From: Tetrahymena thermophila SB210
Lineage: Eukaryota; Ciliophora; Oligohymenophorea; Hymenostomatida; Tetrahymenidae
Assembly: GCF_000189635.1 (NCBI RefSeq)
Contig: NW_002476439.1
Location: 5,205 to 69,204 of the forward strand
Direction of reading: 5' to 3'
DNA: 64,000 nt
Position 1 is the stretch's first letter; every line of letters begins with the position of its first letter. The position numbers and the translations under genes were made by a program. Shown piece after piece: positions 1 to 64,000 of this stretch. The notes below the pieces were generated by a model. It did not search any database and was not told where the DNA came from. It was given only the letters and a program-made list of their open reading frames with translations.

Positions 1-730
1 AAAATAAAAAAAATTCATCGGAAATCTTGATAGCAGATAAGAAATTATTTAAATATCATTTAATGTAATATAATTTCTCTTTATAATAAGAATTTGCAGG
101 TGGTATTATTTAATGATAAATCTGTAGTGCTTTTTTTAATAAATTTAGATTCTAAATATATTTATTTGCAAAAAAATAGTATTCACATTTAATTCCTATT
201 TTTATTTTAAAAAAATTTGATATCTTGTAAATTAATCTGTATGATATTTTTTTAAATTTTGACTTAAAATTAAGTTTTCTTTTTTATTCTGAGATGATTT
301 ATTTTCAATTATACATATCAGAAAAAATTTGAAGGAAAAAATCAATAATTAATTCATAACAATTATGAATCGAGTATTTAATTAAAGCTGATAAATTCTT
401 AAGTTGAAAATTTTAAATTCAAAAAAATATTTATAAAGCATTAATCAGGAAATAGAATCTTAATTTATAAAGGATTGCTTATTTAATTTGGTAAATATCT
501 TTTTAAAAATTTAAGCATTTTAATTGTTAATCGCATTAAAGAAAATTGATGAATTTTGTATATATTTAACAGGTTGATAGAATCAACTTTTTAAATTAAA
601 TAGAGTCAGATATAAAATACGATTTTACAATACTTAACGAGTACTTTAATATATGCAGATAAGCATCTAGTTACACATAAATAATAAGTTAATCAAATTT
701 AATGTGAATCTAGAAATATTCAATTTTATT

Positions 731-1159
731 TCAAATGTTATTTTTGCAGTTTCCTTATATTGTATATAAGATGTTAGGGGAAACACATGCTTGGCATCTG
801 TTTTCGATTTAAATGGTGCAAGGAGGGACAAAACATTTAATATTTTTATTGAAGTAGGCACAAGAGATGTCGACATCGTTGGTACAGTTTTCAACTCTGT
901 TTTCAGCAGGAGAGCAAAAGTTAGCTTCAGGGTGGTAATCTTCACACTTTCCGCTTACAGTGAAATCAACCTTTCCGATTTGGCAAGCAATGCAGTGGTT
1001 AATGAATGTGTGCTTGATCAATTTTCCATTACCTTTAATACCACAGACCTAAGCAGAGTTGGTGGCACATTTGACCATTCTACCATCTGCAGGACATTCT
1101 TGGATGAGTTAGGCAGCAGCTAAGCAGAAAATTGCAGAGAAAATTATTAATAATTGCAT
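731..1159 (-). CDS. Secreted double Kazal-like cysteine-rich protein
   Basis: A single exon of 142 codons, ATG at 1159 and TGA at 731-733, read with TAA/TAG as Gln. It begins with a clear signal peptide (MQLLIIFSAIFCLAAAQ). The mature part holds two cysteine modules. The first has VCG followed by NHCIAC, the second has paired Cys around PPC followed by NRCQAC and a final GNC. Spacing of the C-x-C and N-x-C-x-x-C pairs resembles the Kazal-type serine protease inhibitor fold, a family expanded in Tetrahymena. The expected role is an extracellular or secretory-granule protease inhibitor, which is inference. The start is favoured because the signal peptide begins exactly there. Family call moderate, secretion call strong. 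Confidence 0.7.
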
Positions 1160-2904
1160 TTAGATTATTTTTTTTGTTTTCTAAATCAGAAACTTGCTTT
1201 TAATATTTTTTTAAATTAATTTCTTTTGAGAAAATCGCTTAATGTTGTCAACTTTTAAAGGTAGAAAGCAAATAAGAAGTGGGAATATTAATTTTATTTG
1301 AGTCAACTTCACTTTAAAGATTCTAATTTAATTAGATACTAATTTTAATTCTTTTGTCAAATTTAGGTGAATATTTTTCCTTTCTAAATTAATCTGGAAA
1401 AAGCAATTTAAATAATTTTGACAAAAATTTATATTTTTTGATTTTTAGCAATTAATATTTGAGAGAACAATATTAAAACAATAATTTTATTCTTAATATG
1501 AATGAACGAAAAAAGGAAGGAAGGAAAGAAAGATGTTCAACTTTTATTGAATAAATATTTTATTTTTATTCTTAAGTCTTGAGTTTAAAAATATCTAATG
1601 TAGAAATAAATTAATTCATTCATCTATTCTTATTTCAAGTTTGATTTCAGAACCTTACAGTGACTCCTAAAAGATTTTGTCAAAAATATTCTGAAAAGCA
1701 TCAGAATTTAATTATACGCAATCTTTTTGTTTAGGTATTTTTATTAAAATTGTGTTATATGGTAATGATTATTACACCTGATCTTCAATTCAATTACTTA
1801 ATATCAAATGGATATTTATATATATTAATATTACCATTAATTTAATACTTTCATTCTAAAGCAACAAGTGAAGATAGATTATATTTATCATAATTAAATT
1901 CATCATCACAGCAAAGTAATTCTAATAATTTCATACTGTAATATGATACTTGTTCTCACAAATTGATTTGAAAAGAATCCTCTAAAATTTGGCAATTATT
2001 TCCTTTAAAATTGATAAAAATGATTTTATATTTTAATAAATATCTTTCTAAAACATTTTTTAATAGAATTGCAATAATGAATTTAAAAACAAAAAAAATA
2101 TAGATTAAATCAAAATTCAAAGTAATTAATTACTGATGAGGATAGTCTTAAAAGCTGAAGAAAAGCTTTATCTATATTTTAGCCTAACATTAATTTAATA
2201 TATTTTAAATCAAAGTAAGCTGAAAAGATTTTTAATGACAATTAAAAGTAATTCTCGCATTTAAATATCCAAATTTTAAATATAATTTTTAAAATTCAAT
2301 AATAGAATAAATATAAGCATATTAATTTAATATTTTAAATAACTATAATTATATTAAAACATAGTAATTATACAAATAAAAATATTTTGATTTTTAATAT
2401 ACTACATAATATTATTGGTAGAAAGCCAATCTTTGTTTATTCCCTTATCAAAAATTGCAAAAATTATTAATTTATATCATATTACTTAGATAATTCGAAA
2501 TAAATAGCACTTTCATGAAATAAATTCTTGAGAACGCAAAAACAAAAAAAATACAAACTGCTTTAATTAGATTGGTTAACACTTTAAACTTGCTTTCACC
2601 AAATAATTTATTTAAGCAAATACCTTTCTAATTTAGCTGGTATTCAAATTAAATTTTATAAATTTTTTTGTATAAGTAAATTAGATTAATATTATAAATA
2701 ACAATTTGATAAATTTAGGCATTAAAGATTTTTTTTATCATTTTTAAATTAAAATTAATAATTTTAAATTACATTATTTATTTTTTATAATATCTTTATT
2801 AATAAAAAATTTAATATTTTTAATTTATTTTTATTGAAGTTGAAATCAAATAAAAAAAGTAAAATTTTCTTAATTAATTAATTTTTTTTAAGCTTTTAAA
2901 AATA
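1160..2904. other. A+T-rich non-coding stretch
   Basis: Very A+T-rich sequence with no reading frame that looks coding in the ciliate code. It presumably holds the promoter of the Kazal-like gene near its left edge. No RNA gene or distinctive repeat was seen. Confidence 0.5.
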
Positions 2905-3312
2905 TCAAGTATTTCTTTTATTTATTATTATTATTATTATTAATACTTGATAGAGATAAAATTAAGCTACGCAAAATAAAATAAATTATTAATAACATAA
3001 TTATTATTGTAATTATATTTCTCTACTTTATCTTTTAAAATACTTTTAAAGTTAAATCTAATGTTTCAGAATCAATAACAATAGTTTTGTCATATTATGA
3101 TAACAAGAAGTAGTAGTAGCAGCAAAGTTTTAGAATAACTTTTCTAAAATCTTAAAAATTTGTAAGGCTAGAGACTTTGTTGACCTGCCAAGACAAATTA
3201 GAAAGGTTATGAGGTCTACTTTTGAATATAAACTCCAAATGAGGTCAGGATCAGAATGAGCTACTTCATAAAAATGTAAGTACCAATCTACAAGATCCTC
3301 AAGTTTCATCAT
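2905..3312 (-). CDS. Hypothetical protein, about 135 aa
   Basis: An open frame from ATG at 3312 to TGA at 2905-2907. The first 60 residues have the base composition of a real exon: Asp/Glu/Trp-containing helical sequence (LEDLVDWYLHFYEV, then SDPDLIWSLYSKVDL). The distal half turns A+T-rich and may be read-through beyond the true exon end. An upstream small exon is possible, because the frame is closed by TGA only just before the ATG. No family recognised. Confidence 0.3.
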
Positions 3313-3794
3313 CAATTAAGCTAATAATAAAAGTAAAAAAGACTTTCATTTTAATTTAGCCCTGTATAATGATTTCTGATAGTAATTTCTGATAAGTAAT
3401 AATTAATTTGTTAATTTTTGTTTTCCTTTATTTAGAAAAGTAAAAAAGTGATTAATAACTGAATGAATAAAATACTTAAAAATGAAAATTTAAATTTCAT
3501 TAATTTTTTAGGATATTAATTAGACTTTATTTTTTTATTTCTTATCTTTAAATCAAAATTGATTCCAAACTCCTACTTCTTTTTCTATGCTTATCCCAAA
3601 TTTTATATTTTATATCACACTATTTTCCTAAATGTAAGAAGCAAAAATTTAACTAATGCACAAAATAGACTAAACCTTTACCTGATTTATTTTAGTTCAA
3701 TAATCTTTCAATTCTGAGTAATCTAAATAAAAATAGTATATTTGCTTTTATAAACAATTTGAGTTATTTTTTAATTTTGAAAAGTAATTAATAA

Positions 3795-4022
3795 TTGAAT
3801 GAATTAGTAAAAAAAAGTGCTAATTTTTTATACCACTACTTGTTTAATAACAGCAAAGATACATTTATAGAATTTGTAGTAATAAGGATTTTATTTAATG
3901 GATTTTTAATTAAATTGTTATCAGATAAAGATTTGAATTTTAAGATGCTTACAATTCTTAAAAATATTATAGAAGACATTAATTATTTTGATGTATAGCT
4001 TTTAAATGCTTATTTATTTTGA
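3795..4022 (+). CDS. Weak hypothetical ORF, 75 aa
   Basis: ATG to TGA open frame of 76 codons, read through one TAG as Gln. It is hydrophobic and Leu/Ile/Phe-rich, with no recognisable motif. Base composition is only slightly above the surrounding non-coding DNA, so this may be chance. Confidence 0.18.
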
Positions 4023-4326
4023 TTTTATTAGCTATTTCAAATATAAATTCACAATTTAGCTATTTATGCAAAATATTTATACTATTACTTACTTTTTAAT
4101 GCGAATTACTTTACATGATTTCTTAGTAAATTTATTTCTTTTTAAATTTAAATTTGAAATTTAGTTACTTTTTTATCAATTTTTATTATTTTCATATTTT
4201 TCTAAATTATTTTGATACAAACTAACATATTTATTCTAGATTTAAAAAGATAAAATAAAAAAATGATGAAGATAGATCAATCTTTAGTTTTATTTGATCA
4301 ATCAATCTATATAAAAATATTTAATT

Positions 4327-4674
4327 GCTTTCTTATGATTATTTAGCGCTATTTAAACTTTGAAAAAAAATATTAAAATTTATGTATGAATTTGATAGTA
4401 AGGAAAACAAATTAAATTTTTATTCTATTACTTATTTTACTACAATATTCATTGCGTTGGATTTTTTATTTAAGCACAATAGCTTATTTATTAATTCAAT
4501 GCTTTCATATGATTATTTAGAGCTATTTAAACTTTGAAAAACAATCATGAAATTTATGTATGAATTTGATAGTATGGGAAACAAATTAAATTTATATTTT
4601 ATTACTTATTTTATTGCAATATTCATAGTGTTGGATTTCTTATTTAAGCTCAATAGTTTATTTATTTATTCAAG
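4327..4674. repeat. Two-copy tandem duplication, period 174 bp
   Basis: Copy 1 starts at 4327 and copy 2 at 4501, both opening with gctttc. They share long runs, for example gctatttaaactttgaaaa and atttatgtatgaatttgata, with scattered substitutions. It is a local tandem duplication with no coding signal. Confidence 0.8.
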
Positions 4675-4860
4675 TTTATATTTCATTATTAATTATATCC
4701 ATTTTTTTAATAGTTAAATCATATTTTTTTTATAAATATTAAAAGCAAATATAAAATTGGTAATGTATTAATATGAAAATTGACTTCTGTTTATCTCATA
4801 GTAATAATTTAATAACTTTGACACTTATTTTTGTTGTTTTTTAATCTAGATTTTTAAGCA

Positions 4861-5277
4861 ATGTATAAATTGTCTAGTAAGAAGAAATGTTTAATTTTCG
4901 ATTTATTACTTCTATTCAAAAGAAATTTATTTTATTTAATTTCTTATTTAATCTTGCTTACTTTATTTTTATTACATTTAAGTTTTACTTTGGTTATATT
5001 AATACCAACTTTCACTTATTATCGTGAGTTTCTCTTAAGTTTTTTATATCAATATTTTTTTATCAAAATAGTTAGTGAAAGTGTTAATTAAAATACATAA
5101 GTATTTTATCAAATAATAATAAAAAAGCTTATTTTTATATCAAAATAGTAAAAGTGTAAATTAAATTACAGAAGAATTTTATCAAATAATAATAAAAAAG
5201 CTCTTTGTATGAAAAAATTAGCCAAATATAAAATTTTTGACTGTGAGCGTAACTAAAAAAATTAAATATGTGTTTGA
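4861..5277 (+). CDS. Hypothetical small membrane-type ORF, 138 aa
   Basis: ATG at 4861 to TGA at 5275-5277 gives 138 residues in the ciliate code. Residues of about 12-60 are strongly hydrophobic (LLLLFKRNLFYLISYLILL and following), suggesting one or two membrane segments. The distal half overlaps a 77-bp tandem duplication, which weakens the coding case. No family recognised. Confidence 0.25.
5063..5216. repeat. Two-copy tandem duplication, period 77 bp
   Basis: Two adjacent copies beginning tcaaaatag at 5063 and 5140, each running to an aataataataaaaaagct segment. They are slightly diverged. Confidence 0.75.
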
Positions 5278-8200
5278 AAACTAAAATAAATTCCAATAAT
5301 ATTTTTTATCCTAGTTATTTAAATTTTATATTTTAATTTTTTTGCCAATTCAATTAGAATTAATTTATTTATAATCATTAAATAACAACAGAATTTCCTC
5401 AAAGTTTTTTTATTTTATTGAGTGCACGCTTATTTTTATTAACTTTAAATACAATAATTAAATACTCAAAGGATAAGAAAATTTATGCCGCAAATGCATA
5501 ACTTAAATTAATATTGTAACCATATTTTTTGTAAAAATTAAAATCTATAATAAATTAATATCTTAAGTTCACAAAAATATATAATTTTTAAATTATTTAA
5601 TATAATTTACTTATAGAATTGTTAATATTTAATTTATATCAAGTTGATAACTTTAAAATAAGTTCTGATTATTTTGCTTTCCCTTCCATAATCTAAATTC
5701 AGCAGGTTTTTCATAGAGATAGGGTAATTTAAATAAAAAAATCTATTTCTTTACACCTATAGGAGTTAAAAATAATTCTTATTTAAAAAATCATTACAAT
5801 ATAGAAATGGTTTAGACATACAAATATTTTATATCGTATAAATAATTTATGATATTTTGAAAAATTTGAATGGAAAATATACAGCAGCTGACAAAGAATA
5901 ATGAATTTTTTTGCATGAAATTCATCTATTTTTGCTTAGATGGAACAGTGAGTGTTCACATTATATATAACCTTAAGATTCACAGTAAAAAACAATTAAT
6001 TTTATCTTTAATTTGAAATAAATGAGCACCTATTAAACTGCGATAGAGAGGTATTAGAATATCTATTTACCAAATAAATTTGTTAGATTTGGAGAGGAAA
6101 AAAAGATATTAAATTATTTTGTTAAATATATTGTTAATTAGTCGTAAAAAATAATTAATATAAAATATAATAATTTTAGAATAGTGATAATTATCTTTTA
6201 TATCTACAAATAGATATAAGTTTACTTATAAATTAATGGAAAGAAATTTACTCATATTTTTTTAATTTTAAAATGAATGAAAATAATTGTAAATGAACAT
6301 AAAAGTTATTACAAACTTCTATTTTATTAGATTAAAGGAAGTATTTTACTTTATTTTTATTGAGTAAATTTTGATTTAAAATATTAGAAATAATTATTTA
6401 TAATATAAAATTATTGATTGAAAACTAAAAGTTTTAAAATTCAAAACAAAAAAAGTAAGAAGCAAATAGGTAATGAAATTTTAGAAATAAAACAGCTTTG
6501 ATTTTTGAGCTTTTTAGATATTAAAAGGAAACCAATTTCATACAGATTTTGATAATAAATTTTGCGAAAATAATAAATTTCATCAAAAATATTTAAATAA
6601 AATAAATAGCGCGCTTTATGAAAATAAGTAGAAGAACAAGGGTTTTTGATAATTTTAGAAATTAGTTTTGACTTACTTTAAATAAATGGAATGTAATCAA
6701 ATATGTGTTTTCTTTTAGAATTAAAAAAATCTTAAAAAATCATTTCAAAACATTTGTTAAAAATTAAAAAATTTATTTGCTGAATTATAAATTGATGAGA
6801 AAAAAGATAATAAAAACTGCGGGATAAAAGTGATTTTATAAGTAGAAATTAAATAGTGAAATGAGTAACTTGAGACAAAATATTTATTAGGCTATTTGAA
6901 AGCAAGTATGTTTTTAAGAAAATGTGTATGTTTGTTTGAAATAAATAAATAAACAAATGTAATTGAAATGCTTGGAACAAAAAGAATTTATAAATGATTT
7001 TAATAATATATCAGTGGCAAATTGGATTAACCTTCATTTTTGAAGCAAGCTTCAAATAGGCATTTTGGGAATTTTGTCATCATTACTTACTTCTAAATGA
7101 TAATGCTTAAATAAATTTAAAAAAGTAAAAATTAAATAATTTATGGGTTAAACAGTATAATTAATATTTTTTTGAGGTAAATTAATTAAAAATATTCATT
7201 TTTTGAGTATTTTGTATTATGGTTTTTGTTTCTAATTTTAAGCTGAATATTTTATTTAATTAATATAAAATTTTTTTAAAGTGAATCAATTAAATATAAA
7301 ATATTTTAATTGAAAGTATTATTTTTTTTTTTCAGATTAAATTAAAATTTGTTAATTTATTATTTTTTTGGGATGCAATTTAGCAATTAATTTAAAATAT
7401 TTTAACTATGTCGAATAATAAAAAATGGAAAGAATAAAATGGCTTTGGTAATTTTATGTTTAAGGGAAAAGTAGTTGGGTAGAAATGAAAATTTAAGTTG
7501 AAGGAATATAAATGGAAAACAAAAAAAGATAAGCAAAATAACCTTATTATACATAATTTGCCTATAGGCTAGAAAAGCTTTATAAAAAATGTAAATGAAT
7601 GATATAAACGAATATTCAATGGGTTTGATAAAGGTTATTACAAAATACTAAATAAATTACATGGATTAACTATGAATTTAAAGACAAATACTTAATTCTA
7701 AATTATTAGGATAAATGAAAGGAATATTTGCAAAAAAAATAAAAACTAAATTTGGTAAGATAAGGGAAGAATAAGCGAGCTGAAGTAATGGAAAGCAAAG
7801 TGATGAACTTAGACTGATTGAATGATTTATGAATGAATGTATGAGTATATTGAATAAATCAGAAGGTAATTTAGTTATAATAGAGGGACTTTAGAGAATT
7901 GAAATAAAGAAGTGAACTAACAAAATTTGTATAGAAATAGCATGATATAGATTTGTGAAAAAAAATATATGAAAGAAATGAATGAAAAAAAGTGTTTTTT
8001 TGCTCTTTCGCTTGTTAGATGAATTGAATAATTTATATATTTTATTAATTTATTTATTGGCTAAGTGCTTGTTTGATTTATGAATATTTATTTGGTATTA
8101 TTAGGAACTTAAGTACTTTCATTTGAGATTGACTGACTAATTAACTTAGCTTTAATTAGATGACGAAATGAAAAGATAGTGTCTAATTTAAATCCCGACA

Positions 8201-8503
8201 GGAGAGAAAGCTAAAACCAATAAAAGAAAATTTGTAAAAATAATTAAAACAAGTCATAATAAATTAAAAAGAAAAAAAACAAAAATAGTGATCAAGCCTT
8301 TTAAGGAGAGAAGCAATTAATATTTAAATAAAAAATTGAAAAAGGAAATCATTTAAGTAAAATAGAAATCTGAGCCTATTTTAGTAAAAGATCTTCTTCT
8401 TTATTTTTACTATTACTTTTTTTATATTTTTAAGAACCAAACTCTTTCTTCATTAAATTTTACTCTCTTTTCAAATTCAATTCAATTCAATTTCATATTT
8501 ATC
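5278..8503. other. A+T-rich non-coding stretch
   Basis: No convincing gene in any frame with TGA-only stops. Short runs of GAAT/AAAT character are frequent in 6.9-8.0 kb. Nothing else recognised. Confidence 0.5.
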
Positions 8504-9010
8504 ATGCCCTTCACTAGCCGCAACTTCTCCAGTTCACTTTTTATGTCACTTCTTCCACTTTTCTCTCAATCTTTTTTACCCTCTTTCTTGCTAATAAAAA
8601 CTTTGCAAGCAATATCCTCGCTATTCAAATACTCTAATAATAAAGTAATCGCTAGCTATCATCAGAAGAAAAGCTTAGCCTTGATGAATAAGAAATTATA
8701 ATAACTCTAGTAAAACAAGATATTAAAAAAACATACTCTATTTTTGCAGTATGAAAGTAGAACCATTAATGTAAAAGGTAGCTGCAAAATTACCACACTT
8801 TCATAATTAAATTTATCAAAAAACTAATAAAATTTGATTTAATATTGTAGATACTGTATTTTACAGCACATAGATAATTCGCTTACATACCTTTTCATTA
8901 CAATAATATTATTTCCTCCCATGTCCACACATATTTTCTTTACCTAAAACAATAATAACTCTAGTATTCAAATAAAAATCTCTTGTTTCTCCATATAGCT
9001 CGAACTATGA
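8504..9010 (+). CDS. Weak hypothetical ORF, 168 aa
   Basis: ATG at 8504 to TGA at 9008-9010 is open for 169 codons with TAA/TAG read as Gln. The first 60 residues are Ser/Leu/Phe-rich (MPFTSRNFSSSLFMSLLPLF) and have higher G+C than the flanks. The rest is A+T-rich and less convincing. It could be a short exon plus read-through. No family recognised. Confidence 0.22.
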
Positions 9011-10930
9011 TTTATTTAATTACCAAACTCAGTATTTCTCATAAAGGCTAATTGATTTACAGATTACAGCCTGCACTAGCTTAGAAAAATTATTACTAAT
9101 ATTTAATAACACATTTATAATTTTTTTTGCAAGGGCTGAAATTTGTAAACCAAAACTTTGAATGAACCATCTTTTAACCACATTTCAGTGTTACAATACT
9201 AAGTATTTAGCTCATACTTTTTTGCTTGAAGTATTTCTGCTGTAAAATATTCAAAAAGCGTGAGCAAATATAGACATATTAACATAAAATTAAGCTGTTT
9301 GTTTAAGCTTCTTGGATAAGCTATTTGTAAGGCGTATTTAGATTCAAATTAGAATCAAATTTTATGAAAGTTTAATTGTAATTACAAAAATAAATCACAC
9401 ACATTAATTTTGTAATTTTTCACTTACTCCTTTTTTATCAGTATTAACGTTAGTAGGTGCCTTAAAGTTCTTTGAAAATAATCACAGAGAGATAATTGGA
9501 GATTTTTTAAAAATTTGAAAGGAAAATACTTAGTAAATATAAAACCAGTCCTTAAAGCAATGCTATTTACAGCGAAAAATTAAAATTGTTGCTCTAATCT
9601 ATCTTGCTCAATAAATAGCTTAAAAAAAAAAGTTTTAGGACAAATAAATTTTGCGAAAATACTTAAGTAGTTTAGCAATAAAAGAATTGAAAATTCTTTT
9701 TGATTAAATTGATGCTTTTTTAGAAGCAAAATTGAATAAGAGCTATAGCGATATCAAAGCTATTGTAAATATTATAAGTAGATAGAGAGATATTTAAAAA
9801 TTTCTCTTAAAAAAATAAGGATATGTTAAATACATCGACTTTAATTTGATTGAGGAAATTTATTAATTATTTTTGAAAATATATCTTTGATTTGAAATGT
9901 GAAAGAAAAATAATAAAGTAAAGAAAGGTACTTTGCAATACATTTAAAAGTAATAAAAAAGAGAGAAACAAAAATTAAAGACAAATGAATGAAATAAATT
10001 AATAAATTAATAAGTTGCTAATTTTTGAGCGAGAAAATGAATGAATTAACAATTTATGAAAGAAAAAGAATAAAATATTAATGAATAAATTATGATTTAA
10101 GGATGAATAAATTAATAACCTAATTAAAAATAAAGAGGGAGCTAACTAATTAATTAATAAATGAATGAATTATTTAAGCAGTTTTTATCCAAGAAGAGGC
10201 AAGGAGAGAGATAAATGAGAGAGGAAAGAAAGATGAAGTAATTATACAAAAGGTAGCTTGGAATGACAGCAGCTTGTTATCACCAATTTTTATAATAAAT
10301 TAAAAAGGAAATATTTATAGAGTTATTAAATAAATAAAGCAAGCAAATAGTAAATAAAGTAATAAATAAACAAATAAATAAATACATACATACATTCTTC
10401 ATACATATATTAATATACAAACAATATAAGAAAGAAAACTACTAAACAAAAGGCAAAGAAATGATAAAAAAATAAATAAATTAATATTTTAATAAATAAA
10501 CAAAAGCAAACAAAAAAAAAACAAATAAGATAAAAGGAAACATAATTTATTGATTCCCTCCCATCTATTTTGCATGTATTTAATTGAATTGAATTGAATT
10601 AATTAGTTTGTTTAATTTGCCTTTTTATAATTGTATAATTTGTATATAGCATTTAGCTATATTAATCATCATAAAAATCAAAAGAAAATTAATAAGAAAA
10701 AAAGAGAGAAAGAAAGAAAGAGAGAAGAGATAGAGATATAAGTGATATTGAAATAATTAAGCACGCAAATTCAATCTTCATCTTCTTCTTCTTAAATTCT
10801 AAAAAGAGTGCACAAATTTCAAAAATTTTATATTAAATTACTTATTTAACTTAAAATATAAAAGCTAGGTGTAAACTCATAGTTAAATTTAATATTTAGG
10901 TAACAAGCTGATTGAAAAAAACTGGTTATT
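9011..10930. other. A+T-rich stretch with tetranucleotide runs
   Basis: No gene seen. Short-period repeats of AAAT/GAAT/ATAC type are common between about 9.95 and 10.55 kb, and a GAAA/GAGA purine run lies near 10.70 kb. This is the upstream region of the Q/N-rich gene. Confidence 0.5.
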
Positions 10931-11011
10931 ATGCTTTCCAAAAGAATACTCCAATCTCTTACCTAATCGTAATCATGTCCATCATCAAAGTAGCTAGTTT
11001 GCTCAGAAAAT

Positions 11012-14000
11012 ATGAAAATTAATATAATAACATGGATTTATGAGGGTTATCTTAACGAATTTAACAAGCCTCGAGATCAATTATAAGATATTAATTAGAG
11101 GGCAATTGAAAAGAAAGAATTTGAAAATTATCTTGAGTAAAAATTAAGCGATATCAGCATTAATTATGTTGAGATATTTCAAAAAAATTTAATGAGCTGG
11201 CTTTATTCTTTCTTAACTAGAATAAATACTTAAGCTAGCGAGTTAATTAAGAACAAAAACAATTAAGTGTAGCTCTTTGATTCAGTTAAGAAAAGCAATC
11301 CACAAGCTTAGGAAATTATAGACTGTTTTATCTAAGCAAAGCCTGATCCATAAATCAAGGAATCAATCAGTAAGTTTATCACTTTAATTAGCCAACAGCA
11401 AGCACCAAATTAAGAAAACTAGAATTAACACTAATAAGCTAATAATCACCCATAGTATAATAACTACAATTAAGCAGGTAGAATGCAGTAAGGAGGTTTA
11501 TCACAAAATACGCAATAAAATCCTTAGTAAAGTAATCAACAAGTTAAATAAATTCCTCCATAGGGCTAGTAGCAGAATTAGTAAGACTACTAAGAAGGCT
11601 AGCCCTTGTTAAATAATGTACCAAATAAATAGTAATATTTAGATTAACAATAGTATTCAGCGCAAAAATAGTAGTAACAACCTTATAATACTAAAAATAA
11701 CTCTATTTAACCTATCAATTAGCATCAAAATGGTTAACAGTAGCCATCTTAATAGCTTAATCCTTAGTAAGCACATAATATGCAAATGTAGTAAAATATG
11801 CCTTAAAATGGACAAAAATACTCTATGAACGGTTAAATGAATCCCAATAGCAGCAATTTAGCACCTTCTAGTTCTTCAGCTGCTAATCCTGGATAAACTT
11901 ATAATCCATAAAACAAACAAATGAGTTCTGCTTAGCAACAACAATTATTATAATAGCAAAAGCAATACTAATAGAATACTCACGAATACACTGCCTCTAA
12001 TAAGAATCCATAAAATCTGGCAAACTAAGGTTAAAGCAACCACTAAAATAATTAGTAAATACCTTCAAACTAGCACCATCCATCACAATATAGCTAGGGT
12101 CATATAAATGGGCCTAATTAAAACTAGCAGCAATACTCTGCAAACTAAAGTCCAAGTTTGGCTAATAGAGCAGCAACTTAAGGATAGCCTTAAACATAGA
12201 GCGACTAATCCAAATAAATGTCTTCTTATGCCTATCAATAGCAATAGTAGTAAATTAACCAAGGATAACATAGCTAGAACCTTGGTAGATAAAACGGTTA
12301 GCCTCCATAAATTCCTAATCAATAATAGCAAAACTACTAAACTCAATCAAATTAATAGTAAAATCCATTATAGAAATAGCAACAACAATAACAACCACCT
12401 GCACATTTATAATAATAATAAGCTAAAAATATTAATTAAAATAATTAACAGCAATTGCAGAGTTAGCAATCCCAATCATAATAAATGCAGTAATAATAAT
12501 AACAATAGCAATAGGGGTAATAGTAAGTCCTTTTGTAGTAATAAAAGTAAGGTGGCTAACCAAATTAGATTCCTCCTTCAAATATGCAATAAAGAGCTCA
12601 TTGGAATAATTAAAATAAAGCAGGTAACCCTCAATAAAATAATTTTTAAGTTAATCATTAAATGTAAGTCAATCAAAATTAGAAAATGAATGGAGAAACT
12701 AACCCCTAAGTCCCAAAAGAAGAATAAGATTTGAACTCATAAAAAAATAATATGAATTCTCAGTAAAATATTTCACAACAAATGCAATAATAAAATTAAA
12801 CTCAAATTCCACCAAATCACATTCAAAACCAAAATATGCAATAAACAGGTGCTGGAGCTGCTAATATGAACCTTAATAATAGACAAAATATGATGGCAAA
12901 TAGAGCATAAAACTAATAAGGAAACCCTCAATAGGTGCAGCAAGGATCTAATTAATAGCAACAACCTCCTAATCAGTAAGTACCACCAAACAATGTTCCA
13001 GGAAATTTCCATTAATAAAATGGGTAAAATTAAAACCCATCAAGCATGAACTAGTTATAAATTTAGCAGTAATAAAATGTTTAAAAATAAAGAGGAAGAA
13101 GTAATAACTCAGCTGCAAATTTGAATCAGATGAATGAATAAAACTAATAAATTACTTCTAACTCACAACCACCCACAAATAATCCTTAATAAACAGGAAT
13201 GTAATAGCAATTAAAGCCAAATCATTAAATTGCATAAAATATTTAACAATAGTAGCAATAAAATTTAAAACCTGGTCAGGTAATTCCAGGACAGCCGCAA
13301 TAAGGCTAAAAAGGTTTTCCTAATTAACAATAATTATAACCTCTACCAAATGCGATATAAAATTAAAATATGCCTCCATCTGGGTATCCTCATCTCTAAT
13401 AAAATGGAAATGGACTAACTACAATAAGCTCACAAGGATCTAAAGTGAGAATCACTAAATCATAAACACCAGCACCAGATCAGATTTAGTAATAATAATT
13501 TTAACCACCTCAAGTTGATCAATAATTACAGTAATAATAGTAAGAAATTTAATCTTAACCTCCTGCTGCTGCAACAGCAGCTAATACTACTGCTCCTACT
13601 ACTAATGTTGCTAACCCCACTAATGCTGCTACTACTACAACAAATATTACAACAACAGCAGCAACAACAACAACAACAACAACTGCAAAAAGAAGAGGAT
13701 CGTCATAAAATGTATAAAAAGAAGTACCTTTAAGGAAAAAAGCTTCTAAAAGACAGCCAAGCAATTAAGTAAAAGAAGAATCTGATACAATTTAAACATA
13801 ATCTTAAATTTAATAACAGTAAGTACAGAACTAATCCAATCAAAGAGAATAGAATAATATCCCTAACGGAGTTAGCGGATAGGGAGTGCAGTCAAATAAT
13901 GCAGCAGGACCAGGGCAGGTAGGATAGACATCATCATTATTGGGAGCAGCACAAATTCCAACAACATTGCCAGTACCTTACAACTAATTTCATTAGCAAC

Positions 14001-17000
14001 AGAATCCTCAAAACTAAATGCCTCAGCCTATAGCGCCCAATCATCCTTAAGTTTAAAGGAGTGCATATCCACAACAAGGAGAGCTAGCAGCTACCAATCA
14101 TCCATCTGAAATATATTTCAAGTAAAAGTTAAAGGAAAAATTAGAAATACAAAAGAATTAAAATATTGATTAATTTGATCTCTTGACGCAATTTTTGAGA
14201 GATCCTTTTACCGATCCCATCACTGATTGCTTCGTGATAGAAAACGATTTTTCTTTAAGAGATAATTAACTCAAAAATTAAATTAATACAATCACAAGTT
14301 AATTAAATAAAATTGAATAAAAAAGTAGAGAAAACTATCCTGTTAAACAATAGTAAATACCAGGAGGTTAATAGCAAATTCCTTAAGGTACTAATTACCT
14401 ACAAAATTAACTCACATAACCTGATGCTAATGGTCACTAACCACCCTAAAATCCTCGAGTTATAGAGTAAGAGTAAGATAGACCCCCTAAATTTAACTAA
14501 AATCCTGCTCTTATAAATTAAAGTCCCTCTAAATAACTAACCTCTTTAAATCCCTAAGGAACTAAAGGGCAGCAGCCTATATAGCCTTAACTGGGTCAGA
14601 ATGTTTAGTCTTAATTCCCTCCTCTGAACCAACCGAGCAGCTCCTAGATAGAAACAGGTGCATAGCTTCCCACTAACTAATAAATTTAACCGTAGCCTGC
14701 TCCAACTCAACCTCCAATAAACAGTCGTCGTAAAAATACGAGCAACTCTATCAAATAAGGAGAACAGCCCACCAAAAAAGTTAAGGCTAATCCATAAACG
14801 AACCCTTCCCAAAAAAACGACTAGCAAGATTTGTAAAATCCTCCTCCTGCCCCAGTTTTAGGACCAGCGCAACCCACAGTATAAGGAAATCCCATACCTC
14901 CTCAAACTAACAACGTTTAAACTTCTTTATAAAACTAGCAGCAAATCAAGTAACAAGGTTTAAAGCAACAATAACAATTTATCTAAAATTAATTGACAAA
15001 TTAGCCTCAAATCCCAAGTTCAAATTAGATTCCTTAAGATCCACAATCCTTTTAACAAAAGTAACAAAATCAAAATATTTAGCTCCAATAAAATGCATAA
15101 TAGTAGCAATTACAATAATAAAAAAACATGACTGCTCAATAAAAAAAGTCACAATAAAATTAGATATAATAATAACAAAATGTTTAATAATAAATACCAA
15201 CTCAAGTTAATCCTAACTTATAGTAACAATAATTATAATAATAGTCTTAACAGCAACAATAGCTTTAACAATAATTACAACAACAGTAAACACAATAGCC
15301 AGCAAGTAATTTATTGTAGCATAATTCTCAAATACAAAATCCCTAGAATCCAAATTTAGTTTAAAATTAGCTCTTTGTTAAATAGCAGCAAACATAACTA
15401 TAATAAACTTAATAAAATAAATAATTTTAACCACAGTCTCTTCATTCTTCAGGTCATTCGGTAGGTTAAAAATACAACCCTGCTGCTGAATAGCCATTTT
15501 AATAATAATAAAATCTTGCTTAGTAAGGAAAAGACAGTAATTTGGATAGTTATGGTAATCCTACTCCTTTTAACTCATAAATGAATACATAATAGTAACC
15601 TTAATAGCAAAGTGGTGTAACACAGCATTAGTAACAACCTAATTCTAGATAGCCACCATTATAAATTTAACAGTAGTAATAGCAAATAAATAATAGATAG
15701 AATCTTCACTAATCTAATAATGAAAGAAATATTCATTCAAGTGCTCATTTAACACCATCTAAAAATCATGCAAATAATAGTTAATAGTTCTAACAATAAT
15801 AAGCATAATAATAACAATAACAGCCAAATCCAAATCCAAATATGCAACAGTAAAATTTACAGCATAGTGGATAAAATTAATAATAGCAATAAATATTTAA
15901 CTACTAGCAAAATCCACATAATCCAAAATATCCTTAATAATAGCAACCATTACCATTAAATTAATATTAACAGCAATTTAACTCTTAGGGTGGACTAAAT
16001 CAATCTGGTAGTAGTTAGGGTGGACACTAGCCTAGTAGCTTAAATTCTTCTGCATAGCTTTTATCTAGTTAACAATAGCATGTAAGCTAGAATCCTAATA
16101 ATTAGCAATCCCAATAGCAATAACATCAATTTAGATTGAGCTAGTCAGGAGGATAAACTAACTAGATTCCATCTCAGAACCCGTAGCCAAATTCATTACA
16201 ATAATAGCAATATAATAACATGTAATAATAGTAAAATAAACCATTTAATCCATAATAGCAAATAATGAATTAATAGCAGGCTAATTAAAATCCATCTATA
16301 GGAGCTCAGATTTAAGGTTAAGGAAATCCTTAGAATATTCATCAAAATAAGTAAATGGTTGGAAGCTAGACAGGGTTGACAGATTCATAGCAATAGTAAT
16401 AAATGATTGAATAGCAGCAGCAAGCTTAGTAGAGATAATAGAAGAACAAATATTTATAAGATTAGGCTAAGTAGCAATAACAAAATTAAATGGCCTAATA
16501 ACAATAACAACAACAGTCTATTCCCAATTAAAATTAATATGCACAATAATAATCTATGAAAAGTAGTAATAATATTGAGTACTAAAGATAATCTTAAGGA
16601 TAGGGGAGTTAGAATCCTCAATAAATTCATTAACAATAACAACAAATGGTATAGTAATAACAAGTATAGTAGCAGTAACCTTTATAGCCTGGCAATCCAT
16701 AATAAGTGTAGCAAGGTTTCCCGAATTAAGTAAATAATTAACCACCTCAAAATATTTAGTAATCAACACCTCAAAGAAATGGCTAAATGTAGATAAAGGT
16801 TAATCCATAATTAGCATAAGCAGCAACTCAACCATAGATTGGCACTTAGGGAAGCTAAATGTAGCAAGGAGGCATATAAAATAACTAGATGCAAAGAAAT
16901 ACACCGCAATAAGGATAAAAGAATGCTGCTGGACCATAAAATTAAGCAGTAAATGGTCAAATTATACAATAAGGATAGTAGATTAAGCAAAATAATATTC

Positions 17001-18253
17001 CAATAAATAACAATCCAAACCAGATGAATCCCAATCCAAATTAGAAGTAATAGCAAGATCTAAGACACCAATAATAGTTATAAGAAATAGCATAGCAATA
17101 GCAAAACCCTAGCAACAATATTTAATACCAAAAAGCTTAGTTATAAGGAATGCAATAAAGGTAATAAAATCAGGAAAAAATTAATCCAAATAATCAATAG
17201 TAATAATATGGGCCTCATTATTAGAAGTAACAACAGCCAAACTAAAATATAAACTAAGTGCAAAAACCTTAATCTTAGCAGTAGATTCCAATTCATCCAA
17301 ATTAGATTACTGGATAATAGCAAATGGCTAATAACCCTTAAAATAGCAGTGGACTACAATAGCCAAACTAATAAGTAAATTCATAATTAAAATTATAACA
17401 GGGATAAAATTAATAAAATTTTGCTTAGAAAAATAACCTCTAAAACTCTAATCATCTATCTTCAAGCAATTAATACACTCCTCCGTAACAGCAGTAATAA
17501 GGAATTGGAGGACACACACCATCTTAAATACAAACTTAAAACCTTTAACAAATTCAACCTCACAATATTTCAGAAAATAGTAATATTTATTACCAATAAT
17601 AAAATTCTTCATTTTAATAGCAATTGCATGTGCCCTAATAGATGGCACAAGCGCAATAATACTAGAAACAATAGTAGCACTAAGCTTAGCAGTTTCAAAA
17701 TTAACATTCAATTCCCCCAAATTCAATTAAACAATAAAATTATAATGAAAATATAGGATACAATAATCCTGAATAACAGAACCTAAGTAGAAGCTACGAA
17801 GATATTTAAAATAGATATAATGTGCAATAACAGCAACAAGCACAAAATATGCCTTAAAATTTAACTCAGAATAATTATGAATAAGAATAAAATGTATTAA
17901 AAGCAAAGGAATACATAAGACAAGCCTGTGATTAGAGAGGTTTGGGACAACAAGATGTTACAAATTTATTCAGAGAGATTGATAACTTAGTTTTAAGAAG
18001 AAAAGATGAATTCATTATTGATTTTGAAATAGAATATAATTAGTGTTTGATTATTGAGGTAAAACTTAAAAAGAATAATGCATTTGGTTCTCTCCGAGTC
18101 GATTTTGACAGACAAACACTTAAATATAAAATTTTTTCCATGAATTATGATTATAGCTTCACTGATAAAGAAAGGGAATATGATAAGATCATGGATGTAA
18201 TTGGAGTATGGTACAAGTTCTAATAATAGCAGAATAAAGACAGCTAACCTTGA
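11012..18253 (+). CDS. Giant Gln/Asn-rich protein, about 2,413 aa, one exon
   Basis: One continuous frame from ATG 11012 to TGA 18251-18253, checked codon by codon. The same frame has an earlier ATG at 10931, so 27 more residues are possible. Residues of about 1-120 are a helical, non-repetitive segment (EFNKPRDQLQDINQRAIEKK onward). The centre is dominated by Q and N with P, S and G. Most Gln are TAA or TAG. A conventional stretch lies at about residue 1,030-1,100. Just before it is an Ala/Thr tract followed by a basic, NLS-like patch (AKRRGSS.. then RKKASKR). The last 110 residues are again ordered-looking (FREIDNLVLRRKDEF, then IIEVKLKKNNAFGSLRVDF). The composition suits a prion-like transcriptional or RNA-granule scaffold, for example a Mediator-tail type protein, but no domain was recognised and that is only a guess. 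Confidence 0.85.
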
Positions 18254-20508
18254 AAAAATAAAATAACGAACAAATGAATAATAATATCAAACTAAAATAT
18301 GAATTTAATTTAAATATTTTTTAATCTTAACCTCATAAATATAGTATAAATAATATAATATAATATCTTTTCTCAATTATCTATCTCTAAGTATACTGAA
18401 AATTAAAATTAAGCCATAGAATAACCATAATAATTATAATATAAACAATCATAATGATGATTAAATTAAATAAATAAATTAAAAAATATAAATAGTTTCA
18501 AATCTTAATCTAGAAAACTTTAACTAATATTTAATTAAAACAGCTTAGCATAATTACTAATATTTTAATTGAAATATTAATTACTAGAATATATTTAATG
18601 TTTAGAATCAATCAAACAAATAAATTTAAAAATGCTCACAAATCAATCATTTTAACTAACTTTTATTTATGTATCTATCTGTATATTTTAACAACTTCAG
18701 AAAATATAAATATAGTAATGATAAAGAACTAACACAGCACTCTTTTATTCTAATTAAATCTATCAATAACTACCTACATACATACATATTAACAAACAAA
18801 ACATCACTAATAATTCGGTTGATCAACCACTAGCTAAATCAACCAAATCAGTCAATCAATCAATCATTCAATTAATCTTTCATTCATTCAATCAATCAAT
18901 CGATCAATCAATTAATAATAAATGAGTGATAAAAATAGTTTCTGCCTAACAAATCAATTTATTATTTGGTCCTTGAATTGTAGCTAATTGATTATGTTTA
19001 GTTATTTTCTCTCTGTTTTAATAAATGTAATTCTATACATACATATATAGATATAAACTATAAATTTAATATAAAATTTCTTTTTAGTTATTTAAATTTA
19101 TAATAAAATAATATAACCTTCGATATATTTATATAATAATCGTACATTTGTATTAATTAACTCACTCTGAATTTCTTAAAGAATATCAGTTCTATTTTAT
19201 ATCTTATTATTTTAATCTAATATATCAATAATTTATCACACTAATTTTTTTATTTTCTTTTTATAATCTTATCAATATCATTTAATAATTTATCAATTGT
19301 CTTAAATCCCTTCTTTAATTATAATAATTTTATTCTTTCTAATTTTCATCTTATATCTATCACACAATTCTTTAAAAATTATATATTTCTTTCCATATAA
19401 TTTATGAATATTAAATTATCAGCAATTTATTTAATTAATGTATAATTAAAGGGGTAGGTGTGAAATTTGAAAGAAATAAAATATAAATATTTTTGAATAA
19501 ATCTTAAAATTATTCAACCGTATACCATATCATGAAATTTATACTGTCGATCCCTATTAATAGTAAATAAAATATATTGATTTTTATTTTAGAAGTTTTA
19601 AATAAACAGTATTTATCAAGATTATGTAAATTAATAATTATTAAAAATAAAGAAAATAAATTATTTTATTTTTAATTAATAGTAAATAAATTAATTCCAA
19701 TTCAATGCATTTGATTTTAATTACATAAATTTTTTATAAGTTCTATTAGCTTTAAACAGTATTAATTAATTAAAATTACATAGAAAAATTAATTTATTAA
19801 GTCAATAATTATAAAATTGTACTTACTTTTAATTAGAAATATATACAAACCCGGCAGATACTTCCATAATAATTTATATAATGAATAATCTTATCGTTTT
19901 AAAGTATATATCAATTACAAATTAATTAATAAAGTAAAATTATTGATTTTTATAACAGCATAGATAAGTAATTAATTTCAAATTATAATAATTTATTTAT
20001 TATAAAAAAATTATTAGTAAATTATATTTTGAATTTTTATATTAATAGTCAATGAATAAATAATCTTATAGATATATCATATATTAATGAATAAGTTAAC
20101 ACTATATATTTTAATATAAATTATTTATGAACTCTACAAAATTAAGTAAATAAGATATAATTTAGATTTAATTTAATATAAAAATTTTTTGTTAATATTA
20201 TTTTTTAGAATTCTAAAGAAATAAATAAATTTTCAGCTATTTAAGTTTTTTTATTGATTTAAATAAATTTAATTATTTATTTAAATAATGCTTTTGATTC
20301 AAAATTTCTTGGGGTTTTACTCTATTTTATATGAGAAAAATTAAATTTTTATTAAATTTGCTATATAAATAATTACATTGCTGTTGTTGGAATTGTTGTT
20401 GTGCTTTTCCTATTTTCATTTTTATCATTTGTGAGAGCTATCCAGTCTGCTTTTGGTTCGTCTGAAGATTTTCTTTTTTTATTTTATTTTTTTCAAAATA
20501 TTTTTTTT
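18254..20508. other. A+T-rich stretch with ATCA repeats
   Basis: Mostly non-coding. An imperfect (ATCA)n/(TTCA)n tract lies at about 18,830-18,915. A GC-richer island at 20,370-20,480 is probably the last exon of the minus-strand LRR gene or its 3' end (see that entry). Otherwise nothing recognised. Confidence 0.5.
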
Positions 20509-23500
20509 TCAAAAAATAAATTTACAAAAATTCTATTAGAACAATTAACTGGGATTCTTAAAAAGTTTTTTGCCTTCTTATTTATTTTATTCATCTGTGC
20601 TTTAATAAGGCTGGTAGGATTGGGATATTTTAGAATTTTGATTCTAAACAAAGAACTAATTCTAGGATTAACTGTGCTAAATATTAATTTCGTTTACATT
20701 TTCATCTTGGTAAAAATACTCTTTATCTTTACTGTTATATTAACTGAATTACTATTAAGTGTCTTCTTGATGTATTAATTCATTTTTTTAGCTTAGCTGG
20801 TATATGTTGTGACCTTGCTTTTTATAATTAATTAAAATCTTTGGTTGTTCTTCTTCTCTAGAATTATTTTGCTTTTCTGATTTTTATCTATTTGTTAGAG
20901 GAAGATTTTCTTGAAGATTGAGCTAGCTTGGATATTACTCTAATTTTTATCTTTGGATAATTGATTCAATATTTTATTGAGGCAAAGAATTTTCACTTTA
21001 AACACTACAAATACTTTTTTTCATTAATTGAATTGATTAAGGCATTTTTTATTGGTTTATTAAATTAGAAGAAATATTGGTGGAAGATTAATAGATTTCA
21101 TTATTCTAAGATTTCATTTACTAATGATTGCTGCTATGACTGCCTCTTTCAGTTTGAAAGTAATAACTCTCTTTACAATCTTAATTATCAGCTAAAGAGT
21201 TTTAATGATTTACTTACTAGATTTAGTTGATGTTTGATTACTTTAAACTTTAACTAGTTTGCTGCTAGTTTTAGTTACTGCTACTGCTCTAGAAGTAAAA
21301 ACTTGATTACTGTTGTATTTTACTTGCAGCAAAAGATTAAAATTAATTATTACTTTGAGGACTTAGAGAGCGATATTATAATATTTTTTTAGAGGGAGAC
21401 TGTAAATTTTGTGGCATGTTATTCTAATAGATTTAATTGAATTTGTTTGCTTAATTTTCTTAGTCATTTGTATTGACTGTTAATTTTTATACTTTCTTCT
21501 ACACTTCCTATGAATTTTTTATCATACTTTACTTCATTTATTGCCTCATTTAAAATGTCTTCAACTCATTCTCCTCTATGAAACATATCTCACGATACTT
21601 GCTATAATCAGATAAAGTCTATTTTTAAAAAATTTTTATTATCAAATATTTATTTATTTACTATTTAAGAGGATAATTACAAATAATTATCAATGTTTTT
21701 AATTCTTGACAATTTATTTTTAAAAATTAATTTTAATCATTTAATTATTGAAAAATAATAATTCTATTTAAAGATAATAAGTTATTTTTTTAAAAGATTT
21801 ATTTTTTTATCTGAAAGTAGAAAAATATTAATTTTTATTTTTTATAAAATAAATTTACATAAATGATGATGTTGGGGTCAGGAATATCTATTGCCTTCAC
21901 ATGGTTTAGCAATTTAGAAACTTATTTTGAGTAATTGGGGAACTATGTAAGAGGATTTCCTTAAAAGTTAAGTAATTCAAGGAACTTGTTTTGTTAAAGA
22001 GCAACAAGGGCTTCTAGATTTGGAAGTAAGTTGTTTTGTAAGTCAATTTATCTAATTTATTCAAGAGGAGCTGTGTTTTTTGAATGTATAAATGAAATTT
22101 AATTGTTTTAAGCATGGAGTTCTCTTAATTTGTAAAGATCTTCTAAGCCATCCAAGTTCTCTAGATAATTATAACTAATGTTTAGGAATTCAAGGTTATG
22201 AAGATCTGAAGTTGTTATTGATTTCAGAGACTTGATGCTATTAAAGGATAAATTAAGAATTCTCAAATTATTGTGGAGCAGATTTTAATTTGTTATTGAT
22301 GAAAATTATGGAATTTTTTCTATTTGACTGAATGTTATTTTGACTGCTTACGCATTTTAGAAATATTAACGCATAAGTTAAGAAGATAAAATTTCAATGT
22401 GCTCAGGATTTTCTTTGATGTAATCAAACTTGATTGCATAGAAGGGTAATTCATTGTCTTCATATGGGATGTAGTTGCAAACTTATTGCAAAAGTTATCT
22501 TTTATTTTCACTTAAATTTCTGCTGCAATCGTCATTCATCTTTTTAACTAAGTCTTTAAACATTATGCTTGTTTTTTCAAACTAAGATTTTACTGTAAAG
22601 AAATTGCTGCTTTCATCATTGTATGACTACGTCAATATCTAGTTTTCGCCAAAAATTAATGGATATTCCTATTAAGAGCTAACTAAATTTTATTATTTTT
22701 CTTTTAAATTATTATTTTCAAGTAAATTTTATTAGACAAAATTAGACTTTTGTTTCTTGTTAAAGTCTTCTACTTCATTTTAATTTTTATTTACTTTTTA
22801 TTTAGAATTCTGATTGAATTTAATTTTTTTATTATCAGATTCATCTTCGTTTTCTTCATCAAATAACTAACTATTCTCTTCGTCTTCCCTAAATTATAAA
22901 CGAGAAAATGTACTTTGCTCATTCAAAATTACTTCATCGTCTTCTCCTTCTAATTAATTCAAGCGAGAAATATCTTAAATTTCTAATTGCTCATTTTCAA
23001 TATTAGAAATCTGCTAAGTAGAAGAAATATTGATGAAACTTTAACTCTTTTGCATCATTGAACCTGAGTAATTTTCTTAGCTGTTTTAGATCAATTAGTT
23101 TTTATTACCAAATGAAGAATAAACTCCGTAATTTTGGATATTTTATTTGTTTTAGTTATTATTTATAGACTCTCTATTTCTCTCATTATTGTTTACTAAC
23201 TACTTAGGAAAATTGATGTATTCTGATAAGTTATTGCTAACAAGGAAATCAGCTAAACTGTCATCAATTTCATCTTGTTACTTAATTAATCCTGTAGGAA
23301 ATTCCTTATCGAGTATTCTGCGTAAGTTTTCAGGAGGCATATTTGTCTTAATCTGATTAGAACCTTAAAATTCAGATATATTTTTATTTTGATCTTATTT
23401 ATTTTAAGAGCTGTGAGAAATTTCTTAGATATTTTGACAAAAATGTTTATTTGCAGAATCATTAAAAGAAAAAATATTTGGATCATTATTGTATTTTGTA

Positions 23501-26500
23501 TTACTAGAGAGGTTAGCACTTGTGTTGAGATTTTTGATATAACTGTTGCAATTTTACTAAAAAGAAACTCGACTGTTGTTTTAGTTAGCATTTGAAATTG
23601 AATCACTATTGATAGAGTTTTAATTAAAATTGAACTATCTTTTTTTCATTATTTTTTGCATAGCTCTTGAACTAAAAGTAAGTTCTCTTCTATCATCGTC
23701 TGATTAAACTGATTGGATTAAATGAGAATTTTAATTATTTAAAGTTGGAGAGGCTGAAGGAGTGATTTGTTCATTTTAGTTCTAAACAGAGATACTTTAT
23801 TCACTTTCTTCTAACTTCAATGGCTTTTTACTATTTTATTTACTGTCTCCATCATCTTCATCTTAGTTGATTGTGTTCTCTTAAACTACTTTTTCCATAA
23901 TACATTCGAGCTGCTCATTCTTTAAGTTATTATTAGCACAAATAGTACCATTACTAAATTTTGCAATCATATTTTAATTTTAATTTTAAATAACTTTTGG
24001 TGTGCTGTTTCCTGAAGCGAAATTGGGAGCTGCATTATTTCCTGCTTGAAGAGAATTGAATATATTTGTATTATTAATATTCTATGTAGAAGCAGCTAAA
24101 TTCGATGTGTTATTATAAACTGTCGTTGTAGTTTACATAAGCTTGGAAATATCCACAATATCCTTGTTATTAGTTTCACCTAAAGCCATCAGTTCTGTTG
24201 CGATGTCTTAAAGAGTTACGTTTTTCATGCAAGATTCATTCATTTTTATAGCTGAAATATTCATTTATGTGGAAAAAGGTGAATTAATCATATAATCCAC
24301 ATTTCCTCCACTTTCGTTATTCATTACTTGACCGAAACCATTTTATTTATTTTGCTACACAAATTACTACTTGGACTAAATTTGTTATTGTTTCTCTCTA
24401 GAAAATTAATCTTAGATTTATTAATTATTTTATTGTTGATTGTTTCCTTACAAACCAAGTTATTTAAGTTGCTATTTCAAAGTTAAGCTGCTTGATTATC
24501 TTTAAATATTTTAGATTTATTAATTTTCTTGTTAAACTTCTGATATTTATTATTATTATTATTATAATTGCATTTATTACTTTGATAAGCTTACAAAGCA
24601 TTTGTCGTTTGATTGATTTGCTCTTGTAGAAGAAAGAGCTGATTAAGTATTTGAATGCTGTAAGTTATTTATAGGATTTTACAGTAATTAGCATTGAGAA
24701 CTAACTTTTTGTAAAGCTTTCTTTGGAGGCATACCTCTTTGAGAAAAAGCTAAGGCTTCAGCTTGCTGTTATTAAGTTATGACAATTACTTTTTTACTTT
24801 TGCTGTTTAAAATATTTTCTTCATTGTTTAGTGAGTTTTTCTTTTTATCTTCATTGGAGTTAGTGAAATAAGGTTAATTTGATTTTTTAATAGAATCAAA
24901 TTATTTAAGAGAATCTTCTCTATGGAATCTGGCAGTTTCTATATCATGGTCTTCAGTGTTGATCCTCTTCTCTTAAATATGTGCATTATTTTGTTAATTT
25001 TGAATGTTATTTATATTAATAGGGAGCTTTTAAATTTCAACATTTGATTTGATTTGAATATTGTTGTTATTATTTTAAGTATTATTTTTAAGACTATTTA
25101 CATTATTATAATTATTGTTTGAGTTTGTATTTTAAGTGTTTTAACTGCTGTTAAGTAAGTAATTGTTAGTGGTGCTTTAAACTAAATTGTTGGTGAAAAC
25201 ATGTTGATTTTAATATAAATTGTTTAATTATTATTGTTGATCTTGTATGATATTTGATTGACTTTAAGAATTTTTTATTTTTTTACTATTTGAAGTGAGA
25301 TTGTTTAATAAGTCATTAGTGGAATGTTTTTTAATTGATTCTATTGGCTTTACAAAATATTAGCTAGGACTAAGATTATTTTCATCTCTGATTGATTTTT
25401 CAGGAGATTTGAACTAAAGTGAGTTATTAACATAACCACCACCAGAGGATTAATTTGAAGATAGTTTTTTAATGCATTAAGGAGATTAAAATTTTCCTAC
25501 AGATGAACAGTTTCTATTTAATTGATTTTATTTTGGAGGAAGATTGACATTGCTGCTGTGGTGAACTCTTGAGCTGTTTGGTAAAGGAGGTATTTTGTTA
25601 AACTGTTAGTTTGAATTTAATTGCTAGTTTTACAAGTTATAACAGTTCTAAGCTTTATATTCAGTGATATTTTTATTTTATTTTTTATTATTTTATTGAT
25701 AAGGATTGTTGCATATTTTATATTCTTCTAATTCTTCTTATGCCAAAGTAATTAAAATATCACTGTTTTATTTATCACTTTCCTTTTATATAAATCTTGT
25801 ATCCTTATCTTGATTTGGCATTTGATTTTAAGCAATATTTTAATTTGAAAATTAATATTAATAAGAAGAAGGGATCTAAGTTTTATTTACAGGTGAAGAC
25901 ATACCTTCTATGTTGCTTTTAGACATTTCGATGTTTGTGTTATTTTAAAATTAAACATTAATCATATTTTCATTTTTTAATCTCATTTGGTCTCTCTTTT
26001 TATGGCGAGTTGAAGGGAAATATTATTTATTTTATTTAGGTAGTTCGCATGTTGGAATTTTATCATCTTTTTCTAAATTCTCTTATTCTTAAAATGCTTC
26101 TTGTAGATTTTTTCTGCTCTTAACAAGATTGTTTCCATTTAATACTTGCATATTTCCATTATAGCTTTGAGAGTGCTGGTGTTTCGAAGAAGAACTTTGT
26201 TGATTGTTTTAGTTAATATTATTATTGTTTGTATTAGCATTAAAATTTTGGTTTGTATTGCAAGCTGAATTAATATTCATAATGGCTTGGTTTTTTGGAG
26301 TCTTCAATGTGTTTTATGAATTCATATTAGCAAATGGTAATTGAGTTTGTATTGTGATTCCATTTACATTTATTTAGCTGTTACTCCTTTCCAAGCTTGT
26401 TTAGTTATTTGCTTTCAAATTACCATTACTTCCATTAACTTTTCTTCTCATCTTTTCAATTTACTCGTATGTTTTATCACCTTGCTAGAATATGTTAATG

Positions 26501-28593
26501 CATCTTTTGATTTTTGCCTGCTCAGGCTAAATATTCCCTACTAAGTTAAATATTTCATCCATTGTAATAAACTAATTTTTATAATATCTTAACTCTCTAG
26601 TAACATCTTTAACACTCAATCCTAGTTCATTGTATTTTTCATTATATTTTTCTTCTTCAAGCAATTAAAAATCCTATAAAAAATATTTTTTAAATAAATC
26701 AAATAGAAACAAAAAAATGTTTTTTACTTCTTATTTACTAATAATGCTATTAACTAAATCTTAAATGCTAGCTTTTCCCTATTTTTCAATTCCTTCGAAG
26801 ATATTTCTAATTTCAATAAGCCAATTCATTCTACTCATAATAAGAATTTTTTGGTTTGACTCTCTATTCGAAATAGGGCTTTTGCTGCCATGAATATTAG
26901 TTGTAGATTACTATTGATTCATGTAAGGTTGTCTGCTAGAAAAATATCCACTAACCATATGATAAGGTTATCTATTTGAGCTATTTTATTCATTAGTGTT
27001 AATTCTTTCTGTATTTTGTTACTAGTTCTAGATAATCTAATTCTATAATAATCCTTATTAGTTAATGCTATTACAAGGAGATAAAGATCTATCAGTCACA
27101 GCATTTGGTTTCTTTTAAACAGCTATTCTCTGTAAATCAAGAGGTGGCACCATAGAATTAAGTAAAACCCCAGTTCTAACTTTTGAAATTTTTTATTACT
27201 GCTAATTTAATTGCTGTTAATTACAAATGCTTTCTTATTTAATTAAACCTATTAAAAATTATTAAAATATTTTATTTATTTATAAAAATAAAATTTTCAA
27301 ATGAATCTCTTTAATCAAATGAATTTTTTTAATGCAAAAAACAATGTTTTATTTTTTTAATTTATAAAATGATTATTTATCATCAAAATATAAATTTTTT
27401 TAACGTGAAATAAAATAAATTTAGAAATAATTTGAATATTTACCTGCTTTGAAACTAGAAACTTATTATATTGGGAGCTATTATTATTGTAATTACTAAT
27501 AAGGTGACTATATAGTTTTATTGCTTTAGCAAGAATTTAATGTTGAATTAATGTTAAATGCCTAGCTTTATTAAGAAGTGTTTGAATTATTGTCTCCAAT
27601 TTAAGATTGCTTTGTAGTTAGTTGCTATGCATTGGTAGAATTAGAAGCTATGCTTGAGCTATGACTAGCTGAGTTATTAATGTTTTACTTTGCTTGATTT
27701 ATTTTCTCTAATACCTGCTCTCTAAGAGATTAAGCCTTACCTTACTGCTACTATTGCTATTAAATACACATCTAATTAAATGAATACTAGCTTTCTGATT
27801 CTATGCAAATATTCTTTTCTGATTGAATAGCAAAATTTTTCAATTTTTGAATGTGATTTTCATTTAGGTCTATATTTAATAATAATATTTAGTAAAATAT
27901 CATAGAAGCTTATATAAATATTACAATTGCCTGTAAGAATTACTGCTTGAATTGTATTCTAATCGTTAATAAGGTCGAAGAAACAGGTTATTTACTAAAT
28001 TTTATAAAATGATTGAAGGTTATTGATAGGGTTGGACTAGAAATTTTGCAAAATTTAAATTCAAATATTGAATGGAGTGTTTAAGATGGTTAAATTGATG
28101 TTTTTAATAACAACTGTTAAGAAGATTGAGTGTATGAATGATTAATTTTCAAAATAGGTTTAAAGCATTTTGAATGTTTAAATTTCAAAGTAACAAAAAA
28201 GAGGCAAAAGATGAATTTATTTATTGATTAATTAATTAAATGAATGTTTTAATGATATTATTTAAATAGTATTGAAGAAATATCTATTTATCTATCAATA
28301 TATTATTTACTTCTAATTAATTATAGCTGAAATCTATCGTCAATATATATTTGTCATTCTATTTTTAAATTAAAAATATGTTTTCTTTAAAACATTTTCT
28401 TTTATTTTACTGATAGTGTTCTCAAAAGAGGCAAAATATCTATATCGTTTAGTCCTTGGTTGCTCAAATTCATTTCTATATACTAATGAGGGTCTTTTAT
28501 AATATTGAAGCATGATTTACTTAAAATATCAATACCATTTAAATGCTAATTTACCCTACTCAGACTTTTTAAAAATTGTAATTATTGAAACAT
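20509..28593 (-). CDS. Giant leucine-rich-repeat protein with EF-hand-like segment
   Basis: A spliced gene of roughly 2,400 residues. Exon 28593-28411 starts MFQQLQFLKSLSRV and contains LRR units (YIEMNLSNQGLNDIDILPLL). Exon 28358-28311 continues them (ILTIDFSYNQLE), and LLNIDLNENHIQKLKNF follows near 27.85 kb; the joins between 28.31 and 27.9 kb are unresolved. Introns read clearly at 27443-27249 and 26727-26674. Between them lies an EF-hand-like segment (MNWLIEIRNIFEGIEKQGK). Then comes a long Asn/Ser/Gln-rich region. The C-terminal LRR block is at about 22.3-21.86 kb (LEFLNISYNYLENLDGLEDL). An intron at 21858-21619 precedes a Q/S-rich tail. TGA at 20509 closes the frame, but a GTAAAT donor just before it could splice into the 20.48-20.37 kb island. 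Probable cytoskeletal or ciliary scaffold, by inference. It could also be two genes. Confidence 0.65.
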
Positions 28594-29966
28594 GTGGAGT
28601 AATGTCCTCGTTTAGACAATTCTACAAATAATTTCTTTTTTGCTAACTCAAGTGTATAAGGAAAGAAGCTTTTTTTAAAGAAATAACTCAGTTACAGTTT
28701 ATAATAAAAAGCAATATTTAAATAATATTTAAAGATAAGATAGATTAATCACCATTCCAGTTATTTTCGCTGATGCTCATTTTATATTTTATCTATATTC
28801 CTATAATAAACTGCTAAATTTGTAAATCCTAATCTATTATTCAAAAATTTGATCTTTAACACTTTTTATATTCTTTAATAGCAATTTCGGGTTGATATTC
28901 AATATTCCTTTTATCTTACCCTTGTAATATTGTATTGTTTATTTTCTTTTATTTTGATACAATTTTTGTAAAATCAATTGAATCTTTGAAATCTGTTCAA
29001 AAAAAATCAAATCAAAACATAAAAAATCTAAGCAAGTAAATAAATAAATCAATAAACAAGCACTGCAAATATCAAAGTATATAATTCAATTTGATTTGCG
29101 CGAAAAATATTCAAATGAAATTTAAATCACTAACAAATTTTTCAAAAATAATCAATTATATTCATTCAGCGATCAATTAATTGAACCATTCATATTTAAA
29201 TTATTATTATTATATGCATAGATATCTTATATGTAGATTTTTCTGACTCTTATTTCATATCTATATAATTAGATGAATAAATAAATAATTTAACTAACAA
29301 CATCTAAATAGCCTCTTTATTGCATTCCAACAGAGATTTTTAAAGTATATACAGTTGTAAAATCATTTTAGTTTAATTCATTTAATTATCTTCTTTCAGT
29401 AATTACTAAAATTTTTTCACTTTCCTTATGTTTTTCTTTTGACATTTAACTACATTTTTTATTTAATGTAATTCAGCTTTATATTAAATTTTTTACTTAA
29501 TTTTTATTTCTTTCAAGATAATAGTAAATTAAACCATCATTAAGTTAAATTCAACAATCATTACTCTAAATATCTTCAATCAGTAGAACCATTATTTCTA
29601 AACAAATAATAATAAAAGAAGTATTGTTTGATGATATATTTTAATAAGTGATAATTTTTTTTTATTATTCAATAAATAAATTTTATAATGTAATTCAAAT
29701 AAAAAAATATTTCATAGATTTTTAAAACTATTTTTAAGTTTAAATTTTAATAGTTAAATATTAATTAGCCTATCAATAGTTAAAAGGGTTTTTAAATCAA
29801 GAATTTATAGTAAATTTAAAAAATAAAAATAAATAAATTTTGTTTATTAATTATGAAAAATAAATTTGATTAATTAAAAATAATTTTGACAAAAAGTAAA
29901 ATAGTTTTATATTTAAAGATATATAAAAACAAACTTTAAGTATTTATTAATGTTTATATTTTTTGT
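28594..29966. other. Intergenic A+T-rich stretch
   Basis: Upstream of the LRR gene and downstream of the first lectin F-box gene. A possible short 5' exon (MSISENNWNG) lies at about 28,767-28,738 on the minus strand. Otherwise nothing recognised. Confidence 0.4.
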
Positions 29967-31403
29967 TCATTGGACATTTTTAAAACTGTTATTAAACAGG
30001 TTAATTTCTTATTAAGTTAAAACAGGGATTAGTCTGCAGGTAATTGATCTTAGCCTTGGTCCAAAATGTCCTGCCCAAAATCTAGAATCCTGACCTGAGA
30101 TAGAGAATATTATTATTTAAGGCTTTGATTAATTTAAGTTCTATTTTTTGATATAACCAGCGATGTTATAAAATTTGAACCCTCTTTATATTGTATCAAA
30201 CTTCTTCCTTTGGATAAATATACAGTTATGTGCTTCATCTTGTATTTATACTTCTGCTGTTAAACTACCTCCATAATTACTGTCAGCTATTTCAATTCCA
30301 AAAACAATAGCTAAGGAACTGTTTTCTATATTTTCTATGTCATTAGCAGTAAAGATATCATGCATCTTTCTTTTCCAAACTAAAATATTTTTCATATATG
30401 AAAACTTAAAATGAGTCAATCCATTCAAATTTTCAATGTAAGAATCTTTCTGCTCTGCCTGCCCATATTCACTAAGAAATTCGAACCCACGAAATTTATC
30501 TTCTCCATGAGGATTTTAAACATAATTTTTAATATTATCTTAATAAGTTCTAAGATTATTCTTTTATTCGCTAGCTAGACTTTCTTGCTTAATTAGATTT
30601 TGATAATATTTGATTAAATTGATATTACCACTAAATAAAGCTCTTCTTCCTATTTCGTCAATAAACAAAACTTCATTTGATAATATTTTTGCAAACAATT
30701 TATAAGCTCTCATCAAAATTGACATTTCCTTAACAGTCAAATAAGGAATTAAAGATCTCAACGCTGATTTATTTGAAGCAATTATTTCAATAAAATTTGA
30801 TTTTGGATTAGTATTATATTTTTCAATAGAGCAAATATCTGCTTTTAAAATGCACAAACCATTAAAGTGAGAGCTTGTCGAGCCAGAAAAACAAGTAAAG
30901 TGGAACCCTTAAGGTGCTGTAAAAGAATAAGTCTCTTATTTACTTGTTTGGCGACTTCCATAAGTAAAACATTTACCATTATTCAAAAAAATCTTAATTT
31001 TATCTATAACATATTCTACATATACCTTTATATCAATAATAAATTCATCATCTGAAAATTTGATTTTATTTTAACTCATATTTTTTATCTGCTAATGGCC
31101 TATTATATTTCCTTTAATGGTAAAATCCTAATTTTTTTCTAAATTCTAGTATTGTTTATATATAAACTAAATAGCAGCCAGTTCATTACTTTAATTTTCA
31201 AATAATACAATTTCACTCACTTTAAAATTCTAATAGCCTTTATCGCTTAACAGAAAGAAGTCATCCTAAGGATGTATCTCATCTCCAGTAGAGAAACCTA
31301 ATGAAATATCTTTGAGCATAAGTCTGTTTTCAAGTGCTAACATCTACTTAAGCTAAACTAATTATCCTGACGTTTATTAAATATTCATATTCTAGTTACC
31401 CAT
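29967..31403 (-). CDS. Jacalin-like / F-box-like / FBA-domain protein A
   Basis: Single exon of 478 aa, ATG 31403, TGA 29967-29969. Three regions can be read. Residues of about 30-195 are a jacalin-like lectin fold: a beta-rich segment ending with APKGFHFTCFSGSTSSHFNG. Residues of about 215-255 form an F-box-like helix set (LIPYLTVKEMSILMRAYKLF). Residues of about 300-465 are an FBA domain of the FBXO2/FBXO6/NCCRP1 type: EIADSNYGGSLTAEV, RGFKFYNIAGY, then the signature SISGQDSRFWAGHFGPRL, which aligns with the family's DTQYW-GWYGPR motif. Known FBA F-box proteins bind N-glycans and hand glycoproteins to SCF ubiquitin ligase, so a glycoprotein quality-control adaptor is the likely role. It is paralogous to the next gene 600 bp upstream. 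Confidence 0.8.
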
Positions 31404-31997
31404 AAAAATAATTTATTAAATATTAAACAATTCTAATAAAGCAAATATTTAATAGAATAAATCTAATTAATATAAAATCCAAGTAATTTATTTATAGATT
31501 AAATTTAATTGAAATAGCACATAGTTATTTACCTAGTTCTAACTAAAAAAATTGACCAAAAAGTACTATTTTAAGAAAACTTGTTAAATGTTTAGTTTTT
31601 TATATAGAACAAAAATAATAAATTGATAAAAACATAAAGATAATTTTTAAATTTTGCTTTTATCTTTTTCTTTTAAGATAATTGAATTAAATAAAAAATT
31701 TACAAGATTTTTCATAGATAAATAAAGAAGGTCTATTATCTAATTTATCAACAATCTATTACAAACAAATATATATATGTATATTATCCTAAGGTACTGC
31801 CTTTTTTAGGTTATATACTAAAATTTTAGATATTTAGGTAATATCAAAAATGTTTATTATATTAAATAAATTTTAAATTTTAATATAAAAATATACACCA
31901 TATTTATTTTTTGATATTTTTTTACTCGTTAAAATGAAACTAAAATATAAAAAATTAATTAATTTATTTATTTATATTAAAAATCATATTTAAAATT
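31404..31997. other. Spacer between the two paralogues
   Basis: Non-coding A+T-rich sequence separating the 3' end of paralogue B from the start of paralogue A, read on the minus strand. It serves as promoter region of A. No motif recognised. Confidence 0.5.
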
Positions 31998-33413
31998 TCA
32001 AAATATATTTTTCATAGTATTTTTGAATAAATTAATTTGCTATTTATTTTAAATAGGAATTAATTTGCATGTAATTGATCTCAGTCTTGGACCAAAATGC
32101 CCTTTCCAAAATCTAGAATCTTTTCCTGATATAGAAAAAATGATTTTATGGGGCTTAGATTACTATGATTTTACATAACTAGCAATGTTATAAAACTTAA
32201 ATCCTCTCTAAATTTTACTAAATTCTTATTTTTGTTAAAAAATAGAATTTTATTCTTAATCTTCAATTATTACTTTTGCTCGCAAGCTGCCTCCATAATT
32301 ACTGTCTGCTATCTCAATTCCGAAGACAATAGCTAACTACCTATTTTCTATATTTTCTATACTTTTAGAAGTAAATAAATCATGCAAATATTTTTCCCAA
32401 ACTAAGGTTTTTTCTATGAAGGAAAATTTGAAATGAGTTAATCCATTTAAGTTTTCAATAAAGCTGTAATTTTTCTCAGCTTCTTAATTTCCCTAAAGAA
32501 ATTAAAAATTTTAAAATTAGTCATCTCCATTTGGATTTTCAACATAATTTTTAAAGCAATCTTCATATGAAATTAGAATATTTCTTTTCTCGCTGTCCTT
32601 ACTATATTTACTTATTATTTTTTGATAATATTTATTTAAATTGCTATTACCACTAAATAAAGCTCTTCTTTCTATTTCATCAATAAATAAATCTTCATTT
32701 GATATTAATTTTGCTAAAAGAGTGCATGTTCTCATCAAGACTGATATCTCCTTAACAGTTAAGAAAGGAATTATCAATCTTAAAACAGATTTATTATCTG
32801 GAATAATTTCGATAAATTTAGATTTATGATCACGATTATTATGTTATTCAATAGGGCAAACATCTGCTTTTAAAAGGCACAAACCATTAAAGTGCGAACT
32901 TGTGCATCCTGAAAAGCAAGTAAAGTGAAATCCTTTGGGTGCAGAAAATTCGAAATATTCATAATCCATTCTATGGTAATTTCCAAAGAAGTATTCTCTT
33001 CCATTACTCAAAATAATAGTAATATTTCCAATAATAAATTCTACTTAAATAGTTATTTTAGTGATGAACTGATCATCTTGCAAGTTTATTGATTTTTAAA
33101 GTAAATCGCTTGTTTCTTATTGACCAATTAAATTCCCTTTTATTTCATAATTCTCATTGTTTTTTTAATTTTGATATTGTTTGTATGTAAATTGAATAGC
33201 AACCACTTCTTTTTTTTAATTCTCAAATATTATTATTTTAGATACTTTAAAATTCTAATACCCTTTATCACTTAACAGAAAGAAGTCATCCATAGGAAGA
33301 GCTTCATCTCCTGTGGGAAAACCGATTGTAAAATCTTTAATCATCAAGCAATTTTTTTCAATTAAGTTTTATTTTATTTGTTTTAATGTTAGTTAAGACT
33401 ATGTTACTTCCAT
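31998..33413 (-). CDS. Jacalin-like / F-box-like / FBA-domain protein B
   Basis: Single exon of 471 aa, ATG 33413, TGA 31998-32000, same orientation as A. It is colinear with A over its whole length and clearly a tandem duplicate. The lectin region carries APKGFHFTCFSGCTSSHFNG. The F-box-like helices read LIIPFLTVKEISVLMRTCTL. The FBA domain ends with SISGKDSRFWKGHFGPRL. The 'GPR-L-R-S-I-T-C' end of the FBA core is conserved in both. Divergence is concentrated in the linker after the F-box-like part and at the extreme termini. Fe, Zn or nucleotide-binding motifs are absent. Function as for paralogue A: probable glycan-reading SCF adaptor. Confidence 0.8.
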
Positions 33414-33490
33414 TTTAAGTAATTTTTAATTGATGATAAAAAAATAACAAAGGTAAAAGTATTTCTGATATTGTTTATATAATAAATCGA

Positions 33491-33808
33491 AAAGAAATAA
33501 ATCAATTTATTTTTCCTTTTCTTAACAATCCTATTTAAATTATTTAATGAAAAAGATTTTTGCAAAAATACTTTTTGAAATAATCAAATTTTCTAACAAA
33601 ATTGCATTTTTAAAAATCGTAAAAAACTCTTGTATTAACAAAGGGCTAAGGAAATTCAAAAGAAATAAATCAATTTATTTTTCCTTTTCTTAATAATCCT
33701 ATTTATTTTATTTAAAGCAAAAAGATTTTTAACATCTAAAAAGTATTCTCTTAAATAATTGCATTAATATAAAATCGTAAAAAATAATAGTATTAACAAA
33801 GGGTCAAA
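33491..33808. repeat. Two-copy direct repeat, period about 168 bp
   Basis: Copies start at 33493 and 33661 (agaaataaatcaatttattt in both). Both end with a gtattaacaaaggg block, and divergence is moderate. It lies just upstream of paralogue B, in its likely promoter. Confidence 0.75.
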
Positions 33809-34890
33809 ATTAATATATTAATGAAACAAAAATTAATTAGTTAATGAGTCGAAATGTTTGTCTGTGTGATATTCTAACATATCTCAAAATAAAATAATAA
33901 AAGATAATCATTTAAATAAATCTTAATAATGTATTAAAATAAATAAAAGTAAACAAACAAAAATCAAAAAATATTAAAAGCAAATTAAATTAAATTTTAT
34001 TTTAGTTTTATTATAACAAAATATTTTTATTTTTCCTAAATTAATTCATGAAGTTTTATGCAAAATATTTACTTTTACTCAATTAAAAACATAAAAAAAA
34101 AAAAATTCATGCATTAAATTATATTTTTATAATATTATGCAAATTAAATAGTTTTTATAATATATTTGTTATAAAAATCAAAAATTAATGATTATAGATT
34201 AAGCTATTTTAAAAACTAGAAAAAATTTAAATTTAATGATAAAATTATTTTTTTTTTATTTAATTATATTATTGATTTTTAATTACTTTAATTTATTGGA
34301 TTTTAAAAATATAAAGTAAAGAAAATATAAATATTTTACTTTTTGCTTTAATTAATTTTTATTTCAGTTCTAAAATAAAAAAAATATTTTGATAATTGAG
34401 AAGATAGAGTATATTTATTTTGTTTATAATATAAAATAGAATTATTAAATAAATAAATATCACTCTATAAAAAAATTATCTCTAAAAAGATTTATTTGTT
34501 AACTTGTATGCTTGTTTACTTATATGTATGAATGCTTTAGATTAAAGTAAATTAGAATTAATTTAGCTACTTTCTCATAAAATGTTAGGAAATTCCTAGG
34601 GTTTTTGCTTAGTTAGAACTATCAAAATTAATAAAATTAATGAAAAAAATAATAAATTTAGATATTTGGCTTAAAAATGGTTTCTGTATGTATTTATGTT
34701 TGTATGTATGAATGAATATAAAGTGGAGAGATATATTTATATATATTGTTATGAATTACTATATATTTCTGATAAATTAATTAATTAACTAACTAACTAA
34801 CTAACTAAGTATAGAGTAGAAGATACATATATAAATATACTTTAAACATTTATTAATAGAAACATTTAATATAAGTAGCGCAAATTTAAA
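33809..34890. other. A+T-rich intergenic region
   Basis: Divergent promoter region between paralogue B (minus) and MMS19 (plus). It contains a short (CTAA)n run at about 34,785-34,808. Nothing else recognised. Confidence 0.5.
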
Positions 34891-37800
34891 ATGAATATTG
34901 AAGACTTTTTGAATAGCTTTGGCAATAAGGGTAAAAATTAGGAGGAAGACATTGAAAAGACAATAGTGGAGTTTATTGATAATGAAGCTAATGATAGAAG
35001 TGTCGATACAAAGTGTATAACTAAGTTGCTGATTGCTTTTTAGATGAATCAGATTAATCTTTTTTAGTTTTTTGAAAAAATGTAATTTTATTTTGTGAAT
35101 GGGAGAGAGAAGACAAGACAAAGAGCAACTGAGTTTATTTATCTGTTTTTTAGCAGGTACTCAGGTTTATAAATGTCTTAGGAGGAAGTAGAATCGCTCT
35201 ATTTATTTTTCTTAACTAAGCTGTTCGATGTTGCCACAGTGAAGACTGCAAATAAGGTGTTGCTAGAATTACTGAAAAATGTAATCAAGCATTAGGAATA
35301 AATGAAATAAAAAATAGATTCAAAGAAGGCTGGAGCCTTTAAGGAATTTAAGTTCAATTTAGCAAAGCAGTTTATAGAAAAAATCAGTGATAGCAAGTTC
35401 AATATTTCACAATATTCGCAAGATGTGAGAGATTCCGTTTACATTAATCTGAGGTTCTTGCAAGAGAATTTCACAGAAAGCTGCGTAGAATTGGGAGCAA
35501 CATATGTAAAAGTTATTATCGAATCTACAGAAGATGAGAAAGATCCAAGATGCATCATTAAGTCATTCAAATTAATAAGATTTGTTTTGGAAAATTTCAG
35601 TTTATCTATGTTGAAACCATTTTTGGAAGATATTTTTGATAACTTAGAGTGCTATTATCCTATTGATTTCTAACCAGATCCAGAATAAGATAAAAAGTAC
35701 TAGATTTCTCCAAAAGATCTTTCCGAAGCACTTGATTTGTGTCTAATTAATAAGCACATTTTGCAAAAAACTTTGGACATCATCAATGAAAAAATAAACT
35801 CTTCATATATAGATGCCAAGTTAGCCGCAATGCAAACTTATTAATTAGTTTTTAAAGTAATAAAATTATTCTTTATTTGTTTAATCTTAATAAAGATTAT
35901 TATAATTCATAGAACTACCTTCCAGGATAATTGCTTTCTTCTTAAAGAAAACAGATCTTGAACAACTTAATAGAAAATGCTTAAGACATCGAAGAAGTTG
36001 AATTATAAGACAAAGTTGTTGACTCTATCAAATAATATATTGTATTCATTACTTCTACTTGCAAATCAGATACAAGTAATCCAATAATATTTTTTATTTA
36101 TTTAAAATCTAGCTAAATATATCTTTCCTTTTTTATTTATTTGCTTTTATCAATACTTTTTTAATGCATTTCTTGCTTTAGAAACAATAATAAAGGATTC
36201 ATTCTTAGAAGTTTTTATTGATTTAAGCAGTTATTTTTTGCATTAACATTTAGTAGCTATTTAGGAAATTTTATTATGCTCTGATAAATATTTATTTATT
36301 GGCTTTTTATTCACTTTTTTTAGCATTTCTTTTATTAGAAACAATGAAAATTTATTGATTTTTTACTTGATTTTTATGGAAATTTAAAAAAATATCTGTT
36401 TTTAATAAAGAAAAATGAATGAATTTTTTTATTTATTTGTTTTTGATTGGTTAATTAATCAGATATTATTGAAAATTGTTATTACGATGATTTGAAGTTA
36501 GTAAATAAGCACATTTTTAAACTCCTTGAAGACGGTCTTCTTCATCACAATGCAGCTCTTTCTGAGAAATTAATGAAAGTAAATAAAAAAAATAGTATTA
36601 GTTAATGGATTAAATAGTTATTATATTTATTATAAAGGCTCTGATTCCCATAAATTAAAATATGAATTACACAATTGTCAACTCTATTGTGAAGTACTTT
36701 AATAGCAGATATACAAATAAGGAATCAATAGTTGCTTAAAGATAGCTTGAATTTGTCTTAGTAATTTTACTTGCTGCAGAACAAGAGATAAAACACTCAT
36801 GCGATTTTATGCTCAATCCCTTCTTCTACCTTGATGAAGAAAAAGAAAAAGTATAATAAAAACTTTTAAAAACCTTAAAAATAATATAAAAACATTTTTT
36901 GATTTTTAATTTTAATGTGAATTTATTTAATTAAAAAAAAAAGAATTTAAAAAACATCTTGATGGGAGAAATTTAAAATACAAATGATGAATCAATATAA
37001 ATATTATCTTTAGCAATTTTGATGAAATTAGCTGTTTATGGCAAGGCATCTAAAGAAATGGTAATTTAATTCATTTCAATAGAATTTAGTTTGAATTAGA
37101 TGTAATAAATAGGATATTGAATTCATGAAAGTTTGTGAAGACATCGGAATAACAGAAGCAGAATTAGAAAACTACTCTGAAACTGTAAAGAAATGTATGG
37201 TTGAATACTGCTATACTGTTAACTCAAAGCTCTAAGAATGTAAATTTATTTAAATAGAAATAAAAATACTTATTATTTATTGTATTAAAATAAAATTTCA
37301 GCTCAAATCTCATTCTTAGAATTAAAATTGGTTGGGTTACTTGGTTAGTAAAACATGAACGAAACTGTGGTTAATGGATTTAATTCTATGATTTTAAATA
37401 ATACAGATGGTTGGAAAGAATGCTTCGACTTCATAATCTAACACATTAACAACCGCGATTAGCAAAAATTAATAAATTTATTATTAGAAAAAGTGATTTC
37501 CCTGAACAAAGAATATGTCAATAAACACATCTACTAAGAATTAACATAAATAAATAATTTAATTATTGAAGATAAATAAACAAGAAGCTAATTAAAGACT
37601 ATCCTTTCAAATGTAATTAAAAGTGACTGTGAATTAACTGAATAAGAGATATCCTCATTTAAATCTCTTATACAAAAGCCATATGAGAGCATCACATTAT
37701 TCACTAAGCTCATTAAAAAGTTAAGCAAAACCATTGAAATAAAAGATTTTTTCATTTAATTCAGTCAAAATATCTAAAAAAGTGACATAATTAAAGACAA

Positions 37801-39266
37801 AAATATTACTTCCTTTGTTCTCTCTTTATCAAAGCTATTTGGCAATAAGATACAAAGTAAATAATTATTCATTATAAAATTCAATTTACAATTTTTTATT
37901 TTATTTAATATCAATTTTTGACTCTAAATTATATTTTAACTATTGCTAATTGTAGATTTTTATTTTTTTTTGAATAAGCTATGATTTCTTGGTATTAAAA
38001 AATATTTAAGCATGCTTGCTATTTCAGAAAAATTATTAAAAACAATCAAATAAATAAATAACAGGGTTTTTTATTTTGATCATAAAAAAGTAAATTAAAA
38101 AATAAAACTTCATTTTAAACCCTCATTAAATTTATTGAAAAATGAAATAAATCAATTGAAAACCCTGCTTGAAATTTAAATAATTTAATGATTTAGATAG
38201 AGTTGAGTTTTATATTGATGAATTTTTATCAAAAAAATACAATAGTTAAATAGTTTCTAAATAATTTCTTTCCTTTTCAGTTGTATAAAAATAATATTGC
38301 TATTAAATAATAAAGAATATCTTTCTAATGAGGAGTACAAACAATTCATGGGAGTAATGAAAAGCAAAATGATTGATAAAAATAGTTCAGAGTTCGAGCT
38401 AAAATTGTATTCTAGAATATTCAGAGGATTAGTAATATTTATTTATTTATTTGTTATATAGTTAAGATTATTTTAAATAAATGAATTAAATTTAATATAG
38501 CTTATTAGTATGAACAATGAAGCCTTCTAACTTCTTTCTTAGATAATTTAATCAGAAATTAAAGGAGAATCTAATTTATCTGTTGAATTTTACAACACAA
38601 TAATGAACTCAAAAAATGCATAGGTATAAAAGTCATATCTGTTCTATTCTCCAACTTATGCTCAGAGACTTTTCAATACTTGTGTGGAAGTATTCTACAA
38701 TAAACTTAACAGCATTAAGAACAATCCAGCAGAAATATAAATGAAAAACAAATGCTATTTAGTTTTAACTTCAACTTTATTGGTGAGTCCATTTTCTATT
38801 CTCAAGATAAATAAATCAATCAGTCTACCAATTCTAATTGAAGCTTTAACATTTTCATCCGACTCACAAGGACTTGTAAATTTTTATAAAATTAGGAAAT
38901 TTTTATTTTATTTTAAAATATTTATTTTAAATAAATTTAATTGTTTGTTTTTGTTTGATAATTAAATAGGAAAGTGCTATAAAATTATTAACTAGACTTA
39001 TAAATACTGACTTGAATGTTATAGGTAGCAGCAGTGAAAGTTTGATAAATTGTTTATTAAAATTGCTTTAGCAAGAAAATAACAGCGTAAGTTGCACCAT
39101 CGAAATAATAAAATGTCTGGCTGAATGCATTCGCTTTGAATATCATTTAGTAAAACGCTATAAAAAAGACGTAATTGACATCTTAGATAGATATTTATCT
39201 CATAAAAAGAGACCTGTAAGAAGACACGCAGTCTATACTGTCAACCAATGGCACATGATTATATGA
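34891..39266 (+). CDS. MMS19: MMS19 homologue, cytosolic Fe-S targeting factor
   Basis: Exons: 34891-35856, 35913-36075, 36463-36578, 36638-36850, 36944-37060, 37113-37239, 37302-37856, probable 13-nt microexon 37979-37991, 38281-38431, 38501-38875, 38970-39266. Together they give 1,030 aa, the family's usual size, with every junction in phase. The N-terminal MMS19 domain is diagnostic: REKTRQRATEFIYLFF, EDEKDPRCIIKSFKLIRFVL, LECYYPIDFQPDPEQD, PKDLSEAL. The C-terminal HEAT repeats end SHKKRPVRRHAVYTVNQW, matching the terminal 'K-RAVR-EAV-W' repeat. MMS19 bridges the CIA complex to Fe-S apoproteins such as XPD-type helicases and DNA polymerases. The microexon is proposed because exon 7 ends in phase 1 while the next clear exon needs phase 2. 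Confidence 0.9.
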
Positions 39267-40157
39267 AATTAATTAAAAATAATTTAATGTATTTATTTAT
39301 TTATATTTTATATAATAATTTTAGTTAAAATGTTTCTAAATAAATAAACAAAAAAACAAACAAATCTTTTAATTAAATTAAATTTTGTTTATTAAACAAA
39401 CAAACAAAGAAAGAAATTAATTTAATTAGTTTGAATATCTTAAAAATAAATAAAAATAATTAGTACAAAATTATTTGCATTGATTAAATACAAATATTAT
39501 TTATTTATTAATAAAGTCATAATTATTAGTTTGAATTAATTTCGATCAAAAATTTAGAATATTTGCACTAACTATTTTTATACATTTAAATACTAAATCA
39601 ATCACTATTATTTATCAAAATGACTATATCTAGCTAACATAAACTAGCTGTTTTTCCTATTTAATGTTTCATTATCAATTGTAATTCAAAAAACAAATAA
39701 AGAAGAAAGAAAGAAACATTTTTATCCTTGTTTAATTCAAGCAGTCTTGTGATATGTTTGTTAAGCTTTAAGCTACTTTTGTGGAATGATTTTTTATGAT
39801 TTGAAGTTATTTATTTTCTTTTTATATTGAGTTAAACATGCATGATGATTTAATTGACTGATTTATTTATTTATTTATTATTTCTTGTTTATTCATTTAT
39901 TTATTTATGTATGTTTGATTGTTTTATTTATTTATTTGGAATGTTTATTGATTGATTGATAAATTTAGGTTTGATAGAGAAGGAAATAGATTTAGTAAGA
40001 AGGAGTGGAATGAACCTACAAGTTGAATATATTTTTATTCGTTTAAATAAATACATTAAAACAAATACAAGCCGCGTTTGTTCAATAATTTACTAAAAAA
40101 GTATATATTATAATTTTAAATAATTATATTATTTATGGTATAAGTATTTTTAATTTC
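39267..40157. other. Intergenic region rich in TTTA/TTTG tetranucleotides
   Basis: Short runs of (TTTA)n, (AAAC)n and (GATT)n at about 39.29-39.44 and 39.85-39.97 kb. It lies between the convergent 3' ends of MMS19 and uL5. No coding signal. Confidence 0.6.
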
Positions 40158-42066
40158 TCAATAGACGTTGCCTTCGAATTCGGTCTTGAACCAGTTGATA
40201 CATTCTTCCTTGGAGATCATTTGGTTGTTACCTAATAATTTAATTAATTGATTAGTTAATTATATCAAAAAAAGGTTAAAGTAAGTATAAAAATTCCAAT
40301 CTAATTTATTTCTATGCAAGCATCGTTCTTATTTCTGCTACCAAATTTCTCTAACAGCTTACAAAACAGTTTATCCATCTAACTATCTCTTTATTTAACA
40401 CATTAATTTATTCCTTAAGTATTCTCGTAACCCAAATAGTTAAGGCAATATAAATTCAATCATTCTTTTTATTTTTCAAAGGTTTAAATCTAATTTCGTT
40501 TTAAGTCAGCCTCATAACAAACAAACAAACCAACCAACCAAAAAACAATAAATTTACCATTGATTGATTTGTTGGTTTTTAAATCCGAAAAGAACCACTT
40601 ATTAATTTTATTAATTATTTTGTTTGATTCACTAAATTAATGAAAATTGCTATATTGAATGGATAGTTTCATTTTTCATATTAGCATTATTTTAAATTGT
40701 TTTGACTGCATAATAGTAGAGTTAGTAATTTCCATTTCACTTCAAGAAAAGTCCTTATTTCTTAACACAAAAGTGCTAGAAAACGCAAACAAAGATTTTA
40801 ATTACAAGTTGAGCTTAATTTTAAGACTTTCTATTGGTTTTTTAGCTAATTTTATCATCTAAACTTTATGCATATCCTTCAAATAAACAACTTTTTTTTG
40901 TCCTTTAATTTAATAATTGCTATGAGATTTATTGACTTTATTAGATTAACTATTCGTATTATTCTTTGAGCTTTTATTTATTTATTTATTTATTTATTTA
41001 TTATCTTTAATCTTAGCAGTTTATTTATTTATTAATAGATAGATAGATAGTTTGAAGGAAAGCTGATTGGCGTGCATGTGAAGTAAATAAGATTGAAGTA
41101 TTTAAACTTATTCAATTTAAAAAGTAATTGATCTCTTACCGACTCTAGAGGTAGCTCTTCTTCTTCTAGCAACTCTTGTACCGGGTCTTTCAAGGACGAC
41201 GTAGAAGTCCATACCGAAAATACCACTATTATTAATTAAAAGGAAAGATTATTTTAATGTTTAATAGGAAAATTTCATTTTTAAATTGCAGCATCTTCAA
41301 GGCTTTAAGTGAAAATCATATTGATTTTATTATGAATTTTTAATTAAAGACTGCATTTTTAATCTTTAAAAACTCGCTGTATATTTGATGCTTCTTTTTT
41401 ATATTGCTTTTTTTTGTTTTAGGGCATTTTTGTCTTGATTTATTTTTGTGAGCTTTGCAGATGCTACGAATTTAAAAGATTGTTTTTTTGAGTTTGTGTT
41501 AATAGCTTACGTAGAGGGGTCATATTTCATACCGAGATCGATGTGTTCTTAGATACCGAAACCGAAGTTACCTGTTTTAAAAATAAATATTAATTAAGCC
41601 GTTGAAATTATTGAGATTGAAATAAATAAAAAGAGCTTTCTTAAGGAATCTTGCTTTAAGCAAAATGCTTTGAATCAATGAATAATTGATTATTAGCTGC
41701 AGGAGAACAAAGAAGAAAGAAGCTGAAAAAAAGCATTTATCAGAAAAAAAACAAGATTAACAAATTACCAGTGTTGGAGAAGTTCTTCTTTCTAAGTTCC
41801 ATTTCCTTAACCTTTAAACCTCTGGTAAGGATATCTCTGGCCTTATCACCTCTGATGGTAACGTGAACAGCCATCTTTTCGTTTCTCTTGATACCGAAGG
41901 ATCTGATGGTGTATCTAGCTCTGGAGAAGACGGGTTCTTGTCCGGATAAATCCTTCAAGACCTTAGCAGCCTTGGTAAGCTTATCACCAGATTCACCAAC
42001 GCAACAGTTGATAACCAACTTGGCGATCTTGACTTCTCTCATCTTATTTTCCTTTTTGTCGGTCAT
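40158..42066 (-). CDS. RPL11: 60S ribosomal protein uL5 (RPL11)
   Basis: Four exons: 42066-41769, 41571-41511, 41225-41140, 40231-40158, spliced in phase to 172 aa. The protein reads [20 protein letters not shown], then the eukaryotic RPL11 landmarks [74 protein letters not shown] and a C-terminal SKEECINWF. It binds 5S rRNA in the central protuberance of the large subunit. Codon choice is strongly biased (CTC, ATC, GGT, AAG), as expected for a highly expressed gene. The last intron (40232-41139, 908 nt) is much longer than the others. No snoRNA box was seen in it. Confidence 0.95.
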
Positions 42067-44719
42067 TTCTGCTAATACTTGTATTAAATTATCTTTTTTT
42101 TCTTTTTGTATTTAATTTTGCTTTCTTTTTAATTTTATATTTTTTTCCCTCTTACCCACTTTTAATAGTCAATATCAATTAAATGTATTATTGAGCAAAT
42201 GTCCAATGTTAAAATAAATAAATATAAGTGTCTGTCTTTAATTCTGATTCCTTTCTCTTTATATTTTGCATGTATTTTCACAAGCCATTCAGCAACCAAG
42301 CAAGCCAGCCAGCCAGTCACTCAGCCTTGCAGCAACACACTCACTCAATCACTCGCTCTTTCACTAACTCACTCACTCACTCACTCGCTCACTAACTTTT
42401 TATTGGCATACTAATATATAACAAATTTCATTCATTTTGTATTCTCCTTCATTTATCAAATAAATATTCATTCTAATATTTCTATCTATCATCTTAATAC
42501 ATTCATTATTATTTGCATTCTCTCCATGTTATTTATTCATTTGTTAAGTAAATTTTTTAACAATACAAGCTTTTATCCCCTAATTTTTTTGTATCTTTTT
42601 ACTTTTTATATTCCTTTTTTATTTCATTTCATTATGCTGACTAACTAACAAACTAAGTATAAACGAATTACTTTATTTCCTAATATTCCATTTATCTCTT
42701 TGATGTCCTTTCATTCATTTAATCTTATTTCAAAAATGGTATTTACTTTTTTATTTATCAACCTACTTATTCGTTATATCCATTTCTTTTTAAGTTCCAT
42801 CTAAGAGGATATTTTTATCATTTTATTTTTTTTAATTTTTATTATTATTTTAAACTCATAAAAAACATAATTAATTTTATTTTAATTTCAAAAAAAAAAT
42901 AATTTAAAAAATAAATTTATTTTAATTTTATTATTTTAATTATTTGAATTTTATTCAAAATAAATATTTTCTTAAAAATATTTGATCATGATAAATAATG
43001 AATATTTAATAAAATTTTATCTCTGCTGCTTTTATGGACTGTTTTACCATTAATAGTTTAGAAAAATAAATATAAAAATATCTTAATTCTATCAATAATA
43101 AATAAATCAATCTTTTTATATTTTTGTTTGCTTAATAAATTGAAAAAGAATATTTTAATTTATAAAAAGAAATAAATTATTATTTAAAATTAAATAAATT
43201 TAAAATATTAAAATTATCTTTTTTAATAATATTAATAAAGCTCTTTTGACTCTTTAGAAGTACTAACTAATTTGATGCCTAGTTATCTTTTTAATTAAAA
43301 TCTAAAAGTAATTTTTAAAATCTTATTTTTCACTAAATTATTTAATAATAATTATAATAAAATATTTTATAATTTTTTTAATTATAAAAATTAAATCTAA
43401 TAACAATAAATTGAAATAATAAACAGTTTATTTTTACTATAAAAATAACTATTTCTTTACCATACATTATATTTATTATTCATGAGAATAAACAAAAATT
43501 TAATATAGAGTGAATATTTTATACTAGTCATTTAAATTATTTGCAAAAATTAATAATATTTGAAGAGAATTAAAAAATAGAAAGTGTAAAATTAGCTTAA
43601 AATCATAAAAATTAAATGACATGTCACCATCTGTATATTTTAATTACAGGATTAGCTATATAAAAAATATTCCAAAAAAATTCTTTAAAAACAAAATAAT
43701 TAAATTTTACTATTATTTATAATATTTAATAAGAATATATTTTTACATTTTCTGAAGTGATTATTCTGATTTTTGTTAAAGAGGTATGATAGATGAGAAA
43801 AAAATAGGTAATTAAATAGTTTTATTCTATTTGAGAATATTTGAGAAGTATTATAAGTATTTATTTATTTGATTGATTGATGTTAAATTAAATTAATTAG
43901 ACGAATATACATAGATTTTGAAGATGAAAAAAATAAAGTTAAAACGATATAATAAATAATTCAAATAATTAGATTTATATAAGAAAAAATAGTATTAATT
44001 TATTTGTTTAACTAATTAATGAATGTGGATAATTAATTAAAAAAAATGATTCTTTCGTTAGATTTAAATAGATAGTTTTTTGTTTGTTTGTTTAGTTATA
44101 ATTAATTAAATAGTTAATTATTTAGTTGGTTTATTTATTTATTTATTGATATAATGTTAAATATCATAATAATTATCTAATGAGGAAAATTTATTATAAT
44201 TTGCTTGCTTGTTATTAATTAATTATTACAATACTTAATTCAAACTAGACCTAAGAATAAAAGCTTTGTTAAACACAAGCTTGTTTAATGACAGTCTAAT
44301 TTTATATATTTGCTTTTAATGATATGAGTTTGTTTGTTTTTTTGTTTATGAATGTAATTAGCTGCTAGCTATTCAATTATATAAATGAAGTGTGGATGTT
44401 TTATTAATTATAAATAGTTTTTAATTTTATATTCTTGAATAACCAACAACTTAATTATTTATTTATTAATTTATGGGTTATTTTAATATAATTTTAAGAT
44501 TAGCTGCTAGTTTTTAAATAATTTATTTTATTTTATTATCGTTATTATTTATTTATTTATTTATTATATTTTATTAGTTTATTTATTTATTTAATTATCT
44601 ACGTTTCATTCATTTTTATTACTGTGTTTGAAATGTGTTTTTTTATCCTTTTTTTTACTTTTAAGAAATAGATGGATTTTTAATTGATTTATTAGAATTT
44701 TAAATTAAGGCATAGGAGA
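42067..44719. other. A+T-rich intergenic region
   Basis: Promoter side of RPL11 and then non-coding sequence with TTTA, TTTG and GATT short-period runs, especially 43.86-44.60 kb. No gene recognised in either strand. Confidence 0.5.
42284..42396. repeat. AGCC/TCAC simple repeat
   Basis: A run of AGCC-type then TCAC-type tetranucleotides (ccagccagccagtcactc, then actcactcactcactcac). It is unusually G+C-rich for this DNA. Confidence 0.8.
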
Positions 44720-45300
44720 AATTTGAGTCTCTTATTTGCAGATGTTTCAAGATTTTATTTATTTAAGCTTTGCTGATCAAAATTCAGCTAAACGCAGTGA
44801 GCTCGGAGAAATTTAGCTTGAGAGTGTCTTTCTTGATTGCTAAGTTCTTTTGGTTATTCATTCATCTTTTCTTTTATTTGGTTTACTGTTTGATCATTCA
44901 TTCATTGACTTAAATTGTATTAATTTATAAGCTTTCATCTTAATACTGTGTGAGTAGCTATTGTTAATTATTTATGATTATATGATGTAAGGGTGACAAA
45001 GCTGTGGAATTGATCATATTTTATCTCTATCTTTTAAAGCTTGAAGCTAGTGATGATGAAGAGGAAGTAGATGAAGTTGATGATATTGAAGAAGTTGATG
45101 AAGTTGAAGAGGATTATATATCTCTTTCTTTGAACTAGCACAGCTAATCATTTAAATTAAAAAGAGATAAAGATATTTTTTATTTTTAAGGGGAAATTTA
45201 ATTTATAAAAATAAATGTTAAATTTGAATATCAATACGATTAAACTGAATTGATCTTTCCTTTGTTTGTTTAAGGGGTTTACATCAAAGTATTTAAATGA
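44720..45300. other. GC-richer islands, likely exons of unresolved gene
   Basis: Two islands look coding. At 44,734-44,840 the plus frame after a TTTGCAG acceptor reads MFQDFIYLSFADQNSAKRSE. At 45,040-45,160 the plus frame is a Glu/Asp/Val acidic tract (SDDEEEVDEVDDIEEVDEVE), while the minus strand reads Ser/Thr-rich. I cannot tell which strand is used or how the pieces join. No family recognised. Confidence 0.25.
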
Positions 45301-45338
45301 AATTAGAGCAAAGTTAGAGTAAATTTATTACATCTCGG

Positions 45339-47865
45339 ATGCAAGAAGTCAGCTTATTTTGTTGTACACTAATTCTTCTATTGAATTTTCCAATCTTTGC
45401 CTATGGTAGTAAATCTTCTTATGCATCGTCCTCTGAATCCTTTTAAAGAAATAAATAAATAAATATAAATTTCTAAGCTATCTTAAAATCATTCATTAAT
45501 TTAGTAAAATCTTCTAAATACAACGAAGTAAAGTAAGTTGGTAGACACAAAATTTTCAAGTGGAATTTTAAATTAAGCAAAAATTGTTTGCTTTCTTGTT
45601 CAGTTGAGAAATTTCTTAAGGAATTTCAAAAAATTTTAATAAAAAAATAGTAAAAATTAAATTCTATTTTTTATAATTTTGCTTTTGGCGAGAATATGTT
45701 AATTTTTTTGATTATTTCTCCTTCTGCAATTTTTTATTTTTAAGATTTTTCTATTTCTAAAAGAATTCTTTTACAAATAGAAATCATTTCATTTGATAAT
45801 AATATGATTATAAGTTTAAATAATTATGTATCAAGATAGATTTTTCATTGAAGCTTGTTTAGGCTTTAGAAAAAGTTTTTATCAATTTGAATTTTAAATT
45901 AATACTGCCTGGCTGTAAGCTAAATAATAGACTTTTGATATTTAATTAGATATGATAGAATGGTTTTTTGATTTGCTATGAGATCATTTTGGATTAAAAT
46001 TAAGACAATGGTTGATACTATTTATTAAAAACACTCTAAATATCTTATTTGTTAAAACAAATCATTATTCCATCTATCAATCTCATTAAATTTTAGTATT
46101 CTTTTCTCTTTGTTTAATTTTGGTTTTTTATATTTGTTATTTAAGGAGATTTTTAGCCTCTTTTTTTAAATAATATTCAGGTTATTATTTGAATTTAATT
46201 CAAAGGTTTCTCATTAATCATTATAGCTTTATCATGCTCTTTCCAATTTTGGAAGAGACTCGTTGACTAAATTATTTTTTTTGTATATTATTTCTTTTTT
46301 ATTTTTAAATTCCCATTTTTTATCATAATCTTCTTTATTAAATAAATCTTTATTTATTCATTCATTCATTCATACTTCTATTTGCCTTTTTATTAATATG
46401 GCTTTGTATTCAAAGGTCAGTTTAGGCTATGCTCGTTTATGCTTGCTTGCTCGATTGTGGTTGTTGTTCTTCTTAAAAAATATTATTGGTTGATTAGCTT
46501 TTATGCTTAGAGTTGTTTTTAAATTTTTATAGAACTAATTTGAAGATTTTTAAAAGATTTGTCTTAGGGTTTTATGGTAGTTTGAAAAATTAAAATAATT
46601 CGAATGAATGAATGAATTTTGAAAGGATAATTGGTTGGCTGGCTGGCTAGATTGTAATTTAGATTTGGATATTAATTTAAATTTTTAGTACTATTTATTG
46701 GTTTTCAAGTGGTATATTTGATTAAAAGATTTGTGTATAAATATTGAACAAGATTTAAATTTTTGATTCGTATCTTTGATAAAATTAGATAAATAAATAT
46801 ATTGATTGATTGTTACCTTTATTTAGGTTAAATTACTAATCTAATTTTAAGAGTTTAAAGTTGAAACACCTATAAAAGTTGCCTTAAAGTTGTCACTTTT
46901 AATTTGTTTTGTTTTTTCGTATTAAAGATTTGCTTCGTTGTAGCTTTTGGCGTTTCCTTCTGCATAGAGAAAGATAAAATGAGAGCATCGCGAGTAATGG
47001 ACTAATTGAATTTACAATTTATGTTTAGATTTGAATTCAACTGATTAGTTTATTTTACTTTCTTCAATTATTTGATTGTGGATTGAGGACTAAAGTGATT
47101 GTGAGATGTTGTGCATCCATAATTTAAATACTATTTTTTCTTCTTGGTCTTTTTGCTCTGTCTCGATGACTAAATCGAGCATTTTATTTTTATTTTGAGT
47201 AGGACATTCCCTAATTTTTTAGTTAAAATGTTATTAATTGATGAAATAACTGAATAAATATTTTTTGGAATTTTTGTGAATTGATTAAACTAACAATTTA
47301 TCTATATATATATCTATCTATCTTTCAATATCAAATTAGTTCGTTTTAATATCCAAAAATTAACAGTAGCTTCTGACTAAGATGAATCAAAATATCTTTT
47401 TTACTTAACCGATACAGTTTCAACTAAGATTTGGTTATAGCTTTAGCTTAATTTTACTGATAAATTAACTTTCAAGTTGGATGAGAAAGATACTTACTAT
47501 CAATCAAGAGGGGAAAAAGTGAGTTATTGATCAAATTAAGATATTGATTAATAGATATATAAATAGATTAATAGATAGATAGATAGAAATAGGCGCAGTT
47601 TATTTATTTATTTTTTGCTTCTTTCTGAGTTTCTTTCTTTCTTTGTTTGTTTGATTGATTGATTGATTGATTCTTTGATTTTTTGCTTGTAACAAAGATA
47701 AGATTTAATGAGTATTTTGCTTACTAGGTTGGATTGAATGAGTCCAATTTGTATATTTCTTTGACAAATGGTTCTTCGAATTCTGTGACAATCATGATGT
47801 TGATTACTTGGGTGTTTATTGGTTTAAATTGTTCATTTTCTTCTTGCTTTTCGATTGCATTTTGA
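45339..47865 (+). CDS. Rival plus-strand model: small secreted/GPI-type protein
   Basis: Four candidate exons, 45339-45405, 46928-46993, 47367-47518 and 47728-47865, splice in phase at GT..AG borders to 140 aa. The first codes a signal peptide (MQEVSLFCCTLILLLNFPIF). The third is LTDTVSTKIWLQLQLNFTDK-like. The last ends with NGSSNSVT and a hydrophobic tail, as in GPI-anchored surface proteins. Against it, the last exon is rich in TTG, TCG and GTG codons, which is typical of an antisense reading, and it overlaps the minus-strand model at 47420-48863. At most one of the two is right for 47.4-47.9 kb. Confidence 0.25.
46370..47182 (-). CDS. Minus-strand ORF of unknown function, about 270 codons
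   Basis: ATG at 47182 (MLDLVIETEQKDQEEK) to TGA at 46370-46372 is open for 271 codons with TAA/TAG as Gln. The first 115 residues use typical codons (VHYSRCSHFIFLYAEGNAKS). The rest is A+T-rich, and a GTAACA donor near 46.8 kb may end the real exon. It overlaps exon 2 of the rival plus-strand model. No family recognised. Confidence 0.3.
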
Positions 47866-48863
47866 TTCATAGATTAAACAGAACAGTAATCTAATCCAGC
47901 ATAAATATCTTCCTATTCATTACTTTTATCTTGTAAACTGTCAGTTCCCTATATAATATAAAACAACTGCTTAAACTACTTCGATAGAAGAAGCGAATTA
48001 TTTAGCATCTTGCATTTGTTTGTTGCTGCTTTCATTTTATTTTTGTCTTTGTTTTTTGTTTTATAAGAAGACTAAATAATAAATTAGTTAGTTACTTGTA
48101 AATCTACGTAGGGACGCAGTTCATAAACAGGTTTTTTTTTCCTGTTTGACTAAGCGTCATCCGAATAAGGATCGAAGGTTTCGCTGTGGCATTTCTCCTA
48201 GAGCGAGTAAATGTCTTGGAATTGCTTCTGCTGTTCTACTGCAAGCTGTTTGTTGTATGAAATAAAGTTAGAGTTAGAAGGATATTTTATAAATTGTGTG
48301 TTGTATAGTAAAGGGGAATATTTACTATAATATTAAGGACGAGTGAAAAAAAAAGATACCGCGAAGCAGTAACATAAATAATTAAATTAAATTCTTAATC
48401 AATTAATCAATGAAAGGACAAGTTAGCAAATTATTAAAATGCAAATAAATAGAAATCTAGAGAAAAAAATGAAAACAAGAAAATTCATATGTAAACATCA
48501 GTTTTTGTTTATATTTATGCTCTATCAATCAATCAATCAATTAAGGAGAAAGATAAATCAGCAATTCTTTTATTTAAGATTTCTATTTGCTTTGATAATT
48601 TAAGAATTGATTGATTGATTGATTAATTCTTTGCCTATCTATCCTGAATAAGATAAAAACAAAAGAATAACAAGAAAGCAAATAAATTTTTTAATTAGAT
48701 TTTGTTAATTTCTTTGTTTGTTTGTTTTTTTGTTAGTTTGTTTGATTGTTTGTTTTATGAGAGCAAAAAATTTAAATTGTTAAAAAAGCAAATTGATAAA
48801 TTGAATTACCTTTAAATACTCTTCTTGGTTTGTGCTGTGAAGTGCTCCACTTCTCTTGCGCAT
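47420..48863 (-). CDS. Hypothetical spliced protein, 166 aa
   Basis: Exons 48863-48810 (MRKRSGALHSTNQEEYLK), 48245-48096 (LAVEQQKQFQDIYSLQEKCH onward), 47948-47725 (GTDSLQDKSNEQEDIYAGLD onward, then VINIMIVTEFEEPFVKEIYK) and 47492-47420. All join in phase through GTAATT, GTAACT and GTAAGC donors. Codon choice in exon 3 is what these genes normally show. The end after the last junction is the least certain part, since an acceptor 4 nt upstream would give a shorter tail. No domain recognised. It competes with the plus-strand model over 47.4-47.9 kb; I favour this strand there. Confidence 0.45.
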
Positions 48864-48879
48864 TTTGAATAAATAAATA

Positions 48880-50326
48880 AATGAAAAAGCTAACTTTATT
48901 TGTTTGTTTATTTATTTATTTGTATTTTATTTTAATATTTATTGATTTATTTTGTTTTCTCTTTGTTTTCACTATTCAAATATTTTTATTTTATAGATCC
49001 TTTGTTGATTCAATCAATTATTTATGAGTTTTATTTCTTGTTGCTAGCTAACAATCAATCTGCTGAATTTTTCAAAAACTAATCCCCTTAACTCTTTTTT
49101 ATTAAATTACTTTTTTTATATAATTTACAGAAAATTTCTTCTTTTATTTGGTATAATTATATTATTACTTTTTCAATATCCAAACAAATAAATAAATACA
49201 TACATTAATCAATCAATCAAATTCATAAATCCTCCTTTTCTTTTCAATGAAAAAAGCTATTTATTAAAATATCAATTAACCCAAACAAGCATAACCCAAG
49301 CCAAGTAAAAATCATACAAAAATTAAACCAAAATCAAAGCAAGCAAAAAAACACACAAAGACATTCATTTATTCATTCATTGATTCAAAGTCAAAGCAAA
49401 AATTTAACAAAATCAAACAAAAATCAAATTAAATAAAAAATACATCAAAGAAAATTGGAATTAATTGAAATCATTTATTTTGAGAATTTCAAAAGCAATT
49501 ATTGATTTATCAATTTATTTATTTATTTATGATTAGAAACAAATATATAAAATTTTCAATCAAATTCAAATACAGAAATTAGATATAAATCTTTGTTTAT
49601 GGATCGAGGATGGATCACAAACAAACAAACAAATAGTTAATTAATTAATTAATTAAATTTCCATAAATATTAATTTTGAAATTTATCCTGTTTGGTAATT
49701 AATTTGAAGATAGATAGACTGCATGCAGAATAAGAATATAGATTTTTTATCTATTAATTAATTTGTTTTTGTTTCATAAAATCCATATTTAAATTAATTT
49801 ATTTTTAATGCTAAAAGAAAATAATCTAATAAATTACATCAATCAATCTATCTATCGATGATATTAGGAAATATATGAGAAGAAGTTCTAAATATTTCTT
49901 ATGAATAATCTAAACCATTAGAAAAATAGCTTTCCTGCTCACAAACTAATTATATTATATTTTTTTTGTTTTTAGCTAGTTAATTAATTAATTAATTAAT
50001 TTAGGGAGCTTTCATTTTGGTTTGATTTGCTTGATTGCTTGCATATTTGCATACATAGATATATTCTCTATATTAATTATATATAATATAAACTAATTTC
50101 ATTTGATTATTCCTATAAATACTTATTTTAAAACATTTGTTTTATACTTACTTAGCCATAGCTAAATTGCATATTTCAAGCTAGTCAAATTATTATATTA
50201 ATAAGCAAATCACACACTAGAAAAGCTAAATTAACATGAAAATGAATAAAAAAGACATAAAACGCCTTTCTATATCAATAAGACTAGCTTAAAATAGATT
50301 AAGTTTTGTTCATGATGATTGCTTGA
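48880..50326. other. A+T-rich region with short-period repeats
   Basis: TTTA, ATCA, AAAC and TTAA short runs, for example at 48.90, 49.20, 49.51, 49.62 and 49.98 kb. No gene seen. Confidence 0.5.
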
Positions 50327-50971
50327 TATGGATGTAAACAGAATAATGATTATTTGCTTGATAAGAATGAGCGTCATTAATTTGGTTGTGAGTTTTATAC
50401 TGAATACAATTTCTAATAAAATTATAAAAGATAATCCCTTGAATATAAAAGAATTGTTCAGCATATAGGTGATGTAACAAAAAGTAAAGGATTTAACAAG
50501 GTATTTGAACATCAATAATAAAAGATTAAATATAGAATTTATTAGAACTAATTTTTGCTCAAATTTGTGATCTCATTTGTATTCATAGTCTGTATGAAAC
50601 AAAAACTGGTTCATTCATTTACATTAAGTCTATTATTCTTTAATTTGCTATGTAAAAGAATTTACACGGAATCGATGGACCTAACTAAATTTACTTCTCA
50701 CATGTAAATCAAGATTTAATTAAATCCTTAATTTTATCAATAGCACAAACAAACAAAGAATCACAAAGAAAACTTTACACAAACATGCAAAATAGGCAAG
50801 AAACATAAACAAAAAATAAATAAATAAAAAATAGATTTCTTTGCTTGCTTAACTAGGATATTTGAATTAGAAATGTATTTATTTATTTATTAGGAATTGC
50901 GTTCGGAATATATTCGCTTAATTAATGAATTGATAGAAAATATTTAGTATTATTTTCTAGAAATTAGTTGA
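50327..50971 (+). other. Open frame of 214 codons, possible exon
   Basis: Between TGA at 50324-50326 and TGA at 50969-50971 the plus strand is open. Its first 80 codons look coding (NDYLLDKNERHQFGCEFYTE, then IVQHIGDVTKSKGFNKVF). The remainder is A+T-rich. A plausible acceptor (gtaaacag) precedes it, but no start exon was found, so the gene, if real, is incomplete here. Confidence 0.3.
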
Positions 50972-51111
50972 TAAAGAAATTGATATTAAGTATTTAAATT
51001 ATGATATTTAAAATTACACATTTATTTTACAAAATCAAAATAAACTATCAAAAAATCTTAAATCCAAAATAAATATTGCGCATTATACTCAATTTCGTCA
51101 CTTTGATCTTT

Positions 51112-51509
51112 TCAATTAAAAAGTAAAGCTAGTTTTCTTTTTATTTTTTTCACCTCGAAAAGGTCAAGCAAGCAATCGATTACACCACCATTCAACTTGA
51201 CAGACAAAATTCTCTTCGCCAATTCAATTTAAATAAAACTTTCTTATTTACAAATTTATCGATTTGTCTGGCTAATAAAATGCTAAATTGACTCTTTTCT
51301 TCCTTTTCAATTTGTTTTGTGCAATGTAAAATTAACTCTCTCGAAGCGGCAAGATAAACAAATTATGTTGAAAATTAATTGAAAAAATCTATTTAATTTG
51401 GAGAGACTGCTGTTGAATTCTGTTTAAAGCGATTTTAAAAAAAAATTGAAGTGAAGCTTTGGCCTAAAGTAGAATAATTTCGAGGAGAATAGAAGAAAAT
51501 TGCTTTCAT
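51112..51509 (-). CDS. Small hypothetical protein, 119 aa, two exons
   Basis: Exon 1 is 51509-51252 and exon 2 is 51213-51112, with the intron GTAAAT..GAAG in phase 0. The N terminus (MKAIFFYSPRNYSTLGQSFT) is Ser/Arg/Phe-rich with few acidic residues, like a mitochondrial presequence. Then come helical segments SRELILHCTKQIEKEEKSQF and SILLARQIDKF, and exon 2 carries LNGGVIDCLLDLFE. No family recognised. The 3' end is uncertain, because a GTGAAA donor in exon 2 could splice directly onto a TGA. Confidence 0.45.
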
Positions 51510-53419
51510 TTATTGTTGAATGTTTATCAGTTAAGCAATTTTAAATAAGTTTAACCTGTAGAAAAAACTTTAAAGTTGTTTATTATGAATTTAGAGTGGA
51601 ATTAAATTTAAGTAAAAATGTCATAAGCTAAATATGCAAAATGACATCATTTGCTCTTTAGAGATGGGTTTTCTGGCTTAAACTCTACTAATTTTTAACT
51701 TTCTTTGTATAAAAAGATATTAATTAAACTTAACTGCGATCGTTGCTTAGCTAATACATCAACTACTTAACTATTTAAAGATAATTGACACGATTTAACT
51801 ATAATTAAATATAGCCAACCAATCCTACTTAAGTATCAAAAAGATACAACAAAATCATTAATTTGTTTACACAATTTATAATTTTTATTTTCCCATCATA
51901 TTCCTTACTTACATACATGCATTTCCTTACTTTTGTAAGTGAACAAATGACACTTACATTACATTACAGCATGCAATATTAAATATAAATCAATCAATCA
52001 ATCAATTATTTTTCTTACATTTAATCCTTCATAAAAATACCTACTATTAAAAAATAAATACTTAAAAAAATACTTATTTTCTAAAATAAAATTGCAAATA
52101 AAAAATATCTTTTCTAATTCAAGTTACTTTCTAATTTCAAACATTACCAAACGCTATTTTTGAGTAAACCAAATCAATTTGGATACTTGAAAAAACTAAA
52201 TCAAATTATTCATTCATTTTTCTTTTTCTTTTCATCTTCAAAAAATTCAACAACAAGATATTAAAAAAAAGAAATTCAGAATCATTTTAAATTTATTCTT
52301 AAAATTTTATTTTCAATTTAAATTTCTTAAAAAACCCAAATAAAAAATTTATTTTTGGTTAAAAATGATTTAATAAAAAGCCTTTAAGTTTTTGCTCAAT
52401 GTTAAATTTATTCTTAAAATATTATTTTTAATTTGAATTTCTTAAAAATCCAAATAGAAAATTTAGTTTTTGTTATAAAAGATAAAAAAGATTGAAAAAT
52501 TCTTAGCTTTTGCTCAATGTTAAATTTATTCTTAAAATATTATTTTCTATTTAAATTTCTTAAAAATCCAAATAGAAAATTTAGTTTTGCTTAAAACTGA
52601 TTAAATAAAAATCATTGAAAAGGTTTTTAGTTTTTGCTCAGTGTTAAATTTATTCTTAAAATATTATTTTTAATCTTAAAAAATCCAAATAGAAAATTTA
52701 GTTTTTGCTAAAAAAGAAAAAAATGATTGAACAATTCTTAGCTTTTAATCACTTTAAATTTATTCTTAAAATATTATTTTTCATTTAAATTTCTTAGAAA
52801 TCCAAATAGAAAAGTTTTTTACTAAAGGAGTAAATAAAAATGATTGAAATAAATATCTTTGTTAAATTTAAAATTTATTTTGTTCAGAATTGTTTTAAAA
52901 TTTAATTAATTAATTTTTGATTTGATCTTTCTGAAATAAAGAGTAATAGAAAAATGCATTTATAGGGAAGGTAGCGGTATTTGGATGTAATTAATTTCAA
53001 AAAATAGTGAAATGAGTTCTAAATTTTGTTAAGAAATCATTAGATAAGATCAAGAGTTAATTTTTAAATTATGATTTAGATGAATTTGTAGCATAAATTT
53101 ATCAAATTTTTTGGATTGAATTAGAATTACAAAAAGAAACAAAGAAGAATTGATTGATAAGAGAAAACATTAACTAGATTTTGATAAAAATACAAAAAAT
53201 ATTTTAGTTATCTTTAGATTTAGATTAAATTATAAATTAACCATTTGATTGATATTAACCGCGAATAAATATTCAAAAGTTGCTATTAAAAAATAATATT
53301 TAGCTAGTTATAACTCTATCAAGCAAGTTTGTTCAAAATTAATATATATTTTTTATTATTCTAATAAATAGCTAGTTCGATTATTATCAAAATATTTAGC
53401 TCAATTCGATTTACATTCA
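51510..53419. other. Intergenic region upstream of the helicase
   Basis: A+T-rich, with an (ATCA)n run near 51.99 kb and the five-copy tandem array listed separately. Nothing else recognised. Confidence 0.5.
52270..52830. repeat. Five-copy tandem array, unit about 110-124 bp
   Basis: The phrase aaatttattcttaaaat recurs at about 52289, 52404, 52522, 52646 and 52756. Each copy is followed by a cttaaaaatccaaatagaaa-type block and a variable A/T linker. Middle copies are the most alike. It ends roughly 590 bp before the helicase ATG. Confidence 0.85.
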
Positions 53420-56400
53420 ATGCAATAGGGATAGATTACTAACTTTTTTAAGAGTTCATCTAAAAGGAAGCTTGATTTTAAGCTCAAAAATGGAGCTGAG
53501 ATCAAGCCTAATGAGGAATAGGAAAAGATTATTTATGAGGATAAAAAAAACCACATGCAAATCAAGGCTTGTGCAGGATCTGGTAAAACTACTACGATTC
53601 TCTGCAGGGTCAAGTATTTAATTGAAAAGGAAAATGTCAATCCTAATAAAATTTTGATTACTGCTTTCAATGTTGATGCAGCTAAAAATGTCAAGTAGAA
53701 ATTAAATTAGCTTGTTTCAGAAAAGGTTGAAAAACTTATCACTGTAAACAATATTGATAAACTAAGCAAGCAATGGGTAACTCAATCAAAGCAGTTTGAT
53801 GTTGATTAGCTCTACGTCAAAGAGTATACCACCAAAGTTGTTTAGCTCATGAAGAAAGACAAAGCATTTAGAAATAAAATTGTCAGCTAATTTGATTATA
53901 TTTTCTTTGATGAATTTCAAGATATCAATCCTGATGAATATGAAATGCTCAAGATTTTTGCAAGCGAAAATACTGTCATCACTTTTATTGGAGATGACGC
54001 ACAAAATATTTACGGATTTAGAGAAGCAAAACTCCATAATAGCACTCAAGCGGTAGATTCAGATTTTCCTGATATAAAAAAATATTATTTGACATGTAAT
54101 TATAGATCTACAGAATATATAGTACAATTTGCTAATTCTGTCCTTGAAAGTGCTAAATCTGACTATGGATACAAAATGTAGATGACTTCATTTCCTCCAA
54201 ATAATCAAGGTAATAATTAACCTCCTGAATTCACTAAGTATGTTAGTATAAATGAATAGAATGAGTCTATTATTTCTCATATTTTGGAACTTGTAGAAAG
54301 TGGATTTACTTTTGATTAAATTGCTGTATTAAGTCGAACAAATAAGCCTTTATAATTTTTAGAGGAATCTCTTGAGATTTATAACAATTAAAAAGGAAAG
54401 ACTTCAGTTGGGAAGGAAGGTGTTATTAAAATAGATGGTGACAGTCAAGCTAGCTTGAATAGTGGTAAAAGTAGTTAAGGAAAAAGCTAAAAGAATTCTC
54501 TTAAAAAAGAAGAAACTTTTGATGGAAGAATTCCTTATGTGGCTCACATTTCGGATAATAAAGAAAAGAATATCAAGCTTAAATTTAAAAACAGCAGCTC
54601 TGAATAAAAAGTAACTCTCACCACTATCCATAAATCTAAAGGTTTAGAATGGGATGTAGTCTTTTTAATTGGACTTAATGACGATTATTTTCCAGGTAAA
54701 ATTTAATTTTATCAATTTAAAATAAGTTTTTTTGGAACTAAAGATTTTAAATAGGCACAAATAAAGAAAAAGAAGAAGAGGAAGAGAGAAGAATATTTTA
54801 CGTAGCAGTAACCAGAGCAAAAAAGAAATTGCTCATGAGTTTTGTTTGGAGTAAAAACAATTAAAACATGACCAGGTTCGTTGCTTAAATTAAATCTAAT
54901 CTCTACATGGGATACACACAGCCTTGGATCAGCGAATAGCAGAAATGCAATGAAAAAATGAGGACAATCGATAAAATAAAAAGCAAAACAGTGATTTTAA
55001 CAGATATAATTGAATTTCTTAATAAAGATCATTATGAGCAACTTAGAAATTAAGGATTTTTAGACTTAAAGAAAGAAATTATTCAAATTCACTTTAAATG
55101 TAAACTAGGACAATACATTATTGATAATAATTTAGTTCCTGAATTTGCTTAATTTTTTAAATCGTATTTGATTCGATCAATAGGAGAAGAATACAATGCC
55201 ATGCTAACTGGCAAAGAGACATCCTCAGTAAATAGCAAATCGAAGGGAAACAAGTATGACAAAGGAGATGATTATGAGAATGACTAAATGGCTATGGCTT
55301 TTAATAATAAGTATTGCTAAGGAGTCTTGTTCTCTGAAACTAGTTTCAGCAATTTAGAGCACAACTCTGTAAACAATTTAATATACTCTATTGATTAAAA
55401 TTTATTAAGCAGCTATTACATTCAGGATACCAAAAAGAGAGAAGAAATATTCAAATCTCTCATTCAGTTTAAGGACAAAAATCAAAAATCAGATGACATT
55501 CTTAAAAGCATATTCAATGTTTCTATGTGTTATAGCATTTTTAATTAAAGAAAAAGACTCTTACACAAAGACGATGCATTTAAGCATTTCGAAATGAATA
55601 AAAATATTTTGAAAAATAGCAAAAAAGCATTCATTCCTGAAGTATTAAAAAAGACACCTAAAGGAAGTGATGTTCCTCAAGTAAATTAAACAATTTACGA
55701 TGAAACTTATTAAATAAAAGCTGACTACGATATAATCACTGAAGATACTATTTTTGAGATCAGATTTTAGTAGCAGCAATTAGTAAAACCTGAGGATATA
55801 ATAGAATTGCAAGCAAAAGCTTAAATACTTTAAAGTGCATGGAAAATAAATAAAATTAAATATATAACGATTTATTATCCACTCTAAGGAGAATTGATAA
55901 CTATGGATATACAAAATAAGCAGTTAGAAGGAGTTATGAAAGTGCTATATAACGCGAGATAAGATAAATAGGAAGCATGTTCAGTTGCAAGTAAATCAGT
56001 CCCTTCTTCTAACCAAGAATCTCAGCTGAATCTAAGCTAATCGAATATTAAATTGCCTATGCAAAATTAAATTCTTAAACTAAGTCACGATTATTTTAAC
56101 AAATCTGAATCAGATGATTCATTTCATAGCCAGAAAAATCCATTATCAAAGAAAAAAGATCCAAAATCCCTCTTTGAAAAGTATGGCCAAGAAGAAGATC
56201 TTTATGAAAACCACTTTGGAGACGAGTACTATGACAACTATGATTGTTTACCAATAACAAAAGCATAATACAAAGAAATTACAAGCAAGATGTCCTTGAA
56301 AATAGGATCCTAATCATAAAACAGTCAATTTTCATAGGAAAATGCATATTTTAAAAACAATATTAATGGCTCATAAAATTTCAATAATAGATCTAAAAGT

Positions 56401-56760
56401 TTAAATGAAAGTGATGAGTCCCAGAAAACAAACAATAGCAGCAGCAATTATGCCAACTTTGGATTCGTTAAAGCAAGTGATATAGCAAGTATTAAATCTT
56501 CCTTATAAGCAAAGAAATCAGTAACAGCTCAATAAAAGTGCATTCAAAAACTTTCAATACCTGTCTCTTCTTCCTCTCAATCCCAAGAAAAACCCGCCTT
56601 CAACAACCCAACCACTTCCTTCTTACGAGAAGACCAAACGAAATTCACCTATGCATCTTCTTTCCACAAATCTTTAGATTAAACAACAAAATTCGCCTCA
56701 GTATCTTCGTTTCACAAACCTCTAATAAAAAAAAATTAAAACACTCAAAACAAAAACTGA
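53420..56760 (+). CDS. UvrD/Rep/Srs2-type SF1A helicase with N-terminal PIP box
   Basis: Two exons (53420-54695, 54755-56760), 1,093 aa. Helicase motifs in order: Walker [10 protein letters not shown] (about 51-59), Walker B FFDEFQD (about 162-168), [11 protein letters not shown] (about 191-201), TCNYRS (about 225-230), [15 protein letters not shown] (about 400-414), and [13 protein letters not shown] (about 434-446). These define a 3'-5' ATP-dependent DNA translocase that removes recombinase or other proteins from ssDNA or unwinds it. Residues 3-10 (QGQITNFF) match the PCNA-binding PIP box Q-x-x-I-x-x-F-F, followed by KSSSKRK. The 400-residue C-terminal part is Ser/Asn/Gln-rich and unlike UvrD. 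It ends with a duplicated SSFHKSL/SSFHKPL motif. The closest functional analogy is Srs2 or PARI. Confidence 0.9.
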
Positions 56761-57986
56761 AAATTAAAAAAATCTACAACAAACCTAAAAAATTCTGTTA
56801 ATAAATAAATGAAACATTGCATTGCTCCTTTTAATTTTAACTAATATATTTTAATCAAATTAAAACATTTAGCAAGACTATCATTTTATAACTACTTCTA
56901 ACTATCTAATTATATTTCTATATACTTCATTTGTATAATTTCATATCAAAATTTACATTTAATAATTTGTTAAATTCATTTTTCAATTATTCTAGTTAAA
57001 ATAAATATAATTATTAATAATTGTTATATTAAAATTAAATATATTTTTAATAATAAATTAAATAATTAATTATAAATATAAACTAAAATAAGAATTTTGT
57101 CAAATTATTTTTTTTACAAAAAATTCTACTTAAACTTGGATTAAAAACTTCTTTCTCACAAATTTCCTTATTTTTTTTTTTTGATAGCGAGTGTTTCAGA
57201 GTCTAATATCTAATTATTTACTATAAGTTTACAATCAAATGATTTAAGAAACTATTTAAATTAAAAATATTTCTATATAAAAATTTATTAAATGGTATTA
57301 TTATCAATGAATGAATAAATCAATCAGTGATACTTGAGAAATAAATTATAAAATATTAGTTTGTTTTCAGGTTTATTTGAATGTAATTGAAATATTTATA
57401 AATTAATTAATAAAATATTAGATAAAGAAAGCTCGAATTGAGGAAGTGAATAATATTGATAGAAAATAATTAAATATATGGTGATCTTATTTATATTTTT
57501 ATTATAAAGCATTCTTTACAAATTAATATATAAAATGACAGTAGAAATAAATAATATCATGATAAAAACAATTAATAAAATTATTAGTTTTTTTTTCTAT
57601 AAAAATGGCTACTAAAATGCCAGTCTGAAATATGCTTTTTAGCCTTTTTGTTTTTCAAATAAAATTCTACTAGTAGAAATATTTTGTATTTAATAGAGAG
57701 AAAGATATTTGGAAATGAATAAATCATTGTTACTTTGTTACTCAATGTAAATAAATTGTAGGAATATACAGCAATCTATCTACTCAATAAAAATTTAAAC
57801 AATACTTGCAACTTTGATCATTAAAAGCTTATACAAACTCTTGATGAATTTCCAATTTTTATTTATTTATTAATAAATAAATAATAAATAGTAAGACAAA
57901 TATTTGCAAATTAAATCGATTTGTTTTTATACTATTAATATAGCTAAAAATTAATTAAAAATTCAATGAAATAGTTTAATTTTGAT
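56761..57986. other. Intergenic A+T-rich region
   Basis: Between two same-strand genes. No coding signal or notable repeat. Confidence 0.5.
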
Positions 57987-60900
57987 ATGGCAGGCTAGTC
58001 CTCTTCTAAGAGCTTTTAAAGCAATTCAAAGAAACAAAATATTGCTAACTAGATGAAGTTGAATTTAGTGCCTCAAAATTCTCAGAATTCTAACAATTAA
58101 TTCTCCAAAAATTAGCAGCAACTGTCTCCTAACTTTAAAGTAAAGCTCAATTTGTTGACTCAGATGAATAGCGAAAAAATTTATGAAACCTAGAAATCTC
58201 CCATTTAGCAAATGGCTCAATATCAATTGAAATAGATTCACAATAGCTTCAGTGTAGAAAAGAAGAAAAAGAGCTTGGAGAGCTTGATTAATTTAAAAAA
58301 TCATTTAAGTCCAGTTTAGAATAGCAGCAAGAACAACTATTTCTTTGTTGAGAAGACTAATTATAAGGAGGATTCTAAATAATTTAGTCAGTCACCTTGG
58401 AATGAAAATTCTACAGCAACCAAATTGAATAAGAATAAAAGTCCTGATTATTTTTAATTCTAAGATGTGAGCATGTCAAATAATGAAAATAAAAAGATGC
58501 CTTACTTTATAGAAACTCCTAATAGTAAATCAGATAACAAATTGCCATTCTAAAAAAGAGTAGGGTAAAATTAGAGAAGCAGCTTAACAGATTTACCAAC
58601 AACTTAGAATGAATACAGTCCTGGCAAACAGGAATAATTTTTGTCAACATTGCGTTTACCCTATATTCAGATAAATTCATAATAGTTGGATTCTAACATT
58701 TAAAAAAACAAGCAAGCAATTAAATAGATGACTTAAGAGATGTTTTTAAATAAAAAGTAAGTGGTGAAGAAAGTAAAACAGCCAAATAAGTCAGTTGATT
58801 TACTTGAATACTTCGAATAATCTAAGTTACCAGCTTCTTCTTTGGCGAATATAAAAGAAGCAGAATTTGCATCACCGAACTCAATGCAATCTCTGAAAAA
58901 ATCGTCAACTTTAAGTGTATTAAAATTCATTAACGAGTCTAAAGACAATGCAAACAGAATGTAATAAGAATAATAATTTTAAAGCACTTTATGTAAAATA
59001 ACTGAAGGAGATGAATAACCCTTAAAACCAAAATAGCACGCAGATACTTAGAATTTTATGAATTATTGGTAATATAAAGAAAAGGTAAACTAAAATAAAG
59101 ATAGAAACTATAAAAAAGTAAGATAACTTAATCTGCAGGAGTCCTTACAAAAGCTTGAATCAAGCTCATAAAAATTGGGCATTTCCAGCCGCTTGAATTA
59201 TGCTGAAGAATTAAAATCACCAATAACAAACAGATAAGGTAAATTTATAAATTTAATCAAAAATCAATTAATGTTAATCTACATAAAATTAATTTTTAAA
59301 CACAAAATAAAAATTATTGATAAAACTTTTATCATTTTTCATTCAAATTTAAATATCATAAAATATTTTTTTAATTTTATCTTTTCTTTGGAAAATTTCA
59401 AAAAATAAATTAAGATAAAAAAATAAAGAAATTTTTATTTTACTTTTAATTTAAAAATATAAAAAATAAAAATATTAAATTTATTAATTTATTTTAATAA
59501 AGATTAACAAGTAGGATCTTATACAGAATTCAATGTTAATCAAAATCAATTTGATTACTCTAAGCTGATTGATCAGAGTCCTTAAAAAGCAAAAGAAGTT
59601 TAGTAAAAATAGAAGAAGAAAGATGAGTAAGAGGAAGCTTTGCTTTTACAAAATATTATAACTTGTGAAGGAGCAGCTTAATTAATTATGGAGAAATTTA
59701 TTGAAGAACTATCAAGTGAAGATTCAGAATTAAAGCAAACATTTAATGATTCAATTTAGAATAATAATGCATTTAATTTAGGATTTGTTCTCAAGAAATA
59801 CTTTTTATTTTGCTTAGAAAAGGTAAAGGAAGAATATAAACAGAATCATAATAACAACAAAGCAATGAAAACTAAAAGAGAAGCTAAATAGGAAGATTTA
59901 GATTCTAGTCTTTAAAATTTGATTTTGAGTGAGTAATTTTTAGAGAAATCAAAAGATTTGATAAATTAGATACTATTTAATATTGGAATAGACCTTTCTT
60001 TCATTAAAGAGATAACTAAATATTTTGATGAATATGGCAAATTTTTTATTCCTTAAAACAATGTTAAGCGTATTGGCATGCACAATATTGAAGAGATATT
60101 AAAGAGACTTTTAATACAGTTGGTAGAAAATCATTTGTTAGAAAAAGAGATAATTTAAGCATAGATTGGATCTATGAAAAATAAACCTAATTATTATCTA
60201 GAGGAAATTCAAAAAAAGATGTTAGATTTTACAGTGAATTTGCTTAATGAACATAATGAATCTGTTTTCATTCAAATAGCAGATATCAAGAAATTCTAAT
60301 AAATTCATAACTTTGAGTATTTTATGCTTAAGATAATTCTTCTTAATATCTTGAGAGACATGAAATTGGAGTGGTAAAATATCAATATTATTCTTGAAAA
60401 AGTAGAAAATATTCGTTTGCTCTTTTTTAGAGAGGCAAAGATTAACAGTATAGATCTTTTCTTTGACAAAAAAGAAAACCATCCAATAATTAAATCCTAT
60501 TTTATGAAGAACAAATTCCTTGTTGACTGCATTGGGGAAAGCAACCTCGATAGTTTCATCAGGTTTTTAGATTAATTTGTTATGGGTTTCAGAGATTATC
60601 AAAATATTAAAAAGTATTTGAACCCTAAAATATAGTTTAACAAAGACTTTGTGTTGAAATTTGGATAAGAGTTGAATGAAATTATTCCAGAACACGTAGT
60701 CAGAAAAGAGACTCTTATTTTGGATATCAAACACTAATTGAACAAAGTGCTGGAAGCTTTGGAATAAAAGAAAGAAAAGTAAGAACAACACGATGAAGAA
60801 TAGAAACAATTTCTAAAAAGTTTGGAATAAATAAATATTTAAGAGATGATTTATAAGCTTGTTGACTTAGTTGAGTATAAAATAGTAACTAAAGAAATAC

Positions 60901-61157
60901 CAGAAGACGTTCAAGAATAAGACTTGCTTGTTAACTCTAAATTTCTAGATTACTTCCTTCATTTTACATTCTAGAATAAAGGACTTGCCTTCTCTTACTA
61001 TGACTTAGAAGTAGCCTATTCTTACTTTAAAATGAATTCGATCAAGGCATTCTAATATTGGATTGAAAACCTCTGCAAAATCATTAATCAAAGTTACCCT
61101 GAAATCAAAGAATTCAACATCTTTAAATATTTATCCTAATTTATGAAAATTTATTGA
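57987..61157 (+). CDS. Protein of unknown function, 968 aa
   Basis: Two exons, 57987-59238 and 59503-61157, joined in phase 1. The first 420 residues are Ser/Asn/Gln/Lys-rich and low-complexity, starting MAGQSSSKSFQSNSKKQ, with repeated S-P sites that could be phosphorylated. From about residue 430 the protein is a long, ordered alpha-helical array: GFVLKKYFLFCLEKVKEEYK, KEITKYFDEYGKFFIPQNNV, SFIRFLDQFVMGFRDYQ, HFTFQNKGLAFSYYDLEVAY and, near the end, NSIKAFQYWIENL. A Lys/Glu coiled-coil segment (about residues 810-845) lies in it. No signal peptide, membrane segment or catalytic motif was seen. The architecture, a disordered tail plus helical solenoid, suggests a scaffold or complex subunit, but I recognise no family. 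Confidence 0.85.
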
Positions 61158-61541
61158 TAAAAATAAATATTAATGAGTAAACAAATAAATTAATAAACAA
61201 AAAAACTCAAATATCAAACAAAAATTTATTAAATATTATCAAAATAAAATCTAACATATTCCTTAATCTTTCTTTATAAAATAATAAATATATTTATAAT
61301 CAATGTAAATTACTTGTTTTAAAAGTTTTTATTCAAATTTTAAATTTACATTTAGAATTTTTTTGACATTAAAAAACTTTTTTTGGCCTTTAATTTATGC
61401 GGCTCTTAATTAATGAGGATTTAGAGTATATATTTATATAATATTTTTAATGGTAATACAAATTTAATAAATTATAAAATAAATACAAATAAATTATATA
61501 CTTTTATTAAGATTTAAATGGGTTTTTTGATTATTTATTTA
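61158..61541. other. Convergent intergenic spacer
   Basis: A+T-rich sequence between the 3' ends of the 968-aa gene and the hydroxylase. No gene. Confidence 0.6.
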
Positions 61542-63582
61542 TCATTAATATTTATCAGTAGCAATAATTCTTCTGTCACACTCGATCTAAATATTAAAAA
61601 AATCAATTTAATTGTAAATTCTGATTACCAAAGTTAATAAATTTTTACTGTTTCTGTGTTGAAGTCATACCATGTTTTCATTGGTTTTTTCATTTATTCT
61701 CCAAATTTAACTAATCTTTCCAAGCATTCTTCAAATGAGTTAGTATAACAGTAAACTGGTTACACTTTCTAAATAGGATATTCACGATCACAGTCTTTGA
61801 ATGGATCTAAGTATTTAAATCTAGAATTTTGACTTAAGAAGTGCTTTTTATAATTAAAATAATTTATTAAAAATTAATTTAAATAAAAAAAGATTTTTTT
61901 ACCTCGCATTCACCTATGCAACCTATAATACCAGCTCCATAAGCCTTCATTTTACCATTTTCTTTACAAGCACCAAATTCAAGAGTGAACCAATAAATAT
62001 TACCAAGTCTTCTCAACTATTCATCATTAGCGCCAATGCTTAATAAACCGATTTCTTGACTTATATCTGCTACTACTGGATCTGCAAACATAGGAATATG
62101 TCCAACGACTAGTTAAATAAATATTTAATCATATATCATGTTTCATTTTAAAAATATAGCTACCTTCATGAACAATATCAGGCTCAGGAGTGTATTCTAC
62201 AGTCTTGTGATGACGAATATATTAAGTGGAAAAGAACACACGATGAGCTAAGGCATTCAAAAACTCTCTTTAAGAAAGAATTCCATGAGCGGCTTTAATT
62301 TTGAAGTTAGTTTTTTATCTAAGATAAGCATCTAAATCTCTTAACTATGGAATTTAATTTTATATTCCTAATTCCCTTTCTAGTTATCTTTTGTTATAAT
62401 TGTATCTGTCAGTGCACAGATCCTTATGGTAGGAGCTAAGCTTGTTGTAAATAGTTCTCCATGTTTAATTTTCCTATTCAGTATATTCTAAAATAGGAAT
62501 TGGCTAACCTAAAATGTGACTTTTAGAAACCTAAGCAATATAATCTCTTCTCTTTCTATATTCTGTATCCTTTAAATAGATTTTATAAATAATACATCAA
62601 ATAAGGTTTTTAATAAATTATTAACATCAAATGTAATTTAATTAATATAAATAATTTGATATTTACAGTGAATTATAAAGAATCTTTACAATTATCTTCT
62701 TCTACACGCATCAAATCTTGTCCAACTTTATTTTTAAAATCAAAAATGATATTTTTTTAAACAAATATTTTCTCATTTACTATATTGAAGATCATTTCTA
62801 TCTCTGGGAAACCATGGAACCACGTTAGTTTCATCTGAGAATTTAACAATATCAAATTTAGATTATAATTCTTAAAATGCTTATTGGACATTTTAGTATT
62901 TTCTATTTCCCTCAAAGGTACAAACGAACATAACATTTTGATTACTTCAATAATATAAAAATGATAAAATTAAAATCTTTTCAATTTAATTAAACATACT
63001 CTCTCCTCTTATTAAGAAGCTTAGATTCAATTTAAGTCAAATTTATGCTGTGTTATTTAAAAACATCAAGGACATTGCTTAAACTCCCAACTTAATCTCT
63101 AGTGATGATTTATAATTCTATTGGTATTTTATTTATTAAAGAAAGTGTTAAAAATTGAAGATTGCCTTTTATTTTAGTTCAATAACCAAAAAACTTATCT
63201 ATATATCTACTTTAAGTAAGATATGATTAACATTCTAATTAAATATATCTAACTATCTATTCAAGTATATTCTGTGGATAAATTGCCACAAAAATTTCAA
63301 TGATTTTACAAAAAATAAAATAATTCTAAATAGGTATTTTGTTTATCTTTCATAAATAATCATTTTATTCTTATTTAATAGAATTAAAAATTGTTTTTTT
63401 AAATTTTATTATTTAAATCTCATTAAATAAATCAAATGCTAATGAATTTAATCAATTATTTTGATATTTTAAATGCTTATATATGAGATTGAGAATGATA
63501 ATAATAAGATTGATTAAATTTATTAATTACCTTCAACTTTATCGTTTTCAAAATGTTTTTTGAACCCAACACTCTGACTCAT
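61542..63582 (-). CDS. PAH: Aromatic amino acid hydroxylase (phenylalanine 4-monooxygenase type)
   Basis: Eight exons: 63582-63531, 63117-63000, 62944-62781, 62725-62667, 62569-62164, 62108-61903, 61843-61649, 61586-61542, all in phase, 414 aa (human PAH 452). An N-terminal ACT regulatory domain is visible ([27 protein letters not shown]). The catalytic domain has [29 protein letters not shown] the pterin/iron core [20 protein letters not shown] and [20 protein letters not shown]. The two His of HEVVGH and the Glu of TLEFG are the expected Fe(II) ligands. The enzyme oxidises Phe to Tyr with tetrahydrobiopterin and O2. The end is short (DFNTETIECDRR), without the long tetramerisation helix of animal enzymes. 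Substrate preference versus Tyr or Trp cannot be settled from sequence alone. Confidence 0.95.
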
Positions 63583-64000
63583 TTTTATTTTTTGTTTGTT
63601 CTATTGATTTATTTAAGTAATTAAACAGGTCTAATAATTAAATCAATAATTAATTACCTATAATCCAACTCCATTTTTCAAGAGGTCTTTAAAAACTTTT
63701 TTTAAAAACATTTTTATGGTTTAGTTTTTATGGCTTTGAAATTTAATTTTGATAAGTCTGCTTTATTGGATTTATTTTTATTTTAAAGATTGTGCAAGAT
63801 AGATCACATGTGATAAAAACACTTTTATAATAAAATCCATTGTTTATCAATAAAAGAATTATTTTAAAAGTTTACTAAAAAATTACTTTTATTTCTCTGC
63901 CAAATATTTTATCGATAAGAATCTTTCTGTTAGATTTTGTTAATCTATTAATTCAATTTTTAAATGATAAATTAATAATAATAAATCATTAAAACACATT
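63583..64000. other. Upstream of the hydroxylase gene
   Basis: A+T-rich, no coding sequence. Presumably the promoter of the hydroxylase. Confidence 0.5.

Follow-up and report, generated by a model that had tools for sequence, protein, structure and literature searches.

Two neighbouring genes of the ciliate Tetrahymena thermophila raise the question of whether a single polypeptide joins a jacalin-type lectin domain, an F-box and an FBA domain of the FBXO2 type, and of what such a chain would recognise. The window, i.e., the whole stretch of 64,000 nucleotides analysed here (contig C111:5205-69204), was studied together with its own genome (101 Mb, 445 contigs). It is AT-rich throughout (GC 18-31% in 2-kb steps) and no tRNA genes were found in it. 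We take the genome to be macronuclear, judging by its genetic code, by the GGGGTT repeats at the first bases of contig C4 and again from ca. 465.6 kb, and by the usual features of ciliate genomes.

The gene pair, its code and its relatives

Under the standard or bacterial code the region 26000-37500 contains just two open reading frames of at least 90 aa, the longest there at 97 and 106 aa, so both codes were rejected for this stretch and the ciliate code is required. Under the standard code 5 frames in the whole window have at least 120 aa, while translation table 6 (TAA and TAG read as Gln) opens long frames, and genes A and B are open solely when TAA and TAG encode Gln and TGA is the stop. 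The initial annotation had placed tandem genes at 29967..33413, and these limits proved exact, from the ATG of gene A at 33413 to the end of the TGA of gene B at 29967, with the two genes as neighbours on the minus strand and of the lengths given in Table 1. A spacer of 594 bases separates them and their proteins are 60% identical.

The frame of gene A stays open upstream as far as 33803, across a stretch holding a duplicated 78-nt repeat. We take the ATG at 33413 as its probable start because gene B and two further relatives (C and D, below) start at nearly the same aligned position. The 78-nt direct repeat (33484-33561 and 33652-33729, 87% identical, spacing 168) is accompanied by a second one of 33 nt (33613-33645 and 33771-33803), and the repeats look like a tandem duplication of the 5' region of gene A. 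Gene B begins with MGNQNM (31386-31403, minus strand), i.e., with Gly at position 2; N-myristoylation usually has Ser/Thr, which is absent from this start. Fbs3/FBXO27 is described as N-myristoylated in the available part of a review (PMC6389600).

Around the pair, a frame with an MMS19 N-terminal domain (34393-35958, plus strand, E 1.1e-44) lies on the opposite strand to A and B, and a Gln/Asn-rich open frame (2614 aa), part of which matches leucine-rich repeats, occupies 20512-28353 (minus strand); no tie of these two neighbours to the pair was found. Further along, UvrD-type helicase domains extend across two open frames at 53249-56757 (plus strand), which are therefore probably one gene with an intron.

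Table 1 Features of genes A and B (window positions; residues refer to the predicted proteins)
Feature	Position	Strand	Description and basis
Gene A	31998..33413	-	Intronless, 471 aa; jacalin-like/F-box-like/FBA; table 6, TGA stop
Gene B	29967..31403	-	Intronless, 478 aa; jacalin-like/F-box-like/FBA, like gene A
Jacalin-like core of A	32889..33254	-	About residues 54-175; alignment to B only
Jacalin-like core of B	30864..31229	-	Residues 59-180; PF01419 27.6 bits, E 4.4e-6, profile 19-130 of 136
F-box-like helices of A	32670..32795	-	Residues 207-248; PF12937 13.3 bits, E 0.075, below cut-off
F-box-like helices of B	30648..30773	-	About residues 211-252; alignment to A only
FBA domain of A	32055..32561	-	About residues 285-453; four-member profile; A alone 11.4 bits
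FBA domain of B	30024..30539	-	About residues 289-460; four-member profile; FBA part of B alone 16.3 bits, E 0.0087
FBA signature of A, DSRFWKGHFGPR	32085..32120	-	FW aligned with Fbs1 Tyr279-Trp280
FBA signature of B, DSRFWAGHFGPR	30054..30089	-	Sequence and alignment to FBXO2

A genome search with protein A returned three matches, namely A itself, B and C (contig C191:41211-42548), the two relatives being 59% and 32% identical to it. Searching with C gave 7 matches, including four pieces on contig C177 that make up member D, a protein of 468 aa encoded by four exons with three GT-AG introns (55, 63, and 56 bases). The family thus has at least four members, family counts in this genome being lower bounds. 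Identity to B is 60% for A, 28% for C and 22% for D, and all four have the order jacalin, F-box-like, FBA, which we infer is best accounted for by one fusion predating the duplications. Between A and B dN/dS is 0.26 overall, with 0.35 in the jacalin part, 0.28 in the middle (F-box-like) part and 0.17 in the FBA part, figures that are rough because dS is ca. 1. A chance reading frame was rejected for the pair, since it has three relatives with the same domain order and is under purifying selection (dN/dS 0.26). Viral and prokaryotic collections yielded no relatives, as none of 33 pattern-matching stretches, and none of 588 in a second search, encoded one.

Jacalin, FBA and F-box-like parts

The C-terminal part is an FBA domain. 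The signature that the initial annotation had reported as directly visible is present in both genes (Table 1), and the domain assignment was upheld by profiles. Full-length C exceeds the curated cut-off of PF04300 (39.1 bits, E 8.7e-10, cut-off 32.4 bits) as the only one of the four to do so (D 18.3, B 14.6, A 11.4 bits), and, when the FBA parts were searched separately, all four matched FBA at E up to 10. A profile of the four FBA parts found 9 sequences in the PDB, of which the first 8 were FBXO2 (6 sequences, best E 3.7e-7 over 161 of 186 positions), FBXO6 and FBXO44, and the ninth BAG6 (E 1). FBXO2 also came first in the PDB when full-length A, B and C were combined into one profile (E 0.0011); single-sequence PDB searches were weak, reaching FBXO6 at E 0.67 and 0.22. 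A six-frame genome search with PF04300 returned one place, member C, below the cut-off at 20.9 bits; as it missed A, B and D, it says nothing about the absence of FBA domains unaccompanied by jacalin.

The jacalin assignment holds by profile for three members and for gene A by alignment to B alone. Full-length B, C and D score 24.3, 26.5 and 30.1 bits against PF01419 (curated cut-off 22 bits), full-length A has no Pfam jacalin match, and the separate N-terminal parts match PF01419 in three of the four; over this part A and B are 55% identical. In the PDB the four-member jacalin profile reached 22 sequences up to E 10, made up of 12 griffithsins (best E 2.5e-4), 4 ZG16-type chains, horcolin, a salt-stress protein, 2 'hypothetical proteins' and 2 unrelated entries. 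The possibility that the N-terminal third is a piece of the FBA beta-sandwich, which the initial annotation had named as the case against its own proposal, was checked by profile and ruled out, since this third, taken by itself, matches jacalin (gene B, Table 1). All four family genes escaped a genome search with PF01419, which picked out 5 jacalin places elsewhere that pass the cut-off; this search is therefore not exhaustive. Three loci (L006, L008, and L009, about 670-1866) combine a Pro/Gln/Gly-rich N-terminus with a C-terminal jacalin domain, and two of them lie close together on contig C67.

The middle segment is the divergent one. No member has a Pfam F-box match over the cut-off (24.3 bits for PF12937, the F-box-like model); the segments of B, C and D give nothing, and a genome search with this model at E up to 1 returned 17 places, 8 over the cut-off, with A-D all absent. 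From those 17 genome loci we built an F-box profile of our own, and from 12 of them a second version. The latter is a true F-box profile, its best PDB matches being F-box/WD proteins (best E 1.5e-8). With the 17-locus profile A scores 14.3 bits, a value reached by 1 of 625 other window frames and by none of 4000 shuffled sequences; B, C and D score at most 2.7 bits, the best matches of C and D falling outside the segment. With the 12-locus profile A obtains 12.7 bits (best domain 11.6), against 12.7 for FBXO44 and 12.3 for FBXO6, both real F-boxes, and 1 of 625 other window frames exceeds it, at 16.6 bits. The best domains of B, C and D (-1.2, -1.1, and 2.1 bits) all lie inside the same aligned segment. 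The sole background frame above gene A lies at 57327-57962 (minus strand); it has no Pfam match, and its score on the F-box profile is 16.8 bits.

Profile-profile comparison by hhalign gave 49.5% for the four-member segment against the 17 loci, where 100 column-shuffled segments reached at most 3.2%, and 62.9% against the 12 loci, where the jacalin and FBA parts of the family itself reached 0.2%; the two locus sets overlap, so these two values are not independent. Searched against the PDB, the four-member segment profile found no F-box protein. The distance from the segment to the start of the FBA domain is ca. 78 residues in A versus ca. 66 in FBXO44. We consider that the family likely has an F-box, divergent and as yet unproven. 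Of the three-part order that had been proposed from the letters, then, the jacalin and FBA parts are secure and the F-box is moderately supported, having the hhalign signal and the score of A in its favour, and against it the negative PDB search and the lack of a match over the cut-off in all four members.

Sugar-site residues and the probable role of the pair

Fbs1 requires Phe177, Tyr279 and Trp280 to bind N-glycans, according to the available part of PMC4603797. Counted along the alignment to 2e31, the equivalent of Trp280 is Trp in all four members, while position 279 has Tyr in D and Phe in the other three. For Phe177 the alignments to 2e31 and 1umi give Leu in all four; the alignment to 5b4n, the best-scoring chain, has Phe or Tyr there in all four, with a gap placed beside it. 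For jacalin-type domains, the mannose site is described as a GG loop plus a GXXXD motif, as in ZG16p, whose Asp holds the mannose (PMC4059138, in the part available). At the GXXXD position the family reads SxxxN in A and B and SxxxD in C and D, so that the motif Gly is present in none of the four, and a Gly-rich stretch (GGTGGGE or GGNGGGE) occurs in C and D and is missing from A and B. Thus, C and D (L003:1417-2844 and L036:831-2411) retain the jacalin Asp and the GGxGGGE loop, and the window pair is the one that has diverged at the jacalin site. The initial annotation had also suggested that one chain may read two glycan features at once; the change of the jacalin Asp to Asn and the missing Gly-rich loop leave this unsupported for A and B.

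Our preferred reading, to which we give a probability of roughly 60% from sequence comparison, is that A and B are SCF receptors of the Fbs/FBXO2 type to which an N-terminal jacalin domain has been added. They would be lectin-type F-box proteins of the cytosol, encoded in tandem, and the N-terminus has no signal-peptide-like stretch as judged by eye. The C-terminal FBA domain, homologous by profile to those of Fbs1/FBXO2, Fbs2/FBXO6 and FBXO44, would recognise either N-glycan cores that are exposed or a different part of the substrate, and the divergent F-box would dock on Skp1 and hence on an SCF ubiquitin ligase. The N-terminal jacalin-type domain (seen by profile in B, C and D and by alignment in A) would add a second recognition surface, perhaps for sugar in C and D and probably altered or for a non-sugar ligand in A and B. 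By analogy with the Fbs family, the likeliest role would be to pick retro-translocated or membrane-exposed glycoproteins for ubiquitination. Genes for Skp1, cullin and STT3 are present in the genome, as one would expect in a eukaryote of this kind. The receptor idea is testable, since Tetrahymena is a laboratory organism that is routinely tagged and subjected to gene removal.

The alternative that survives best, unlikely as we consider it, is that the F-box is decayed or was never functional and that the proteins are cytosolic binders with two lectin folds (jacalin and FBA) acting without SCF. NCCRP1 offers a model, being an FBA protein whose F-box region, in the available text of PMC3210139, is missing key residues and fits none of the F-box patterns, and three of the four members here have no F-box signal on their own. 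The profile-profile signal, which lies where an F-box should and at a fitting distance from the FBA domain, argues against it, as does the conservation of the F-box-like segment between A and B (dN/dS 0.28).

Rather less plausible to us are SCF receptors that bind proteins, with neither domain binding sugar. FBXO44 binds no sugar although its pocket residues are conserved (PMC4603797, in the part available), A and B have divergent jacalin motifs, and Leu may occupy the Phe177 position; yet Trp280 and an aromatic residue at 279 are kept in all four members, whose identity to B is 22-60%, and one alignment places an aromatic residue at 177. A bolder and quite improbable scheme would have ciliate SCF receptors with two unrelated lectin folds flanking the F-box, in which ubiquitination needs two glycan features (C and D) and the window pair is moving one of the sites towards a new ligand. 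Very unlikely is a true dual-glycan receptor, whose jacalin domain would bind mannose branches and whose FBA domain would bind the chitobiose core, either on the same glycan or on a neighbouring one, since for all that both are lectin folds and that C and D keep their jacalin Asp and loop, with Trp280 matched in all four, the pair has Asn for this Asp and no loop, and the motif Gly is found in no member.

Comparison with known lectin and F-box proteins

Griffithsin, ZG16p and horcolin, which are stand-alone lectins, resemble the family in their jacalin-type sequence profile. ZG16p uses the GG and GXXXD motifs (PMC4059138, in the part available), whose Asp has given way to another residue in A and B. 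NCCRP1 is alike in having an FBA domain with a poorly recognisable F-box, and differs in that a jacalin domain goes unmentioned for it in the available text (PMC3210139). Judging by the titles and abstracts among the matches listed, the literature describes no ciliate jacalin/F-box/FBA protein; automatic database annotation may already show the architecture.

The mammalian proteins Fbs1/FBXO2, Fbs2/FBXO6, FBXO44, FBXO17 and Fbs3/FBXO27 share with the family an F-box-like part followed by FBA at similar spacing, and the FBA pockets are alike in Trp280 and in an aromatic residue at 279. Unlike them, the ciliate family has jacalin in front, a much weaker F-box and possibly Leu for Phe177. The available part of a review (PMC6389600) describes vertebrate genomes as encoding the glycan-reading Fbs (FBXO2-type) F-box proteins, and plants as having lectin F-box proteins unrelated to these; it also gives a tandem arrangement for mammalian Fbs genes, and makes no mention of a jacalin-FBA fusion. 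An FBXO2-type FBA domain in a ciliate would, if true, mean that this arm of glycoprotein quality control, or its fold at the least, reaches far beyond vertebrates.

The plant F-box/F-box-AD1/jacalin proteins are alike in bringing F-box, F-box-associated and jacalin domains into one chain, their type 1 F-box-associated domain presumably being of a different family from PF04300. One plant paper, in the part available, applies PF04300 to plant FBA domains (PMC3719486). In the plant chimeras, as far as the accessible texts describe them, the F-box comes first and jacalin last, some having the type 1 domain between (PMC5536079, PMC5485960). The ciliate order is the reverse of this N-terminal F-box and C-terminal jacalin, and jacalin and F-box domains would then, if our reading is true, have been joined more than once and in differing orders. 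Together, the jacalin-type domain, the weak F-box and the FBXO2-type domain of A and B suggest a receptor that reads sugars for protein degradation and is built unlike the known vertebrate and plant ones.
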